A DNA stretch of 64,000 bases, taken from positions 1 through 64,000 of the forward strand of contig NZ_FOMQ01000018.1 in NCBI RefSeq assembly GCF_900112675.1, read 5' to 3'. The position numbers and the translations under genes are program-made. This DNA comes from Paracidovorax konjaci (GTDB taxonomy: Bacteria > Pseudomonadota > Gammaproteobacteria > Burkholderiales > Burkholderiaceae_C). Below are positions 1-64,000 of the stretch, one piece after another. Under the pieces are notes generated by a model, which made no database searches, was not told the origin of the DNA, and saw only the letters and a program-made list of their open reading frames with translations. Positions within the stretch are counted from its first letter, which is position 1. The number at the start of each line of letters is the position of its first letter.

Positions 1-163
1 CCTCGGCCGCCGGGCCGAGACCCGGCCCCGGGAAACAAACCCAAAACAAAACTCCGCCATAGCGCAGAGCCAAAGAGCCCAACGTAACCAACAATCAACT
101 ACAAAAACAATAGCAAACTATCCAATGAATCCGGCGGCATGAGGCCAAAAACTCCATAACCCC
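1..163. other. Non-coding left edge
   Basis: No convincing gene. The first 35 bases are very GC-rich and can fold back; the rest is much more AT-rich than its surroundings. It lies downstream of the leftward YccS-like gene, so it may hold that gene's 3' untranslated region. It contains one copy of the interspersed element described separately. Confidence 0.5.
102..140 (-). repeat. Interspersed element, copy A
   Basis: Read on the minus strand from 140 downward: ATGCCGCCGGATTCATTGG, then a variable stretch and TTGCTATTG. It matches three other copies in this window (6794-6835, 17429-17471, 57034-57076) over the ATGCCGCCG and CATTG blocks and the GCTAT half of a small hairpin. This copy lacks a good ATAGC closing arm. 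It is intergenic. Confidence 0.6.
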
Positions 164-2482
164 TCACCCCACCTTCACCCCCCACTCCCCCACCACCCCC
201 TCGATCACCCCCACCTGCCGGCACACCAACGCCACCTGCATCTGCAGCGTCCTCAACGTCTGCGCCGCCGCAGACTCCCCCTCCCCCACTGCATCCGCCG
301 CCCGCTCCAGGGCCTGCGCCATGCCCTCGCCCCGCCCGGCCTCCGCAGCGATACCTTCTTCCACACCCGCCTCCCCCCGCAGCCCCGCGGCCAGGGCATC
401 CAGCCGCCCGGCCGCGTGCGCCCCCGCCGTGTGCGCCAGGTCGGCCTCGGGCCCCGCCGGCCCGGCACGGTGCGCGCCCAATGCCGAGAGATAGTTCAGC
501 AGCGTGTGCGATGCCACCAGCATGCGCATGCCGGCCAGCGAGTGCGAGCGCACGTGGCGCGGCTCCTGCAGCAGGTGCGATAGCGTGGTGGAGAGCGCCG
601 CGTCGGCGTTGTGCGCGTTGCGCCGCGCGAGGCGGTAGTCCAGGTCGTCGGCCTTGCCGGTGGCGTACTGCGAGAGGATCTCGCGCAGGTAGTGGGCGTG
701 CGCCGCGAGCGCCTGGGCCGCCACCGACGCGAGCCGGCGGCCCTGCCAGTCGGGCAGCACCCAGAGCATCGCCACGGCCGCGATGGCGCTGCCGATCAGG
801 GTGTCGAGCAGGCGCGGCAGGATCAGCGCGTGCGCCTCGCCGGTGGCCTGGTTGAAGCACATGAGCACCAGCAGCGTGATGGCGGCCGTGGCCGTGAGGT
901 AGCGCGTGGTGCGGGTCACGAAGAACAGCACGCCGGCCGCCACGGCGAAGAGCGCCTGCAGCGGCAGGCTCGGGAACAGCCGCAGCAGCGCCCAGCCCAC
1001 CACCAGCCCCACGGCCGTGCCCGCGATGCGCTGCGCCACGCGGGCCAGCGTGGCGCCGTAGGTGGGCTGGCACACGAACAGCGTGGCGAGCGGGATCCAG
1101 TAGCCGTGCACCGGGTCGATGAGCTGCATCGCGCCATGGCCGGCCGCGAGCGCCAGCGACAGCCGCGCGGCGTGCCGGAAGAGCGGCGCGCCGGGCCGCA
1201 GTTGCGCACGCACACGCTCCCAGGCGTCGGCCAGCGAGCGCGGCGAGCGGTCCAGCAGGCTGCTGTCGCCGGCGCGCTCGCCGCCGCCCTCGGGGTGCGC
1301 GGCCGCGTCGAGCTGGGCATCGAGCGTGGCGAGGTTGCGCGCCAGCGCGCGCAGGCTGCGCAGCGGGCGCTGCCATTCGGCGCGGCCCTGGGCCTCCAGG
1401 TAGGCGATGGCGCCGCGCAGGTCGTCCATGGCGCGCGCCACGGAACCATCGCGCACGAACGGCTGGTGCCTCTGCAGCGCCTGCGCGATGCGCGCGCATT
1501 CGACGCCCTGCAACTGCAGCACGCGCTGGCAGCGGTAGAGCACGTCGCTGTGGAAGAGCACGTCGGCCCACTCGCTGTAGTGGTGGTGCGAGGAACTCGC
1601 GCGCTCGTGGATGTCCTGCGCGATGAAATACAGGTTCAGGTGCCGCAGCATGCGGCCCGCGGGCAGGGCCCGTGCCCTGCCGCCCGGGCCCGTGCCCCAG
1701 CGGCTGAAGATGCTTTCCTTGGTGGCGTTGAGGGCCGCCACCACGCGGCCGTTGGTCTGCGCGAGCGCGAGGCGGCGGCGCTCCACGTCCACGCCGCGCA
1801 CGGGCTCGAACAGCCGGGCCTTCAGGCGCAGGTAGGTGCCGAGCTGGTCGTAGAGCTGCGCGAGGTTCTGGCGCACCGGCTGGTGCGGGAACAGCGCGCA
1901 CCAGAGCAGCGAGAGCAGCGCATACCACGCCGCCCCCGCGAGCAGCAGCAGCGGCACCTGCCACGCGCCGCCGGGCGCCTCCTGCGCGGGCGTACCCGAC
2001 GAAGCGCTGATCGCGGCATAGAGCGCCAGGATCACCGTGGCCGAGGCGATGGCGCGGTAGCGCTCGCCGAGGGCGCCCAGCATCGTGAAGCCGAAGGTGG
2101 AGAGCGCCAGGCCCGCCACGAACCACGCCGGGTGCGGCAGCAGCACCTGCACGGAGAACGCCGCCAGCGCGAAGCACGCGAGCATCACCAGCACCGCGCG
2201 CAGCCGGCCACGCCAGCTGTCGTCGGTCTCGGCCAGCGCGCTCGCGATGATGCCCAGGAAGAGCGGCGTCACGAGCGCCACCTGGTCGCGCCACCAGCAC
2301 AGCGCCATGGCGCCGCTGAGCGCGATGAACACGCGCAGGCTGTAGACGAAGGCGTCCTGCGCCCAGAGCCGGCGCAGCCAGCCGGCGCCCTCCGGGCCCG
2401 GCAGCGCGGGGTCGGCCGCTGCCACCGCCGTCGTTGTCGTCTTCTTCGCCGTTTCCGTTGCCGTTGCCGTTTCCATCACCAC
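164..2482 (-). CDS. YccS/FUSC-family integral inner-membrane protein
   Basis: A 772-aa membrane protein. After a Thr/Ala-rich start there is a block of hydrophobic helices (about residues 48-190). A soluble middle region follows, then a second hydrophobic block (about 430-560) and a soluble C-terminal tail. Two membrane blocks split by a cytoplasmic region is the layout of YccS/YhfK and fusaric-acid-resistance (FUSC) proteins, which are proposed efflux components. No substrate can be read from sequence. The start could be the first or the third codon (both Met). It runs in the same direction as ppc, 100 bases downstream of it. Confidence 0.85.
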   Translation of the reverse strand: MVMETATATETAKKTTTTAVAAADPALPGPEGAGWLRRLWAQDAFVYSLRVFIALSGAMALCWWRDQVALVTPLFLGIIASALAETDDSWRGRLRAVLVMLACFALAAFSVQVLLPHPAWFVAGLALSTFGFTMLGALGERYRAIASATVILALYAAISASSGTPAQEAPGGAWQVPLLLLAGAAWYALLSLLWCALFPHQPVRQNLAQLYDQLGTYLRLKARLFEPVRGVDVERRRLALAQTNGRVVAALNATKESIFSRWGTGPGGRARALPAGRMLRHLNLYFIAQDIHERASSSHHHYSEWADVLFHSDVLYRCQRVLQLQGVECARIAQALQRHQPFVRDGSVARAMDDLRGAIAYLEAQGRAEWQRPLRSLRALARNLATLDAQLDAAAHPEGGGERAGDSSLLDRSPRSLADAWERVRAQLRPGAPLFRHAARLSLALAAGHGAMQLIDPVHGYWIPLATLFVCQPTYGATLARVAQRIAGTAVGLVVGWALLRLFPSLPLQALFAVAAGVLFFVTRTTRYLTATAAITLLVLMCFNQATGEAHALILPRLLDTLIGSAIAAVAMLWVLPDWQGRRLASVAAQALAAHAHYLREILSQYATGKADDLDYRLARRNAHNADAALSTTLSHLLQEPRHVRSHSLAGMRMLVASHTLLNYLSALGAHRAGPAGPEADLAHTAGAHAAGRLDALAAGLRGEAGVEEGIAAEAGRGEGMAQALERAADAVGEGESAAAQTLRTLQMQVALVCRQVGVIEGVVGEWGVKVG

Positions 2483-2582
2483 GCTTTCAGGGCCGTTCGC
2501 TCCGCAGGCGGCGCACAGCGGCCGCCCGGCGTGGCCTGCAAGAAGCGGACCCGCCGGGCGTCCGGCCCGCTCCGGGCGCCGT

Positions 2583-5441
2583 TCATCCCGTGTTGCGCAG
2601 GCCCGCCGCGATGCCGTTGATGCAGATGTGGATACCGGTCTGCACGCGCTCGCTGCCCTCGCCCGCGCGCCAGCGGCGCACCAGCTCCACCTGCAGGTGG
2701 TGCAGCGGATCGATGTAGGGGAAGCGGTGGCGGATGGAGCGCGCCAGCGCCGTGTTGTGCGCCAGGCGCTGCCGGTCGCCGGTGATGCGCGCGAGCGCGT
2801 CCACCGTGCGCTGCCATTCGGCCTCGATCGCGCCGAACACCTTGCGGCGCAGGCGCGCGTCGGCCACGAGTTCGCTGTAGCGCGAGGCGAGCGCCAGGTC
2901 GCTCTTGGCCAGCACCATGTCCATGTTGGAGAGCAGCGTGCGGAAGAACGGCCACTGGCGGTACATCTTCTGCAAGAGCGCCATGCGCGCCTTGGCGTTC
3001 TCGCCGGGCGCCTTCACGAAGGCCTCCACGGCCGACCCGAAGCCGTACCAGCCCGGCAGCGTGAGCCGGCACTGGCCCCAACTGAAGCCCCAGGGGATGG
3101 CACGCAGGTCCTCGATCTTCTGGCTGGGCTTGCGCGACGCGGGGCGCGAGCCGATGTTCAGCTCGGCGATCTCGCGGATCGGCGTGGCGTTGAAGAAATA
3201 GTCGGCGAAGCCCGGTGTCTCGTACACCAGCGCACGGTACGCCGCCATGCTCGCCTCCGAGAGTTCGGCCGCGGCATCGTGGAAGGCGGGGGTGGCCGAC
3301 TTGGTGGGCTGGAGCAGCGTGGCCTCCAGCGTGGCGGCCACCAGCGTCTCCAGGTTGCGCCGCCCGATCTCGGGGTTGGCGTACTTGGAGGCGATCACCT
3401 CCCCCTGCTCGGTGAGGCGGATCTGCCCGCGCACGGTGCCCGGGGGCTGCGCCAGGATGGCCTGGTAGCTCGGGCCGCCGCCACGCCCCACCGTGCCGCC
3501 GCGGCCGTGGAAGAGGCGCAGGCGGATGCGATGGCGCGACTCCAGCGTGTCGAACAGCTCCACCAGCGCGATCTCGGCGCGGTACAGCTCCCAGTTGCTC
3601 GTGAAGATGCCGCCGTCCTTGTTGCTGTCGGAGTAGCCGAGCATGATGTCCTGCTCGGCGCCGCTGCGCTGCACCAGGGCCGCGAAGCCCGGCACCTCGT
3701 AGAGCGCACGCATGATCGGCTGGGCGTTGCGCAGGTCGCCGATGGTCTCGAAGAGCGGCACCACGATCAGGTCGGCGCGCGCGTCGGGCGCATCGAGCGT
3801 GCCGTGCATCAGGCCCACTTCCTTTTGCAGCAGCAGCACCTCCAGCAGGTCGCTCACCGTCTCGGTGTGGCTGATGATGTAGTGGCGGATGGCCTGCGTG
3901 CCGTAGCGCTCGCGCATGCGGCGCGCGGTCTCGAAGATCGCGATCTCGCCGCGCGCGTGCTCGGAGTATTCGGCGCCCACCACGCGCAGCGGCCGCGCAT
4001 CGCACAGCAGGCGCACCAGCAGAGCCTCGCGCTCGGGCTCGGGCAGAGCCGCGTAATCCTCTTCGAGCCGCGCCGTGGCCAGCAGCTCGGCCACCACGCG
4101 CTCGTGCTGGTCGGAGCTTTGCCGCAGGTCCACCGTGGCGAGGTGGAAGCCGAACACCTCCACCGCGCGCACCAGCGGGTGCAGCCGCTGCAGCGACAGC
4201 GCCGTGCCGCCGTGCGAGCGCAGCGATGCCTCGATCACGCGCAGATCGGCCAGGAACTCCTCGGACACCGCATAGGGGTTCTGCGGCGCCACCGCGTGGC
4301 GCGCGGCCTCGCCGCCGGTCAGCTCGCGCAGCGTGGCCGCCAGGCGCGCATAGATGCCCGTGAGCGCCCGCCGGTAGGGCTCGTCCTGGCGGTGCTCGCT
4401 GGTGTCGGGCGAGCGCTCGGCCAGCTGCTGCATCTCGGGCGAAACCTGCACGAGCCGCGCCGACAGCGACAGCTCGCCGCCCAGGTAGTGCACCTCGGTC
4501 AGGTAGTGGCGCAGCGCCACCTCGGCCTGCCGCCGGAGCGCGAGCGACAGCGTCTGCGCGCTCACGTTGGGGTTGCCGTCGCGGTCGCCGCCGATCCACT
4601 GGCCCATGCGCAGGAAGCTCGCCACGGGCTGGCTGCCCAGCGCACGCTCCAGGTCTTCGTACAGCCTGGGGATCTCGCGCAGGAAGGTCGATTCGTAATA
4701 GGAGAGCGCGTTCTCGATCTCGTCGGCCACGGTGAGCTTGGAATAGCGCAGCAGCCGCGTCTGCCAGAGCTGCGCCACGCGGGCGCGCAGGCGGGCCTCG
4801 TTGGCGGCCAGCTCGCGCGGCGAGAGCGCGTCGCGCGCGGCCTTGTAGAGCTGGGCGCGGGCCTGGATCTCGTCGCGCTCGGCCAGCAGCTCGGCGATGT
4901 CGCGCTCGGCGTCCAGGATGCTCTTGCGCTGCACCTCGGTGGGGTGGGCGGTGAGCACCGGCGCCACGTAGCTGCGCGCCAGCGTCTGCGCCACCGCGCG
5001 CGGCGCGATGCCGGCCCAGCGCAGGCGCGCCAGGGCCACCTCGATGCTGCCCTCCTGGGCGCTGCCGGCGCGCTCGTGCACGGTGCGGCGGCGGATGTGG
5101 TGCCGGTCCTCGGCCAGGTTGGCCAAGTGGCTGAAATACGTGAAGGCGCGGATCACGCTCACCGTCTGGTCGCCCGAGAGGCCCTTGAGCCGCTTCTTGA
5201 GCGCCTTGTCGGCCTCCTGGTCGGCATCGCGGCGGAAGGCCACCGAGAGCTTGCGCACCTGCTCGACGAGGTCGTAGGCCGCCACGCCCTCCTGCTCGCG
5301 GATCACGTCGCCCAGGATGCGCCCGAGCAGGCGGATGTCCTGGATCAGCGGCTGGTCCTTGTCGGTGCGGCGCCCGGCGGGCTGCGCGGGCGCGGCTTCG
5401 GGCGCGGGATCGGTCGTCTTGCGGGATGGCGTCGCATTCAT
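2583..5441 (-). CDS. ppc: Phosphoenolpyruvate carboxylase
   Basis: A 952-aa cytoplasmic enzyme that adds bicarbonate to phosphoenolpyruvate to give oxaloacetate, replenishing the TCA cycle. Visible signatures are [13 protein letters not shown] with the catalytic His, the glycine-rich [14 protein letters not shown] loop with the second active-site His, and the conserved C-terminal end [10 protein letters not shown]. Length is normal for bacterial PEPC. The N-terminus has a short Pro/Ala-rich extension before the conserved domain begins near residue 30. It is transcribed away from hemC; the 112-base gap must hold both promoters. Confidence 0.98.
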
Positions 5442-5553
5442 GCGGAAGGGTCTCCTGGAGCGCTCGCGGACGAGGCGTGGGTGCTGCGGCGCAGCATGCT
5501 AGCATCCCCGCCAGGGCCGCAGAGCCTCTGCCCGGCCGGCCGCCAACACCGCG

Positions 5554-6513
5554 ATGCAACCACCCGTCTCCCCCTCCCTCCCCCCCGCTTCTCCCGCCCT
5601 TCCCCCCATCGTCATCGCCACGCGCGAGAGCCGCCTGGCGCTCTGGCAGGCCGAGCACGTGCAGGCCCTGCTGCGCGCACGCGGCCACGACGTCGCCCTG
5701 CTGGGCATGACCACGCGCGGCGACCAGATCCTCGACCGCACGCTCTCCAAGGTGGGCGGCAAGGGCCTCTTCGTGAAGGAACTGGAAGTCGCCCTGCAGG
5801 AAGGCCGTGCGCACATCGCCGTCCACTCGCTCAAGGACGTGCCGATGGAGCTGCCCGAAGGCTTCGCGCTGGCCTGCGTGATGGAGCGCGAAGACCCGCG
5901 CGACGCCTTCGTCTCGTCCCGCTACGCGCGCCTGGCCGACCTGCCGCACGGCGCGGTGGTGGGCACCTCCAGCCTGCGCCGACAGGTGCTGCTGCAGGCC
6001 GAGCGCCCCGACCTCTCCATCCAGCCGCTGCGCGGCAACCTCGACACCCGGCTGCGCAAGCTGGACGAGGGCCAGTACGACGCCATCGTGCTCGCGGCCG
6101 CGGGCCTGAAGCGCCTGGGGATGGAGGACCGCATCCGCGCGCTGTTCGAGCCGGACGACATGCTGCCCGCCGCCGGCCAGGGCGCGCTGGGCCTGGAAGT
6201 GCGCACCGACCGGCACGACCTGATCGAGGCGCTCGCGCCCCTGGCCCACCTGCCCACCTGGCTCACCGTGGCCGCCGAACGCGCCGTGAGCCGCGCCTTG
6301 GGCGGCAGCTGCTCGGTGCCGCTGGCCGCCCACGGCCGCTGGACCGATGCCGCCACGCTCGCCCTCGACGGCGCCTGGGGCGATCCGCAAGGCCGCCTGC
6401 CGCTGGTGCGCGTGCGCGTCGCGGCCCCTGTCTCCACCCTGGCCGAGGCCGAGGCCCTGGGCACCGCCGTGGCCGCGCAGTTGCGCGCCGCCGGTGCGCA
6501 GGTGCCGGCCTGA
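5554..6513 (+). CDS. hemC: Hydroxymethylbilane synthase (porphobilinogen deaminase)
   Basis: A 319-aa enzyme that joins four porphobilinogens into hydroxymethylbilane in tetrapyrrole synthesis. Visible are the N-terminal [12 protein letters not shown], the arginine-rich [19 protein letters not shown], and [11 protein letters not shown], whose Cys holds the dipyrromethane cofactor. The first ~18 residues are Pro/Ser-rich and not part of the family core, so translation might start slightly later. It is the first gene of a hemC-hemD-hemX-hemY operon, and hemD starts 18 bases after its stop. Confidence 0.97.
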
Positions 6514-6531
6514 AGCCCTGCGCCCTCCGCC

Positions 6532-7374
6532 GTGCTCCACATCGATCCGGACCCCGCCACGCCGCGCCGCGCCATCGTCACCCGGCCCGAGCGCGACGCC
6601 ATGCAGTGGGTGGTCCACCTGCATGCGCGCGGCATAGACGCCCAGGCCCTGCCGCTCATCGCGATCCGCGCCTGCGCCCACCCCGAGGCCCGCGCCGCCC
6701 TGCAGGCCGCGCGCGACGGCTGGCGCCAATGGCGCGCGGTGATGTTCGTCAGCAGCAATGCCGTGCACCACTTCTTCGAGCCCCAGGGGCCCGATGCCGC
6801 CGTATTCATTGAAGAGTCTGCTATCAAAACGAGAGTATGGGCACCCGGCCCCGGCACGGCCCAGGCGCTGCGGCAGGCCGGCGTGCCGGCCGCATCGATC
6901 GACCGCCCGGCCGCCGACGCCACCCAGTTCGACTCCGAATCGCTCTGGGCACAGGTGGCGCCGCAGGTGCGCCCGGGCGACCGCATCCTGATCGTGCGCG
7001 GCGCCCAGGCCGAGAGCGGCGGCGCGGACGGCACGGCGGGCTCGGGCCGCGAATGGCTCGCGCAGCAGATCGCCGCCGCCGGCGGGCACACCGACTTCGT
7101 CGCCGCCTACGAGCGCGGCGCGCCGCAGCTCACCCCCGCGCAGGAGGCCCTGGCGCGCACCGCCGCCGCCGACGGCTCGCTCTGGCTGTTCAGCAGCTCC
7201 GAAGCCGTGGCCCACCTGCAGCAGGCGCTGCCGGACCAGGACTGGGCACAAGCGCGGGCGCTCGCCACCCACCCCCGCATCGCGCAGGCCGCGCAGGACG
7301 CGGGTTTCGGGGCCGTGCGGCAGTGCCGGCCCGCCCTGAGCGACGTGGTCGCATCGATAGAATCCCACCCATGA
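6532..7374 (+). CDS. hemD: Uroporphyrinogen-III synthase (HemD)
   Basis: A 280-aa protein that closes and inverts ring D of hydroxymethylbilane to give uroporphyrinogen III. The start codon is GTG. Family support comes from RAIVTRPERDA near the N-terminus, the VMFVSSNAV segment and the C-terminal LWLFSSSEAV, with position between hemC and hemX. HemD sequences are poorly conserved, so context matters. The gene carries an AT-rich 42-base patch (6794-6835) that matches an interspersed element and encodes FIEESAIKTRV. Its stop overlaps the hemX start (ATGA). Confidence 0.93.
   Translation: MLHIDPDPATPRRAIVTRPERDAMQWVVHLHARGIDAQALPLIAIRACAHPEARAALQAARDGWRQWRAVMFVSSNAVHHFFEPQGPDAAVFIEESAIKTRVWAPGPGTAQALRQAGVPAASIDRPAADATQFDSESLWAQVAPQVRPGDRILIVRGAQAESGGADGTAGSGREWLAQQIAAAGGHTDFVAAYERGAPQLTPAQEALARTAAADGSLWLFSSSEAVAHLQQALPDQDWAQARALATHPRIAQAAQDAGFGAVRQCRPALSDVVASIESHP
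6794..6835 (+). repeat. Interspersed element, copy B, inside hemD
   Basis: ATGCCGCCGTATTCATTG followed by AAGAGTCTGCTATCAAAAC. It matches the intergenic copies C and D closely but lies in the hemD reading frame and adds no stop codon. Base composition drops sharply relative to the flanking hemD codons. The ATGCCGCC part may be ancestral hemD sequence or part of the element; the window alone cannot decide. Confidence 0.6.
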
Positions 7375-8450
7375 GTTCCGAGCCTTCCCTCGCACCCTCC
7401 GCGCCGCCCGCCGCCACCCCTTCCGGGGCCCCCGGCGTGCAGCGCGCCGTGATGCTCCTGCTGGGCGTGGTCGCCGTGGCGGGCCTCGCCACCAGCATCC
7501 TGCTGTGGCAGCGCCTGGGCAGCATCCAGGAGCAACTGGCGCGCCAGTCGGCCGATGCCGGCGCGCAGTCCATCGAGGCGCGCACGCTCGCCAACCAGGC
7601 CCTCGACATGTCGCGCGACGTGTCCGCCCGCATCGCCGTGAACGAGACCCGCGTGAGCGAAGTCGCGCTGCAGCGCAGCCAGCTCGAAGAACTCATGCAG
7701 AGCCTCTCGCGCTCCCGCGACGAGAACCTCGTGGTCGACATCGAATCCGCCCTGCGCCTCGCGCAGCAGCAGGCCCAGCTCACGGGCAGCCTGGAGCCCG
7801 TGGTGGCCGCACTCAAGAGCGCCAACCAGCGCATCGAGCGCGCCGCCCAGCCCCGGCTCGCTCCCGTGGCGCGTGCCATCGGCCGCGACATCGACCGCGT
7901 GGGCGCGGCACAGGTCACCGACACCGCCGGCCTGCTGGCCCGCCTGGACGACCTCATGCGCCAGGTGGACGAGCTGCCGCTGCAGAACGCCGTGGCGCAG
8001 GCCGCCGCCACGCGCCGCATGAACGCCGCCGGCAGCCGCGCGCCCGACGGCGGCGCTGCCGACACCGCGCCGATGCCCTGGTGGCAGGCGACGCTGCAGC
8101 GCGGCTGGGAAGTCGTGCGCGACGAGGCGCGGCAGCTGCTGCGCGTGACCCGCATCGACCGGCCCGAGGCCATCCTCATCGCGCCCGACCAGGCCTTCTT
8201 CCTGCGCGAGAACCTCAAGCTCCAGCTCATGAACGCGCGGCTGGCCATCCTGGCGCGCCAATACGAATCGGCGCGCGCCGACCTGGCCTCCGCGAGCAAT
8301 GCGCTGGGCCGGTATTTCGACCCCGCCGCGCGCCGCACCCAGTCGGCCGCCACCGTGCTGCAGCAGGCGCAGATGCACCTGAAGGGCGCCGCGCTGCCGA
8401 CGCTGGACGAGACCTTCGCCGCGCTGGCCACCGCCGCGGCGGGCCGCTGA
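7371..8450 (+). CDS. hemX: HemX-like membrane-anchored protein of the haem operon
   Basis: A 359-aa protein with a Ser/Ala/Pro-rich N-terminus, one transmembrane helix (about residues 24-46) and a long helical periplasmic or cytoplasmic domain rich in Gln, Glu and Ala that should form coiled coil. It matches the HemX domain family (often labelled uroporphyrinogen-III methyltransferase, although the methyltransferase domain is absent here). The ATG overlaps the hemD stop by four bases, showing translational coupling. Its exact role in haem synthesis is unsettled for the family. Confidence 0.9.
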   Translation: MSSEPSLAPSAPPAATPSGAPGVQRAVMLLLGVVAVAGLATSILLWQRLGSIQEQLARQSADAGAQSIEARTLANQALDMSRDVSARIAVNETRVSEVALQRSQLEELMQSLSRSRDENLVVDIESALRLAQQQAQLTGSLEPVVAALKSANQRIERAAQPRLAPVARAIGRDIDRVGAAQVTDTAGLLARLDDLMRQVDELPLQNAVAQAAATRRMNAAGSRAPDGGAADTAPMPWWQATLQRGWEVVRDEARQLLRVTRIDRPEAILIAPDQAFFLRENLKLQLMNARLAILARQYESARADLASASNALGRYFDPAARRTQSAATVLQQAQMHLKGAALPTLDETFAALATAAAGR

Positions 8451-8475
8451 GACCGCGCAGGAGGCACCCCGACCC

Positions 8476-9753
8476 ATGCGCGCAGCACTCTGGTTCCTGG
8501 CACTTTTCGGCGTCGCCGTCGCGGCGGCGCTTTTCGCGGGCAACAACCAGGGCACCGTGACCCTGTTCTGGCCGCCCTACCGCGTCGATCTGTCGCTCAA
8601 CTTCGTGCTGCTGCTGCTCATCGGCGGCTTCGCCACGGTCTATGCCGCACTGCGTGCGCTCTCGGCCCTGCTCGAACTGCCGGGGCAGGCGCGCCGCTGG
8701 CGCGTGCAGCAGAAGGAACGCGCCATGCACGCCGCGCTGCTCGACGCGCTCTCGCAGCTGCTGGCCGGGCGCTTCCTGCGCTCGCGCAAGGCCGCCATGG
8801 CCGCGCTCGCGCAGGAAACCGCGCTCGAGGCGGCCGGTGAAGCCGTGCCGCACGGCCGCCAGCTGCGCACGCTCTCGCACCTCGTGGCGGCCGAAAGCTC
8901 GCACGCGCTGCAGGACCGCGCCACGCGCGAGGCCCACCTGCGCAACGCGCTGGACAACATCCCCGCCCGCGCCCCCGTGAGCGAGCTGGAACTGCGCGAA
9001 GGCGCCCAGCTGCGCGCCGCGCGCTGGTCGCTCGACGAACGCGACGCCGCCACCGCGCTGGAACACCTCGCCGCGCTGCCGCAGGGCGCCGCCCGCCGCA
9101 CCCTGGCGCTGCGCGCGCGGCTCAAGGCCACGCGCCTGTCGCACCAGACACAGGAGGCGCTGGAGACCGCGCGCCTGCTCGGCAAGCACCGCGCGTTCTC
9201 GCCCGCCGCGGCGCAGAGCATCGTGCGGGGCCTGGCCATCGAACTGCTGAACGGTGCGCACGACCCGGTGCAACTGCAGCAGGCGTGGATGTCGCTCGAG
9301 CCGGCCGAGCGGGCCATGCCCGAGCTGGCCATCCACGCGGCCCAGCGCCTCACGGCCCTGGGTGGCGACCACGGCCAGGTGCGCACCTGGCTGCTGCCGG
9401 CCTGGGAACGCATGGTGGGCGGCACCGATCCGCTCTCGGACGCCCAGGCGCTCAAGCTGGTGCGGGCGCTGGAGAGCAACCTCGACGCGCTCGACCCCGC
9501 GTGGCTGGCCCGCATCGAGGCCGCCCAGCAGGCCAACCCGCGCGATGCGCGGCTGCAGTACCTCTCGGGCATGGCCTGCCTGCGCCGCCAGCTCTGGGGC
9601 AAGGCCCAGCAACTCTTCACCCAGTCCACCCTGCAGCTGGACGACGGCACGCTGCGCTGCCGCGCCTGGCGCCACCTCGCCGAGCTGGCCGAGCAGCGCG
9701 GTGACGCCGAGGCCGCCGCGGCCGCCTGGAAGCACGCCGCGCTGGCCTCCTGA
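8476..9753 (+). CDS. hemY: HemY-family inner-membrane protein
   Basis: A 425-aa protein. The N-terminus has two hydrophobic helices (about 3-20 and 38-62) separated by the conserved NNQGTVTLFWPPYRVDLS stretch typical of HemY_N. The remainder is alpha-helical with TPR-like repeats. It is the last gene of the hemCDXY operon, 25 bases after hemX. The family is tied to haem production in gamma- and betaproteobacteria, but it is not the protoporphyrinogen oxidase also called HemY in Gram-positives. Confidence 0.93.
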   Translation: MRAALWFLALFGVAVAAALFAGNNQGTVTLFWPPYRVDLSLNFVLLLLIGGFATVYAALRALSALLELPGQARRWRVQQKERAMHAALLDALSQLLAGRFLRSRKAAMAALAQETALEAAGEAVPHGRQLRTLSHLVAAESSHALQDRATREAHLRNALDNIPARAPVSELELREGAQLRAARWSLDERDAATALEHLAALPQGAARRTLALRARLKATRLSHQTQEALETARLLGKHRAFSPAAAQSIVRGLAIELLNGAHDPVQLQQAWMSLEPAERAMPELAIHAAQRLTALGGDHGQVRTWLLPAWERMVGGTDPLSDAQALKLVRALESNLDALDPAWLARIEAAQQANPRDARLQYLSGMACLRRQLWGKAQQLFTQSTLQLDDGTLRCRAWRHLAELAEQRGDAEAAAAAWKHAALAS

Positions 9754-9803
9754 GGCCTGCGGCCCCTCCAGCGCCCCTCCCGCGCCGCGCCGCGCCGCGC
9801 CCG

Positions 9804-11507
9804 TCACGGCGGCAGCGCGGCCGCGAGATCCCATCGCTCCCCATCGCTGGTCCAGGCCACCTGCGGCGCCAGCGCCCGCAGGAAGGCCGGATCGTGCGAC
9901 ACCACGGCCAGCGCGCCCGTGAACGACGACAGCGCCTCCTGCAGCGCCAGCACGGCCGCCATGTCGAGATGGTTGGTCGGCTCGTCCAGCAACAGCATCT
10001 GCGCGGGCGCCCCGCCCCAGAGCGCGCAGGCCAGCGCGGCCTTGATGCGCTCGCCGCCGCTCAGGCCGCCGGACGGACGGTGCACGCACGCCGCGTCCAG
10101 GCCGAGCTGGGCCAGGCGTGTGCGCAGGGCCGCCGGGGCCAGCGGCGAGCCGGTCTGCGCCAGCCGCTCCAGCACGCTCAGCGCAGGCGGCAGCAGTTCC
10201 AGGCTGTCCTGGTCGAGCCATGCCGTGCGCACCGCGCATCGCACCCGCCCTGCCGACGGCGCCAGTTGCCCGGCCAGCAGGCGCAGCAGCGTGCTCTTGC
10301 CGCTGCCGTTCGGGCCGCTGACGGCGATGCGCACCGGGCCGCTCCACACCCCGTCCAGCGCCTGCCGCGGGCCCCACGGCGGCACCATGCCTTCCAGGCG
10401 CAGCACCGGCTTGCCGGCCGGGATGGCGCTCGCAGGCAGCGGCAGCGCGATGGTCCGCGGCGGCGGCGCCCGCTCGAACGCCTCGCGCACCGTGGCGTCC
10501 AGCCGCTCCCGCACCAGCCCGCGGCGCACGCTTTCGCGGCCGGCATGGGCCTCGGCCTGCTCCTTCTTGCGGTCCAGCAACAGCGGGGACTGGTTGGCAC
10601 CCTCGCGGGCCGCGGTGCCACAGGCGGTCCGCCGGCCCTGCGCGTCCTGCTGCTGCCGCAGCGCGCGCAGCGTGCCGGAGCGCTCGGCGCGCGCGTGGCG
10701 CAGGGCCTCCCGGGCCGCGCCGGCCTCGGCGTCCCGCTGCGCCGCGAACGCGGTCCAGTGGCCGCCATGGAGGCGCAGGCCGCGCGGCGAGAGCTCGGCG
10801 ATCCGGTCCGCCGCATCCAGCAGCGCCCGGTCGTGGCTGGCCACCAGCACCGCGCCCGGCCAGACCGAGAGCGCCTGCACGAGCCATTCCCGCGCGGGTG
10901 CATCGAGGTGGTTGGTGGGCTCGTCCAGCAGCAGCACCTCGGCCCCCGACAGGAAGGCACCGGCCAACGCGACGCGCGCCCGCTCGCCGCCGCTCAGGCA
11001 TGCGGCATCGCGGCGCGCGGACAGATGGCCCAGCCCGATGCCCTGGAGGATGCGCTGCCACCGGGCCGGCCAATCCCAGCGCCCCTCGGCGCGCAGCAGA
11101 TCGGCGGCATCGCCCTGGCCCGCCTCCAGGCGCCGCAGCGCCTCCAGCACATCGCCGATGCCCGCGACGTCCGCCACCGTGGCGCCGGGGCGGTGCTGGC
11201 CGACGAAGTGCAGGCGGCCGGCGCGCTCCACCACCCCGCAGGCGGGTATCGCTGCACCCGCGGCCAGGGAGAGCAGCATGCTCTTGCCGCTGCCGTTGTC
11301 CCCCACCAGGCCGGTGATGCCGGGCGCCAGGGTGAAATCCAGCGGCTCGGCCCAGAGGGGCTCGCCGCCGGGCCGCAACCATTGCAGTTGCCGCAGGCGC
11401 AGCGCGAAAGCCCCGGTGTCCGGGGGCGGAAAAGCGGAAAGAGAGGGAAAAGCGGCAGCGGCGGATGCGCTGCGGGGCGGACGGCGGTCCGCATTGAATG
11501 TCGCCAT
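9804..11507 (-). CDS. ABC-F family ATP-binding protein
   Basis: A 567-aa soluble protein with two ABC ATPase domains in one chain and no membrane segment. The first domain has GDNGSGKS (Walker A, near residue 68), LSGGERARVALA and LLLDEPTNHLD. The second has SGPNGSGKST, LSGGERIKAALA and LLLDEPTNHLDM. The ABC-F layout points to a ribosome-associated translation factor or resistance protein rather than a transporter. The subclass cannot be fixed: it is shorter than Uup and lacks Uup's long C-terminal coiled coil. It is convergent with hemY. Confidence 0.92.
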   Translation of the reverse strand: MATFNADRRPPRSASAAAAFPSLSAFPPPDTGAFALRLRQLQWLRPGGEPLWAEPLDFTLAPGITGLVGDNGSGKSMLLSLAAGAAIPACGVVERAGRLHFVGQHRPGATVADVAGIGDVLEALRRLEAGQGDAADLLRAEGRWDWPARWQRILQGIGLGHLSARRDAACLSGGERARVALAGAFLSGAEVLLLDEPTNHLDAPAREWLVQALSVWPGAVLVASHDRALLDAADRIAELSPRGLRLHGGHWTAFAAQRDAEAGAAREALRHARAERSGTLRALRQQQDAQGRRTACGTAAREGANQSPLLLDRKKEQAEAHAGRESVRRGLVRERLDATVREAFERAPPPRTIALPLPASAIPAGKPVLRLEGMVPPWGPRQALDGVWSGPVRIAVSGPNGSGKSTLLRLLAGQLAPSAGRVRCAVRTAWLDQDSLELLPPALSVLERLAQTGSPLAPAALRTRLAQLGLDAACVHRPSGGLSGGERIKAALACALWGGAPAQMLLLDEPTNHLDMAAVLALQEALSSFTGALAVVSHDPAFLRALAPQVAWTSDGERWDLAAALPP

Positions 11508-11760
11508 GGTCGAGCCGGCTCCTTGCCATCGTGATCGGCCGCACTGCCCCGGGGCTTGTCTCGGGCAAGGGTGCGGAACGGACGGGAGGGGGGCTCAGTG
11601 GCGCAAGGGTGAAGACTCTCCGAAGGGGATGGCAACGGGGCCGGGGCTGGCACGCCGTGGCGGCCAAGACTATAGACGCCGGGACTGGCCTGCGCAAATC
11701 TCCCTAAAAGAAATCGATTACGGATAGTACAATTTTCAGAACCATCCGAAGGAGACTCTC

Positions 11761-12390
11761 ATGCCTGTCCTTTCCGCGCCGGAACACGCCGCCCTGCCCC
11801 AGCCCGCCGCCGTGCAGCAACTGCACCACTACGCCTACCGCGCGCGAGACGCCGAGGAAACCCGCCACTTCTACGAAGACATCCTGGGCCTGCCGCTCTA
11901 CCACATCATCCAGAGCGACTACGTGCCCAGCACGGGCGAGTACTGCCCCTACACGCACTTCTTCTTCCGGCTGCAGGACGGCTCCTTCATCGCCTTCTTC
12001 GACCTGGGCGACGACGTGAAGGCCGAGCCCTCGCCCAACACGCCGGCCTGGGTGAACCACATCGCCTTCCGCGTGAACACGGTGGAGGAGCTTGCCAACA
12101 CCAAGGCCCGCCTGGAAGCGCACGGCATCGAGGTGCTCGGGGTCACCGACCACCACATCTTCAAGAGCATCTATTTCTTCGACCCCAACGGCATCCGCCT
12201 CGAACTCGCCGCGCAGCTGGCCGACGAAGAGCACATGGCCCGCGACAGCCAGGTGGCCCACGAGCGCCTCGCGCAATGGACGGCGCGCAAGGAGCAGTGG
12301 CGCCGCGAGCGCGCCGAGGGCAAGGGCGCCGCGCCGCTCAAGCCCCAGGCCAACGACCGGCCGGAGTACGTGCCCGGTACGCGCGGCTGA
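11761..12390 (+). CDS. VOC-fold (glyoxalase/dioxygenase superfamily) protein
   Basis: A 209-aa protein with paired beta-alpha-beta modules of the vicinal oxygen chelate fold. LHHYAYRARDAEETRHFYED begins the first module; WVNHIAFRVNTVEEL and FFDPNGIRLELA lie in the second. Candidate metal ligands are His23 in the first module and the His/Glu of the second. The C-terminal ~40 residues are charged and probably flexible. A clear GAAGGAGA ribosome site precedes the ATG. It could be a ring-cleavage dioxygenase, lyase or resistance-type VOC protein; substrate unknown. Confidence 0.85.
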   Translation: MPVLSAPEHAALPQPAAVQQLHHYAYRARDAEETRHFYEDILGLPLYHIIQSDYVPSTGEYCPYTHFFFRLQDGSFIAFFDLGDDVKAEPSPNTPAWVNHIAFRVNTVEELANTKARLEAHGIEVLGVTDHHIFKSIYFFDPNGIRLELAAQLADEEHMARDSQVAHERLAQWTARKEQWRRERAEGKGAAPLKPQANDRPEYVPGTRG

Positions 12391-12534
12391 GCCCGCGCCC
12401 ACGGCCGGGCACTGCCTGCGGGGCGCGGGCAACGCCTGCGCGGGGCGGGTGCGCATGGCCCCGTAGAATCGGGCCATCCCCCTTCACTGCGACAGCGCCC
12501 CTGCAGGGCGCGGCACCTTCCTTTGTCCACGCCC

Positions 12535-15420
12535 ATGAGCTCGCCCCTGTCCCAGCCCGGCCTTGAAAGCCTGTCCAAGTCCTTCGAACCCTCCGCCCTG
12601 GAAGCCCACTGGGGCCCCGAGTGGGAACGCCGGGGCTATGGTGTGGCGGGCTTCCGCGGCACCTCGGCCCCCGATGCCGCCGCCGCCGCCCGGCAAGAGA
12701 ACTTCTCGATCCAGTTGCCGCCGCCCAACGTGACGGGCACGCTGCACATGGGCCATGCGTTCAACCAGACGATCATGGACAGCCTCACGCGTTACCACCG
12801 CATGCGGGGCTACAACACGGCCTGGATTCCGGGCACCGACCACGCCGGCATCGCCACGCAGATCGTGGTGGAGCGCCAACTGCAGGACCAGGGCGTGAGC
12901 CGCCACGACCTGGGCCGCGAGAACTTCGTGAAGAAGGTCTGGGAGTGGAAGGAAAAGAGCGGTAGCACCATCACCACGCAGATGCGCCGCCTGGGCGACA
13001 GCGTGGACTGGTCGCGCGAATACTTCACCATGGACGACAAGCTCTCGAAGGTGGTCACCGACACCTTCGTGCGCCTCTTCGAGCAGGGCCTGATCTACCG
13101 CGGCAAGCGCCTGGTCAACTGGGACCCGGTGCTGCAGTCCGCCGTGTCCGACCTGGAGGTCGAGAACGAAGAGAAGGACGGCTCGCTCTGGCACATCGCC
13201 TACCCGCTGACCGACGGCAGCGGCAGCCTCACGGTGGCCACCACGCGCCCGGAAACCATGCTGGGCGACGTGGCCGTGATGGTGCACCCCGAGGACGAGC
13301 GCTACACCCACCTGATCGGCAAGACGGTGACGCTGCCCCTGGTGGGCCGCGAGATCCCCATCATCGCCGACGACTACGTGGACAAGGAATTCGGCACCGG
13401 CGTGGTCAAGGTCACGCCCGCGCACGACCCCAACGACTACCAGGTGGGCCAGCGCCATGGCCTGCCGATGATCGTGGTGCTGACCCTGGCGGCCACCATC
13501 AACGACAACGCGCCGGAGAAGTACCGGGGCCTGGACCGCTTCGTGGCCCGCAAGGCCGTCGTGGCCGACCTGGAGGCTGTCGGCGCCCTGGTCGAGACCA
13601 AGAAGCACAAGCTCATGGTCCCCATCTGCACGCGCACGGGCCAGGTGGTCGAGCCCATGCTCACCGACCAGTGGTTCGTAGCGATGACGAAGGTGAGCGA
13701 GCAGGACCCCACGGGCAAGAGCATCGCGCAGAAGGCCATCGACGCCGTGGCCTCGAGCCAGGTGGAGTTCGTGCCCGAGAACTGGGTCAACACCTACAAC
13801 CAGTGGATGAACAACATCCAGGACTGGTGCATCAGCCGCCAGCTCTGGTGGGGCCACCAGATCCCTGCGTGGTACGACGAGGCCGGCAACGTGTACGTGG
13901 CCCGCGACGAGGCCGAGGCCCGGGCGAAGGCCGGCGCGGGCGCGAAGCTCACGCGCGATGCGGACGTGCTGGACACCTGGTATTCCGCCGCGCTGGTGCC
14001 GTTCTCGTCGCTCGGCTGGCCCCAGGCGCTGGATGACGGCTCCGCCACCAAGGACTACGACCTCTACCTGCCTTCCTCGGTGCTGGTGACGGGCTACGAC
14101 ATCATCTTCTTCTGGGTCGCCCGGATGATCATGATGGGCACGCACTTCACGGGCCGCGTGCCGTTCAGGCACGTGTACATCCACGGCCTGGTGCGCGACG
14201 CGCAGGGCAAGAAGATGAGCAAGTCCGAGGGCAACGTGCTCGACCCGGTCGACCTCATCGACGGCATCGCCCTCGAACCCCTGCTGGAAAAGCGCGCCAC
14301 GGGCCTGCGCCGCCCCGAGACCGCGCCGCAGGTGCGCAAGAACACGCAGAAGGAATTCCCCGAGGGCATTCCCGCCTATGGCGCCGATGCGCTGCGCTTC
14401 ACCTTCGCGGCGCTCGCGAGCCTGGGCCGCAGCATCAATTTCGACTCCAAGCGCTGCGAGGGCTACCGCAACTTCTGCAACAAGCTCTGGAACGCCAGCC
14501 GCTTCGTGCTGATGAACTGCGAGGGGCACGACTGCGGCCTCTCCGACCACACGCAGGCCGACTGCGACGGCGGATACCTCGACTTCAGCCAGCCCGACCG
14601 CTGGATCGTCTCCGCCCTGCAGAAGGTCGAGGCCGAAGTCGCCAAGGGCTTCGAGGAGTTCCGCCTCGACCACGTGGCGCAGGCGATCTACGAATTCGTC
14701 TGGAACGAGTTCTGCGACTGGTACCTGGAGATCGCCAAGGTGCAGATCCAGACGGGCACCGAGGCGCAGCAGCGCGCCACGCGCCGCACGCTGATCCGCA
14801 CGCTCGAGACCATCCTGCGCCTGGCCCATCCGCTGATCCCCTTCATCACCGAAGCGCTGTGGCAGAAGGTGGCGCCCGTGGCCGGCCGCGGGGGTGCTTC
14901 GGTCAGCATCGCCGCCTACCCGCAGGCCCAGCCCGAGCGCATCGACGAGGCCGCGGTGGCCCATGTCGGCCGCCTGAAGGCCGTGGTCGATGCCTGCCGC
15001 ACGCTGCGCGGCGAGATGAACGTCTCGCCCGCCACGCGCCTGCCGCTCTATGCCGTGGGCGATGCCGATTTCCTGCGCACCGCCGCTCCGGCGCTGCAGG
15101 CCCTGGCCAAGCTCAGCGAGGTCAGGGTGTTCGACGACGAGGCCGCCTGGGCCGCTGCCGCGCAGGCCGCGCCCGTGGCCGTGGTGGGCGACGCCCGCCT
15201 GTGCCTGCACATGGAGATCGACGTGGCGGCCGAGAAAGCCCGCCTGTCCAAGGAGATCGCCCGCATCGAGGGCGAGATCGCGAAGGCGCGCGGCAAGCTG
15301 GGCAACGAGGCCTTCGTCGCCAAGGCTCCCGCGGCCGTCATCGAGCAGGAGCAGAAGCGCGTGGCGGATTTCGGCAGCACGATCGAGCGCCTGCGCGACC
15401 AGCTGGCCCGGCTCGGCTGA
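12535..15420 (+). CDS. valS: Valyl-tRNA synthetase
   Basis: A class I aminoacyl-tRNA synthetase of about 961 aa that charges tRNA-Val and edits mis-charged threonine. Visible features are [14 protein letters not shown] (HIGH motif), [10 protein letters not shown], the CP1 editing region around [10 protein letters not shown], the KMSKS signature in [14 protein letters not shown], and a C-terminal coiled-coil tRNA-binding arm ([16 protein letters not shown]). An upstream in-frame TTG at 12523 is an alternative start; the ATG was preferred, although neither has a strong ribosome site. Confidence 0.98.
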
Positions 15421-15530
15421 GGCCGTAGGACGGTGGCGCGCCCGTGTGTAAGCAGGTGCACTTTCGGTTGAATGCCCGCGTCCGCGCCCCCACCATGCTC
15501 CGATAACGATCAACTCCTCCGAGGAACTTC

Positions 15531-16418
15531 ATGAGCGATAACTCCGCGATCCGCAAAGCCGTCTTCCCCGTGGCCGGTCTGGGAACCCGATTCCTGCCCG
15601 CCACGAAAGCATCCCCCAAGGAGATGCTGCCGGTCGTGGACAAGCCGCTGATCCAGTACGCCGTCGAGGAGGCCTATTCGGCCGGCATCCGGCACATGAT
15701 CTTCGTCACGGGCCGCAGCAAGCGCGCCATCGAAGACCACTTCGACACCGCCTACGAACTCGAGAACGAGCTGGAAGCGGCAGGCAAACAGGAATTGCTG
15801 CAACTGGTGCGCTCGGTCGCCCCGAACGACATGGACTGCGCCTTCGTGCGCCAGCCGCGCTCGCTGGGCCTGGGCCATGCCGTGCTGTGCGCCGAGCCGC
15901 TCGTGGGGCGCGAGCCCTTCGCCGTGCTGCTGGCCGACGACCTCATGGTCGGCGCGCCCGGCGGCCAGCCCGTCATGGCGCAGATGGCGGCCGCCTTTCG
16001 CAAGCAGGGGCGTTCGCTGCTGGCCGTGCAGGAAGTCCCGCAGGACCAGGTGCGCCGCTACGGCATCGTGGCGGGCGAGCCCGCCGGCGGCCCGCTGATC
16101 CGCATCGACCGCATCGTGGAGAAGCCCGCGCCGGAAGACGCGCCCTCGCGCATGGGCGTGGCCGGCCGCTACATCCTCACGCCGGGCGTGTTCGACGAGA
16201 TCCGCAACCAGCCCCAGGGCGTGGGCGGCGAGATCCAGCTCACCGACGCGATCGCCCGGCTCATGGGCCGCGAGGCGGTCTACGCCTTCCGCTACGAAGG
16301 CAAGCGCTACGACTGCGGCAGCAAGGAAGGCTTCCTGGAAGCCACGGTGGAACTCGCGCTGCAGCATCCCCAAGTGGGTACCGCATTCCGCGAGTACCTC
16401 AAGACCGTCGAGATCTGA
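15531..16418 (+). CDS. galU: UTP-glucose-1-phosphate uridylyltransferase
   Basis: A 295-aa nucleotidyltransferase that makes UDP-glucose for surface polysaccharides. It has the N-terminal [20 protein letters not shown] nucleotide-binding loop, [25 protein letters not shown] and the late [12 protein letters not shown] segment. Length fits the GalU family. A strong terminator hairpin begins about 50 bases after the stop, so galU ends its transcript. Confidence 0.97.
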
Positions 16419-16468
16419 GCCCGGCTCCAACCCTCCGTGCCCACTGGGGCCGGCCGCTCCTGAACGAC

Positions 16469-16495
16469 AAAGGCGCCCCGATGGGGCGCCTTTTT
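16469..16495 (+). terminator. Rho-independent terminator after galU
   Basis: GGCGCCCC and GGGGCGCC pair around a three-base loop (GAT), with A residues before and TTTTT after. The near-symmetric flanks could also allow some use on the minus strand, but the downstream TusA-like gene on that strand ends far away at 16612. Confidence 0.9.
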
Positions 16496-16611
16496 CATGG
16501 GGGGCTCCGTGCGCTGGCGCTACGGTTGCCGCCGCCGCTGGCCAGCGACGAGCGCAGGGCGATCCGGGTGGTGTTGCCTGCCGGGCGTGGCGCCGGGCAG
16601 CCGGCTTGGTG

Positions 16612-16839
16612 TCAGCGGCGCCGCAGCACGTGGATGAATTCCTCGCCTTCGGTCGCCTGCTCCAGCAGTTCGTTGCCGGTCTGCTTGGCGAACGCCTGGA
16701 AGTCGCGCAGCGAGCCGTTGTCGGTGGACACCACCTTCAGCACCTCTCCGCTGGCCATCGCAGACAGCGCCTTCTTGGCTTTGAGGATGGGCAGCGGGCA
16801 GTTCAGACCGCGGGTGTCGATTTCCTGGTGGATGTGCAT
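16612..16839 (-). CDS. TusA-family sulfur-carrier protein
   Basis: A 75-aa protein beginning MHIHQEIDTRGLNCPLPI, the signature of the TusA/SirA fold; the Cys in the LNCPLP motif carries persulfide sulfur. The pattern continues with LKAKKALSAMASGEVLKV and a compact alpha/beta core. The family relays sulfur for tRNA thiolation, molybdenum cofactor or sulfur oxidation; which one applies here cannot be told. Translation upstream of this ATG would give an implausible Arg/Ala-rich leader. It follows the NUDIX gene by about 30 bases. Confidence 0.9.
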   Translation of the reverse strand: MHIHQEIDTRGLNCPLPILKAKKALSAMASGEVLKVVSTDNGSLRDFQAFAKQTGNELLEQATEGEEFIHVLRRR

Positions 16840-16871
16840 CGTCGTCGGCTTCTGGAGCGAAGAGGAGGATT

Positions 16872-17417
16872 CTACGCAGCGGGCGACGCGCTGCGCCCCG
16901 GCCATTCCGCGAACGTGGGCTCGATGCCGCGCCCACGCAGCCAGTCGGCCAGCGCCTGGCCCGTGCCCGACGGCCAGCACCGCACCGCCTCCGGCGCGAT
17001 GAGCCGGTAGTCCACCAGCTCGGGCGAGAGCTTCACCTCGCCATGGGCCACCGCGTGGTACGCCACGATGACCTGGTTCATGCGCTGGAAGTCATACACG
17101 CCGATCAGCGAGAGCGCGCTCACCGCCAGGTTCGTCTCTTCCCGGATCTCGCGCACGATGCCGTCCTGCGGCGTCTCGCCGGCCTCCATGAAACCCGTGA
17201 TGAGCGCGAACGCCTTGTGCTCCCACGCGGCGTTGCGCGCCAGGAGCACCCGGCCGTCCAGCTCCACCACCGCGGCGAGGACGGGCGTGGGATTGTTCCA
17301 GTGCGTCCAGCCGCAGGCAGGGCAGCGCAGCCGCTGGCGTTCCCCGCCATCTTCCAGCGCGGTGACCCACGCCAGCGCGGTGGCGCACTGCGGGCAGAAG
17401 CGGGGTTCAGGCGTCAT
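16872..17417 (-). CDS. NUDIX hydrolase with N-terminal zinc ribbon
   Basis: A 181-aa protein. Residues 7-35 contain two Cys pairs (FCPQC and LRCPACG), a zinc ribbon like that of NudC pyrophosphatases. The NUDIX box follows: GFMEAGE, then REIREETN, with Asn in place of the usual Gly after EE. The protein is shorter than E. coli NudC because the NudC-specific N-terminal domain is missing. The likely reaction is hydrolysis of a nucleoside diphosphate linked to another moiety; substrate unknown. Confidence 0.9.
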   Translation of the reverse strand: MTPEPRFCPQCATALAWVTALEDGGERQRLRCPACGWTHWNNPTPVLAAVVELDGRVLLARNAAWEHKAFALITGFMEAGETPQDGIVREIREETNLAVSALSLIGVYDFQRMNQVIVAYHAVAHGEVKLSPELVDYRLIAPEAVRCWPSGTGQALADWLRGRGIEPTFAEWPGRSASPAA

Positions 17418-17428
17418 GCAATCGTTTC

Positions 17429-17471
17429 GCTATTTTTTTAATAGCAGAAAATCCAATGGATACGGCGGCAT
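17429..17471 (-). repeat. Interspersed element, copy C
   Basis: On the minus strand from 17471: ATGCCGCCGTATCCATTGG, then ATTTTCTGCTATTA and a T/A-rich end closing with ATAGC. GCTAT and ATAGC can pair as a short hairpin. It lies between the NUDIX gene and cysM and is strikingly AT-rich. Confidence 0.7.
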
Positions 17472-17508
17472 GGAGCACATTCGGCATCCAATCCGGTGGT
17501 GCATGCCG

Positions 17509-18420
17509 TCAGGCCGGAAACACGCCGGTGGACAGGTAGCGGTCACCCCGGTCGCAGACGACGAAGACGATGGTCGCATCGCGCTCGCGGCGTGCGATCT
17601 CCTGGGCGGCCCAGCAGGCCCCCGCCGCGGAGATGCCCGCGAAGATCCCCTCCTCGCGCGCCAGGCGGCGGCACATGTCCTCGGCGTCGTCCTGGCCCAC
17701 GTTGACCGTCTCGTCCACGGCGCGCGGATCGTAGATCTTGGGCAGGTATTCCTGTGGCCACTTGCGGATGCCCGGAATGCGCGAGCCGTCCTTGGGCTGC
17801 GCACCCACGATCTGGATCGCTGGGTTCTTCTCCTTGAGGAAGCGCGACACACCGGTGATCGTGCCCGTGGTGCCCATGGCGCTCACGAAGTGCGTGATGC
17901 GACCGCCCGTCTGCTCCCACAGTTCGGGGCCCGTGGTTTCGTAGTGGATGCGGGGGTTGTCGGGGTTGGCGAACTGGTCGAGCACCACGCCCTTGCCCTG
18001 CTTGACCATGTTGTCGGCCAGATCGCGGGCATATTCCATGCCGCCGCTCTTCGGAGTGAGGATCAGCTCGGCCCCGAAGGCCTTCATGGTCTGGGCGCGC
18101 TCCACGGACAGGTCCTCGGGCATCACCAGCACCATGCGGTAGCCCTTGATCGCCGCGGCCATCGCGAGGGCGATGCCGGTGTTGCCGGAGGTGGCTTCGA
18201 TGAGCGTATCGCCCGGGCGGATCTCGCCGCGCTCCTCGGCACGCCGGATCATCGACAGCGCAGGCCGGTCCTTCACGGAGCCGGCGGGGTTGTTGCCCTC
18301 CAGCTTGCCCAGCACGACATTGCCGTTGGCAGTGTTTTCCTGGGCGCCGATGCGCTGCAAGGCGACCAGGGGCGTGCGGCCGATGGCGTCTTCGATGGTG
18401 GGGTAGGTCGTCGTAGGCAT
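17509..18420 (-). CDS. cysM: Cysteine synthase B (O-acetylserine sulfhydrylase B)
   Basis: A 303-aa pyridoxal-phosphate enzyme that makes cysteine from O-acetylserine and sulfide or thiosulfate. The PLP lysine is Lys50 in NNPAGSVKDRPA, the phosphate-binding loop is EATSGNTGIALAM, and GTTGTITGVSRFLKE follows. KWPQEYLPKIYD and the overall length match CysM rather than CysK. It lies just upstream of the tRNA-Leu gene on the opposite strand. Confidence 0.95.
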   Translation of the reverse strand: MPTTTYPTIEDAIGRTPLVALQRIGAQENTANGNVVLGKLEGNNPAGSVKDRPALSMIRRAEERGEIRPGDTLIEATSGNTGIALAMAAAIKGYRMVLVMPEDLSVERAQTMKAFGAELILTPKSGGMEYARDLADNMVKQGKGVVLDQFANPDNPRIHYETTGPELWEQTGGRITHFVSAMGTTGTITGVSRFLKEKNPAIQIVGAQPKDGSRIPGIRKWPQEYLPKIYDPRAVDETVNVGQDDAEDMCRRLAREEGIFAGISAAGACWAAQEIARRERDATIVFVVCDRGDRYLSTGVFPA

Positions 18421-18463
18421 AGCGCGCTACTGTGCCATAATCCGCGACTTCCTTCTTTGCGTC

Positions 18464-18548
18464 GCCCGGGTGGTGAAATTGGTAGACGCAGGGGACTCAA
18501 AATCCCCCGCCGCAAGGCGTGCCGGTTCGATTCCGGCCCCGGGCACCA
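18464..18548 (+). tRNA. tRNA-Leu (anticodon CAA)
   Basis: An 85-base tRNA with an encoded CCA. The acceptor stem pairs GCCCGGG with CCCGGGC. The anticodon arm is GGGGA-CTCAAAA-TCCCC, giving anticodon CAA (codon UUG). A variable arm and a GGTTCGATTCC T-arm follow, as expected for a type II tRNA. A CATAAT -10-like box lies at 18436-18441. The 3' 56 bases are the prophage attachment core; integration leaves this copy complete. Confidence 0.97.
18493..18548 (+). other. attL (prophage attachment core within tRNA-Leu)
   Basis: A 56-base sequence from the anticodon arm to the CCA end, identical to 53127-53182. The sequences diverge immediately outside both copies. Insertion into the 3' half of a tRNA gene is typical for tyrosine integrases. 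Confidence 0.95.
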
Positions 18549-18639
18549 TGGCTGCAGCGCTATGGTTTCAATAGCTTGTTCCGCGCTCGGTTCCGCGCAT
18601 GTTCCGCAACACAGGGTTTCCGGAAGCAGGTGATGCAGA

Positions 18640-19137
18640 TCAACGGCCGGGAAACTGCTTCCTGCGTCTACCTGGATCGATCCCTAAGTTCTCTGACACT
18701 TTTTGCCGGGACTCTTCACTGTCCCGGGTTACACGCGCCAGGAAGCTCACTGTCTCGTCGACTGTCGCCAGTTCCAACAAGCCACGGAACGGAAACGAAT
18801 CTGGCGGGCTGCCCTCTGCAGATTCGAGCCAAGCCCCATCAATTCTTAATGTGCCAGTCGTGCGCTCAGTCACCTCGATCTGCAGCGCCGACTTTCGGAC
18901 CCATTGACGAGATGATTCACTGACGGCCGTCACAGCGTCAGTCTGCTGCACCCCATTTCCAACACTCTTAGTCCTGCCCTCAAGACGCCACTTCCCATCC
19001 GCGCCCCAAGTTGTAACCGCCCAGACATATGCGCCGGACTCATCCTCAAGGCAGTGGATATGTATGCTCTCTTCCGGCTCGGCGGGATACCGGGCGATGC
19101 CAGAGAAAAGCACTCGCTTGGCTGCTCTTTCTTCCAT
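18640..19137 (-). CDS. Hypothetical prophage-end protein
   Basis: A 165-aa protein with no recognised domain. It has ordinary amino-acid composition, several beta-prone stretches (SIHIHCLEDESGAYVWAVTT) and a basic C-terminus. A GAGGAAG ribosome site sits just before the ATG. It is the last leftward gene before attL, a place where lysogenic-conversion genes are common. Another frame starts at 19301 inside the stop of the giant gene and overlaps this one; only one can be right over 18930-19137, and this one has the better start. Confidence 0.5.
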   Translation of the reverse strand: MEERAAKRVLFSGIARYPAEPEESIHIHCLEDESGAYVWAVTTWGADGKWRLEGRTKSVGNGVQQTDAVTAVSESSRQWVRKSALQIEVTERTTGTLRIDGAWLESAEGSPPDSFPFRGLLELATVDETVSFLARVTRDSEESRQKVSENLGIDPGRRRKQFPGR

Positions 19138-19297
19138 GGAAACTTCCTCAAATTCGCATCACGGTTCACAACTGCTCTGGTGATCACGCACTGGACAGGA
19201 AATTTCTTCACCTTCCATCGACGAACTAGTGCAGTCCTCCGGACAGCATACTTCGTCGGCTTGCTGTTGAGGTGCCGTTTCGCCGGATTTTCGCCCG

Positions 19298-22200
19298 TCA
19301 TGGAGCGATCGACAGCGCGCTCATCCGATGCCCGATCTCAGCCCGCAGCCGCTCGATCGTGTCCAGGCGCTGGCGCTTCTCCTCGCCGCTCATGCTCGGG
19401 TCGGCCGTGATCGCCTTGGAACGCTGGTTGAGCGCCGCCAGCCGCTCGCTGGCGTTGTTGAACGCGGCGCGGTGCTGGAGCTTCGGCGCCTCGTCGCGCA
19501 TGATCTCCTGGGCTTTCTCCAGGTCGCCCCGCTTGAGCGCGTCCCGGTAGGAGGCGTAGGCCTGCTCGACTTGCTTGGCCTGCTCGTACATCTGCGTGAC
19601 GTAGCGGCTGCTGCCCGACGGCAGGCTCTCGGCGAAGTTGCCCACTACGAACACGTCCTTGAGGCGCATGTCCGGCCGCTCGCCGCGGTCGAGCGCCGGC
19701 CGTGCGATCGCATCCGCTGCAGCCACCGCGGTGGTGCCGGCCCAGGAAAAGTACCCGCGCAGCAGGTAGTCCACCTGCTTCGGCGACAGGTCGGCCCATT
19801 CGCCCTTCAGCAGCCGGGCCGGGTCGGGCAGCCCCCAGGAGCCCAGCATGCGGGCTACCTCGGAGGTGCGCTCGTCGTAGCGGTCCTGGGAGCGCAGGCG
19901 CTGGTCCGCCTGACTTTCGATCGCGCGGCCGGTGAAGCTGTCCTTGTTGGAGTAGATGTCGATCAGCGGCTTGAACGCCTGCGGCATCGGGTCGAAGGAG
20001 AAGGTCTGCGACACCATGTGCGCCAGACGCTGCCGGAAGCGCTCGCCCGTCATCTCGTCGGACATCATCAGCTCCGCGGTGCGCTCGGCCAGCGTCCCGA
20101 TGGCCCCCACCTCGAAGGGCTTGGGGATGCGGTAGGCCGTGCCGCCGATCTTGAACCACCAGTAGCTGTCCCGGTCCCAGTCCTCGCGCTTCTTCCAGTC
20201 GTCGTCATCGCTGTAGGCGGCCATCAGGCCCAGGCTGGCAAGCGACACGGCGCCGGCCACCATGGCGAAGCGGCGCGGGTTGTCGTGGGCAGCGCGGCCG
20301 AGCTTGTACAGCCCCTGCAGCCGGGCATTCAGGAACGGTACGGACTGGGTGAGGAAACGTACCACGGCGTGGTTGCCGGACATGCTGAAGTCCATCAGGT
20401 CGCGGGCCATGAAGGAGGCTTCGGCATGGCTGTGTCCCTTCGCCACCAGGCGATCGTAGAGCGCGGCGCGGTTGACGTTCTCGGCCCGGTCGCCCAGTTC
20501 GCTGTAGGCATTCCAGACGGTGGACAGTTGGCCGGTCAGCTTCTTCCAGCCCTGCCGGTCCAGCACCACGCCGCCCAGCTTGGCCACCTGGTCTCGCAGC
20601 CGGTCGGTGTTCTCCTGCGTGCCGAACTTGATGATGCCGCCGGATGCCAGCATCGAGGCGTAGGTCTGGCTGTCGCGCGCCGTGAGCTTCCAGCCGCGCG
20701 CCACGTTGGCCGCCGGGTTGTAACCCAGCTCGGACTGCGCGATGGCCGAGAGGCTGTCCCGGATGAGGTTGCGGATCTTGAACGTCGGGTTCACCGTCAC
20801 GCCGAAGGTCAGCACCTGCTTCATCTTGGCCAGGGGCTTCATGAGCGGGCTCGCGGTGTAGTTGAGCGCGCTCACAGCCTCCAGCAGGTACGGATCCTCG
20901 ATGGTCCAGTGCTGCGCCTCGCCGTTGCGCATCACCTTCACCGCTCCCTTCGTGCCCTCCTGCACCGGGTAGGCCACGCCCAGCTTTTCCGCTGCGTCCA
21001 TCGTGGCGAGCGCGGCGCGGTTGCGTGCGGCTGCGGCGTAGAGGTGGCTCCAGTTCAGCAGCGTGTTCTGCAGCAGGTCGGCGTTCAGCTTCTCGGTCCC
21101 ACCCTTGAGCTTCTGCCAGGCCTTCTGGTTCACCAGCCCGGAGCTGAAGCGCCGGCCCTGCATCTCGCCGTCGGCCATCAGACGGTAGAACGGGACGTAG
21201 GGCTGGTCGCGGAACAGGTCATAGGCGCTCTGGTCGATCAGGCCCGAGTCAAGGGCCATCTTCAGCACGCCCTCGTTGAAGCTGTTGAGATCGGCCATGG
21301 CCTTGGCGTACACCGGGGCGCGGTTCGTGCCATCCGCCATGTTGCCGGCGTTGAGCGTCTTGAGCACTCCGATGTCGTCCACGCTCATCAGATTCTCTTT
21401 GCCCTCGGCCTTCAAGCGCCCGGCCCGCTGGGCGGCCACCCACCACAGGAAACGGTCCTGCTCGCCCTTCAGGCTGGCGAGCACGTTGGCGAAGCCGCCC
21501 TCTTTCACGTTCACGTCGGGCACGCCGTCGCGCAAGAACGGCCGGCCGTAGAGCATGGCCGCTTCCATGGTGCCATCGGCGCCCTTGGACATGCGCGCGA
21601 GCATGTACGCCTCCTGGCTCACGTCCTGGATGGGGGCGAACTGGTCGACCAGCGCCTGCTTGGCGCGCACCGCGAAGTTCTGGCGCAGGGCTTCGGCCCG
21701 CTGCTTGAGCGTGGGGACGGTTGCCGTGCCGGCCACCTTCTTCCACACTTTCTCCTGCACCGGGGTCATTTCGCCCATGCTCGACTCCACTGCAGCGGCG
21801 GGCGCGGTGCGGTAGCGCGAGATGTCCGGGCCCACGGTGGCGGCGCCATTCAGCGGCGCGCTGCCGGCGTTGTCGATGGCCTTCATGACGAAGCGCTCGG
21901 CCTCGTTGTAGGTCATTTTCCGGATGGCCGCACCCAGGCGCTCCATGCCCAAACGATCGGCCACGCTCGCAAGCCAGTTGGCCAGAGTGCGCACCCGCAG
22001 GCCCATGCGCGTGCCGGCCTGCTTCTGGGCGCGCAGTTCCTCCGCCACCACGGCCAGACCCTCCTCGATCGACAACGCTTCAAAGTAGCCATTGAGGGTG
22101 CTGCCTTTGTGGCCGGCGGCCTTCAGCGCCTCCAACTGCGCGGGCGCATCGGGCGAGAATTGCTTCCACCGAATGGCGTACTGCTGCACGCGGCTGTCCC

Positions 22201-25200
22201 GCTTGGCCAAGTCCAGCATGGTCTGCACGTAAACGGGGTCTGCCACAATATTGCGCAAACCTTGATGGAACAGCTCATGAAAGACAGTCTCGACGACATC
22301 CAGGGGGCTGGAGTGAGCGGAAGCGACGACGGCAAGCCGACCGTCAGGCATCCTCACCCCCTTCACGTAGTCCGGTTCCCCTTGCCCAAGGTCAGCGGCC
22401 CTCAGCACGACATCAACTGGTGGCGGGTTCCGGAGCCCCGCAAGGGCCTGCTTCACCGCCTGCTGGGCGTCTTCAAGCGATAGGCCACGGCCGGGCCCGG
22501 TGTCGCCCGTGCTGTAGAGCGACACACTGCCGTCGCCCTCCTGCCGCTTCTCCACCGCCTGGAAGAACGCATCGAACGCGCCGCGGATCTGCGGCATCTC
22601 GCCCGCCGTGGGGTACGGGTAGGCACCCTCCAGTGCGAACACGCCCGCCGGCACGATGTTCGCCAGGTAGTCGTTCCCCGCGCTCTGGTCCTGCAGCTTC
22701 GCCACCACGTAGCTCTCGAAGGCCCGGGCCGACATTTCGGGCTTCGTCGTCCAGTATTCCTTCGTGCGGCGATCGTCCAGCTTCTTGCTGCGCTCGAGCA
22801 TGCCGGTGCGGTTGATGGCCGAGCGAACCTCGCGGAAGGCGGTCCGCATCTCCTCGCGCACGCCCTGCCCTTGCCGTTCCTCCGCGGTCATGTAGCCGGC
22901 GCCGTCGCCGCGCTGCCGGGAGAAATAGTTGTCCAGCGCGTGCCACCATTCGTGAGCAAGGCTGCCGGCGCCCTCACGCTTGGTCAGGTTGATCACCACG
23001 CTGCCCGGCTCGTAGTGCGCCGCGGCGGCGTTCTGCCCGCCGGAGCCACGTGCGCCGAAGGCCAGGCCCAGCCGGCCACCCAGCGACAGCGCCCGGGGCG
23101 GCAGGTTCAGCACGCCGGCCAGATCCATCAGCGCGTCATAGGCGCGGTTCAGATCCTGCTGGCGCCGCGGCCTCTCGACGTAGTTGCCGAACTGCACGCC
23201 GCGGAAGCCGAAAGCCTCCTGGAACTGTTCGGGCGTGGCATCGCCTCCCTTGCGGTAGTCCTGGCCGATGCGCGGCGCGTTCTGGCTGTTGCGCACGGGC
23301 GGCACATCCTTGTAGCGCTGCAGCAGGTTCTCCAGCTCCGTCTGGTTGTCGGCCAGGTAGGCGCGGGCGGCCTTCACGTCGGGGAAGCCGGTCTTCAGCT
23401 CTGCCACGTTGCGGCCGATCTTCTTGCCGACGAAGAACTCCCGCGCACCGCCGGCCCGCTTGGAGTAGATCTCGAATGACGCACCGCGAACGGGCGCGCC
23501 CTGCTCGGCCAGCAACTCGGCGGATCGGCGCTTGAACGCCTCGATGGCGGTCTCCCGCGTGTCGCCCTTCGCCAGCTCGCGAGGCCAGTTGTTGAAGCTC
23601 GAAGCCTTGGCCGCACGCGAAACCGTCCAGATCGTGCGCGGCAGGTCGTAGGCCACGCCCTCATACATCGAGTACCGCCCGGCATCCAGCTTGATGTCCT
23701 TCAGGGAACGCTCATGGCCCACGGCCTCATAGAGCGCGGCCTGATTGGCGATGCCCCGGGGGATGCTGTCCCGGTGGAGTTCGGCCCGCACCGCGGCGGG
23801 ATCGTTCCGGCCGGAGAGCAGATCGTCAGCGAAGCCGCGCAGCATGGTGACGCGATCCGACCAGCCGCGCAGCTTCCACGTGGATTGGGGCTTGGTGGGC
23901 ACCGCGTCGCGCAGCGCCCGGGCGAGCGCCACGGTATCGGGAGCCGTGCCGCCTTCCAGCAGCTTGGCGTAGTCGGGCTCCGGCCAGGTCTTGGAGAGCG
24001 GGTGCGCCTTCACGTCCAGCTCCTTCGCCTTGGCCATGCCGTCGGCGTAGGCCTCGGCGTAAAGCATCTTCCGCGCGCCGGGCAGGGTCTCGCCGAAGTC
24101 CTCGATGCGGCCGGACTGCTGGGCGGCGGGAGCGGCTTCGGGAAAACCTACAGATCGTCGGTTTTGACCAGTGGACACATCCGCCGGACGCGCTGGGCCT
24201 GAGCGATCCTGCTGCTGCTCGCGTCGCTGAGGGGCGCTGCGCTGGTCCACCGCGCTGGACTTATCGGCGCCGGCCATGACTGTTTCGGGAGCATTTGCGG
24301 CCATGGGCGCCTTGGTGCTGCTCGCTCCGCTCTGCCCTGCTGCTCCTTCGCCTTGAGTGACCTTTTCGGAAGTGCCGCCTTGGGGCCGGTCGATACCAAG
24401 CGTACGGATTACGTCCGGCTGGTCCTGCCGGGTCCGGGCAGCATCGGCAGCATCCACCGCGGCCACCATCCGCTGCAGACTCATGCCGCGCACGTCCAGA
24501 TCCAGGGAGCGGGCCACGCGCGCCGCCTGCAGCGCATTCGTGCGCCAGTTCGGTGCTCTCTCGGCCTGTCCTTCAAATGCGGGATTCCCCCGCATTTGCG
24601 GCGCCGGATCACCACGGCCTTTCTTCTGCAGCACGTACCCGAGCGAGGCATCACCGCTGGCTGGCACCACCTCATGGCTGCCCGTTAGTTCGCGGCGCTG
24701 CAGCTCACGCTGTGCGGCCTGCTGCGAGGTGAACGGCGCGCCGCCCGCGCTGGTCACGGTATCCGGCACGGGCGTGGGCTCGTTGGCCCGGTTCACCACC
24801 TCGGCGCGGCGCTCCTGCCGCACACCGTCCGCGCCTGCCAACATACGGCCCGTGGGCGCGTTGTCATAGGCCAGTGCCGGCGTGGTCGGCTCCGCGGGCA
24901 GCGGGCGCACGGGCGTGATGTTGCTCATGCCCAGGTCGGCACGGCGCTGGCGCTCGGCCTCCAGCGCCAGGCGCTCTGCCTGGGCGGCGTTGATTCGCGC
25001 CACCGCCTCAGCCCGCGTTTCGGGGCGGACGCCTTCAGGCCCGGCCACCATGCGGCCGGTAGGAGCCGGGTCGAACGTCAGGGCGCCGGCTTCTGCAGTG
25101 GCGGGCACCTGATTGCGCTCTTGCGGGCTCAGGCGCAGCGTGGGCTGCACGTCGAAGCCCCGGCCGCTCGGGTGAGGCACCACCGATACCGCGATCCCAT

Positions 25201-27043
25201 CCTGTGCGGCACGCTGTCGCAGCGCATGGGCTTCGTTCAGCCGCATCGGCTCGCCGGGCGTGCGGCCATCCGCCACCGCCAGGGCCGCGATGCGGGCTGC
25301 TGCCGGATCTTCCCGGCGCGCTTCGGTGGTGAAGTCGATGCCGTTCCCATAGCTGGGAGCCGCGACGGGCTGCAGGCTCAGGCGGGCATCGGGGTTTGCC
25401 TGCCGGGCGCGCTGGTACGCAGCCGGGGCGAAGTTCGCATGCAGTGCGTTTTCCGCCTCCGACCGCACCGACAAAGGCAGCGTCTGGTCCTGGGCGGTAG
25501 CAAGCGCTTGGCGGAACGCGGGCTGTGCCTCGGGCCGCACCATGCTGTCGATGAGACCGGCATAGCTCGCCACGTCGGAAAGGTCGGCCGGCTGGGGCTC
25601 GAAGGTGCGCACTACGCGGCCCGACTCCATTCCGGCCAGCACCTCCTGGTCGGAGGGCGTAGGCGCGGGAATGAGCGCCCGGGCTTCGGATTCGCGCATG
25701 GCCCGGACACCTGCGGGAAGGTCCGCTCGCTCCAGGTCTGCGAGGGTCATGCGTGCCGCGCGCTGCTGTTCGGGCGACAGCTGATCGAGTGCCGCCCCCA
25801 GTTGCTGCCGCACATCCGGCGCTGACGGCGGCGCGGGCGGAGTGATGGGGGCGAGCCCCAAGTCGCCGGCCATGACCGCAGCCTTCGACATCGGGCCGTC
25901 CGCCGGATTGATGGCGGGTGGTGCTGCTGGTGCTGTAGCACCAGCAGGGTCGGCAGTCGGTGCCGCGGCCTGCGAACGCTGGAACTGCTCCGGGTTGAAT
26001 GCCTGGTGCAGGGCGTCCGCTGCCGCCTTGCGCTCCTCGGCCGGGCGCTGCTCGTCCAGGGCGCGGGCCAGAGTGTCGCGGTACTGCTGCTGGTTCTCGG
26101 GCTTCACCATCTGGTCGATCAGCCCGCCGTACTCTGCGACATCGGGCAGTCCGGTGCTGGACGTGGGGTGCAAATCCTGCACCCCATCCCCGACGCTCTG
26201 GGACGCCGACGCATCCACGGAAGCCTGCTGATCGGCGGCCTTCTGCTGGCCGCGGGCCCGCGCTCCGTCCACCACACCAGCACCTGCCCCCATGACGCCA
26301 CCGCCGATGGCGCCCATTGCCGCGGACAGGGCCGTGTCTTCCAGGTTTTCGCTGGTAGTGGGGTTCTTGAATGCACCCCACTGCTCGACCATGTTCTGGG
26401 CGCCTTCGGTCGCGCCCTCGCGCACGGCGCCCTTGCCCATTTCCTTGAGGATGGTGCTGGGCTTGCCGGGGATGCCCTTGATCACATCCAGCATCTTCCC
26501 CATGCCCACGCGCTCGAGCGCTGTGGCGGGGATGGCAGCGGCCAGGGCACGGGCTTTGTCCTCCTGCCCGGATGCCTGCTGCTCCTGGCGGATGCCGCCG
26601 TATTCCTGCGTGAAGATGGGCACCAAGCTGCCCACGGCGCCGCCGATTGCCGCGCCAGCCGGCCCGAACACTCGCCCTGCCCGTGCACCAGCCGCCCCAC
26701 CAGCAGCAGATGCTGCGATTTGCGGCGCGAACTGTGCCGCCGATTCCTTCACCGCAAGCCACGGGCTGTCCACCAGGTCGCGCAGGCTGCGGATACCGGC
26801 CGGGTTGCGGTCGATGATTCCCTGGCCCGTCTCCTTTACGGCCCGGGTCGCCGTGTTGGAACCGATCACGTCCTCGGCCGCGGTGGCTGCCGTGGTGAGC
26901 ATTTGGCCACCGGTGCGCTTGATCGTCGAGATGACGCCGGGAGCGGCGGGCCCAGGCGCTGGCGCGGCGCCGGTCTCAACAAGAGTGCCGCCAAACGCGT
27001 CGGTGTTGGGGATGAGGTCGCCGCCAAATTGATCTTGTGCCAT
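19298..27043 (-). CDS. Giant (2581-aa) polyvalent virion protein with two HExxH motifs and LPD1/LPD38-like regions
   Basis: Nearly a quarter of the prophage. The N-terminal third is low-complexity, rich in Ala, Pro and Gln. It has a Gly/Ala hydrophobic stretch (about 100-150) and an imperfectly repeated block, GLIDxMVxPE, starting near 301 and 490. Around 1270-1400 lies an LPD1-like region (FGFRGVQFGN) with a zincin motif, HEWWH at 1364-1368. A second motif, HELFH, is at 1589-1593. The C-terminal ~880 residues resemble the LPD38 family (LLLNWSHLYAAAARNRAALA; SMSGNHAVVRFLTQSVPFLN) with one hydrophobic helix near 2255. Such proteins are thought to be packaged and injected with DNA. ATG at 27043 was preferred over GTG at 27058 because AGGTGG lies upstream. 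Confidence 0.85.
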   Translation of the reverse strand: MAQDQFGGDLIPNTDAFGGTLVETGAAPAPGPAAPGVISTIKRTGGQMLTTAATAAEDVIGSNTATRAVKETGQGIIDRNPAGIRSLRDLVDSPWLAVKESAAQFAPQIAASAAGGAAGARAGRVFGPAGAAIGGAVGSLVPIFTQEYGGIRQEQQASGQEDKARALAAAIPATALERVGMGKMLDVIKGIPGKPSTILKEMGKGAVREGATEGAQNMVEQWGAFKNPTTSENLEDTALSAAMGAIGGGVMGAGAGVVDGARARGQQKAADQQASVDASASQSVGDGVQDLHPTSSTGLPDVAEYGGLIDQMVKPENQQQYRDTLARALDEQRPAEERKAAADALHQAFNPEQFQRSQAAAPTADPAGATAPAAPPAINPADGPMSKAAVMAGDLGLAPITPPAPPSAPDVRQQLGAALDQLSPEQQRAARMTLADLERADLPAGVRAMRESEARALIPAPTPSDQEVLAGMESGRVVRTFEPQPADLSDVASYAGLIDSMVRPEAQPAFRQALATAQDQTLPLSVRSEAENALHANFAPAAYQRARQANPDARLSLQPVAAPSYGNGIDFTTEARREDPAAARIAALAVADGRTPGEPMRLNEAHALRQRAAQDGIAVSVVPHPSGRGFDVQPTLRLSPQERNQVPATAEAGALTFDPAPTGRMVAGPEGVRPETRAEAVARINAAQAERLALEAERQRRADLGMSNITPVRPLPAEPTTPALAYDNAPTGRMLAGADGVRQERRAEVVNRANEPTPVPDTVTSAGGAPFTSQQAAQRELQRRELTGSHEVVPASGDASLGYVLQKKGRGDPAPQMRGNPAFEGQAERAPNWRTNALQAARVARSLDLDVRGMSLQRMVAAVDAADAARTRQDQPDVIRTLGIDRPQGGTSEKVTQGEGAAGQSGASSTKAPMAANAPETVMAGADKSSAVDQRSAPQRREQQQDRSGPARPADVSTGQNRRSVGFPEAAPAAQQSGRIEDFGETLPGARKMLYAEAYADGMAKAKELDVKAHPLSKTWPEPDYAKLLEGGTAPDTVALARALRDAVPTKPQSTWKLRGWSDRVTMLRGFADDLLSGRNDPAAVRAELHRDSIPRGIANQAALYEAVGHERSLKDIKLDAGRYSMYEGVAYDLPRTIWTVSRAAKASSFNNWPRELAKGDTRETAIEAFKRRSAELLAEQGAPVRGASFEIYSKRAGGAREFFVGKKIGRNVAELKTGFPDVKAARAYLADNQTELENLLQRYKDVPPVRNSQNAPRIGQDYRKGGDATPEQFQEAFGFRGVQFGNYVERPRRQQDLNRAYDALMDLAGVLNLPPRALSLGGRLGLAFGARGSGGQNAAAAHYEPGSVVINLTKREGAGSLAHEWWHALDNYFSRQRGDGAGYMTAEERQGQGVREEMRTAFREVRSAINRTGMLERSKKLDDRRTKEYWTTKPEMSARAFESYVVAKLQDQSAGNDYLANIVPAGVFALEGAYPYPTAGEMPQIRGAFDAFFQAVEKRQEGDGSVSLYSTGDTGPGRGLSLEDAQQAVKQALAGLRNPPPVDVVLRAADLGQGEPDYVKGVRMPDGRLAVVASAHSSPLDVVETVFHELFHQGLRNIVADPVYVQTMLDLAKRDSRVQQYAIRWKQFSPDAPAQLEALKAAGHKGSTLNGYFEALSIEEGLAVVAEELRAQKQAGTRMGLRVRTLANWLASVADRLGMERLGAAIRKMTYNEAERFVMKAIDNAGSAPLNGAATVGPDISRYRTAPAAAVESSMGEMTPVQEKVWKKVAGTATVPTLKQRAEALRQNFAVRAKQALVDQFAPIQDVSQEAYMLARMSKGADGTMEAAMLYGRPFLRDGVPDVNVKEGGFANVLASLKGEQDRFLWWVAAQRAGRLKAEGKENLMSVDDIGVLKTLNAGNMADGTNRAPVYAKAMADLNSFNEGVLKMALDSGLIDQSAYDLFRDQPYVPFYRLMADGEMQGRRFSSGLVNQKAWQKLKGGTEKLNADLLQNTLLNWSHLYAAAARNRAALATMDAAEKLGVAYPVQEGTKGAVKVMRNGEAQHWTIEDPYLLEAVSALNYTASPLMKPLAKMKQVLTFGVTVNPTFKIRNLIRDSLSAIAQSELGYNPAANVARGWKLTARDSQTYASMLASGGIIKFGTQENTDRLRDQVAKLGGVVLDRQGWKKLTGQLSTVWNAYSELGDRAENVNRAALYDRLVAKGHSHAEASFMARDLMDFSMSGNHAVVRFLTQSVPFLNARLQGLYKLGRAAHDNPRRFAMVAGAVSLASLGLMAAYSDDDDWKKREDWDRDSYWWFKIGGTAYRIPKPFEVGAIGTLAERTAELMMSDEMTGERFRQRLAHMVSQTFSFDPMPQAFKPLIDIYSNKDSFTGRAIESQADQRLRSQDRYDERTSEVARMLGSWGLPDPARLLKGEWADLSPKQVDYLLRGYFSWAGTTAVAAADAIARPALDRGERPDMRLKDVFVVGNFAESLPSGSSRYVTQMYEQAKQVEQAYASYRDALKRGDLEKAQEIMRDEAPKLQHRAAFNNASERLAALNQRSKAITADPSMSGEEKRQRLDTIERLRAEIGHRMSALSIAP

Positions 27044-27137
27044 CTGGCAACTTTCCACCTATAGCGGTGGCAGGTCTAACCCCAGCAGGGGGGGCGTGCA
27101 GACAGCAGTTTGGGAGGCTTTGCACGGGGCCCAGAAA

Positions 27138-27161
27138 CGACAAAGCCCGCCGAAGCGGGCT
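27138..27161 (-). terminator. Terminator-like hairpin between the membrane gene and the giant gene
   Basis: On the minus strand AGCCCGC-TTCG-GCGGGCT is followed by TTGTCGTTTC. The stem is seven GC-rich pairs with a stable TTCG loop, but the T tract is weak. It would end the 27820-27189 transcript, so the giant gene probably has its own promoter or depends on antitermination. Confidence 0.6.
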
Positions 27162-27188
27162 CTATGGCAGAGGCGTTGCGCTTTGATC

Positions 27189-27626
27189 TCACTCGTCTTC
27201 AGATTGATTGTTGCGCTTCCGGCTTTGCACTACAGCCTTGGTGCCGTAACCACCCAGGAAGAACGCTATGTATTTCACTATCTCGACGACAAAAGCCTCT
27301 TTGTCCAGCAGCAAGGCCGTCATGACCGCCACAGCCGCAAGCAAGGCGATCAAACCCCAAAAGATGTAGCGCCACGCAATGGCGCGCCGCATCACCTCTT
27401 TGTGCTCACTGTTGGCCTTGGAGTTGTACTCCATCGATTTCAGAGCGAGCTCCTTGTTCTGGGCTGTCTCGCTCTCAGTGATGTCAAGCTGACGGCTGTC
27501 CAGCTCCAATCGCTTCTCTTGGATGTCGAGCATGCGATTCATGATCGCCATCGGCGGGTAGCCGTTTTGAGCAGTGTGCTCATCCCCAGGCTTCGGGGTA
27601 GGAACCGACAAGTTCGGATCGCTCAT
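27189..27626 (-). CDS. Two-helix membrane protein (hypothetical, holin/immunity candidate)
   Basis: A 145-aa protein. Residues ~1-75 are charged and probably coiled coil (LDIQEKRLELDSRQLDITES). Two hydrophobic helices follow (about 88-108 and 113-132), then a short basic/acidic tail. Its start overlaps the stop of the upstream 65-aa gene (ATGA). In a prophage such a protein could be a holin or a superinfection-exclusion protein, but no family is recognised. Confidence 0.6.
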   Translation of the reverse strand: MSDPNLSVPTPKPGDEHTAQNGYPPMAIMNRMLDIQEKRLELDSRQLDITESETAQNKELALKSMEYNSKANSEHKEVMRRAIAWRYIFWGLIALLAAVAVMTALLLDKEAFVVEIVKYIAFFLGGYGTKAVVQSRKRNNQSEDE

Positions 27627-27820
27627 GCAGGCTTCAATACAGGTACTTTGTACTGAACCTCGAAGCGTCCAAAGTCCTTGCTACCCAGCTTGGGCGGCAC
27701 GAACCGTGACTTGGCAATGTTCAAGCGATCGGAATCGACGAGAACCAAAAACTCCTCAGCCGACATGCGTTCTACTCGCCGCGGCACGAGAACTGGTGTA
27801 GGGGAAGTGTTGGCTTTCAT
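27623..27820 (-). CDS. Small hypothetical protein (65 aa)
   Basis: Begins MKANTSPTPVLVPRRVERMS and has mixed alpha/beta composition. No family recognised. Its stop overlaps the start of the two-helix membrane protein, so the two are translationally coupled and probably work together. A set of AGGGGA repeats lies just upstream, between it and the rightward 28018 gene, and is the likely control site. Confidence 0.5.
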   Translation of the reverse strand: MKANTSPTPVLVPRRVERMSAEEFLVLVDSDRLNIAKSRFVPPKLGSKDFGRFEVQYKVPVLKPA

Positions 27821-27850
27821 GCTGTAAATAATAGCACTCTGGTGTAGTTC

Positions 27851-27908
27851 AGGGGACTCCAGGGGACTATAGGGGAACCCACTGGGTCTTTAAGGGGAAT
27901 CATAGGGA
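27851..27908. repeat. Helically phased AGGGGA repeats (iteron-like)
   Basis: AGGGGA begins at 27851, 27861, 27871 and 27893, and AGGGA at 27904, so spacings are 10, 10, 22 and 11 bases. All are on the same strand and thus on roughly the same DNA face. They lie in the divergent gap between a leftward pair (27820) and a rightward exported-protein gene (28018). Confidence 0.55.
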
Positions 27909-28017
27909 CCGAAGGTGCCCAAAAGGCCTTTGTTTCGGGACGCGGCAAATGTGTTCGTGGCGACCATCGGGCCCGACCATGTGTGAGAGGGTGTTGCTCT
28001 CCTGATACATTCGGACA

Positions 28018-28362
28018 ATGCGCCGCTCGTTAGCAACCCTGCTCCTACTCTGCGCGCCTGCTGCCTGGGCCGGTGACTACGCCACGTGCATCCTGGACAA
28101 GGCGCCGGGCGTGGCGAACGAAGCTGCTGCCGCCGCAGTGCACCAGGTGTGCCTTGAGGAGAACCCGGGCGGCCTGCAGGCTGTCGCCCAGGGTTCCGGC
28201 CGCGGGTTCTTCGGCTTCAAGTCCGGCGCCGAGTGCACCGCGAAGAAGGCTAGCGACACCCGGAGTGCCCGGGCGGGCTTGCTGATCAGTGGGGCCTGCC
28301 GGCGCCTCTATGACTCCAGCAATGATCGCTTCGGCGGCGTTTTGGTCAACCCCACCCAGTAG
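28018..28362 (+). CDS. Exported small protein on the opposite strand (moron candidate)
   Basis: A 114-aa protein with a clear Sec signal peptide (MRRSLATLLLLCAPAAWA, cleavage before Gly19 or nearby) and a mature domain with four cysteines, enough for two disulfides in the periplasm. It is rightward inside an otherwise leftward late block, so it needs its own promoter; a weak TACATT -10-like box lies only 8 bases before the ATG. It ends two bases before the stop of the converging 765-aa gene. The pattern fits a lysogenic-conversion gene. No function recognised. Confidence 0.65.
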   Translation: MRRSLATLLLLCAPAAWAGDYATCILDKAPGVANEAAAAAVHQVCLEENPGGLQAVAQGSGRGFFGFKSGAECTAKKASDTRSARAGLLISGACRRLYDSSNDRFGGVLVNPTQ

Positions 28363-28364
28363 CG

Positions 28365-30662
28365 CTACGGCTTGCGATAGGTCCGACCGTCTTCTCCGGT
28401 GTACGTAGCGCCCTTCGGCAGAGCATCGAACTGCGCTTTGGTCGTGACGCGATCGGCACCTGCTTGGCCGGTAGGCATCCGGCGCATCTCCCCCGTGCGC
28501 TCGTTGACCGCTCCCAGGATGCTCTCGGTCTTGTTGCCCATGGCGTCGGTGCCTCCCTGCAGCGCAACGGCCTTCCACTGATCGTCGTGCGCCTTGCCGG
28601 CCAGGGCCAGGAGGCGATCACGAGCCGATGCGCGCTGCGCTGGCGTGGCGGCCTGCTCGTAGGCCACCTGCGCGTTCTCCATGCGCTGGGCCGCCCGATT
28701 CTGAAAGCCGGCGGCGTTCTGCTCGATGGCGAGTCGGCCGGCTGCGATCCGGTTGGCGTCGTCGGCGCGCTGGGCCGACAGGTTGGCGCGGGCGTTCTCG
28801 CCGATCTGCAGAAGCCGTTCCCGCGCCGATAGGCCGCGCTGGCGCTGGCCCTCCTGCTCCAGCCCGGGCTGGGCCTGCCGCTGGGCGATGTCGTTGGACA
28901 GCATGGCGCGGTAGTCCTGCATGGCCACGCTGTTGTCGGCGTTCTTGCCAGCCCACCGTGGGTTGTTCGTGATGCTGCTCGCCGCGGTGCGTGCGTTCTC
29001 CAGTTCCTTTCTCGCGGCCCAGTCATTACCGCTGTGGCGGGTCACAGGGGTGGCCTGCTCCTGTGCCGGTGCGTCGTTGCCGATCGCCAGCAGGCGAGCG
29101 CGGGCGGCATCCATGGATGCGGAGGCAAGGTTGTTTCCCGCCTCCATGTTCTGAGCGCTGATTTGCCCGCCATTCCGGCTGGGTGCCAGGCCCGAGTCCT
29201 GCCGCGGTGCGGAGTACGACGGAGAGCTGGGCAGGGCCGTAACAGGCTGAGGTGCCGGCGCCGCCACGTCGGGAGCGCTTGCCGCGGTCGCGGGCGTCGT
29301 CGCCGCCTGAGATGGCGTGGGAATGGCCGAGCCACCCACAGCAGCGGTTCCAGCTTGGACCAGTCGGGAGACGATGTCGGCCGCACCGCTGATTGCACCG
29401 CCCGTGCGAACGACAGCGGGCAGCGCTCCGGCGACGCCAGGCAGCGCGCTGGCCGCATTCACGACGTTGCGCCCCACGTCCGTATTCGTCCAACGATCCT
29501 GCGACCCATCGGCAGCAGGCGCAGTCATGCCGCCGGTGGGGATCTGGGCCACCAGAGCCTGCCGTTGTTCGTCATCCTGCACCATGCCTCCATCAGCATA
29601 GCCCGGCCGACCATAAGCAGTACGCACGCCGAGTTGCGTCACACCTGGATTGGTCGTGGCCGCAGCCGCATCGCCAAAGCTGTTGCGTGCGGTCGCGGGT
29701 TGCGGAGCTGATGGACGCCCAAGCTCTGCCACCCCGCGGGATCCGATGGAAGCGCCGAGCCCAGATAGCTTGGCAGTGTTGCTTGCGGCGTAAGGATTCG
29801 CTCCGACAGTCGTGCTCCGTGGATCGTTGAAGGCGTTCATGCGTGTCCCGCCGGGGGGCGCCATGGAACTCAATTGCATCTGGGCAGCATCCCGTTCGCG
29901 GCTGGGCTTTATGGAACTGGCCGTCACTTCCAGGCTGCGCTGCGCGTTGCGCTCGGCCCAGCCCTGCGGCGCGGCCTGTTGTCCTGCAACTGCGGGAGTG
30001 CCTGGGGCCGGTGCTGTTGTCGCCGCGGCAGGCTGCATGGTCGCTGCAGTTGCAGCAGGAGTTCCAGGTTGCGGAGCCGCGGGCGCCGCCGTGGTGACCG
30101 CAGTAGCGGCTTCTGGAGCGGGGGCAGCAGGAGTTGCCGGTGTCGGCGTTGCCGAAGGGACACTGGACACCGTACCGCCAGCGGCCGCGCCGTTGATCGA
30201 AACATGGCCGCCCACGTTGCCGCCGCTGTAGCCATTGCCCTCGCGGGTGACATCGCTGACCATCCCGCCGTCGGCGAGCCGCAGGAGACGATCCCGTGCG
30301 CTCATGCGCGGCGCGGGGCCGGCGGGCTTGTGGGTCGCATCCTTCATCTGGTCGAGGGCCCGCACACCGATCGCGTGCACCTGCTCAGGCGACAGCTTGT
30401 ACTCACCATTGCTCAGGCGCACGAGGATGCGCTTCCCGCCCTCGTCTTCCGGCATGAGGTTCCGGGCCACGTCTTTGAGGGTGCGCGGGCCGATCTTCTC
30501 GGTGGTGTCCGCAGGCACGATGTAGCTGCCGGGCCGCACCTCGTCCAGGACTTCATCGGACGTGCCAGTGCCAGGTCCACGCACTGGCCCGCCGTCGCGG
30601 TACTTGGGAAGGTTTGCCAGGGACAGTAGGCGGCGACGGACGTTGGACATGCCGGTGTTCAT
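28365..30662 (-). CDS. Ala/Pro-rich virion-associated protein (765 aa)
   Basis: Starts MNTGMSNVRRRLLSLANLPK. The N-terminus has DGGPVRGPGTGTSDEV and later RLSNGEYKLSPEQVHAIGV, motifs seen in many phage structural proteins downstream of the capsid. The middle is a long Ala/Pro/Thr linker. An R-x-R-L-L-x-[LI]-[AG]-type motif recurs five times: RRRLLSLA, ARDRLLRLA, ARARLLAIG, ARERLLQIG and ARDRLLALA. Likely a virion or DNA-ejection component next to the giant protein gene. Exact role unknown. Confidence 0.65.
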   Translation of the reverse strand: MNTGMSNVRRRLLSLANLPKYRDGGPVRGPGTGTSDEVLDEVRPGSYIVPADTTEKIGPRTLKDVARNLMPEDEGGKRILVRLSNGEYKLSPEQVHAIGVRALDQMKDATHKPAGPAPRMSARDRLLRLADGGMVSDVTREGNGYSGGNVGGHVSINGAAAGGTVSSVPSATPTPATPAAPAPEAATAVTTAAPAAPQPGTPAATAATMQPAAATTAPAPGTPAVAGQQAAPQGWAERNAQRSLEVTASSIKPSRERDAAQMQLSSMAPPGGTRMNAFNDPRSTTVGANPYAASNTAKLSGLGASIGSRGVAELGRPSAPQPATARNSFGDAAAATTNPGVTQLGVRTAYGRPGYADGGMVQDDEQRQALVAQIPTGGMTAPAADGSQDRWTNTDVGRNVVNAASALPGVAGALPAVVRTGGAISGAADIVSRLVQAGTAAVGGSAIPTPSQAATTPATAASAPDVAAPAPQPVTALPSSPSYSAPRQDSGLAPSRNGGQISAQNMEAGNNLASASMDAARARLLAIGNDAPAQEQATPVTRHSGNDWAARKELENARTAASSITNNPRWAGKNADNSVAMQDYRAMLSNDIAQRQAQPGLEQEGQRQRGLSARERLLQIGENARANLSAQRADDANRIAAGRLAIEQNAAGFQNRAAQRMENAQVAYEQAATPAQRASARDRLLALAGKAHDDQWKAVALQGGTDAMGNKTESILGAVNERTGEMRRMPTGQAGADRVTTKAQFDALPKGATYTGEDGRTYRKP

Positions 30663-30770
30663 GGGGGAGCCTTTCAGGTCAACTGGGGTGAGTTTTCATC
30701 GGGAGCTTCCGCAATGGAAACCCCGGCCGGGGTGGATAGACTGGTGCTCCCAACCACAGGAGGAGCCGAC

Positions 30771-30866
30771 ATGCACGCAAGCAACCCACCCAACCCGAAC
30801 TGGCCCAGCAAGGTGCCCAACGTCCCATCCGGCGGGGGCCGCGGAAACAACCCGCCGAAGAAGTAA
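30771..30866 (+). CDS. 31-aa Pro/Asn-rich small protein on the opposite strand
   Basis: The ATG is preceded by ACAGGAGGAGCCGAC, a strong Shine-Dalgarno sequence at ideal distance. The peptide begins MHASNPPNPNWPS and ends GGGRGNNPPKK; it is hydrophilic, probably disordered and has no membrane segment. It is rightward within the leftward structural block, and a 14-bp palindrome (30720-30733) and a TAGACT box lie upstream. Function unknown. Confidence 0.55.
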   Translation: MHASNPPNPNWPSKVPNVPSGGGRGNNPPKK

Positions 30867-30875
30867 TCCCCCGCC

Positions 30876-31547
30876 CTACCACGCGCAGCGGACGATCGGC
30901 GGTTGCCGGTCGGCCCGCTTGCGCTGCACGTTGGCATCGGGCCGCTCTCCGAAGGCTTGCTCGAACAGCGTCAGCGATTGCGCCGCTTTGCTGGCGTCGA
31001 AGGAATCGGCGTCCTGCTTCAGATAGGCCCGGTGGTACATCCAGTCCAGCAGCCGCGTGTGGTAGCGGGCTGGGATCTCGGGAACGTCGGTGGGCCTGCT
31101 GGCGGAGAGCGGCTTGAGCGCGTCTCGGTAGACCGTCAGGCCCACAGTGCCCACGGCCGCGGGGATCGAGACAAGTTGCAGATGAGGCGCTGCACGGCCG
31201 ATGGCCTGCTCAAACAGGAACCGACGAGGCGTGCCCACGCGGGTCTCCCAGCGTGAGGACTCTTCGTCCAGATCCTCCACGCTGGTTTCGTGGATCAGCG
31301 CGCCATTGAGGGTAGCTCGCTTGATGAGCAGGACGCTGGGGTGCAGGGCGTAGCGCGCTTGGCCGGCGACCACTGCCAGGGTGCACACCGCGGGCGTGTT
31401 CCGATCCTCGATCAAGTTTGCACGTTCGCACGCTTCCTGCACCGCCTCATTGAGGTAGCCGACGACAGCGTCATCCGACCAGAAGTGCGGCGCGTGGCAG
31501 TCGCCCACCGTGTCCCGGAACTGGCTGATGATGTCGCTGACTTGCAT
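30876..31547 (-). CDS. Head-completion/adaptor-like phage protein (223 aa)
   Basis: Begins MQVSDIISQFRDTVGDCHAP, with WSDDAVVGYLNEAVQEACER resembling the helical start of phage connector/adaptor proteins (DUF6682-like). It lies downstream of capsid genes, as connector proteins usually do. It may fit between portal and whatever serves as the tail. It is the only candidate neck protein in the prophage. The product is assigned by position and helix pattern, not by strong similarity. Confidence 0.6.
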   Translation of the reverse strand: MQVSDIISQFRDTVGDCHAPHFWSDDAVVGYLNEAVQEACERANLIEDRNTPAVCTLAVVAGQARYALHPSVLLIKRATLNGALIHETSVEDLDEESSRWETRVGTPRRFLFEQAIGRAAPHLQLVSIPAAVGTVGLTVYRDALKPLSASRPTDVPEIPARYHTRLLDWMYHRAYLKQDADSFDASKAAQSLTLFEQAFGERPDANVQRKRADRQPPIVRCAW

Positions 31548-31553
31548 GGCTGA

Positions 31554-31904
31554 TTACTTCGCCGGCACCGCGGCCAGGAAAGCCGCATCAGCCTCCTCGC
31601 GCGTAACGGTAAAACCGGCCCGTGCCTTCACTTTGGTGAGGTTCGGCTTGCCGTCGGCGGTGAAGTCTTCAGGATCGCTGCCGTCCAGCATGGCCTTGAT
31701 GACGGCGGCGATAGCGGCTTGGCGGTCCACAGTGGATTCGCCGACAGTGGAGGCCGGACCTTCATCGAAGGCAATGGCGCCGCGCGCGCTGGCTTCCTTG
31801 TGGAAGATGGCTGGCAGCTCCACGCCCTCGGGAGTGATGAGAGCCGTGTGACCCGTCAGCAGGCCCACGTGGATCGGTTCGTCGGAAGGGGAGCGGAATT
31901 TCAT
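31554..31904 (-). CDS. Hypothetical capsid-region protein (116 aa)
   Basis: ATG at 31904 has an AAGGA ribosome site; an upstream in-frame start would add 11 unlikely residues. The N-terminus (MKFRSPSDEPIHVGLLTGHT) is beta-prone; the C-terminus is helical. It is tightly spaced with the adaptor-like gene (6 bases). Probably a virion accessory protein; no family recognised. Confidence 0.6.
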   Translation of the reverse strand: MKFRSPSDEPIHVGLLTGHTALITPEGVELPAIFHKEASARGAIAFDEGPASTVGESTVDRQAAIAAVIKAMLDGSDPEDFTADGKPNLTKVKARAGFTVTREEADAAFLAAVPAK

Positions 31905-31978
31905 GATGGTGTCCTTCAAGAAAGACCCCGACGGCACGGGCCGCCGGGGGAAACGGCCATCGCTGGCCGGACCACAGA

Positions 31979-32380
31979 TCAGCCCTGGCTGAAGGCCGCG
32001 CGGCCTTCAACGTAGTAGTGGATGCAGATGCGGGCAGAGCCGGCCGTGGCTGCAGCGCCGGTCTGAGCGATCAGGGCATTCAGGGTGCCAGCCGTCAGGT
32101 ACTTGAGGCCGGTCACCGTCAGCGCCGTGCGGCCCGCCGTCTTCAGGTCGATGGCAGCGGCGGTGTAGCGGTCGTCGTCAGCAGCATCGCCCAGCTTCAG
32201 CGTGGCGGTTGTGGCGCTGTTCCAGGCCGTGCCGACCAACACGTCGCCGCCCGCGATGATGGCGTTCGCGGGCAGATCGAATGCGGCCTCAGCGGTGCCG
32301 TAGGTGGTGGGGTCGGCGTAGCCGATGGTGAGGTGCGCCACGATGAGTTCCTGGCGGCCGGAAATGCGTTTGATGGCCAT
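31979..32380 (-). CDS. Probable capsid decoration-type protein (133 aa)
   Basis: Beta-rich, with few charged residues and repeated Ala/Thr/Gly stretches (TLKLGDAADDDRYTAAAIDL, YLTAGTLNALIAQTG). Encoded directly downstream of the major capsid gene, the usual place for head decoration proteins. No motif proves this. Confidence 0.6.
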   Translation of the reverse strand: MAIKRISGRQELIVAHLTIGYADPTTYGTAEAAFDLPANAIIAGGDVLVGTAWNSATTATLKLGDAADDDRYTAAAIDLKTAGRTALTVTGLKYLTAGTLNALIAQTGAAATAGSARICIHYYVEGRAAFSQG

Positions 32381-32445
32381 GTGAGGCTCCTTTCAACATC
32401 AGGGGGAGAAAGCCGGCGACACACCGCGCGCCGCCGGCTGATGGA

Positions 32446-33549
32446 TCACTGGAGGTAGTGGTCCACGGCCACCACGCCGAAGTCCTCGGTGGATTTGTCG
32501 TAGATGGAGGGGAACTTCGGCTTCAGCATGCCGAGGATCTTGTCGATGTTCAGACCGACCTTGTTGTCGTAGTCGAACAGCTTCTCCACCCAGTTGCCGG
32601 GGCCCAGATCGGCCATGGCCAGGGCTTGCGCGCCGCACAGCAGCGAGCGCGTGCCGTTGACGTTGCCGCCTGCGCCCCACTTGGCACCAGCCGCGGCGCC
32701 CTTGGTCGTGTACACCAGGTTGTGCTCGTGGAGCACGGCGCCGTCCACAGTCACGGTCGCACCCGTGAACCAGGGCGAGTCCATGCCGGCCTTGGCCGCC
32801 ACCTGCACCACAGCGCGCTGGTAGTCGGGGTCCTTCTTCAGCGCGGCCAGGGAGCCGGGGGCGAGGAACAGCACGTAGTAGGGCTTGCCGCCGGCCATCA
32901 GCGGCTTCACGCGGTGCTCTTTCGCGTAGGCGATGAGGTCCACGATCATCGTGTACTTCGGTACGTAGGCCGTCGTGATGCTGCCGGTGTTGGAAAACTG
33001 CAGGCTGGTGCCGTCGAACATCAGCGACCTCTTGCCCGTGGGTGCGCTCACATCGGAGGCGAACTCCAGGTTGGGCAGGTTCGAGTTCACCCGCGGCGAG
33101 CCGTCGTTGTTGAAGGTGTAGCTGATGCCGGAGAGCGTCAGGAAGGCCGCTTGGTCGCACCGGTTGGCGAGCCAGTAGGACAGCTTGTCGCGGCCTTCCT
33201 CGCGAAAGTTGATGACAGTGCGCTGCTCGGCCATCTTGCCCTTGCTGCGCACGCCGTGGCTCAGTTGGTCGATGGTGATGATCTGGCTGTGCGAGTCCAT
33301 CGCCTCTTCGTTGCCTTCGCGCTCATCGTCTCCGGTCACGCCGTCGCCAACCAGATCAGCCACGAGTTGGAAGATGCAGGCCTCGCCCTTTTCGGTCTTG
33401 GTCAGCTCGGTGATGCGCTGGATCACGTTGTTCGAGCCCTTGCCCATGAACCGGCTGATGAACATCTGGTCGCGCGCGGCGCTCCAGGTCTCGCGGGCCC
33501 AGTTGAGTTTCTGTTGCGGCGTCAGTGCCGCGAAGTTGGTTTCTGCCAT
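32446..33549 (-). CDS. Major capsid protein, N4-gp56/DUF4043-like
   Basis: A 367-aa protein. ATG at 33549 has a GGAG ribosome site six bases upstream. N-terminal LTPQQKLNWARETWSAARDQ and FISRFMGKGSNNVIQRITEL, then ITIDQLSHGVRSKGKMAEQRT, match the N4-gp56/DUF4043 capsid family. It follows the scaffold gene and precedes a decoration-like gene. It builds the icosahedral shell around the packaged genome. Confidence 0.88.
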   Translation of the reverse strand: MAETNFAALTPQQKLNWARETWSAARDQMFISRFMGKGSNNVIQRITELTKTEKGEACIFQLVADLVGDGVTGDDEREGNEEAMDSHSQIITIDQLSHGVRSKGKMAEQRTVINFREEGRDKLSYWLANRCDQAAFLTLSGISYTFNNDGSPRVNSNLPNLEFASDVSAPTGKRSLMFDGTSLQFSNTGSITTAYVPKYTMIVDLIAYAKEHRVKPLMAGGKPYYVLFLAPGSLAALKKDPDYQRAVVQVAAKAGMDSPWFTGATVTVDGAVLHEHNLVYTTKGAAAGAKWGAGGNVNGTRSLLCGAQALAMADLGPGNWVEKLFDYDNKVGLNIDKILGMLKPKFPSIYDKSTEDFGVVAVDHYLQ

Positions 33550-33721
33550 GTCAGGCTCCAAAAAGGTGGATTTCTTTTCGGGACATCACGCCGCCCAACT
33601 GCGAGACATGGCTTGGGACGCGGCCAAGAGCGCAGGGCCCTTTAACGCCTTGCCCAGGGCGAATGCACCCGGTCTGTTGGCGCCGCCGAGGTGGGTGATT
33701 CCTCGGCGGTCGGATTGGCTC

Positions 33722-34702
33722 TCAGTCCCCGCGCGCCTTACGGCGTTCGGCTTCCGGGAGCGCCATGTACTCGTCGTCGCTCAGCTTCGACGTGTCCACG
33801 TTCGGAGGCGTGGCACGGTTGCCCATGCCGGCTGCCGTGTTCGCGGGCTGCATCAGGGAATGTGCAGCGCCGCGTTCGATAGCTCTCTGAGCCCGTATAT
33901 CAACAGATTGGCCCCCACCTTGACCACCCCCAGCCGGGGGGGCAAAGCGCGGCGCAATCCGCAGAGTTGCATCGCGCAGCGCTTCAGCAAGGGGCATGCC
34001 CTGTTGCACCTTCATGAAGGCCGATGCTTCGATGAGATCCAGCGCCTCCTGGCCGTCCTCGGTGCCCAGCCATGGGTGCTGTTCCAGAAGGTCGTCTACC
34101 GTCTGGATCGCAACTTGCTGGGACTGCTGTGACGCGGTGGACAGCGCCATCCGGTTGAAGGCGGACACCTCGATGGCCTGGTTGATCTGCCGGCGGACCG
34201 CTGCTGCTGCCTTCGTGTCGCCCTCCATCAGCAGTTCGGCGTATTGCTCTTCGGCCTCGTCCACATCGAAGGCCGGCGCCGCTGCGGCAGCCGGAGCCTG
34301 CGCAGATGGAGGACGGCCCGCTGCCAGCTCAGCGAGTTGAGCACGCAGTCGCGCGTTGTCCGCTTCCATGGCCTGGGCCCGCTGCTCTGCCTCACGGCGC
34401 TGCTGAGTCACCTCGTTCAGGCGAGAGCGGGGAATGCCGGGGCTCGCCCCTTGATGCGCGTTGTCGCCCTCCTCCTCTTCCGACCGGGCAACCAGCGCCG
34501 CGAGAGCTTCAGGATTGAGGCTGTCGGCCGGCTCATCGCCGGTGTCGCCACGCAGGCGCTGGCGTTCTGCCAGGGACAGGCTCATGTAGCTGTCGTCGTC
34601 CTCGCGGGCGGGCGCGGTGTCGGCGCCCGCGGTATCAGCGCCGTCTTCGCCAGCGGGCGCGTGGAGGCGGGACAGTAGATGCGTCAGCAGCAGGGAATGC
34701 AT
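33722..34702 (-). CDS. Putative scaffolding protein (326 aa)
   Basis: Acidic, highly helical, with a coiled-coil centre (RLNEVTQQRREAEQRAQAME) and a Gly/Gln-rich linker before a C-terminal helical hook ending EYMALPEAERRKARGD. Located between portal and capsid, where scaffold genes lie in P22-like phages. No sequence motif is specific, so the call rests on composition and order. Confidence 0.75.
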   Translation of the reverse strand: MHSLLLTHLLSRLHAPAGEDGADTAGADTAPAREDDDSYMSLSLAERQRLRGDTGDEPADSLNPEALAALVARSEEEEGDNAHQGASPGIPRSRLNEVTQQRREAEQRAQAMEADNARLRAQLAELAAGRPPSAQAPAAAAAPAFDVDEAEEQYAELLMEGDTKAAAAVRRQINQAIEVSAFNRMALSTASQQSQQVAIQTVDDLLEQHPWLGTEDGQEALDLIEASAFMKVQQGMPLAEALRDATLRIAPRFAPPAGGGQGGGQSVDIRAQRAIERGAAHSLMQPANTAAGMGNRATPPNVDTSKLSDDEYMALPEAERRKARGD

Positions 34703-34733
34703 GGGTTGGTCCTTTCGAGTTGCTCGTGGTGGG

Positions 34734-34910
34734 TCACTTCTTGGCGGCGGCCTGCATCTGCTGCAGCGCGGCCATCTTTTCCTTGGCCTTCGCCAGCGCG
34801 GCCTTGTAGCGGGCCGGGTCGCGGCGGATCTCCTCGGCTTCGGTGAGCGTCTTCATGTCGCTTTCGGCCTGCCAGTCCTTGTTCATGCCGATGGCGGCGT
34901 TCTTTGCCAT
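34734..34910 (-). CDS. Small helical protein between portal and scaffold (58 aa)
   Basis: MAKNAAIGMNKDWQAESDMK then a Lys/Ala-rich amphipathic helix ending in AAAKK. An AAGGAG ribosome site six bases before the ATG supports this start. Possibly a head-assembly accessory or nucleic-acid-binding peptide; function not recognised. Confidence 0.55.
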   Translation of the reverse strand: MAKNAAIGMNKDWQAESDMKTLTEAEEIRRDPARYKAALAKAKEKMAALQQMQAAAKK

Positions 34911-34926
34911 GTCGTTCTCCTTGAGG

Positions 34927-37032
34927 TCAGGTGCGGATGCCATCGGCTTCCAGGGTTTCGATGCCCGCCTCCTCGCCTCTCGCAGGACTGGCGGGGGTGA
35001 GTGGGTCCGTGTTGCGCGGCATGTCCAGTGCGGGCAGCGCGCCGGCCGGCTGGGGCACGATGGGCGCGGCGTCGTGGTCCTTGTAGTTGGCCGAGCGCAG
35101 CAGGCTGTCCGCGAGCGGTGCCACCGCCGGGTTCTGGGCGATCACCTGGGCAGTCTGCGCGCCGCTGTACTGGGTCTTCACGGCGACGTCCGTGGCCTGG
35201 GCATCGGTCTTCCGGGTCTGGGCATCCAGCAGGCGGACGCGCGCCTCCTGCGTCGGATCTGCCGGCGGTGTCCCGGCCTGCTGCATGGAAGCCAGGATCT
35301 CCTGCTTGTCGGCCAGGTTGCTGTACCGCAGCACTGCGGGATCCGGAATGGCGATACCAGCCTTTCGCATCTCCAGCGCCTGTTGGAACTGGCTGTTCTG
35401 GAACGTCACCTGCATGGGTTGCTCGGTGATGACCACGTCGTAGGTGCCCACGGTCACGTCGTTCAGATAGCGGCCGGTGGCCGGGTCGAACTTATTGATC
35501 TCGATGACTTTTTCCTGCGGCTTCCCCGTCATCGGGTCCGTCTCGGTGATGCGGAAGATGCGGTAGCTGTCGTAGTACCGCTGGATCAGCTTGACCAAGC
35601 GCAGGGCCAGTAGGTGGCGCGTGTAGTTCAGGTTGTCTAGCGGGACGGCGAGCTGCTGCTGCGCGGCGAACTGCTTCGACTGGATAGCCACGCCCGACAC
35701 TTCGGGGCCCTGCTGCCCACGCATGGCATCGGGCACCGTCACGTCCTTCAGCGCCTTGTCCGCCCGGTCGATCAGCCGATCCACGCCCGTGGGCACCTGA
35801 TTGGGCTGGATCTTCTGCGGCGCCTTCGAGCCCTTCTTGTATTCCAGCACCAGCCCGGTCTGACCGCCGCGAGCCTGCAGCTCGTCCAGCTTCATGTTCG
35901 TCAGGGAGTTCTCCTCCACCGCCCAGCCGCTGTTGGCTGCCGTGTTGACGATGTGGATGTACTGCGAGACGGCCTTGTTCAGGATCTCCTGCGGCCCGAT
36001 GGCGTCATCCACCATCCCGCTCGTCTTGCCGCGGCGGAAGTAGGCGAAGTACGGCACCACGGTGTAATGCTCATAGGGGCTGTAGGTGTCGTGGAGCGTG
36101 GCGGTGAAGGTAGTGACGGTCCACTTCACGCGGCGCTGCATGCGGCGGGCCCGCACCGCGCCATTCTGCAGAGCGTCCAGGATCGAGTCCGGCGCCATCA
36201 CCTCCTCCACCTGCACGTCGCCCGTGCGCGGCCAGACGATGCAGTCGGTCAGCTCGTACACGAACCGCTGCCGGTCGAGGATGCGGTAGCGCTCTAGCCC
36301 ATCTTCCTTCTTCGCACACGCATCGAAGAAGTGGCCCATCCGGTCGCGCGAAGCGAACTTGCTGCGCTCCACCTCGTCGTCGATGTCTCCGAAGTCCTGG
36401 CCGGCGTCGTGCGATTCCTCGGCCGCCTTGCGTGCCTTCTTCCCATAGCGCTGCTCGATCTCGTCCAGGGTCAGCCACCGGGAGACGATGACGTCGCCCC
36501 AGTCGTCCGGGTCGTAGCTCTTCGCGTCCGGGTCCGGCACCACGTCCATGGGATCCAGCGTGGACACCTCGATCTCGCCCTGGATGTTCCGGTTGAAGTC
36601 CATGCGCACGTCGTAGTAGCCGCGCTGCTGGATGACCCCATCGCTGAACATCTGGGTTTCGTGCCAGTGCAGATTGCACAGGTCCGCCACCTGCATGACC
36701 ACCTTGGAAAGGATGGTGGCCGTGTCGAGGTCGCTGTCCCCGCCGCGGGGCTTCAGCGCGATGTCGAGCCGGTTGTGGATCTGGTAGCCCACGGCGCTGT
36801 TCACGCTGGGCTTGATGCCGTTCAGTTCGTAGCAAGGACGGCGCTCCGATGCGAGTTGGGCCCGTGCCGCATTGGTCCACTGCCGGCCGCCGCCCATGTA
36901 CATATCCTCGCAGCGCGCGGCCTGCATGAGGTAGTCCAGGTGCCCCCGGTCCTTCCCGTACTGGTAGCGCTGCCAGTTGGAGCGCGCGGCGTCGTCGCCG
37001 GTGCTGATGACGGGTGTGCTGTTCATGTTCAT
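34927..37032 (-). CDS. Portal protein, P22-like
   Basis: A 701-aa protein forming the dodecameric ring through which DNA enters and leaves the capsid. N-terminal WQRYQYGKDRGHLDYLMQAA and RRPCYELNGIKPSVNSAVG, and a long helical core (YTRHLLALRLVKLIQRYYDS), match P22-type portals. The length also fits that group. The start overlaps the terminase stop by four bases (ATGA), showing coupling. Candidate ATGs at 37032 and 37026 differ by two residues. Confidence 0.88.
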   Translation of the reverse strand: MNMNSTPVISTGDDAARSNWQRYQYGKDRGHLDYLMQAARCEDMYMGGGRQWTNAARAQLASERRPCYELNGIKPSVNSAVGYQIHNRLDIALKPRGGDSDLDTATILSKVVMQVADLCNLHWHETQMFSDGVIQQRGYYDVRMDFNRNIQGEIEVSTLDPMDVVPDPDAKSYDPDDWGDVIVSRWLTLDEIEQRYGKKARKAAEESHDAGQDFGDIDDEVERSKFASRDRMGHFFDACAKKEDGLERYRILDRQRFVYELTDCIVWPRTGDVQVEEVMAPDSILDALQNGAVRARRMQRRVKWTVTTFTATLHDTYSPYEHYTVVPYFAYFRRGKTSGMVDDAIGPQEILNKAVSQYIHIVNTAANSGWAVEENSLTNMKLDELQARGGQTGLVLEYKKGSKAPQKIQPNQVPTGVDRLIDRADKALKDVTVPDAMRGQQGPEVSGVAIQSKQFAAQQQLAVPLDNLNYTRHLLALRLVKLIQRYYDSYRIFRITETDPMTGKPQEKVIEINKFDPATGRYLNDVTVGTYDVVITEQPMQVTFQNSQFQQALEMRKAGIAIPDPAVLRYSNLADKQEILASMQQAGTPPADPTQEARVRLLDAQTRKTDAQATDVAVKTQYSGAQTAQVIAQNPAVAPLADSLLRSANYKDHDAAPIVPQPAGALPALDMPRNTDPLTPASPARGEEAGIETLEADGIRT

Positions 37033-39713
37033 CCTGCTGCTTGGTCCCAGCCGGCGGCGCCCTGGGAAGTGAGACGGTCACGCCAGGACCGCTTCTGCGG
37101 CTTGGGCGCGGGGGAAGGGATGGCGGCGTCGAACGTCATGGCCACGCTGTCGCCTTTGTCCGGACTGCGGCCCAGGATCTCGCGGATGTCGTCCTTGCTG
37201 CTGATCTGGATGGCGGCCTGTCGGCCCAGCGTGACCACCTTGTATCGAGGGGCTGCGAGGTCGCCGATCAGTTCGGGATCGAACGGAAGCGCGATCGGGT
37301 CCGGACCGGTGGGGTCCAGGGCTTCGCGCAGGCGCCAGTACATCTCGGCCCGCTTGTTGCGGAAGCGCAGTTGGCCGGCCTTGTCCATCAGTTCGCTCGC
37401 GGATGAGCCCACCACGGGATGCACGTTCAGGCCCAGGCCGACGAGGAAGTCGAGAGCGCTGGAGCCGATGCCGATGGAGTCCACGCAGATCGGGGCACTG
37501 TCGCGCACTAGGGGCGTCACGAAAGCCGCAGCCGTCGGGCCGTCCTTCGTCACCACGCCCGGGGCGGTGACCACCTTGTCGAACCAGTTGCCGTGCCGGC
37601 GGGCAGCCGACGACTTGTCCTGGCCGCCACGGGATGGATCGAAACCCAGGGCCGTCATCGGTCCCTTGTGCTCGCGGTCCTTCCAGCGCGCCTGGGCGGC
37701 CTTGAGCCATTCGGTGGGGATGAGCTGCCACACAGGATCGCTGGAGCCCGCGTTGAAGTCGCCGCGCAGCATTTGCGAGCGGAGCGGCTCGGGCAGCGCC
37801 TGCAACGTGGCCTTGTACCCAGTAGCCATCAAGAAAAGGTTGTCATCCACGCGGGAGGGGATGAATGTGCGGCTCTTCGGCTGCATTAGCTCGTCGCCCA
37901 CCATCACGGGCGTGGAGTCGGACACCTCTTGGTCCTCACCCTTGGCGTTGGTCACGTACCAGCGCAGCTCGCCTGGCTTGGCCGGGTTCGGGTGGTTCGG
38001 GTCCAGCCAGGCGGCCCAGTACCGCTTCACCCATTCGCCTTCCGGTCCGGTCGGCGGGTTGCCGGCTGCCACCACACGCTGCCGCACCTTGGGATTGTCC
38101 GTACGCATCCACGCGATGAGCGTGCGGAACTGCGTCTCGGTGAAGTGGGCGACCTCGTCGAAGCCCTTGAAATCGTGCGGGCGGCCCTGGTACTTGATCC
38201 AGTCGCCGGGCATCTGCACGCTTCCAAGCTCCAGCACCTTGCCACCTGGCAGGCGCCACAGATGGTCCTGGCCGTTGTAGCCATTGCGCGAGCCTAGGAT
38301 GGTGGCCATCCGCTCTTCCAGGCCGATCAGCTGCACGGCCTCGCGGCGGAACACGATGCTTCGCTCCTGCTCGGTGAGCGGCAGGCCCAGCAGCAGGTCC
38401 GTGTTGTGCGTGGCCACCATAGCATCGCCAGCCAAGAACTGGCGGCTGGGGCTGTCCACGCTGATACAGCGGGTGAGCACGCTTTCGATGGAGCTGCACT
38501 CCACCAGATACCGGAAGCCCGTGGTGCGGCGCGTGCGCGATTTCATGCGCGCCAGATGCCGCGGCAGGGTAAACACCGGCATGCTGGTGGTGAAGCAAAC
38601 CCGCCACCTGTCGCTGATCACCTCACCGTTCAGCATGGCCTTGCCCTTGGTCAGCGTGGCCTTGATGCCGAGAGACCTTGCCAGCTCCAGCACGCTCCCT
38701 GCGATTCCTTGATGCGTGGTGGTGAACTCCGCGCCGCCGTCGGAGGCCACGTAGCCGTCGGTGTCCATTAGGCCCTGGAGCAACTCCAGGCGCTGGCGCG
38801 CGCTGCCGCGCAGGTACACGGGAGGAACGTGTTTGTTGTGCAACAGGCCCACGCAACGGAGAGCCTGCAGGAGGCCGAGCACGTTGTGCTGGTTGTCCGC
38901 CCATTCGTAAGTGCGCACCTCAAAGCCATCTGCGCGGATGCGCGCGACGATTTCCAGGTCTTGTGCCGTGATCTGGGAGTTGGCGGACGCCCCGTGCCCC
39001 AGCCAGGCGCCCAGCGTGTATGGCGCAATGGGAAGAACCAGCTCCGGCAACTGGAACGGTGCATTCAAGGCGATGGCGTGATTCGCACGGCCAGAAGCAG
39101 TTCGGAGCGTCGCGGCCAGCATCACGGTGTCACGCATGGTTCCACGAGGAATGTCCGGTACGTGCGATTCAGCTCTGGCCCTGTTTCTCTCGATGAGGGC
39201 TGCCGTGAAGGCGGGAGACTTGTTTCCGCTGATCCGGGACGGGCGCGAGGCTCTGCGCTTCGCGCGCCAGGCCGGCGCCATGCGCGTGAGGGAGGTCAGC
39301 TCTGCGGCACTGAACGTGACCCAACGGTGCACGTCATCGGCCACCAGCTCCGAGCCATCGTCGAACCGGAGCTTGAAGCACTCGCGCTGCTGAACAGGGC
39401 TAACGCCAGTCACACGGCATGGCGATCCGTCCGGGTCGATCAAGAAGTCACCGACCTGCAACTCTCCCATCGTCGTCCAACCGGTGGGCGTGGGCAATGG
39501 CGTGCCCAGGGCGAGTCCCTTCCCGCCTCCGGCACTCCCGCCGTAGAACAGGATGTCGGCCTGCGAGTGGAATGCGGCCGACTGCGGGCCGGCCTGGGGC
39601 ACCCAGATAGCCGGGTTCGCCATCATCAGGAAGGAATCTACGGCGGCGCGCTGCTCGGGCGTCAGGCCCTGCAGCGCTTTCATCAGCTCCGCGGCGTCAG
39701 GCACCTGGCTCAC
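37029..39713 (-). CDS. Terminase large subunit precursor with an internal intein
   Basis: The 894-aa precursor starts at a GTG that overlaps the small-terminase stop. Residues 1-65 end in GGSAGGGK; an intein of 372 residues follows; the host protein resumes with TDLLLGLPLTEQERS, so splicing restores GGSAGGGKT, a proper Walker A motif. The ATPase domain continues with FKGFDEVAHF (Walker B region) and VVAAGNPPT. The nuclease domain has GFDPSRGGQDKS and ICVDSIGIGSSA. The mature protein would be 522 aa. It drives ATP-powered packaging and cuts the DNA. Unspliced precursor should lack ATPase activity because the P-loop is split. Confidence 0.93.
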   Translation of the reverse strand: MSQVPDAAELMKALQGLTPEQRAAVDSFLMMANPAIWVPQAGPQSAAFHSQADILFYGGSAGGGKGLALGTPLPTPTGWTTMGELQVGDFLIDPDGSPCRVTGVSPVQQRECFKLRFDDGSELVADDVHRWVTFSAAELTSLTRMAPAWRAKRRASRPSRISGNKSPAFTAALIERNRARAESHVPDIPRGTMRDTVMLAATLRTASGRANHAIALNAPFQLPELVLPIAPYTLGAWLGHGASANSQITAQDLEIVARIRADGFEVRTYEWADNQHNVLGLLQALRCVGLLHNKHVPPVYLRGSARQRLELLQGLMDTDGYVASDGGAEFTTTHQGIAGSVLELARSLGIKATLTKGKAMLNGEVISDRWRVCFTTSMPVFTLPRHLARMKSRTRRTTGFRYLVECSSIESVLTRCISVDSPSRQFLAGDAMVATHNTDLLLGLPLTEQERSIVFRREAVQLIGLEERMATILGSRNGYNGQDHLWRLPGGKVLELGSVQMPGDWIKYQGRPHDFKGFDEVAHFTETQFRTLIAWMRTDNPKVRQRVVAAGNPPTGPEGEWVKRYWAAWLDPNHPNPAKPGELRWYVTNAKGEDQEVSDSTPVMVGDELMQPKSRTFIPSRVDDNLFLMATGYKATLQALPEPLRSQMLRGDFNAGSSDPVWQLIPTEWLKAAQARWKDREHKGPMTALGFDPSRGGQDKSSAARRHGNWFDKVVTAPGVVTKDGPTAAAFVTPLVRDSAPICVDSIGIGSSALDFLVGLGLNVHPVVGSSASELMDKAGQLRFRNKRAEMYWRLREALDPTGPDPIALPFDPELIGDLAAPRYKVVTLGRQAAIQISSKDDIREILGRSPDKGDSVAMTFDAAIPSPAPKPQKRSWRDRLTSQGAAGWDQAAG
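38403..39518 (-). other. Intein (372 aa) in TerL Walker A, class 3-like, with degenerate homing endonuclease
   Basis: Inserted between Lys65 and a Thr. The N-terminal block is GLALGTPLPTPTGWTTMGEL, with Gly at position 1 where most inteins have Cys or Ser. Block B has Trp66 (DDVHRWVTF), block F has Cys351 (TRCISVDSP), and the end is MVATHN followed by Thr. Trp, block-F Cys and the Thr before His-Asn form the WCT set of class 3 inteins. A LAGLIDADG-type region is present: LGAWLGHGAS near 169-178 and LLQGLMDTDGYV near 246-257. The first motif has His175 at the catalytic Asp position, so cleavage activity is probably lost. Confidence 0.88.
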
Positions 39714-40510
39714 TGCATGCCCCCGGTGCCCACCAGTTGAGCCAGCGTGGAAGCCAGCGAGGGATTGGACGACAGCACCGCGTGCATCCGGACGGACCGC
39801 TCGGCGTCGGTCATGTTGCGCAGGGCCAGCGGATCGGACTTCTGATGGTTGTCCTTCTCGTACATCCCGAGGTGCCGCGCCAGCTTCTCCAGAGCGTCCA
39901 TCTTCGAGTGCATCTGCACCTCGATGCCGTTCCTGCCCGTCTTGGCGCCCGCGTACAAGGCCGCGGCATGCGGGCTCAATGCTCGCGTGTCCTTCAGCAC
40001 AGTCCTGGGAAGCCCGTCGCCGCTGCATTCTGGGCAGTCTGGGTGCGGCGCGCGCAGAGAGTCGAATCCAATGCCGCCCTCCTCGTCCCATTCCTCGTCC
40101 GGCTTGCCTTTCGCTCGATGAGCTTCCCCGTCCTTGTTGTACTCGGCCAAGGTGCGCTGCCGCTTGTGACCCTCGCTGTGGCAGTGCCGGCAGCAACCCA
40201 CCTTCACCTCCACCAACTCGCGAGGGTCGGCCGTGGCGATCAGGGCGAGATGGCGCAGCACGGTGTCCGCGTTGATCTGCAGTCGAATCTGCTGCTCTTG
40301 GCGGGCTGCGGAGACTGCTGCCTGGATGTTAGGGCGTGCTAGTAGCTGGGAGGCCTGAACGTTCGCGCAGTTGGCGCTGTAGCCTGCCCGGATTGCCGCC
40401 TGGGCGCCGTTCAGGTCGATCAGGTACTCGGCGACGAACCTCTGCTGCAGCGGAGAGAGTTCCAGGGCTTGCGCCGTGGCGCCTTCTCTCTGGACCGGCG
40501 GGGGCGCCAC
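39710..40510 (-). CDS. Terminase small subunit, core part downstream of an in-frame stop
   Basis: Contains ELSPLQQRFVAEYLIDLNGA and AIRAGYSANCANVQASQLLA, the Terminase_2 signature for binding the packaging site. A zinc-finger-like insertion follows, CCRHCH and later CPECSGDG. From the GTG at 40510 it is 266 aa, but that start has no ribosome site. The frame stays open upstream to a TAA at 40598, beyond which an HTH-like piece in the same frame fits the missing N-terminus. Either translation restarts here or the gene is damaged. The stop overlaps the large-subunit GTG. Confidence 0.8.
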   Translation of the reverse strand: MAPPPVQREGATAQALELSPLQQRFVAEYLIDLNGAQAAIRAGYSANCANVQASQLLARPNIQAAVSAARQEQQIRLQINADTVLRHLALIATADPRELVEVKVGCCRHCHSEGHKRQRTLAEYNKDGEAHRAKGKPDEEWDEEGGIGFDSLRAPHPDCPECSGDGLPRTVLKDTRALSPHAAALYAGAKTGRNGIEVQMHSKMDALEKLARHLGMYEKDNHQKSDPLALRNMTDAERSVRMHAVLSSNPSLASTLAQLVGTGGMQ

Positions 40511-40597
40511 AGCAGCCGGGCCGGCCTTGGGAGGGACAGGAGTTGGGGCGGGGACAGAGGCAGGTGCTGCAGCATCACCCTCGGGACGCTGCCAACC

Positions 40598-40774
40598 TTA
40601 CTGGCGGGCGCGCTGCGAGACTGCGGTGTGCGAGATGCCATGGGCTGCTCCGATCGCGCGCGTGGATGCGCGAGTGGTGCAATAGGCGATCTGGACCGCA
40701 TCCCAGTCCACCCGGGATTTGCGGTCCGCCTTGCCCTTGGGTTCGGGCGGGGAGTTGCCGTTGCTTGTTTCCAC
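40598..40774 (-). pseudogene. Detached N-terminal (HTH) part of the terminase small subunit
   Basis: A GTG at 40774, preceded by a GGGG tract, opens a frame ending in a helix-turn-helix-like segment: DWDAVQIAYCTTRASTRAIG then GISHTAVSQRARQ and TAA. Directly after the stop, in the same frame, come GWQRPEGDAAAP and the terminase core. In related small terminases this region reads straight through, usually with Lys or Arg before Gly-Trp; one base change (AAA to TAA) would explain the stop. It could instead be a short separate protein. Confidence 0.65.
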
Positions 40775-40783
40775 CCCTGGAAT

Positions 40784-40815
40784 GTTTCCGCATAGGGCGG
40801 AAACCCGGAAACCCC
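40784..40815. repeat. Inverted and tandem repeat before the terminase genes
   Basis: GTTTCCGC and GCGGAAAC form an 8-bp inverted repeat around a 5-base spacer (40784-40804). GGAAACCC is then repeated head to tail (40799-40806 and 40807-40814). It lies 10 bases upstream of the GTG of the small-terminase N-terminal piece. Could be an operator or part of a packaging site. Confidence 0.4.
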
Positions 40816-40867
40816 AGCCGGGGGACTGCGATCCAGCACGGCAAGGTTTCAGACGGAAGGATTCAGG

Positions 40868-40892
40868 TAAATGTCCCGCTGCGAGACATTTA
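40868..40892. promoter_or_regulatory. 25-bp near-perfect palindrome upstream of the terminase genes
   Basis: TAAATGTC and GACATTTA pair, and CGC pairs with GCG inside them, centred on base 40880 with one mismatched pair. No T tract follows on either strand, so it is not a standard terminator. It lies between the replication block and the head block, a suitable place for a late-gene operator or packaging-recognition site. Confidence 0.55.
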
Positions 40893-40923
40893 CAAGGCCA
40901 CAAAGGGCACAGTCGCCCCGCGC

Positions 40924-41418
40924 TCACCTGCCAATGTCGCGGCGGACTGCTTTCAAACCTTCATGTAGTTCGGATACCAATTGGTTCAGGTCGTGATTCG
41001 CCTGGATGCTGGTGAGCTGCATGAACTGCCCCGCCATCAGTGCCCCAGCCTGGCGTGCCTCACGCGGCTGCATCACCACCTTTTGGTCGCCCACCTCCAG
41101 CACGAAGAATCCATCGGTGGTCATCGATCCGTACACAGGCCGCGGTGGCTCATATTGGGGGATCGGCACGAACAAGCCGGCACGAACTCGGCGTAGCCGC
41201 CCGCACTCAACCATCCGGGTTACGTGATCATCGATGATGGTCATCTTGTAGCCCGTTGCCTCAACCAGCACTTCGCGCGTTATCGCCTGTTCTGCGCTGT
41301 GGAGGTCGACAATGGCTTGCCAGATGCGCTGCCCAGTGGCCGCGGCCGGCGCGCCCTTTTCCTTGTCTGGCTTCCGCTCCACCGTCGCCGGGATGCCGGC
41401 CAGCCTCGTGTCGTTCAT
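40924..41418 (-). CDS. Hypothetical winged-helix-like protein (164 aa)
   Basis: Residues ~25-85 (GQRIWQAIVDLHSAEQAITR, then TIIDDHVTRMVECGRLRRV) look like a winged helix-turn-helix. The C-terminal part is helical and ends SELHEGLKAVRRDIGR. It sits at the end of the replication block, just before the terminase genes. It might be a replication accessory protein or the late-gene activator. No family is recognised with confidence. Confidence 0.6.
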   Translation of the reverse strand: MNDTRLAGIPATVERKPDKEKGAPAAATGQRIWQAIVDLHSAEQAITREVLVEATGYKMTIIDDHVTRMVECGRLRRVRAGLFVPIPQYEPPRPVYGSMTTDGFFVLEVGDQKVVMQPREARQAGALMAGQFMQLTSIQANHDLNQLVSELHEGLKAVRRDIGR

Positions 41419-41449
41419 TGGTAGGTCTCCTCGGTTTTAAGATGCGAAG

Positions 41450-42277
41450 TCAGCGTCCACGGTGGCTCGGCCAGGTGCAAGTCAGTACCCGGGCGCCCTC
41501 ACGCAGTCGGTCGAAAGAGCGCTCACCGAGCGCAGCGCGGATCCCGTCCACATCCAGGTTTGAGATCAGCACCGTCGGAAGACAGTGCTTGTAGCGCAGG
41601 TCGATGATGTCGAAGAGCTGGGTTTGCTCAGCGCTGGAATTGAAGCCGGTACCGATCTCGTCAAGCACAAACAGGCCTGCCGTGCCCACGAAGTCGATGA
41701 TCTGGTCCTCGGTGGTCGGCTGCCAGTCGGCGCCCTCCGCCGGGGCGGAACTCCGATCCCAGCTGGCTCGAAGCATGCGCACCAGCTCCCGCGCGCTGTA
41801 GATGCACGCCCGCTTGCGTTCCGTGTTGATGACGTGGGACACCATGGCGCTGCCCAGGTGGGTCTTGCCGGTGCCCGGCAGCCCCATCAGCCACAATCCG
41901 CCGCCGTCTTCGGAAGCCAGTGGCGATACGAAGCTTTTGCAGGCCTCTAGGACAACACGCTGCTCCGGGGTGTCGGCTTGGAAGGTGTCGAAGCCAGATC
42001 GGAGCATGCGGCCCTCTAGCCCGCTCACCTTCAGCCGGTTTGCGCGCACCCGTTCGGCGTGAACCTCCGCCTCCTGCCTCCGCTGCTCAGCCTCTTCAGC
42101 CTGCCGCTGAAGCGCGTGCTCACGCTCGCAAGCAGGGCAGCCGGTCCACAAGCGGCTGCCGGGCCAGCGCTGGAAAGACTCGTACTCGCCATGGGTGTCG
42201 CACAGCTGCTGCCGAGAGACCGCAGCAGTTGCTGCTTGTGCCTCGGGCGCGCCAACGGGGCTAGAGGATGCGTCCAT
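41450..42277 (-). CDS. DnaC-like helicase loader (ATPase)
   Basis: A 275-aa AAA+ protein. An N-terminal zinc-finger-like segment (LCDTHGEYESF, CPACEREHA) precedes a coiled-coil linker. The ATPase has GLPGTGKTHLGSAM (Walker A), LFVLDEIGTG (Walker B) and TVLISNL (sensor 1), as in DnaC/IstB loaders. It should load the host DnaB helicase at the phage origin. ATG at 42277 overlaps the end of the upstream initiator gene by 17 bases; a further upstream start is unlikely. Confidence 0.88.
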   Translation of the reverse strand: MDASSSPVGAPEAQAATAAVSRQQLCDTHGEYESFQRWPGSRLWTGCPACEREHALQRQAEEAEQRRQEAEVHAERVRANRLKVSGLEGRMLRSGFDTFQADTPEQRVVLEACKSFVSPLASEDGGGLWLMGLPGTGKTHLGSAMVSHVINTERKRACIYSARELVRMLRASWDRSSAPAEGADWQPTTEDQIIDFVGTAGLFVLDEIGTGFNSSAEQTQLFDIIDLRYKHCLPTVLISNLDVDGIRAALGERSFDRLREGARVLTCTWPSHRGR

Positions 42278-43286
42278 CTTCACTGACTCCTTTCGAGTAA
42301 TCGAGCTGGTCGAAGCCGGCATGACGGGCACGGCCATTCGGAGTTGGAGGTTGCGCTGGCATGCTCCAGTCGCTTTCGAAATGCCGGTCGGGTCCCAGGA
42401 AGGTGGCGGCGTGCTTCACGTACTGCTGCTCGGTCCCACACGCCTTCACATAGCCGGCATATCGAACGATGCCCGCATGCATGTCCGCCGCGGTGTGACC
42501 GGACTTCAGCCTGGCTTGCCAGGCCTTGAACGCCTCGTGCTTGGAGTGCCCACTTCGGGATGGATACGCAGCCCACGCAGCCTCGAATTCCTCGCTGTAG
42601 CCCAGCCTCACCTGCTTCCTCCCTGTCTCCGATTTCGCGTCAGGTTCAACTCCTTCCAACGGAACCTGAGACGGAGACGGAGACGGAGACGGAGACGGAG
42701 ACGGAGACGGAGACGGAGACGGGGCACTGCCAGATGGTGCTAGTGGCATGCAGGCAGCAGATTCTGGCAGTGCTAAGGGAGTGCCACTAGCACTGCCCGG
42801 GACTGCCTCTGGCATTCCGGTGGCACCGGCTGGCGGTGCGCTGGCATCCTTGCGGGATGCTGCTTTGCGCTCCTGGAATGCCCGCTCCACCCGGGCGGCA
42901 TACTCCGGCATCATCCGGGCCGCCTCATCGCGGCCGTGCTGCTTGATCAGGGCCGCCCAGGACGCCTTTTCAGACCGGGCCCCGCTACCAGCTGCCCATG
43001 GGTTGTGCTCCTGCCAGTCATGGATGACCCGCGCGCCCTCCTCGCCGTCGAGGAAGCCCACGGTCGCCAACGTTTGCACAAAGACCCCCTCATCGCCATC
43101 CCAGTCCACGGCCAGCTCGATGTCCTCGTCGGACATGCCTGACAGATCGCCGTCGCTGCGATGTGCGGCAGCCCACAGGAACAGGCACACCAGTCGCCAC
43201 CCCGCACCGGCGCCCAGTCGGCGCACCAGCTTCTTGGTCTTCGGATGGGAGGGAAGACCCGTTGAAAGACGCGCATCAGTTGCCAC
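42261..43286 (-). CDS. Replication initiator-like protein (O-type) with a Ser-Pro repeat
   Basis: A 341-aa protein starting at a GTG with a GAGGT site seven bases upstream. The N-terminal ~110 residues (LPSHPKTKKLVRRLGAGAGW; WQEHNPWAAGS) resemble phage replication proteins with a winged helix. A linker then holds a (Ser-Pro)n tract from a perfect hexanucleotide repeat. The C-terminal region (SEEFEAAWAAYPSRSGHSKH, ATFLGPDRHFESDW) is a common module of phage replication proteins paired with DnaC loaders. It would bind the origin, which may lie in its own gene. Confidence 0.78.
   Translation of the reverse strand: MATDARLSTGLPSHPKTKKLVRRLGAGAGWRLVCLFLWAAAHRSDGDLSGMSDEDIELAVDWDGDEGVFVQTLATVGFLDGEEGARVIHDWQEHNPWAAGSGARSEKASWAALIKQHGRDEAARMMPEYAARVERAFQERKAASRKDASAPPAGATGMPEAVPGSASGTPLALPESAACMPLAPSGSAPSPSPSPSPSPSPSPSPSQVPLEGVEPDAKSETGRKQVRLGYSEEFEAAWAAYPSRSGHSKHEAFKAWQARLKSGHTAADMHAGIVRYAGYVKACGTEQQYVKHAATFLGPDRHFESDWSMPAQPPTPNGRARHAGFDQLDYSKGVSEDGRIL
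42668..42721. repeat. (GAGACG)9 perfect hexanucleotide repeat
   Basis: Nine tandem copies of GAGACG on the plus strand, inside the leftward replication gene. On the coding strand they encode alternating Ser and Pro. Unit length is a multiple of three, so copy-number change would lengthen or shorten the linker without breaking the frame. Confidence 0.9.
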
Positions 43287-43340
43287 TGGCCGTACCTCGG
43301 TGATGTCTGCTACGAAATGCTCGCGAACCGGTGGCCCTGG

Positions 43341-43730
43341 TCATGCCACCGCCCTGATCCCGCCACGGACCTTGAGTTGCTCCATGGCCCGCACGGCGCG
43401 ATTCATGGTGTCGGCCGCCTGGTTGATCACCTCGACGAGCTTCACGGCCTCGTCCTCATGTTCATCATCCGGCTCCCGTTTGCGGGGACGTCGCAGGCCG
43501 AGTTCGTCGCAGAGGAAATACAGCGGGTCGTAGCGCTCGCAGAACTGCATCAGCATCAAGAGGTGTCCCAGGGAAAGCCGCTGATCTCCAGCGGCACTGC
43601 AGCAGGCCTTCAGTCGCGCGTAGGCGCTCGCTGGCTTCATGTCAGGAAAGACGTGCGCGGCCACGAGCTTGAAGGGCTTTCCGCTATCAGCGATGGCCAA
43701 TGCGATGGCCTCGAATTGGTCTTGATACAT
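43341..43730 (-). CDS. CII-like regulatory protein, second paralogue (129 aa)
   Basis: Starts MYQDQFEAIALAIADSGKPF; ATG at 43730 makes it the same length as its upstream neighbour (129 aa). A GTG at 43742 overlapping the neighbour's stop is the alternative. Core RLSLGHLLMLMQFCERYDPL and C-terminal VRGGIRAVA match the neighbour in pattern. The two resemble phage CP76/CII-type regulators found between Cro and replication genes. Exact DNA target unknown. Confidence 0.65.
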   Translation of the reverse strand: MYQDQFEAIALAIADSGKPFKLVAAHVFPDMKPASAYARLKACCSAAGDQRLSLGHLLMLMQFCERYDPLYFLCDELGLRRPRKREPDDEHEDEAVKLVEVINQAADTMNRAVRAMEQLKVRGGIRAVA

Positions 43731-43738
43731 GCGTTGAA

Positions 43739-44128
43739 TCACGCGACAGCCCTCACATTGACCCGGCCTGCCGCGCGCTCGATACGCTCTGCGATCTTGG
43801 CCTGAGCGTTCACGGACTCAATGAAGGCACGTTGCAGTTCGGCGATCTCGTCCTTGGGTTCGATCGGCTGGGCCGGCGCGCAGCTGAGTTCCCCGAGCAT
43901 GAAGTCGATGCCAACCAGACAGCCCTTGTCGCGTGCCAGGCGCAGCAGCATCAGGAGGTGCTCGGGCGACAGGCGCTCGGGCTTGTCCTCGTTCAGGCAA
44001 GCCAGGAGATGGCGCTGGGCCGCATCCACGGCCTTTTCCGGCCATAGCTTGTGACCCACCACCTTGCTGCCGCCAGCCACCTTCACGCACTCGATGAGTG
44101 CCTGGTTGAAGCTCTCGTACTCACCCAT
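43739..44128 (-). CDS. CII-like regulatory protein, first paralogue (129 aa)
   Basis: ATG at 44128. MGEYESFNQALIECVKVAGG, the helix-turn-helix-like GGSKVVGHKLWP, then ERLSPEHLLMLLRLARDKG and ELSCAPAQPIEPKDEIAEL, a layout like phage CII (CP76) proteins, which activate or repress early phage promoters. It ends RVNVRAVA, as the next gene ends GGIRAVA, so the pair is a tandem duplication. A 17-bp palindrome lies 34 bases upstream of the start. Confidence 0.68.
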   Translation of the reverse strand: MGEYESFNQALIECVKVAGGSKVVGHKLWPEKAVDAAQRHLLACLNEDKPERLSPEHLLMLLRLARDKGCLVGIDFMLGELSCAPAQPIEPKDEIAELQRAFIESVNAQAKIAERIERAAGRVNVRAVA

Positions 44129-44548
44129 GGTGTGCTCCGAAAAATGCGCCCTTCGCACCCCTTCCCAAAAGTTGGGAACGCCGAGGAATGACATTGAAGG
44201 GACGAAAAAAAACAATGCGAGGCATGAAGACATCACGCCCCTCCTCATCAGCCCTGGCCACCGGCCAGCCCTTCCACTCGTCCAGCCGTACTGGCTTTTC
44301 CCTGAACGTGGATCCCGCGACTGGGCTGTGCACCCAGGTCATGAGCACGGCGAAATTGGAGATGCGGTGGATTGCTGGCGAACTCCGGTTGGAGTACCGG
44401 GCCGCCCAGGCTCGCTCAGAGGGGCATTCGCCACGTCGGCTGCAGCAGCGTCCTGACCGAGGTGCGTCGTGATCGCAAAAGGTGCCCGCCCTCTCCCGGG
44501 CTACGATGGAAGTTCCTACATAACAATCACCGGGAGGGGCCGGCAAAA
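44129..44548. other. 420-base gap with a palindrome, no confident gene
   Basis: Holds TTCCCAAAAGTTGGGAA (44162-44178), a perfect 7-bp inverted repeat with a 3-base centre, just upstream of the CII-like gene and probably an operator. Open frames of about 90-150 codons exist on both strands, but their composition does not favour either and neither has a good ribosome site, so none is called. The right end must contain the promoter of the rightward 44549 gene. Confidence 0.5.
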
Positions 44549-45037
44549 ATGCTTTCAGAGCTTTCACAACTCATTCCCATCGGCGGAACGATCAAGAACA
44601 TCGCGACCGCTCTTGTCCAAGAACGCGACCGCGAGAAACTTGCGGCCCTCAAGATCGAGCTCACGGACAAAATCCTCGACCTCCAGACCAAGCTGCTGGA
44701 GGTACAGAGCGCCGTCGTCCTCGAACGTGAAGCCTTTCGGGCAGCGCAGGATCGCGTCCGCGAACTGGAAAGCGACGAGCGGGAGAAAGCCCGTTACGAG
44801 CTTGCAAAACTTGGCACTGCTGGGGATGTCTTCGCGTACCGCCTTCGTGCGCAGAGCGAATTGCTCGAGCGTCAGGGCGAGCCCCCGCATTTCCTCTGCC
44901 AGCCTTGCTTCGATGTCCGCAAGCAGAAGGCTGTCCTTCTCATCAACACAGGGGAGGCTTACTGCCCTGCTTGTCAACTGCGTGTCGCCCTGCAAGCAGG
45001 CAAAGGTCGGCAGCGGCTCAGCGCGGGTATCGACTGA
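44549..45037 (+). CDS. Coiled-coil plus zinc-ribbon protein opposite to the Cro transcript
   Basis: A 162-aa protein with a strong GGGAGGGG ribosome site. It starts with a hydrophobic segment (LIPIGGTIKNIATALV), then a long coiled coil (residues ~25-90), and ends with a four-Cys zinc ribbon, FLCQPCFD and YCPACQ. It is oriented like cI, so it may be expressed in the lysogen, and it lies antisense to any Cro-to-CII transcript. Could be a superinfection-exclusion or defence moron. Function not recognised. Confidence 0.7.
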   Translation: MLSELSQLIPIGGTIKNIATALVQERDREKLAALKIELTDKILDLQTKLLEVQSAVVLEREAFRAAQDRVRELESDEREKARYELAKLGTAGDVFAYRLRAQSELLERQGEPPHFLCQPCFDVRKQKAVLLINTGEAYCPACQLRVALQAGKGRQRLSAGID

Positions 45038-45050
45038 CTGTCCGTGCTGC

Positions 45051-45299
45051 TCAGCCATGGCTCACCTCGGTAGGTGGGGCTATCTCGCCACGCAAGACGC
45101 TCCACTCGATGTCGGGTCTGAGCTCCTCACAGCGGACAGCGCCCGCTGTAAGACGTTCAATAACGGGGCAGTGCTCGGCAGGTACCCTTCGACCTGCCTC
45201 CTTCCACTGGCCCACCGCGCTCTTGCTTACTCCAAGTGCTGCAGCAAGAAGGGCTTGTGTGCCCACTATTTCGACCGCTCGATCCACAGGGGGGGTCAT
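45051..45299 (-). CDS. Cro/YdaS-like DNA-binding protein
   Basis: An 82-aa protein. VGTQALLAAALGVSKSAVGQ is a helix-turn-helix of the YdaS/Cro type, followed by VPAEHCPVIERLTAGAVRCE. It is divergent from cI across a ~107-base operator region, as cro is in lambdoid phages. It would repress cI and permit lytic growth. ATG at 45299 was chosen; a GTG at 45305 is the alternative. Confidence 0.82.
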   Translation of the reverse strand: MTPPVDRAVEIVGTQALLAAALGVSKSAVGQWKEAGRRVPAEHCPVIERLTAGAVRCEELRPDIEWSVLRGEIAPPTEVSHG

Positions 45300-45305
45300 C
45301 GTCAC

Positions 45306-45406
45306 TCCAGTTTTTCAAGCCAACAAAGCCAGAAGTCTAGCTATTCTGGATCAAGTTGGAAAGAAAAACTGGAAATTCTCTTCCAGCAAAACTCTACTAT
45401 CGAATC
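45306..45406. promoter_or_regulatory. Divergent cro/cI operator region
   Basis: AT-rich gap between the Cro-like gene and cI. CCAGTTTTTC (45307-45316) and its exact inverse GAAAAACTGG (45363-45372) are the clearest elements; the second reads GAATTTCCAGTTTTTC on the minus strand. The same TTTCCAGTTT core recurs at the other end of cI. These are the probable operators for CI and Cro. Confidence 0.7.
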
Positions 45407-46075
45407 ATGGAACTTAAAGACTGGGTACGGCTGGCCCGCAAGCACAAGGGATGGACGCTCGCACAAATGGCGGAGGCCATGGGCCGGTCCAAATCGAACA
45501 TCGGGCTCTGGGAGCAGGGCAAGCACTCTCCAGGCTATGACCAAGTCGTGCAGATCGCGGCCGAAACTGGATTCCCCCTACCCCACCAGGTCGAACTCGA
45601 CGAAAAGGGGAGGCCTGTGGCGATCCCTCGCGTCGGTGAGGGCTTCCTTGGTAGTGTGAGCGTTCACGGAGAGGCGACCATCAACGGCTCCGTGTTTGCT
45701 TGGGACATGAAAGGGTTAAGCGGATCGCTACGGGGACTGAACGCACCGGGAGCCTTTGCGATTCGCATCAAGGGGGAAGGCGGGAGTCCGGTCGTGAAGC
45801 ATCATCAGTTCCTGGTGATAGTAGAAGAGGGTCGTCCCGGTTTCGGAGAGCTTTGCTTAGTGGACTCAGAATCGCAACCCACTCAGTTGCTGGAGTTCCT
45901 CGCAGAGCAGGGGTCGTCTTGGACCTTCTCCACACTTCAGCATGAACGAGTGACGATCGATAAACAGGACATCCTGAAGGTATGGCCCGTCATCGCCGTT
46001 GCATCCCAGTCGCTCTGGTACCCCGACAGCATAGAAATGCTCAAGCTGCAAGAGAAGATTTCCAGTTTTACTTGA
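45407..46075 (+). CDS. CI-type repressor with a degenerate S24 domain
   Basis: A 222-aa protein. The N-terminal helix-turn-helix (WTLAQMAEAMGRSKSNIGLW) is followed by a linker and a beta-rich domain aligned with S24/LexA. Where self-cleaving repressors have G-D-S-M-x-P, this has GEGGSP (residues 123-128), so the nucleophilic Ser is Gly. The Lys of the usual V-K-R segment is also not seen (TQLLEFLAE). It should maintain lysogeny by binding CCAGTTT operators. Induction by RecA-driven self-cleavage looks impossible. Its 3' end contains an operator and the -35 box of the rightward promoter. Confidence 0.85.
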   Translation: MELKDWVRLARKHKGWTLAQMAEAMGRSKSNIGLWEQGKHSPGYDQVVQIAAETGFPLPHQVELDEKGRPVAIPRVGEGFLGSVSVHGEATINGSVFAWDMKGLSGSLRGLNAPGAFAIRIKGEGGSPVVKHHQFLVIVEEGRPGFGELCLVDSESQPTQLLEFLAEQGSSWTFSTLQHERVTIDKQDILKVWPVIAVASQSLWYPDSIEMLKLQEKISSFT

Positions 46076-46100
46076 CTTTGATTTCCAGTTTATCTATACT
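46057..46100 (+). promoter_or_regulatory. Rightward early promoter overlapping the cI stop, with two operators
   Basis: TTGACT (46072-46077), a 17-base spacer and TATACT (46095-46100) form a near-consensus sigma-70 promoter. GATTTCCAGTTT occurs at 46057-46068 and 46080-46091, 23 bases apart, one before the -35 box and one in the spacer. The cI stop codon (46073-46075) lies in the -35 box. It should drive the rightward operon and be shut by CI. Confidence 0.85.
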
Positions 46101-46132
46101 TCACTCCATGCCTCATCCCGGGGCGTGGAGTG

Positions 46133-46558
46133 ATGATGCCGACCACCGAACTTGCCGCCTTACTTCAGGCAGCCCCTGAGTCCCACAGCCGCCGCTGCGC
46201 GCTGGCACTGCATGCCACGGAGTCGCGACGCTGGCCAGCCGCCGTATGCGAGCTCCGCACGGCCTCCGCCGCCGCGGAAGACTGGGCACAGCGTGCCCGC
46301 GCGCTGGCCGATTGGTGCGATGCCCAGACCGAGAGCGGCCGGGCCTACTCCGCCGTCCCCGTGCCGATGCCGGCCGACTGTCAGGCAACTGCGTTGCTGC
46401 CGGTCGGCGCACCCACGCTCGAATCGCTCGAAGCCGGTCTGATGGCGTTGGCCCACAGCCTGGGCCGCGAACACGCCCTGCGGGTGCGCCGCGCGATGAA
46501 CGGCGTGCTCTCTGCACAGCAGCGGGACACCGCAGCACCGGCAGGGGCGGCAGCATGA
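46133..46558 (+). CDS. Hypothetical early protein (about 141 aa)
   Basis: First gene of the rightward operon. Helical, rich in Ala, Arg and Leu (TASAAAEDWAQRARALADWC; GREHALRVRRAMNG). A GGAG site precedes two adjacent ATG codons (46133 and 46136). No family recognised. Its stop overlaps the next start (ATGA). Confidence 0.6.
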   Translation: MMPTTELAALLQAAPESHSRRCALALHATESRRWPAAVCELRTASAAAEDWAQRARALADWCDAQTESGRAYSAVPVPMPADCQATALLPVGAPTLESLEAGLMALAHSLGREHALRVRRAMNGVLSAQQRDTAAPAGAAA

Positions 46559-46794
46559 TCCCCAACCCGCTGTTCCCCTCCCCCTTCGCTGGAGGCAAAG
46601 ACCTCTGGGCTGATGTCGATCTCGAAAGCATGCCCCCAGCCACGCGAAAGATGGTCGAGCGCGCACGGCTCGCAGATGCAGTTCATCACGCCGATCAAGC
46701 AGCGACCATCGCCGCTTTGGCAGCGCAACTCCTTCGCGCCACGGCCATTGCCAGCGAGTTCCAGCTGAAGCTGGAGCAAAAGGGCGCGTCATGA
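46555..46794 (+). CDS. Hypothetical early protein (79 aa)
   Basis: Begins MIPNPLFPSPFAGGKDLWAD and continues as a helical segment (MPPATRKMVERARLADAVHH). Coupled at both ends by four-base ATGA overlaps. No recognised function. Confidence 0.55.
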   Translation: MIPNPLFPSPFAGGKDLWADVDLESMPPATRKMVERARLADAVHHADQAATIAALAAQLLRATAIASEFQLKLEQKGAS

Positions 46795-46976
46795 AGTCCA
46801 GCACCCTCCGCGCCCTCTTCCGCCTCACCGCCATGCGACGCCGCGCCGGCGCCAGCGTGCCCGCTTCGCTGGTCTGGGCCGCCGGCGTGCTGTGGCGCGA
46901 CCACCAGATCACCCGGCGCCGCCGGCACATCGAGCGCCGCGCCGAGGTCGAGCGCGCCGCACGTCACCGCCTGTAG
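46791..46976 (+). CDS. Very basic hypothetical protein (61 aa)
   Basis: Rich in Arg and Ala (RRRRHIERRAEVERAARHRL at the C-terminus) with a short hydrophobic centre (ASLVWAAGVLW). Coupled to the upstream gene by ATGA. Could be a nucleic-acid-binding or membrane-associated peptide; not recognised. Confidence 0.5.
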   Translation: MKSSTLRALFRLTAMRRRAGASVPASLVWAAGVLWRDHQITRRRRHIERRAEVERAARHRL

Positions 46977-47040
46977 CCGCCGACGTCAATCCACAGGCTG
47001 CGGATTGCCCCGGAGTCACCGTCCACAGGAAACTGAACCA

Positions 47041-47646
47041 ATGAATCTTGAAATCACAGGCACCGAGACCGCCGGCCAACTCATCAAGCAACTGGTGGCG
47101 CTGCGGCATTTCGCCCGCCGGGTCATCCGAGGCCTGGATGCCAATCACAGGCATCGCACCCACTTCGAGCGCTGTCGAGACAACGCTGCCGACGGGGCCA
47201 TGAAGGCCAGCGCGATGGCGGAATTGGCAGAAATCGATGAGCGAGAACTGATGCTGAGGTCGGCAGAGGTAGAGATCGGCTTGTACCTACTCCCGCTGTG
47301 TGACGCCTTGGATCGCAAAGCAACGCGCGCGCAAATCTTTGACGCGATCAACACGAATCCAGCCGACCGGGATACCGACCTGGTACGCAAGTACGGCGAG
47401 AAGAGCCACCGGTTGATCTGCGTACTGGCTCTGGAGAACTCAGCTAGCACACGCAAAGACGAATGGACTGAGCCTCTGTCCCAGCCACTGAAGTGGTGCC
47501 ACACCATGGCGTTCATGCGCGAGATGACGACCAACGCCAAGTTCGACCGAGCCATCCACGATGAAGCAAACGAGTTTTTCGGTGGCGCTTTCGGCGAGTA
47601 CCGCGAGCGCCCGCTGATGGAACGATTGGCAGGAAAGGCTGTGTGA
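47041..47646 (+). CDS. Hypothetical early protein (201 aa)
   Basis: ATG at 47041 with an AGGAAA ribosome site. Helical throughout (RHFARRVIRGLDANHRHRTH; MAELAEIDERELMLRSAEVE). No family recognised. Its stop overlaps the GTG of a short downstream frame. Confidence 0.6.
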   Translation: MNLEITGTETAGQLIKQLVALRHFARRVIRGLDANHRHRTHFERCRDNAADGAMKASAMAELAEIDERELMLRSAEVEIGLYLLPLCDALDRKATRAQIFDAINTNPADRDTDLVRKYGEKSHRLICVLALENSASTRKDEWTEPLSQPLKWCHTMAFMREMTTNAKFDRAIHDEANEFFGGAFGEYRERPLMERLAGKAV

Positions 47647-47786
47647 CGACCGTGAGCACCGACCTGCACCAACTCACCCAGCGCGCCATCAAGCTGCACA
47701 CCGGCAAGCTGGGCGCCCAGCAGCCCGCAGCCGATCTCAGCGGCGTCTTGGCCGTGACCGCGTGCTGCCCGCCAGCCGCGCACTGA
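47643..47786 (+). CDS. Short coupled frame (47 aa), uncertain
   Basis: GTG at 47643 overlaps the upstream TGA. The peptide MTTVSTDLHQLTQRAIKLHT continues to a Cys-Cys-Pro-Pro C-terminus. It is plausible only because of the coupling; no family recognised. Confidence 0.35.
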   Translation: MTTVSTDLHQLTQRAIKLHTGKLGAQQPAADLSGVLAVTACCPPAAH

Positions 47787-47852
47787 AGCGTCTCAAGCGC
47801 TGGCCGAAGGAAGTGGAGTAATGGCAACCATGGTGATTTCCGCCACGGCCGG

Positions 47853-47940
47853 TCACTACGGAATTTTCGTAGTGACGTCAGGCTGTCCGGGTTCATCCAC
47901 CGCTGGTGGTTGGGTCGGTCACTACAAAAGTGCTGTAGTG
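47853..47940. repeat. Two related dyads, CACTAC...GTAGTG
   Basis: TCACTACG (47853-47860) pairs with CGTAGTGA (47868-47875), and CACTACA (47920-47926) pairs with TGTAGTG (47934-47940). Both have 7-base centres and stand about 66 bases apart (centre to centre), just after the stop of the leftward ribbon-helix-helix gene. No T tract, so operators are as likely as terminators. Confidence 0.55.
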
Positions 47941-47943
47941 GGG

Positions 47944-48402
47944 TCAGGGCTTGGGCTTGCGCGCTTTCGCGTCGGCTTCGTGCTTTGGAACGGACCCTGG
48001 TCCGTAGTTCGCAAGCGCTTCAAGTTTGAATTGCTGAATGGACTGCTCGCACAACGCGATTTCGTGTCTGAGGATTTCGAGACGCGCCGTCGTCGAACGG
48101 AGATCGTGCATCGGGGTGTCAGTCCGGGCAGACAGGTACATCCTGAGTTCAAGGATGGCTTTCTCGTTACGGAGCTTGTGGAGTTGCGCTATCGAACTCT
48201 GCAGGTCGTGGCGAAGAGCACTGCCTTCCGGCAACACCTCGAGCGCCGCCGATTCAGTGTCGTCAGGAACGGATGCCTGCAAGCGCCCAATGATCTCGGC
48301 GTTCAAGCTCTTCGACGTTCGCTCTGCGGCAGTGGTCAGCACCTGATGCAGATCCTTCGGAATGCGCAGCGTGATGCGGGTGTAGCGGTCTTCATCGTCC
48401 AT
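47944..48402 (-). CDS. Arc-type ribbon-helix-helix DNA-binding protein with coiled coil
   Basis: A 152-aa protein. RYTRITLRIPKDLHQVLTTA and RTSKSLNAEIIGRLQ form an Arc-like ribbon-helix-helix. The rest is helical (LRHDLQSSIAQLHKLRNEKA) with a basic C-terminus. It is leftward within the rightward operon and divergent from a second RHH gene, sharing AACAGTGTCA repeats with it. Probably an autoregulated repressor or antitoxin-like regulator. A GGAG site precedes the ATG. Confidence 0.8.
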   Translation of the reverse strand: MDDEDRYTRITLRIPKDLHQVLTTAAERTSKSLNAEIIGRLQASVPDDTESAALEVLPEGSALRHDLQSSIAQLHKLRNEKAILELRMYLSARTDTPMHDLRSTTARLEILRHEIALCEQSIQQFKLEALANYGPGSVPKHEADAKARKPKP

Positions 48403-48420
48403 GGCGCGGATTCTCCACCA

Positions 48421-48493
48421 AAACAGTGTCATAGCCTATTGACACAGAAACAGTGTCATGCGCAAAATTCAACACGACACAAAAACAGTGTCA
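48421..48493. promoter_or_regulatory. Operator array between divergent RHH genes
   Basis: AAACAGTGTCA occurs three times on the plus strand (48421-48431, 48448-48458, 48483-48493). GTGTCA (48426-48431) also pairs with TGACAC (48440-48445) as a dyad. TTGACA (48439-48444), 18 bases and CAAAAT (48463-48468) form a likely promoter for the rightward gene with one repeat inside its spacer. Likely target of one or both flanking proteins. Confidence 0.75.
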
Positions 48494-48503
48494 CAGGAAA
48501 ATC

Positions 48504-48692
48504 ATGAACCAACCATCTCAGCATGAGCGGATCACCCTCCGGATCCCCCGATCTGTGTATGCCAAGGCCAAAGCCGGCGCCGAGGCGGAGCACATCAGCC
48601 TGAACAGCTTCATCGTGCGAGCAACCGCCCGCGCAACTGAGAAGAGGCCACGAAAAATCGAACCCTCAACGCTAGCCACTGCGCCGCAGTAG
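48504..48692 (+). CDS. Small Arc-type ribbon-helix-helix protein (62 aa)
   Basis: HERITLRIPRSVYAKAKAGA then HISLNSFIVRATARA is a minimal RHH DNA-binding domain with a basic tail. Divergent from the larger RHH protein and preceded by the AACAGTGTCA array. Likely a repressor; an antitoxin role is possible but no toxin-like gene is recognised next to it. Confidence 0.75.
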   Translation: MNQPSQHERITLRIPRSVYAKAKAGAEAEHISLNSFIVRATARATEKRPRKIEPSTLATAPQ

Positions 48693-48770
48693 CTCAGAAA
48701 TGGCGAAGCCCCGAAGCAGGTGAGAGCGCTTCAGGGCTTCTAGATCCGAAACCGTCCAAGGAAACGAACC

Positions 48771-49637
48771 ATGACCGCGATTATCTCGCGCTCCCAGGAG
48801 AGCGCAACCCAAGCCACGCCCGCAGCACGGGAACGCACGCAAGATCGGCGACCGGCGGCTGTCCTGCCGATCAATGCTTATCCTGGAGTCGGCACCCAGC
48901 CGGAAGTTAACTGGCTCCCCTCGGCGCGTGCCGCGCTCGCGGTGATCGCCAGCCTGCTGGCCGACATCGAAGAACCGCCAGAGGGCTGGACCCCCTGCGA
49001 CACGCCGTGCGAACTCATCACGATCGTGGCGTGCCGTCTGCACAACCTTCCCGACGATGAAGGTAGCGAAGCATGGCAATCGCGGACCGACCTGCTGCAT
49101 GAGTTGGTGTGGCCGCGGGAGAGCTTGCGCGCTGCCGTCGAACTGGGTGTTTCGCGGGGCTGGTCGCTCACCACGCCAGGAGCCTTCGGCCACCTGATGG
49201 CGGCCACCAACAAGCTCGGGGCGCTCTGCGCTGCGCTGGAAGAGCCCAACGATGTTGCCCGCCAACTCCAGTTCGCAGCTATCTGCTCGGGCCAGGATCA
49301 TGCTACTGCACCGCCGTCTGCAGCCGCCAAGCCATTTAGCGATCCGCCCCGACCACCGATCCGACGCGAGCCGGCGGCGTCTGTGGATGACAGCCAGAGG
49401 GTATTCAACGAACTCGCACAGCACGCGTCCACGCTCCGCGACTTCCTGCTCGACGCCCGGCGCGATGTTGAAAGCACCGGCGACAAACGGAAGGCCGCGA
49501 ACAACTTTCTGATGGCGGAGTACCTGTGCACATTCATGGGATCGGTCTGCGACCAGATGGTGAACTACGGCATCGCTGGTGGCCCGGCCGAGTGGGCGAT
49601 CAACCGCAGCATCCAGACCGAAGGGGGTGCAGCATGA
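48771..49637 (+). CDS. Hypothetical early protein (288 aa)
   Basis: An N-terminal disordered segment, then helical regions (PSARAALAVIASLLADIEEP; FNELAQHASTLRDFLLDARR). No motif or family recognised. An AAGGAAA site precedes the ATG. It heads a run of six overlapping genes that ends with the integrase. Confidence 0.65.
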   Translation: MTAIISRSQESATQATPAARERTQDRRPAAVLPINAYPGVGTQPEVNWLPSARAALAVIASLLADIEEPPEGWTPCDTPCELITIVACRLHNLPDDEGSEAWQSRTDLLHELVWPRESLRAAVELGVSRGWSLTTPGAFGHLMAATNKLGALCAALEEPNDVARQLQFAAICSGQDHATAPPSAAAKPFSDPPRPPIRREPAASVDDSQRVFNELAQHASTLRDFLLDARRDVESTGDKRKAANNFLMAEYLCTFMGSVCDQMVNYGIAGGPAEWAINRSIQTEGGAA

Positions 49638-50437
49638 GCGCCGCAGGCACCACCACCCGCCGCGGCGCGAAGGCTGGTCGTCCCGCGGTGCCGACTCAGG
49701 CCGCTCCCGCCCCGACAACACGGCAACAGGCCCGCGTGTGGCTCGCAGATTTGGCGACGGCGCTCAATGGTGCAGCGCGTGCCGACTGCCCCCACCTGTA
49801 CTCGGGAGAAAGTGACCGACTCCTGCGCATGGCATATGAGCTCTCCGAACGCCTCGCCAACAGTTCCGACGCGGAGCTGGATGGTCCGGCGGGAAACGAA
49901 CCCTTCACCGTTGCAGCTCTGGTGAAGGCCGCACTGCAGGTGCCGGGGGATTGCCATACCCCCGAGCGCCTTGCCTTCATTGAACAAGCTCGCGCGCCGC
50001 TGATTGGGCTGACCGAAGATGCCACTGTGCTCGACGGCTGGGAAACCTACCCGCGCACACCAGCTACCGCGGCGCCGCCATCGCCTGCACCAGTTCCAGC
50101 GCCGGCACGTCCACGGGACTTCCTGGGTGACGTTCAGGCAAAGGTCGGAGAAGCCTTGGCGGTGCTGCAGTCGCTCGCCGAAGACTCCGGAGACGAGCCG
50201 ACCTGGGGGTTAGTCCGGCTTGCAGAATGGGCGGCCGTTGGAGTGCAGGCCCGCGCGGACGAAGAGCAAGTTTCAGTAACGACCTTCTGCCGCTGCGCTG
50301 CGGATATCGCGGTCGTCCTGTCCATTCTGTACCTCGTGGCCGAAAACGATGACAGTGTGCTGATCCATGCCGCAGCCTCGCTCCTCGAAATGGCCGCCTC
50401 TTACTGCGAATCCGCTCAGGAGGCCGGCCATGCATGA
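49634..50437 (+). CDS. Hypothetical early protein (267 aa)
   Basis: MSAAGTTTRRGAKAGRPAVP leads into helical regions (RQQARVWLADLATALNGAAR) and a helix-rich C-terminus. Coupled by ATGA to the gene before and by an 8-base overlap to the one after. Longer upstream in-frame starts lie within the preceding gene and are unlikely. Not recognised. Confidence 0.65.
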   Translation: MSAAGTTTRRGAKAGRPAVPTQAAPAPTTRQQARVWLADLATALNGAARADCPHLYSGESDRLLRMAYELSERLANSSDAELDGPAGNEPFTVAALVKAALQVPGDCHTPERLAFIEQARAPLIGLTEDATVLDGWETYPRTPATAAPPSPAPVPAPARPRDFLGDVQAKVGEALAVLQSLAEDSGDEPTWGLVRLAEWAAVGVQARADEEQVSVTTFCRCAADIAVVLSILYLVAENDDSVLIHAAASLLEMAASYCESAQEAGHA

Positions 50438-50861
50438 AGCCATCGAACTTGTTCCGGCGCGCACTGCGCCGCACCGCGCACTCCCCGCACGGGCCGTGGA
50501 AAAGGTGGTCGACGTGGGCAAACTGGGCCCCATCTTCGGCCTGCATCTGATCCAGGTTCAGGCAACGCTGCTGGCGTCGGAGATCGAAGCCGGGGATTGC
50601 ATCGAGGTGGACTTCGACCGGCGTGCGGTTGCCTATGACGGCCTGTACCTGGTCGAGATCGACCACGCCGACGGAAGCCGATGGCATTGCGCGCGCCGCT
50701 TCCAACGCATCCCCGGCGAGAACGGAATTGAGCTGTGGGGCTGCAACGTCAGCGCTGAACGCTGGGCGCGGGTGCCTCCAGAAATGCTGCCTCGCATCAC
50801 TATCCACGGCGAAATCCGGGAAGTCTTCAAGCCCATGAGCAAGCAGCGGAGTATCGTATGA
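50430..50861 (+). CDS. S24-like domain protein lacking catalytic residues (143 aa)
   Basis: LIQVQATLLASEIEAGDCIE, VDFDRRAVAYDGLYLVEI, HCARRFQR and ITIHGEIREVF follow the strand pattern of the S24/LexA peptidase fold. The usual G-D-S-M is ATLL here and the V-K-R lysine position reads Ala-Arg-Arg. No DNA-binding domain is attached. Possibly an anti-repressor or CI partner; this is inference from the fold resemblance alone. Confidence 0.6.
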   Translation: MHEAIELVPARTAPHRALPARAVEKVVDVGKLGPIFGLHLIQVQATLLASEIEAGDCIEVDFDRRAVAYDGLYLVEIDHADGSRWHCARRFQRIPGENGIELWGCNVSAERWARVPPEMLPRITIHGEIREVFKPMSKQRSIV

Positions 50862-51439
50862 ACGCACACCAGCCCAAGTCCCGAAGCCTGGTGGCCGCCA
50901 TGATGGCGGACGAAGCTGCGAAACGTCAGGCCCGTTCTGCTGCCGAAGCTCTGGCCAACGTACCCGAGATCGTTGATGTCGCGGCCTGGTATACGCAGCA
51001 CACCGCCCTGCTCCACCAGCTCCTGCACCACGCGATCAAGCGAGTGGCCGCTGCCCCCGTGAGCAAGCAAACCCAGCGGGTGATCCAGTCGCTGGGCCGG
51101 ACGCATGCCGATTTGCAGGCGCACACCGCGAAGATCGCCGGCCCGGCCGTGCCGCGAGTGCTCGCCCGTGATGGGGTGCACACCATCGAATACGACCGCC
51201 TCGCCGAAGCGCGGGCGAAGGTCCAGGTGCTGACCGAAGAACTGGAGAGCATGCGCGCGGAGAAGGCATGGCAGCCGCAGTTCAATGTCATGTCGCCGAA
51301 GCAGGAGACCCTGGCCCTGCAATTCTGCCTTGAGATCGCAGGCCGGCGGGGCGAGCCTGGGGCGCTGCCCGACCCCGTCCGCCTGCTGGAGATGGCCCAG
51401 GCTCTGTACGAGGCCGAGCGGGAGGAGTGCGCACCATGA
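50858..51439 (+). CDS. Hypothetical early protein (193 aa)
   Basis: Helical, with LVAAMMADEAAKRQARSAAE and a possible coiled coil (RLAEARAKVQVLTEELESMR). Four-base overlaps on both sides. No family recognised. Confidence 0.6.
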   Translation: MNAHQPKSRSLVAAMMADEAAKRQARSAAEALANVPEIVDVAAWYTQHTALLHQLLHHAIKRVAAAPVSKQTQRVIQSLGRTHADLQAHTAKIAGPAVPRVLARDGVHTIEYDRLAEARAKVQVLTEELESMRAEKAWQPQFNVMSPKQETLALQFCLEIAGRRGEPGALPDPVRLLEMAQALYEAEREECAP

Positions 51440-51786
51440 CCGAAGCTATCTCTTTCACCAAAGAAGACACCGTGGCTTTGTGGCACGCCGTGGAGTGGAT
51501 GGCAGAAGTCGTGCGCGTGACGCGCGACGATGGCTCGAAAGACGAGCAGGCCCGCGCGCAGTACGAAGTCGAGCTAGGCCGCCTCATCGCCGCCAAACGC
51601 GCCCTGCGCAAGGCCAACGCGATCCGCAAGAGCCAAGCACAAGCTGCGAAGTTGCGCAATTCAGCAAACTGCAGTTCTGCCGAGGGTTTGCAGGCCGACC
51701 GGAAATCTGCCGGCCGAGCGGAAACACGCAGGACAGGCAAGAACCTGCAGGCCGACCAGCAAACAGCAAGAGGTGCAGGAGGATGA
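51436..51786 (+). CDS. Hypothetical early protein (116 aa)
   Basis: Begins MTEAISFTKEDTVALWHAVE; the second half is basic and polar with repeated LQAD (GLQADRKSAGRAETRRTGKN). ATGA overlaps on both sides. No family recognised. Confidence 0.6.
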   Translation: MTEAISFTKEDTVALWHAVEWMAEVVRVTRDDGSKDEQARAQYEVELGRLIAAKRALRKANAIRKSQAQAAKLRNSANCSSAEGLQADRKSAGRAETRRTGKNLQADQQTARGAGG

Positions 51787-52007
51787 AGCCCGACCCGCTC
51801 TCCACCGAGCTGCTTCAGCCAAAGGAGTTGGCCGACCTGACGGGCACGGCGAACCTCGACCAGCAAGAGCGCATCCTGACCCAGGACGGCATCCCCTACC
51901 GCCGGCGCGGCAATCGCATATTGGTCAGCCGCTACCACGCACGCGAGTGGCTGTCCGGCCGCGTGGTCACGCCGGCCCGCGGCGTGAACCTCGGACTCGT
52001 GACATGA
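51783..52007 (+). CDS. DUF4224 protein (74 aa), excisionase-like
   Basis: LLQPKELADLTGTANLDQQE, then ILTQDGIPYRRRGNRILVSR is the DUF4224 pattern, a small winged-helix-like domain usually encoded immediately before a tyrosine integrase. By position it may act as directionality factor (Xis) or integrase regulator. An AGGAGG ribosome site overlaps the previous gene's end, and its own stop overlaps the integrase ATG. Confidence 0.8.
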   Translation: MKPDPLSTELLQPKELADLTGTANLDQQERILTQDGIPYRRRGNRILVSRYHAREWLSGRVVTPARGVNLGLVT

Positions 52008-53029
52008 CCAATACCTACCCTCGGCTTCGATCCCACACCCGCAAGCGTGCCAATGGCAAGGTGGTGGTCTACTACTTCTACGACATGCGACACCAGGGGA
52101 CGCCAGACATACCCCTGGGCACGGACTACGAGGCTGCGATCCGGCGCTGGAAGGAGATCCACTTCGAGACGGGCCCGTCAATTGCCGGGACGCTGGAAGA
52201 GGCATTCGCCGCGTGGGAAATCGAGGTGCTTCCCACCTACGAAAGCAAGGTCACCAAGGCCGGATACACCAAGCACCTCCGCCGGATCCGGCCGGTGTTT
52301 GGCCCGTCCACCTGGGATCAGGTCACGCTGCCGATCCTCAAGGCCTACCTCCGCAAGCGAACCGCCAAGACACAGGGCAATCGCGAGATGGCGCTACTGT
52401 CGCTCATCTGGAACTGGGCTCGCGTCGAAGGCTACACGGCACTGCCATGGCCTGCGCATGGCATGGAGCGGTCGAAGTGGAAGAACAAAGAGAAGCCGCG
52501 CAAGATGAAGGTGCCCGACCACCTGTACGCCGCCATCTACTCTCAAGGCGACCAGGTGCTGCGGGACTGCATGGATCTGGGATCAGCGACGGGCATGCGC
52601 CTGACCGATTGCATCACGGTGTTGATGCCTCGCGGAGACGTGCTCCACCTGGAGGCCAGCAAGACGGGCAAGGAGGCAGAGTGGGACCTGAGCTTGTCGC
52701 ACACCCTCCCAGGCCTGCTACAGCGCAGGCGGGCGACGCCAGCGAATCACCTGATGCTGCTTTCCACCCCGGACGGCAAGCCCGTCAACTTCACCAAGCT
52801 GCGCTACCGCTGGGACATTGCCCGCGACCAAGCCGTGGTGGTGGCCGGCCTGGCAAACGATGACGAACTGGTGCGTGCAATCAAGGCGCTCTACTTGCGG
52901 GACATGCGCAAGCGCGCTGCTCAGAAATCGGAGAGTCTGGACGCCGCATCGGAGCTGCTGCAGCACGCAGACAAGCGCATCACGGAGCGCCATTACGGCG
53001 GCGTCAGAAAGCTCAAACCTGTAGGCTGA
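52004..53029 (+). CDS. int: Tyrosine-recombinase phage integrase
   Basis: A 341-aa recombinase acting on the 56-bp att core next to its 3' end. The N-terminal arm-binding region is followed by a core-binding SAM-like domain (~residues 65-150). The catalytic domain has Arg in SATGMRLTDC, Lys in EASKTGKE, LRDMRKRAA (second Arg), LLQHADKRIT with His, and the nucleophilic Tyr in ERHYGG. As in other DUF4224-associated integrases, the first His of the H-x-x-R motif is not His. It is the last gene of the early operon. Confidence 0.95.
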   Translation: MTNTYPRLRSHTRKRANGKVVVYYFYDMRHQGTPDIPLGTDYEAAIRRWKEIHFETGPSIAGTLEEAFAAWEIEVLPTYESKVTKAGYTKHLRRIRPVFGPSTWDQVTLPILKAYLRKRTAKTQGNREMALLSLIWNWARVEGYTALPWPAHGMERSKWKNKEKPRKMKVPDHLYAAIYSQGDQVLRDCMDLGSATGMRLTDCITVLMPRGDVLHLEASKTGKEAEWDLSLSHTLPGLLQRRRATPANHLMLLSTPDGKPVNFTKLRYRWDIARDQAVVVAGLANDDELVRAIKALYLRDMRKRAAQKSESLDAASELLQHADKRITERHYGGVRKLKPVG

Positions 53030-53126
53030 TCGCGTTCCGCATGGGCCCTTTCTCAGAGGGACCGAAAACACACCGATTTGCGGAACGGATCGCCCGCAAA
53101 CCCGCGCCAATCCTCATTTTCTCTCA

Positions 53127-53182
53127 GGACTCAAAATCCCCCGCCGCAAGGCGTGCCGGTTCGATTCCGGCCCCGGGCACCA
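53127..53182 (+). other. attR (56-bp copy of the tRNA-Leu 3' end)
   Basis: Identical to 18493-18548. It lacks the tRNA 5' half, so it is not a functional tRNA gene. The integrase stop lies 97 bases upstream. The rest of the gap up to 53376 holds nothing else that can be supported. Confidence 0.95.
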
Positions 53183-53376
53183 GCGCTGCAGCCACTGCGG
53201 TGCTTCATAGACCTCCGGCTTCCTCGCCAGCCACGGGCGCAGACCGATCCGGCAGCGGTCTTCCCTTCCAAACACCTTTTTTTCTCGCACGCAGCCTGCT
53301 GCCTTCCGCCGACCCCGAAGGCTCACTGGCCACGCACGTTCGCGTGTGCTGGAAAAGCGTGTTCAGTTTCAGCAAT

Positions 53377-53601
53377 TCACCGCGACCATTTGCGGTCGGG
53401 CTTGGGCTCGACGGTGATGTCCACGTGCTTCTGGACTTCCGGGCGGCCGGTGCGCGGGTTGGTGTCCACGACGTCTTCCAGGGAGATCTTGCTGACCTCG
53501 CTCTGCGTCTCCGTCTCCAACTGCTCCAGGACCTCGCCCACGCGCTTTTCGGCGGCGTCCACCTGTTTCTGCGATGGGGCGGCGGGGGTTCTGCTCAGCA
53601 T
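53377..53601 (-). CDS. Small hypothetical host protein (74 aa)
   Basis: MLSRTPAAPSQKQVDAAEKR, then an amphipathic acidic helix (VGEVLEQLETETQSEVSKIS) and a C-terminal beta-like stretch (VQKHVDITVEPKP). No family recognised. Codon use matches the host region. Confidence 0.6.
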   Translation of the reverse strand: MLSRTPAAPSQKQVDAAEKRVGEVLEQLETETQSEVSKISLEDVVDTNPRTGRPEVQKHVDITVEPKPDRKWSR

Positions 53602-53677
53602 GATCTACGGGTCCTTTTGTTCGAATGGTCACCCCGTCGCACGCTGGAGGCCTGCAACCGGGTCTCAGGCGATGCAT

Positions 53678-53779
53678 TCAATACGGCGGGGCGTCGGCCG
53701 GCTCCGGCGCGGGCGCGGGCACATCGGGTTCGACCGGCTGGTCGCTCTTGTCTGCAGGGTTGCGGTGGATGCGAGGCAT
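53678..53779 (-). CDS. Very short Pro-rich protein (33 aa)
   Basis: MPRIHRNPADKSDQPVEPDV followed by alternating Pro/Ala/Glu. Hydrophilic and probably disordered. In line with two other minus-strand small genes; the call rests mainly on a clean frame and composition. Confidence 0.35.
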   Translation of the reverse strand: MPRIHRNPADKSDQPVEPDVPAPAPEPADAPPY

Positions 53780-53811
53780 GGCGAAGGCTCAGGGTCCGGG
53801 CGGGTGCCCGC

Positions 53812-53904
53812 TCAGAGGCCGCTCATCATCGAGGCGGCGAAGTAGGCGATTCCGAGGCTGGAAAACAGCACGAAGCCCGCGACGACAGTCAGTGTTTCTT
53901 TCAT
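53812..53904 (-). CDS. Single-pass membrane microprotein (30 aa)
   Basis: MKETLTVVAGFVLFSSLGIA then YFAASMMSGL: almost the whole protein is one transmembrane helix. A GAGGG ribosome site six bases before the ATG at 53904 supports it; another ATG two codons upstream is too close to that site. Such microproteins often modulate larger membrane complexes; no partner is evident. Confidence 0.5.
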   Translation of the reverse strand: MKETLTVVAGFVLFSSLGIAYFAASMMSGL

Positions 53905-54328
53905 GTTCATCCCTCAATCGGAAAGGACCATCGGAAGCAGGCAATGAAGGAATCGGCCAGTGCCCAGGACAGCAAAAAGGATCGGGAGGTATCGGGGCGG
54001 AAGCCGCTCGGCCCGGCGCGGAACATCGGAGAACATGCCGTCGGCTTGAAAGGAGCCACTCCGACGCCGGAGTGTCTGCAGCCGCTGCGGGATGTTCACC
54101 GGGGTCCGCAGGCTCTGCTGCTCCCTGGGGTGGCCTGGATCGAGGAGGGGAACAATTCCCGTCTCTTGCGAGGCACAGCGGGCAGTTTAGAAAAGAGGAA
54201 GATTCCGCGGTGTAGGACGATGGCGGTAACGCTGTCGGACGGCGCTGGGTGGGCCGCGGTCGAGTTGCCTGCCCCCCCTGCACGCCGCGCCACCGCCCCT
54301 GGCGGCGTGGCGGGCAGAGAGAACCGCG
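53905..54328. other. 424-base stretch without a confident gene
   Basis: Open frames exist on both strands, including a rightward one from an ATG near 53944 (MKESASAQDSKKDREVSGRK), but none has a convincing ribosome site or recognised product. Much of the interval is probably untranslated or control DNA. Confidence 0.4.
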
Positions 54329-54559
54329 TCAGGCGTCCTGGCGGCGGATCACCGCGCGCCCGCTGTCGGTGATGGCCAGGTCGCCCGAGGCGTTCTTGGC
54401 GACGTAGCCGCGTTCATAGAGCCTGCCCGAGAGGTGGTGGCGCAGCGCCTCGGGCACGCTGATGGCGCGGCCGATCTCCAGTTGCTTGAGGGTTTCGAGT
54501 TCATCAACCGTCGGGTCGAAGTAAGGGGCGTGGTACGTGCCGCTCGCGTTGTTGTTCAT
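54329..54559 (-). CDS. Small hypothetical host protein (76 aa)
   Basis: MNNNASGTYHAPYFDPTVDE, then LETLKQLEIGRAISVPEALR and RLYERGYVAKNASGDLAITD. The C-terminal half resembles a small winged helix (helix, helix, beta hairpin). No family recognised. Confidence 0.6.
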   Translation of the reverse strand: MNNNASGTYHAPYFDPTVDELETLKQLEIGRAISVPEALRHHLSGRLYERGYVAKNASGDLAITDSGRAVIRRQDA

Positions 54560-54705
54560 GGTGCCGGTACTCCTTGTGACGATAGGCAGAAAGAAGGCGC
54601 AAACGCCTGCTGCGAAGGCGCACTGGGCGGCCCTGGCTCTACAGCAGGTGGCTAAAGCCTAGCCCGCGCACCCGGCAGGCGCAACCGGACAGGGCGCTGA
54701 GCGGC

Positions 54706-55605
54706 TCAAGTCGCGGCCATGTCCTGCAACCACGCCGCGAAGGCCGCCACGACGGGCGGCTGCGGCTGGGCCGGCGTAACCAGGTAATAGCCCCGGCCGC
54801 CCCGCGGTGGCCGGTCGCAGGCCGGCACCAGTTCACCGCGCTGGCGCTCGGGCTCGATGAGCATCAGGGGCACCAGCGCCACGCCCAGGCCGTGGGCGGC
54901 CGCCACGGCCGACATCGAGAACAGTTCGTAGCGCGGCCCGTCCAGCGCATGCTGGGGCGCATGCACGCCCATGGCCTCGAACCATTGGCGCCAGGCCAGC
55001 GGCCGCGTCGTCTGCTGCAGCAGGGGCAGCGCCGCCAATGCGTCGGGGGCCAGGGGCCGCCCGCCCGGCAGCAGCGCGGGGCTGCAGACGGGCACCACGT
55101 CCTCCTGCAGCAGCCACTGAGACTGCGTACCCGGCCAGTTGCCCACCTGCTCGGGCGTGCCCGCATAGAGCGCCGCGTCGAAGCCCTCGTCCGCGAACAG
55201 GAAGGGGCGCACGCGCGTCTCGATGTGCACGACGATGTCGGGGTGCCTTTCTGCCAGCCGCGGCAGGCGCGGGATCAGCCAGCGCGTGGCGAAGGTGGGC
55301 ACGGCCGCGAGGTGGATGGAGCCGCCCTGCCCCTGGTGGGCCATGACGTCGAGCGTGTCGCGCTCCAGGCCCTCCAGCCAGCGGCCGACCTGCCGCGCAT
55401 AGTGCGTGCCGGCCGGCGTCAGGGCCACGCCATGCCGCGTGCGGCGGAACAGCGCCACGCCCAGGAACTCCTCCAGCGCCATGATCTGCCGGGACACCGC
55501 GCTCTGCGTGAGGAACAGTTCCTGGGCGGCGCGGGTGTAGCTTTCGTGGCGGGCGGCGGCTTCGAAGCAGGCCAGGGCCTGGGTGGACGGCAGGGTGCGG
55601 CGCAT
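54706..55605 (-). CDS. gcdR: LysR-type regulator of the glutaryl-CoA genes
   Basis: A 299-aa protein with an N-terminal winged helix-turn-helix (residues ~8-66: [20 protein letters not shown]) and a substrate-binding domain of the GcvA-like group. It is divergent from gcdH and a CaiB-type transferase, the same arrangement as gcdR-gcdH-gcdG in Pseudomonas, where it responds to glutarate. A T-N11-A box lies in the shared intergenic region. Confidence 0.88.
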
Positions 55606-55701
55606 GGTGCCATCCTACCCAGATATTCCATGGATTCATTTCTGGATGACACATCCTCGCTTGCCACCCATAGCAAGGGCGGCATAGCATGCATGCCATC
55701 A

Positions 55702-55716
55702 CTGCATGAAATGCAG
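55702..55716 (+). promoter_or_regulatory. LysR-type T-N11-A box upstream of gcdH
   Basis: CTGCATGAAATGCAG is a perfect 6-bp inverted repeat with a 3-base centre, and TGCATGAAATGCA within it fits the T-N11-A rule. It lies 43 bases before the gcdH ATG and between it and the divergent regulator. Confidence 0.65.
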
Positions 55717-55758
55717 TTACGGCAAAACACCTTCACCGCGACTTTCAGGAGACTGACC

Positions 55759-56958
55759 ATGGCCCGCCCTGCCGCCTTCCACTGGGACGACCCGTTCCTG
55801 CTCGACCAGCAACTGTCCGACGACGAACGCATGGTGCGCGACGCCGCCGCGGCCTACTGCCAGGACCGGCTGGCGCCCCGCGTGCTGGAGCAGTTCCGCC
55901 ACGAGAAGACCGACCTGTCCATCTTCCGCGAGATGGGCGAGCTGGGCCTGCTGGGCCCCACCATCCCAGAGCAGTACGGCGGCCCGGGCCTCAACTACGT
56001 GGCCTACGGCCTCATCGCGCGCGAGATCGAGCGCGTGGATTCCGGCTACCGCTCCATGGCCAGCGTGCAAAGCTCGCTGGTGATGGTGCCGATCTTCGAA
56101 TTCGGCACCGAGGCCCAGAAGCAGAAGTACCTGCCCAAGCTGGCCAGCGGCGAGTGGATCGGCTGCTTCGGCCTGACCGAGCCCGACCACGGCTCCGACC
56201 CCGGCAGCATGGCGACGCGCGCCCACAAGACCGCCGGCGGCTACCGGCTCAAGGGCAGCAAGATGTGGATCACCAACAGCCCCGTGGCCGACGTGTTCGT
56301 CGTCTGGGCCAAGGAAGTGACCGAGGCGGGCGCCGTGGGCCCCATCCGCGGCTTCGTGCTGGAGAAGGGCATGCAGGGCCTGACGGCGCCGGCCATCCAC
56401 GGCAAGGTCGGCCTGCGCGCTTCCATCACGGGCGAGATCGTGATGGACGACGTCTTCGTGCCCGAGGAAAACGCGTTCCCCGAAGTGCAGGGCCTCAAGG
56501 GTCCCTTCACCTGCCTCAACAGCGCGCGCTACGGCATCGCCTGGGGCGCCCTGGGCGCGGCCGAGTTCTGCTGGCACACGGCGCGCCAGTACACGCTGGA
56601 CCGCAAGCAGTTCGGCCGCCCGCTGGCCGCGAACCAGCTCATCCAGAAGAAGCTCGCCGACATGCAGACCGAGATCGCCATCGGCCTGCAGGCCTGCCTG
56701 CGCCTGGGGCGCATGAAGGACGAGGGCACGGCCGCCGTGGAAGCCACGTCGATCATCAAGCGCAACAGCTGCGGCAAGGCGCTGGACATCGCCCGCCTGG
56801 CGCGGGACATGATGGGCGGCAACGGCATCAGCGACGAATTCGGGGTGGCGCGGCACCTCGTGAACCTCGAGGTGGTCAACACCTACGAAGGCACGCACGA
56901 CGTGCACGCGCTGATCCTGGGCCGCGCCCAGACGGGCATCGCCGCCTTCGCCAACTGA
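55759..56958 (+). CDS. gcdH: Glutaryl-CoA dehydrogenase
   Basis: A 399-aa FAD-dependent acyl-CoA dehydrogenase that oxidises and decarboxylates glutaryl-CoA to crotonyl-CoA in lysine/tryptophan catabolism. Family marks are [34 protein letters not shown], the FAD-contact region [16 protein letters not shown], and [18 protein letters not shown] with the catalytic Glu in NTYEGT. The ATG at 55759 follows an AGGAG site; the much longer upstream frame is spurious. Confidence 0.95.
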
Positions 56959-57033
56959 AGATGCGGCGTCAGGGAGAGGCGGTTTTCCGCCCCTCCCGCC
57001 CTCCGTGGATGTTTCACGGGTCTTTTTCGCCCC

Positions 57034-57076
57034 ATGCCGCCGATTCCATTGGCTAGTCAGCTATTCATTTGATAGC
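57034..57076 (+). repeat. Interspersed element, copy D
   Basis: ATGCCGCCGATTCCATTGG, then CTAGTCA and GCTATTCATTTGATAGC, whose ends pair as a hairpin. Intergenic between gcdH and the CoA transferase; it ends 10 bases before the transferase ATG. Confidence 0.7.
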
Positions 57077-57086
57077 AATCGACCCC

Positions 57087-58361
57087 ATGCACGCCTCCCC
57101 TCCCCCTTCCCCCCCCCCCGGCGGCGCCCTCGCGGGCATCCGGGTGCTCGATCTCTCGCGCGTGCTGGCCGGCCCCTGGTGCACGCAGGTGCTGGCCGAC
57201 CTGGGCGCGGACGTGGTCAAGGTCGAGCGGCCCGGCGCGGGCGACGACACGCGCCACTGGGGCCCGCCCTTCCTGAAGGACGCCGAGGGCCGGGACACCG
57301 GCCAGGCGGCGTACTTCACGGCCTGCAACCGCAACAAGCGCTCCGTCACCATCGACATGGCCCACCCGGAGGGCCAGGCGCTGATCCGGGCACTGGCTGC
57401 ACAGGCCGACGTGGTGGTGGAGAACTTCAAGGTGGGCGGGCTGCGGCAGTACGGCCTGGACCACGAGAGCCTGCGCGCGCTGCACCCGCGGCTCATCTAC
57501 TGCTCGGTGACGGGTTTCGGGCAGGACGGCCCCTACGCCCCCCGCGCGGGCTACGACCTCATGGTGCAGGCAATGACCGGGCTCATGGACATCACCGGCC
57601 GCGCCGACGGCGAGCCCGGCGGCGGCCCGCTGCGGGTGGGCGTGGCGGTGATCGACCTCTTCACCGGCCTCTACGCCAGCAACGCCATCCTGGCCGCGCT
57701 GCATGTGCGCGAGCGGACCGGGGCAGGCCAGCACATCGACATGGCGCTGCTGGACGTGGGCATGGCCGTGCTGGCCAACCAGGCAGCCGGCTTCCTTGCC
57801 ACGGGCGCCGCGCCGCAGCGCCAGGGCAACAGCCACCCGAGCCTCGTGCCCTACCAGGACTTCCCCACGGCCGACGGCGCCATGCTGCTGGCCATCGGCA
57901 ACGACGGCCAGTTCGCCCGCTTCTGCGCAGCGGCCGGCCACCCCGAATGGGCCCAGGATGCGCGCTTTACCACCAACACGCTGCGCGTGCAGCACCGCGC
58001 CGCCCTGGTGCCGCTGATGGAGGCCGCCACCCGCACGCGCACCACCGCGGACTGGGTCACGCTGCTGGAAGACAAGGCCGTTCCCTGCGGCCCCATCAAC
58101 ACGGTCGCCCAGGCCTTCGACGACCCGCAGGTGCGCGCGCGCGGGCTGGCCGTCGAGCTGCCCCGCTGGCCCGGCGGCCAGCCCGGCCCCGACGGCATCG
58201 CCACCGTGCGCGGCGTGGCCAGCCCCCTGCGCCTCTCGGCCACGCCCCCCGTGCTGCGGAATGCCCCACCGGCGCTGGGGCAGCACACCGGCGAAGTGCT
58301 CGCGGAACTGGGCGTGGGCGCGGACGGCCTGGCGCGCCTGCGGGCGGCAGGCGTGGTGTAG
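57087..58361 (+). CDS. CaiB/BaiF CoA transferase (probable glutarate CoA-transferase)
   Basis: A family III CoA transferase of 424 aa. GIRVLDLSRVLAGPWCTQVL and DLGADVVKVERPGAGDDTRH form the N-terminal CoA-binding part, with the catalytic Asp in YDLMVQAMTGLMDITG. VPCGPINTVAQAF lies near the C-terminus. It lies downstream of gcdH and probably activates glutarate to glutaryl-CoA, as GcdG does. An in-frame TTG at 57069 is a less likely start. Confidence 0.9.
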   Translation: MHASPPPSPPPGGALAGIRVLDLSRVLAGPWCTQVLADLGADVVKVERPGAGDDTRHWGPPFLKDAEGRDTGQAAYFTACNRNKRSVTIDMAHPEGQALIRALAAQADVVVENFKVGGLRQYGLDHESLRALHPRLIYCSVTGFGQDGPYAPRAGYDLMVQAMTGLMDITGRADGEPGGGPLRVGVAVIDLFTGLYASNAILAALHVRERTGAGQHIDMALLDVGMAVLANQAAGFLATGAAPQRQGNSHPSLVPYQDFPTADGAMLLAIGNDGQFARFCAAAGHPEWAQDARFTTNTLRVQHRAALVPLMEAATRTRTTADWVTLLEDKAVPCGPINTVAQAFDDPQVRARGLAVELPRWPGGQPGPDGIATVRGVASPLRLSATPPVLRNAPPALGQHTGEVLAELGVGADGLARLRAAGVV

Positions 58362-58574
58362 GGCCCCCTGCCCGGGTGGCCTGTGCACCGCGCCGGGCGG
58401 GCGCAGTCAGGGCGCGATCCGACACCCGCTCCCTCCGCAGGTCAACCAAAATGGGGGCCGACGCGTCACACCACCGTCATCCTGCCCGTTCACCGCCATG
58501 CGCCGCGGGCACCCCATTCACAGCGGCCCGCCGGCCTTACGCCGGTGCCGCCCCAGCAGCGAGACCCGATCCGC

Positions 58575-59192
58575 ATGCCTCCACTCCTCCTGAAATTCAT
58601 GGCCGCCGCCACCCTCGGGGCCATGGCGGCAGGCTGCGCCACGGTGCCGGGCGATCCGTATTACGACTACGGCTCGGGCTACCCGTCGGGCCCGGTCTAT
58701 TCCAGCCCGTCCTACCCCTCCGGGCCGGTGTATCCGAGCCCGGCGTATCCGTCGGGCGGCTCGGTCACCGTGTACGAACAGCCGACCTATGTCGTTCCGC
58801 GGCCCGCCTACCCGGTCGTCGTGCCCCCGCCGCCCGCCTACGGCTACCGGCCCGATCCTCGCGACGACTGGCGCCAGCGCCGCGAGCGCGAAGACCGCGA
58901 CCGCGCCTGGCGCGAACGGCGCGACCGCGAAGCCTGGGAAGCGGGCCGCCGCCAGGAGCGGGAGCGTGAACGCGAAAGGGACCGCGACAGAGACCGCGAT
59001 CGCGCGGTCCGGGAGCAGCAGGACCGCGACCGGGCCATCCGCGACCAGCGCGACCGCGCCAACCAGGACCGCATCCGCCGCGAGATCGAAGCGCAGAACC
59101 GGGATGCGCAGAACCGCAACCCGCGCCAGGAAGCGCCGAACCGCGGCTTCCCCAACCCGCTGTTCCAGAATCAGAATCCGAACCGCCAGTGA
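58575..59192 (+). CDS. Repeat-rich outer-surface lipoprotein candidate
   Basis: A 205-aa protein with signal peptide and lipobox (LGAMAAGC). Then YPSGPVYSSPSYPSGPVYPS repeats, a Pro/Tyr-rich segment, and a long charged tract of alternating Arg with Asp or Glu (residues ~100-170). Probably anchored in a membrane and extended. Earlier in-frame starts lack a signal sequence. Function unknown. Confidence 0.75.
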   Translation: MPPLLLKFMAAATLGAMAAGCATVPGDPYYDYGSGYPSGPVYSSPSYPSGPVYPSPAYPSGGSVTVYEQPTYVVPRPAYPVVVPPPPAYGYRPDPRDDWRQRREREDRDRAWRERRDREAWEAGRRQERERERERDRDRDRDRAVREQQDRDRAIRDQRDRANQDRIRREIEAQNRDAQNRNPRQEAPNRGFPNPLFQNQNPNRQ

Positions 59193-59212
59193 CGGCGCGA
59201 AGGAGCCCCTTG

Positions 59213-59917
59213 ATGCCCTCCCCCCTCTCCCCGGTATCCCACGGCCCGTCCCGGGCCGCCGCCGCGCTGTGCCGGGGCGGCCTGGCCGCGGCGCTGTGGC
59301 TTGGCTGCATGGCGGGCCATGCCCAGGTGCTGCGCTGCACCGACCCCGCCACCGGCAAGACCACCTACACCGACGGCAGTTGCGACCGGGGCACGGCGGC
59401 GCGCGAGGTCGAACCGCGCAAGACGGCCGATGAGATCGCGCAAGAACGCGAGCAGGCACGCGCCGCGCTCGAACTCAAGCAGCAGCGGCTGCGGGCCGAA
59501 GCGCTGTCGGAGGAGCAGCAGGCCCGGCGCGAGGCGCAGGAGTCGCGCGCCCGGGCGGGCCGCGAGGTGTCCACCGACCCGGCGCGCTCGGCCGAATGCG
59601 CACGCTCGCGCCGGCAACTCGACCGCGTGGCGGCCGAGCCCGGCCAGGGCAGCTACGAGGCGCAGGCCCGCCTCTCGGCCGCGCAGCAACAGGTGGAACT
59701 CGACTGCCTGGGCTCCGCGGGCTACGCACAGGCGCAGGGCGCGCGCGGCGGCAACGGCAGCACCTACGGCACGCAGGAGGTCTACACGCCGCCGCTGGTC
59801 GTGGTGCCGCAACGGCCCGTGGTCGTGCAGCCGGCCGTGCCGGTCGCCAAGCCGCCCGGCACGCAATGCAACGTCTTCCGCTGCTACGACCGCAACGGCA
59901 ACGTCTATCCGAGGTGA
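59213..59917 (+). CDS. DUF4124 periplasmic protein
   Basis: A 234-aa exported protein. After a signal peptide ending GHAQ, VLRCTDPATGKTTYTDGSCD is the DUF4124 domain. A coiled-coil middle (EREQARAALELKQQRLRAEA) and a Cys-containing C-terminus (CNVFRCYDRNGNVYPR) follow. ATG at 59213 has an AAGGAG site. It lies 20 bases after the lipoprotein gene and is probably in the same operon. Confidence 0.85.
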   Translation: MPSPLSPVSHGPSRAAAALCRGGLAAALWLGCMAGHAQVLRCTDPATGKTTYTDGSCDRGTAAREVEPRKTADEIAQEREQARAALELKQQRLRAEALSEEQQARREAQESRARAGREVSTDPARSAECARSRRQLDRVAAEPGQGSYEAQARLSAAQQQVELDCLGSAGYAQAQGARGGNGSTYGTQEVYTPPLVVVPQRPVVVQPAVPVAKPPGTQCNVFRCYDRNGNVYPR

Positions 59918-60119
59918 TGGCCCCCCTGAGTCGCCTTCGGCGCCTTCCCCCGGGGGGACGACGCCTGCGGCCCGGCGGAGCCGGTTCCTCGGCGTCTGCT
60001 GGCGTGGCCTGCTCCGCGGCCATCGGAAGGGTGAGGCACCGCTCCATCCGATGCAGGTCGATCGGATCGGGCATTTGGCCGGTCTCTCAAGCCTGCCGCC
60101 GGCTTTCATGCCCTGCCCG
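59918..60119. other. Intergenic, GC-rich inverted sequences
   Basis: A run of short GC-rich inverted segments (TCGCCTTCGGCG; CCCCCGGGGGG) follows the DUF4124 gene and may end transcription from both sides, as the genes converge here. It looks like a mosaic intergenic element, but no second copy is in this window. Confidence 0.4.
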
Positions 60120-61100
60120 CTACACGCTGGCGCTTCGCAGTCCTTCGGCCACGGTGGGGTAGCGCAGCCGCACGCGCAACTCCTTCGCCAGGCGCGTGGC
60201 ATCGAGCCGGCGGGATTCGCCCATGAAACTCAGCAGCATCGGCGACAGTTCTTCCCGCGCCTGCGCACGTGCGATGCGGCGCGGGCGCGGCAGGCCGTAG
60301 AGGTCGGCGGCCAGATCGAAGTAGTCGCCCATCTTCAGTTCGCTGGCATCGCTCACGTGGTAGATGCGCTGCGCCTGGCCGCGCCACAGCGCTGCGACGC
60401 ACGCGCGGGCGAGGTCGTCGGCATGGATGTGGTTGGTGTAGACGTCGTCCTCGGCCACCAGCACGGGCGTGCCGCGGTGCAGGCGCGCCTCCGGGGTGCC
60501 GCCTTCGCGGTCCGGCGCGTAGATGCCCGGAATGCGCAGCACGCTGACGCGCACCCCTGTGCGGCCGAGGTGGCGCACGGCGCGCTCCGCATGCACGCGC
60601 CGCCGCGCGCGCGCCGTGGCGGGGGCCACGGGGCGGCTCTCGGCCACGCGCGCTCCGCCGCAGTCGCCGTAGACACCGCTGGTGGACCCGTACACCAGCG
60701 CGCCCGGCAGGCTGCGCCGGCGCAGCGCCCGCACCAGCGCGGCCGTGCGCGGATCGGTCGGGGCGCCCGCCGGTCCGCGCTCGCCCGGAGGGGGCGCCAG
60801 GTGCAGCACGCGCGTGGCCAGGCCTGAGAGGCGGCGCAGCGTGCGCTCGTCGTCCAGGTTGCCCACGAGCGGCGCGGCTCCCTGGGCCCGCAGCCCCGGC
60901 ACGCGCTGCGGCGACGAGGTCAGCGCCAGCACGCGCGGACGCGGCGCGCCCTGCCCGGCGCCGAGGGCGCGCAGCGCGCGCTGCCCAACGTCGCCGCAGC
61001 CGACGATCAGCACACGTTCGCGGCGGAAACGCGCCGGCAGCGCGCCAAGGGGTGTGAGGTTTGAAGGCAAAATCCGGAGTCCGTCGACGATGAGACACAC
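60120..61100 (-). CDS. Atypical SDR / NAD-dependent epimerase-like protein
   Basis: About 326 aa. VLIVGCGDVGQRALRAL is the Rossmann nucleotide-binding loop; YGSTSGVYGDCGG carries the Ser and Tyr of the active-site region (the Lys of Y-x-x-x-K is not seen). Further on are LRIPGIYAPDREG and NHIHADDLARACVAAL. It fits the extended/atypical SDR group. The start is uncertain: GTG at 61100 or TTG at 61070. It is divergent from the reductase gene. Confidence 0.85.
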   Translation of the reverse strand: MCLIVDGLRILPSNLTPLGALPARFRRERVLIVGCGDVGQRALRALGAGQGAPRPRVLALTSSPQRVPGLRAQGAAPLVGNLDDERTLRRLSGLATRVLHLAPPPGERGPAGAPTDPRTAALVRALRRRSLPGALVYGSTSGVYGDCGGARVAESRPVAPATARARRRVHAERAVRHLGRTGVRVSVLRIPGIYAPDREGGTPEARLHRGTPVLVAEDDVYTNHIHADDLARACVAALWRGQAQRIYHVSDASELKMGDYFDLAADLYGLPRPRRIARAQAREELSPMLLSFMGESRRLDATRLAKELRVRLRYPTVAEGLRSASV

Positions 61101-61115
61101 AAGGATAACGACCCC

Positions 61116-62189
61116 ATGACCACCGCAGAGACGGCCCCATCCCTCCACCAGATCACCGTGCAGCCCAGCGGCCGCGCCTACGCCGCACAGGCCGGCGAAA
61201 CCCTGCTGGCCGCCGCGATCCGCAGCGGCGTGGGCCTGCCCTACGGCTGCAAGGACGGCGCCTGCGGCTCGTGCAAATGCAGGAAGCTGAGCGGCTCCGT
61301 GGTGCACGGCGAGCACCAGGCCAAGGCCCTGAGCGCCGAGGAGGCCGACGCGGGCTTCGTGCTCACCTGCTGCGCGCAGCCGCTCACCGACGTGGTGCTG
61401 GAATCGCGCCAGGTCACCGACGAAAGCGCCTACCCCATCAAGAAAATGCCGGTGCGCGTCTCCACGCTCACGCGCGCATCGCACGACGTGATGGTGGTGC
61501 GGCTGCAGCTGCCGGCGGCCGACACCTTCCGCTACCACGCGGGCCAGTACATCGAATTCATCCTGAAGGACGGCGCGCGCCGCGCCTATTCGATGGCCAA
61601 TGCGCCGCACACCCAGGAAGGCGCGCCGGGCATCGAGCTGCACATCCGCCACATGGCGGGCGGTCGCTTCACCGACCACGTCTTCGGGGCCATGAAGGAA
61701 AAGGAAATCCTGCGCGTGGAAGGCCCGTTCGGCAGCTTCTTCCTTCGCGAGGAGAGCCCCAAGCCCATCATCCTGCTGGCCTCGGGCACCGGCTTCGCGC
61801 CGGTGAAGGCGCTCATCGAGCACCTGCGGTTCAAGGGCATCGACCGGCCCGCCACGCTCTACTGGGGCGGCCGGCGGCCGGGCGACCTCTACATGGATGC
61901 GTGGGTGCGCGAACAACTGGCGGCCCTGCCCCGGCTGACCTATGTGCCCGTGGTATCGCATGCGCTGCCGGAAGACGGCTGGACCGGCCGCACCGGCTTC
62001 GTGCACCAGGCGGTCATGGACGACCATGCCGACCTGTCCGGCCACCAGGTCTATGCCTGCGGCGCGCCCATCGTGGTGGAATCGGCACGCACCGCCTACA
62101 GCGCCGAACGCGGCCTGCCGCCGGAAGAGTTCTACGCGGACGCGTTCACGTCCGAGGCCGACAAGCACGGAGCCACCGTGGGCTCCTGA
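61116..62189 (+). CDS. 2Fe-2S/FAD oxidoreductase (CDP-6-deoxy-glucoseen reductase-like)
   Basis: A 357-aa fused electron-transfer protein. The N-terminal ferredoxin domain has Cys45, Cys50 and Cys53 (LPYGCKDGACGSCKCRKL), with Cys85 in LTCCAQP as fourth ligand. The FAD domain has RAYSMANAPH; the NAD domain has ILLASGTGFAPVKALIEH and CGAPIVVESA. It passes electrons from NAD(P)H to an unidentified partner; the AscD name is by similarity of layout only. Confidence 0.92.
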   Translation: MTTAETAPSLHQITVQPSGRAYAAQAGETLLAAAIRSGVGLPYGCKDGACGSCKCRKLSGSVVHGEHQAKALSAEEADAGFVLTCCAQPLTDVVLESRQVTDESAYPIKKMPVRVSTLTRASHDVMVVRLQLPAADTFRYHAGQYIEFILKDGARRAYSMANAPHTQEGAPGIELHIRHMAGGRFTDHVFGAMKEKEILRVEGPFGSFFLREESPKPIILLASGTGFAPVKALIEHLRFKGIDRPATLYWGGRRPGDLYMDAWVREQLAALPRLTYVPVVSHALPEDGWTGRTGFVHQAVMDDHADLSGHQVYACGAPIVVESARTAYSAERGLPPEEFYADAFTSEADKHGATVGS

Positions 62190-62231
62190 AGGGCGGCCCC
62201 GAAGCGCTGCGCCGCAGGGCGTGCGCCAGGG

Positions 62232-62582
62232 TCAATGGGCCATCGCGCGGCAGAGTTCCGCACAGCGGCGGCACCGGGCCGCGCAGGCCTGGCAATGCGC
62301 CATGTCGTGGCGGCTGCACTCGTTCGCGCAGCTGTCGCAGAGCCGGGCGCACAGCGCGCAGATCTCGTAGGAATGCGCGCTTTCGCGGGCCATGGCGCCC
62401 GCGGCCATCCGGCAGATGGCGGCGCAGTCCATGTCGAGCGCAATGCACTGCACCATGTGGCGCGGCTCGGGCTCGCGCAGGCAAGAAGCCGCGCAGGTGT
62501 CGCACGCATCCGCGCAGTCGTTGCATGCGCGGATGCAATCCGCATAGCGTGACGAAACGGTCGCGTCGGGAAAATGCTGCAT
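62232..62582 (-). CDS. Cys-rich four-helix-bundle copper-binding protein
   Basis: A 116-aa protein with 19 Cys by eye, mostly as C-x-x-C or C-x-x-x-C (DCIRACNDCADACDTCAASC; CQACAARCRRCAELCRAMAH). This is the DUF326 four-helix bundle that stores copper(I) through thiolates lining the bundle (Csp-like). No signal peptide is seen at the chosen ATG, so it is probably cytosolic. A longer upstream frame is Arg/Pro-rich and rejected. Confidence 0.9.
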   Translation of the reverse strand: MQHFPDATVSSRYADCIRACNDCADACDTCAASCLREPEPRHMVQCIALDMDCAAICRMAAGAMARESAHSYEICALCARLCDSCANECSRHDMAHCQACAARCRRCAELCRAMAH

Positions 62583-62777
62583 AAAAGAAATTCCTGGCAA
62601 GAAGCTGGCAGGCGGAACGCAGCGCTGCGCGGCCGGCAAAGCCTCCATTCGCACGCGCAACGGCCCCCTCGGCCACCACGGGTTTCTTTTATAGAAATCG
62701 CGGCAGAGTGACGCTGTAGGACATCGCAGCGACACACCCGCCATCGGTAGCGGCACATTTTTTTGCACAATGTCGCC

Positions 62778-63752
62778 ATGACGCACCGCAGACACTTCCT
62801 ACTCTCCGCCGCCGCTGGCGCAGCGGCCCTGGCCTCCCCCCTCGCGCAGGCGCAGGACACCCCCATCCGCCTCATCGTGCCGTATGCACCGGGCGGTCCG
62901 CTGGACGTGACCTCGCGGGCCCTGGCCGAACGGGTGCGCGACGCGCTCGGCACCGTGATCATCGACAACAAGGCCGGCGCGGGCGGCAACATCGGCGCGG
63001 ATGCGATCGCCAAGTCCGCGCCCGACGGCCTCACCATCGGCCTGGCCGCCACGGCCACCCACGCGGTCAATCCGTGGCTCTACAGCCGCATGCCGTACGA
63101 CGCGGCCAAGGATTTCGCGGGCATCACGCAGATGGTGCGCGTGCCCAACGTGCTGGTGATCAACGCCGCCAAGGCCGAACAGCTCAAGATCCACACGGTG
63201 GCCGACCTCATCGCCTACGCCAAGGCCAACCCGGCCAAGCTGAACTACGGCAGCGGCGGCAACGGCAGCGCGGGCCATCTGGCGGGCGAGATGTTCAAGC
63301 AGCGCGCGGGCATCTTCGCGCTGCACATTCCCTACCGCGGCGCGAGCCCCGCGCAACTGGCGCTGCTGGCCGGCGAGGTGGACTTCAACATCGACAACCT
63401 GGCGGCCGCCGCGCCGAACATCCGCGCGGGCAAGGTGAAGGCGCTGGCCGTCACCTCGCTGCAGGCCACGCCGATGCTGCCCGGCGTGCCTCCGCTGTCG
63501 GACACGTTCAAGGGCTTCTCGATCGATACGTGGTGGGGCCTGGTGGCGCCGGCCGGCACGCCCAAGCCGGTGATCGCCAAACTCAACAAGGCCTTCGTCG
63601 CCGCGTTGAACGCGCCGGAGACCAAGACCCGTTTCGCCACGCTGATGGCCGAGCCCGTGCCCACCACGCCCGAGCAGTTCGATGCCTTCATGGCCTCTGA
63701 ACGCGCCAAGTACCAGCAACTGGTGAAGGCCTCCGGCGCCAAGGTGGACTGA
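62778..63752 (+). CDS. Bug-family tripartite tricarboxylate transporter solute-binding protein
   Basis: A 324-aa periplasmic receptor. The signal peptide has a Tat-like RRHFLL start and ends AQAQ. Then IRLIVPYAPGGPLDVTSRAL, NKAGAGGNIGADAIAKSAPD and VAPAGTPKPVIAKLNKAF, all typical of Bug proteins, which expanded widely in Comamonadaceae. No TctA/TctB genes are adjacent. An upstream in-frame TTG (62763) is less likely than this ATG. Confidence 0.92.
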   Translation: MTHRRHFLLSAAAGAAALASPLAQAQDTPIRLIVPYAPGGPLDVTSRALAERVRDALGTVIIDNKAGAGGNIGADAIAKSAPDGLTIGLAATATHAVNPWLYSRMPYDAAKDFAGITQMVRVPNVLVINAAKAEQLKIHTVADLIAYAKANPAKLNYGSGGNGSAGHLAGEMFKQRAGIFALHIPYRGASPAQLALLAGEVDFNIDNLAAAAPNIRAGKVKALAVTSLQATPMLPGVPPLSDTFKGFSIDTWWGLVAPAGTPKPVIAKLNKAFVAALNAPETKTRFATLMAEPVPTTPEQFDAFMASERAKYQQLVKASGAKVD

Positions 63753-63818
63753 CGCCGCGCGGCGCGCCGCGGCAAGCGGCGCGCGCACGCCGGGCCCGGC
63801 CTGTGGCGCGCTGGCCGG

Positions 63819-64000
63819 TCAGCCCTCCGTGGACCAGCCCGGGCCTGCGACGGCCTGCACGCGCTGGTCGGCCACGCGCTGCAGATCGGCACCGTCCACG
63901 CGCCCCGGCGCCACTTCGGCCAGGGGATGCAGTACGAAGGCACGCACGCGCACGCGCGGATGCGGCACCTGCAGGCGGGGTGAATCGATCGTTCCGTCGC
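63819..64000 (-). CDS. folK: 2-amino-4-hydroxy-6-hydroxymethyldihydropteridine diphosphokinase (3' end only)
   Basis: Only the last 60 codons are in the window. IDSPRLQVPHPRVRVRAFVL and LHPLAEVAP match the C-terminal part of FolK (the H-P-R-x-x-x-R-x-F-V-L-x-P-L signature), the folate-pathway pyrophosphokinase. The gene continues beyond the right edge on the minus strand. Confidence 0.88.
   Translation of the reverse strand, partial: DGTIDSPRLQVPHPRVRVRAFVLHPLAEVAPGRVDGADLQRVADQRVQAVAGPGWSTEG

What the first reader, a model, noticed from the sequence alone, without database searches (positions are those of the whole stretch)
38403..39518. Class 3-type intein splitting the Walker A motif of the phage large terminase
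Seen: a 372-residue insertion between GGSAGGGK and TDLLLG. It has intein-like blocks, Gly rather than Cys/Ser at position 1, Trp66 in block B, Cys351 in block F, and Thr-His-Asn at the end. Known: class 3 inteins lack the first nucleophile and use a Trp/block-F-Cys/block-G-Thr set. Inference: this is a class 3 intein whose splicing rebuilds the P-loop, making packaging ATPase activity depend on splicing.
Basis: partly seen in the sequence, partly recalled or inferred. Interest (0 to 1): 0.8.

Follow-up and report, generated by a model that had tools for sequence, protein, structure and literature searches.

The report
Self-splicing insert in phage packaging motor
A dormant virus in this bacterial genome carries a self-removing protein insert in the middle of the ATP-binding site of its DNA-packaging motor; inserts of this sort and at this place are already known, and here the insert's own DNA-cutting part looks inactivated.

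Summary

Homing is therefore probably lost while the splicing residues are intact. It looks like a formerly mobile element kept because it must splice. Terminase inteins, P-loop insertion and class 3 inteins in terminases are already described (PMC5050341), so this is a new member of a known kind. Splicing itself was not tested.

The parts
37029..39713 (-). terL: large terminase precursor, 894 aa (GTG start overlapping the terS stop codon); 522 aa after removal of the intein
   Evidence: PHROG terminase large subunit families (phrog_979 E 5e-32, phrog_15 E 2.2e-26, phrog_2 E 1.1e-23)
39519..39713 (-). N-extein, 65 aa, ending in the Walker A motif GGSAGGGK
38403..39518 (-). class 3 intein, 372 aa
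39294..39518 (-). N-terminal splicing (HINT) part, intein residues 1-75: Gly1, block B His64 and Trp66
38514..39068 (-). LAGLIDADG homing endonuclease part, intein residues about 151-335 (PF14528, PF05204 match within it)
38994..38996 (-). codon of His175 in the first LAGLIDADG motif (LGAWLGHG), at the place of PI-SceI Asp218
38757..38759 (-). codon of Asp254 in the second LAGLIDADG motif (LLQGLMDTDG), at the place of PI-SceI Asp326; retained
38403..38513 (-). C-terminal splicing part, residues 336-372: block F Cys351, block G Thr370-His371-Asn372
37029..38402 (-). C-extein, 457 aa plus stop, beginning Thr(+1)-Asp-Leu-Leu-Leu-Gly
39710..40510 (-). terS, small terminase (context)
   Evidence: phrog_51 E 1.4e-40
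34927..37032 (-). portal protein (context)
   Evidence: phrog_156 E 4.4e-107

Best explanation
The insert is a class 3 intein in the P-loop of a prophage large terminase. After translation the precursor folds the HINT domain. Cys351 (block F), assisted by His64, Trp66 and Thr370, attacks the Lys-Gly1 peptide bond. The N-extein then passes to Thr+1, Asn372 cyclises, and the exteins are joined to rebuild GGSAGGGK-TDLLLG and a 522-aa terminase (mechanism inferred from characterised class 3 inteins; not shown here). The nested LAGLIDADG endonuclease once gave mobility by cutting empty terL alleles. It has lost one of its two catalytic aspartates and is probably inactive. The element now persists because the unspliced terminase should not bind ATP, so selection keeps the splicing residues.
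Against: The splicing-domain models of Pfam and NCBIfam miss the window. The window intein has the longest tip in its clade of 8 (0.57) and private changes in the splicing part too (6 of 61 otherwise invariant columns, against 9 of 284 in the five near relatives pooled, p 0.03), so weak or slow splicing cannot be excluded. The excess of private changes in the endonuclease part over the splicing part is not significant within the window sequence (16/86 against 6/61, p 0.17; the linker, 2/22, was left out), so the claim of a dead endonuclease rests on the lost catalytic residue. Fetch patterns contain the HRW motif, so the perfect conservation of His64 and Trp66 is partly by construction; that of Cys351 and Thr370 is not.
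Confidence: 0.93

Rival explanations
1. Class 3 intein with a working endonuclease: the His at position 175 is tolerated and the element still homes into empty terL alleles.
For: Asp254 and the conserved Lys229 are intact; the domain is modelled with high confidence; many empty target alleles exist; the nearest host gene is empty, so gain or loss was fairly recent.
Against: The altered position aligns with PI-SceI Asp218. In PMC8966425 (passages) the authors attribute the inactivity of an archaeal VMA intein endonuclease to loss of its active-site residues. His is found in none of the other 170 sequences.
Confidence: 0.1
2. Decayed intein: splicing is lost too, the terminase is dead and the prophage is defective.
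For: Long intein branch and some private changes in the splicing part.
Against: All catalytic splicing residues intact; open frame throughout; C-extein 88% identical to the nearest empty allele over 448 columns; the prophage keeps att-like repeats and terminase, portal, capsid and replication genes.
Confidence: 0.07
3. A stable inserted domain that is never removed.
For: None beyond its being in frame.
Against: It splits the Walker A Lys from the next Thr; the same gene family lacks it at precisely this boundary in 84 of 89 loci; fold and residues are those of class 3 inteins.
Confidence: 0.01

Closest known systems
Class 3 DnaB inteins of mycobacteria (PDB 6bs8, 6rix)
   Same: Block A sequence (LALxTPLPTPxGWTTMG), His-x-Trp, block F Cys, THN end, HINT fold; the related DnaB loci fetched here are inserted after the P-loop Lys
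   Different: These solved chains are 139-146 aa long, too short for an endonuclease; the host is a helicase, and the +1 residue of the DnaB-type loci listed is Ser
Mycobacteriophage TerL1 inteins (Kelley et al. 2016, PMC5050341, passages read)
   Same: Terminase host; site a lies between the P-loop Lys and Thr; class 3 inteins with the WCT triplet occur in terminases; LAGLIDADG endonuclease
   Different: Actinobacteriophage hosts. The class 3 terminase inteins named in the passages I read are at sites c, d and e; two tested endonucleases (sites b and c) were active
Class 3 inteins in the TerL P-loops of loci L020, L021, L125, L205-L207 and L209
   Same: Same residue boundary, 56-59% intein identity, one clade with the window, support 100
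   Different: All of these keep Asp at the first LAGLIDADG motif
PI-SceI (VMA1) intein endonuclease
   Same: Whole-length fold match: HINT domain plus two-motif LAGLIDADG domain
   Different: Class 1 splicing with Cys1 (recalled) and Asp at both motifs

Membership tests
Class 3 intein | No Cys/Ser nucleophile at intein position 1 | tested here: met
   Gly1
Class 3 intein | Trp at block B position 12 | tested here: met
   Trp66; 171 of 171 aligned inteins (fetch patterns partly select this motif)
Class 3 intein | Cys at block F position 4 | tested here: met
   Cys351; 171 of 171
Class 3 intein | Thr at block G position 5, followed by His-Asn | tested here: met
   Thr370-His371-Asn372; Thr and Asn 171 of 171, His 166 of 171
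Class 3 intein | Ser, Thr or Cys at +1 | tested here: met
   Thr+1
Class 3 intein | HINT fold like solved class 3 inteins | tested here: met
Class 3 intein | Splicing through a block F branched intermediate | not testable with these tools
   needs expression and mutants
General intein profiles (Pfam, NCBIfam splicing-domain models) | Match of the splicing domain above cut-off | tested here: not met
   In the window only LAGLIDADG_3 and Hom_end pass; NCBIfam TIGR01443 matches 10 of 75 members of the alignment, not the window
Active LAGLIDADG homing endonuclease | Two LAGLIDADG motifs | tested here: met
   LGAWLGHG and LLQGLMDTDG by alignment with relatives and PI-SceI; PF14528 and PF05204 match around the second
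Active LAGLIDADG homing endonuclease | Acidic catalytic residue in both motifs | tested here: not met
   His175 at the PI-SceI Asp218 position; Asp254 kept
Active LAGLIDADG homing endonuclease | Cleaves the intein-free allele | not testable with these tools
   -
Large terminase | Walker A motif once the insert is left out, and family match | tested here: met
   GGSAGGGK-T; PHROG terminase families; 84 intein-free homologues with a Walker A-type motif at this point

The most novel reading that the evidence does not exclude
With homing lost, this class 3 intein is retained as a post-translational switch: its redox-sensitive block F cysteine delays assembly of the packaging P-loop until induction conditions are right, so that the prophage's DNA packaging is licensed by protein splicing.
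Probability: 0.05. Interest if true: 0.6.

Novelty: new member of a known kind. Interest (0 to 1): 0.25.

Why it matters
It is a clean case of the intein homing cycle in temperate phages: occupied and empty alleles at one codon, inteins that group with each other rather than with their host gene, and a copy whose endonuclease has lost a catalytic residue while every catalytic splicing residue is kept. In the set of 171 class 3 inteins gathered here, insertion after a Lys is the rule (165) and terminases, judged by the P-loop motif, are a frequent host (47). The splicing-domain models of Pfam and NCBIfam match few of the 75 class 3 inteins tested, so such genes can be misannotated. For biology at large it is ordinary.

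Tried and rejected
Stable domain, decayed intein and active homing were weighed as rivals (see there). A specific burst of decay in the endonuclease part was tested and not shown: private changes are 16/86 (endonuclease, residues 151-335) against 6/61 (splicing, residues 1-75 and 336-372), p 0.17, with the linker (76-150, 2/22) left out; the window's split between the two parts does not differ from that of its five near relatives pooled (p 0.76); the window has more private changes than they do in both parts (p 0.0001 and 0.03). Vertical descent of window, L020 and L021 as one intein-bearing lineage is not supported: each sits next to empty alleles in the host tree; occupancy is nevertheless more clustered than in shuffles (8 changes against a mean of 13.3, 0 of 500 as low). 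Intein identity (59 and 57%) is lower than C-extein identity (74 and 73%) between the window and L020/L021, so no recent direct transfer between these three is shown; any donor lineage is unsampled. Composition is little help: GC3 0.80 in the intein, 0.88 and 0.86 in the exteins. NCBIfam whole-protein models of intein-containing proteins (for example NF045703, NF038136, NF005852) match 56, 47 and 29 of 75 relatives at E up to 0.1, by which part was not shown; in the window only NF006207 at E 0.025. Pfam found no integrase in the ORF 51773-53029 at E 0.001. Tori and Perler 2011, the paper that extended class 3, is not held; I know it only through citations. Two of 171 show C or S at the extrapolated first position: L225 looks like a one-residue slip; L123 has Ser after GGGK and stays an exception. 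Before the count of 171, ORFs covering less than the whole intein and identical sequences were dropped from 191 ORFs hit. Alignment A2 holds 75 sequences: the window and 74 of the 90 references printed (16 left out by hand for brevity), themselves the nearest of 145 non-redundant ones. Literature searches; papers other than those cited by passages were seen as listings only, except PMC5222942 (one passage of its reference list), PMC6293099 (passages on its dCTP deaminase intein) and PMC3943268 (passages), which added nothing.

Full report
What is there. The minus-strand frame 37029-39713 encodes an 894-aa protein whose GTG start overlaps the stop codon of the small terminase gene. PHROGs names it a large terminase (phrog_979, phrog_15, phrog_2); nearby genes are small terminase, portal and major head protein. 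Between Walker A GGSAGGGK and TDLLLG lies a 372-residue in-frame insert at exactly 38403-39518. Without it the protein is 522 aa, the length of the intein-free TerL annotated in Acidovorax phage AP1 (record span 19075-20643).

Class. According to the passages I read in PMC5050341 and PMC7664689, class 3 inteins lack the first nucleophile and carry Trp, Cys and Thr at B:12, F:4 and G:5; in the M. chimaera structure the Cys, a block B His and the Thr form a protease-like triad. The window has Gly1, His64, Trp66, Cys351, Thr370, His371 and Asn372. In an alignment of 171 inteins (window plus 170 relatives), His64, Trp66, Cys351, Thr370 and Asn372 are invariant; +1 is Ser in 119 and Thr in 52, and the residue before the intein is Lys in 165. 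The patterns include ones with the HRW motif, so Trp66 and His64 are partly selected; Cys351 and Thr370 are not.

General profile libraries. Pfam and NCBIfam see the LAGLIDADG part but not the splicing part of the window. Over the 75 members of the alignment, the Pfam HINT models match 2 and 1, and NCBIfam's intein C-terminal model 10; whole-protein NCBIfam models of intein-containing proteins match up to 59 at E up to 0.1, by which part was not shown. I take this as a limit of the libraries for this subfamily.

Occupied and empty alleles. Of 89 terminase loci examined (80 from IMG/VR, one phage, eight from relatives of the genome), 3 carry the intein at this boundary (the window's own IMG/VR record, L020 and L021), 84 are empty at precisely this point, and 2 are cut off before it. 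The IMG/VR set is the best 80 of 151 by similarity to the whole query, so this is not a frequency estimate. Joined window flanks align with the four empty alleles tried without gaps. Of 399 genomes drawn from the family, 8 hold this terminase at E 1e-60 or better, the window's own included; the other 7 are empty. The window's genome gives a single match.

Trees. In the intein tree (171 rows, quick method) the window lies in a clade of 8 terminase P-loop inteins (SH-aLRT 100), inside a group of 49 rows of which 46 were labelled terminase-like by their P-loop motif (SH-aLRT 97). In the C-extein tree (86 rows, 14 occupied) the window pairs with the empty L056 (UFBoot 99), L020 with the empty L050 (99), and L021 with two empty alleles (99). 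Occupancy needs 8 changes, at least 7 forced by supported branches; the shuffled mean is 13.3 and 0 of 500 shuffles are as low, so occupancy is scattered but not random. The host tip of the window is 0.09 but its intein tip 0.57; the two trees differ in columns and method, so the comparison is rough. I infer either acquisition after the split from L056 from an unsampled donor, or loss in L056; both imply a mobile history.

Endonuclease. The first LAGLIDADG motif reads LGAWLGHG. Counted along the profile alignment, His175 falls on PI-SceI residue 218 and Asp254 on residue 326, the two catalytic aspartates (that these two are the catalytic ones is recalled; the positions come from the alignment). 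Residue 175 is Asp in 163 of 171, Gly 3, Asn 2, and Ala, Glu and His once each; residue 254 is Asp in 166. In PMC8966425 (passages) an archaeal intein that lacks these aspartates is reported inactive in cleavage, and such loss is placed in the homing cycle after fixation. Here empty alleles are common, so fixation is not the obvious cause. The window shows more private changes than five near relatives in both the endonuclease and the splicing part, without a significant bias to the former. Inactivity is therefore predicted from the active site, not from overall decay.

How it most likely works. Shown: frame, boundaries, residues, predicted fold similarity, empty sites, altered endonuclease motif. 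Inferred: splicing by Cys351, transfer to Thr+1, Asn372 cyclisation and a rebuilt P-loop (steps as described for class 3 inteins in PMC4031507, passages); ATP binding, and so packaging, would wait for splicing. In PMC5050341 the five terminase inteins tested spliced readily (passages), which favours quick, constitutive splicing over a switch. The cyanophage Mic1 authors proposed a control role for terminase inteins (PMC7156551, passages), without test in the passages I saw.

Novelty. Terminase inteins, insertion between P-loop Lys and Thr (site TerL1-a), and class 3 inteins in terminases are in print (PMC5050341). In my alignment the annotated terminase of Mycobacterium phage Tomaszewski also has a Trp/Cys/Thr intein after the Lys of its P-loop-like stretch (L103). 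The window is a new member; its one particular feature is the lost catalytic aspartate, a position at which seven other sequences of the 171 also lack Asp, with other residues.

Noticed in passing
18464-18548 and 53127-53192: tRNA-Leu (CAA) and a 66-base direct repeat of its 3' part (97% identical, last 45 bases of the tRNA exact) about 34.7 kb apart: probable attachment sites of the prophage, which would give it both borders.
   Followed up: partly
51773-53029 (+): ORF beside the second repeat that looks like a tyrosine-recombinase integrase by eye (conserved Arg, His and Tyr near the end); Pfam gave no hit at E 0.001.
   Followed up: partly
19298-27058 (-): A single 2586-aa phage protein with matches to several very large PHROG families of unknown function (phrog_18222, phrog_616).
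   Followed up: no
51285-52007 (+): DUF4224 match in a short stretch that overlaps the 5' part of the integrase-like ORF in another frame.
   Followed up: no
intein residues about 81-120 (window 39159-39278, -): Helical, basic insertion between HINT part and endonuclease (lowest pLDDT of the model, 69-89 in its blocks of ten), of similar length in L020 and L021 but short or absent in many of the 19 sequences aligned; could be a DNA-recognition element.
   Followed up: no
L117, L118, L112: Class 3 intein-like N-terminal parts in open frames of 203-299 aa that end before block G, although the tblastn match goes on: possible broken or frameshifted inteins.
   Followed up: no
L124, L160, L168, L171, L176, L185, L186, L201, L203, L232, L281: Among 171 class 3 inteins, 12 (window included) have something other than Asp at the catalytic position of at least one LAGLIDADG motif (in L176 it is the acidic Glu); many are actinobacterial DnaB inteins.
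   Followed up: partly
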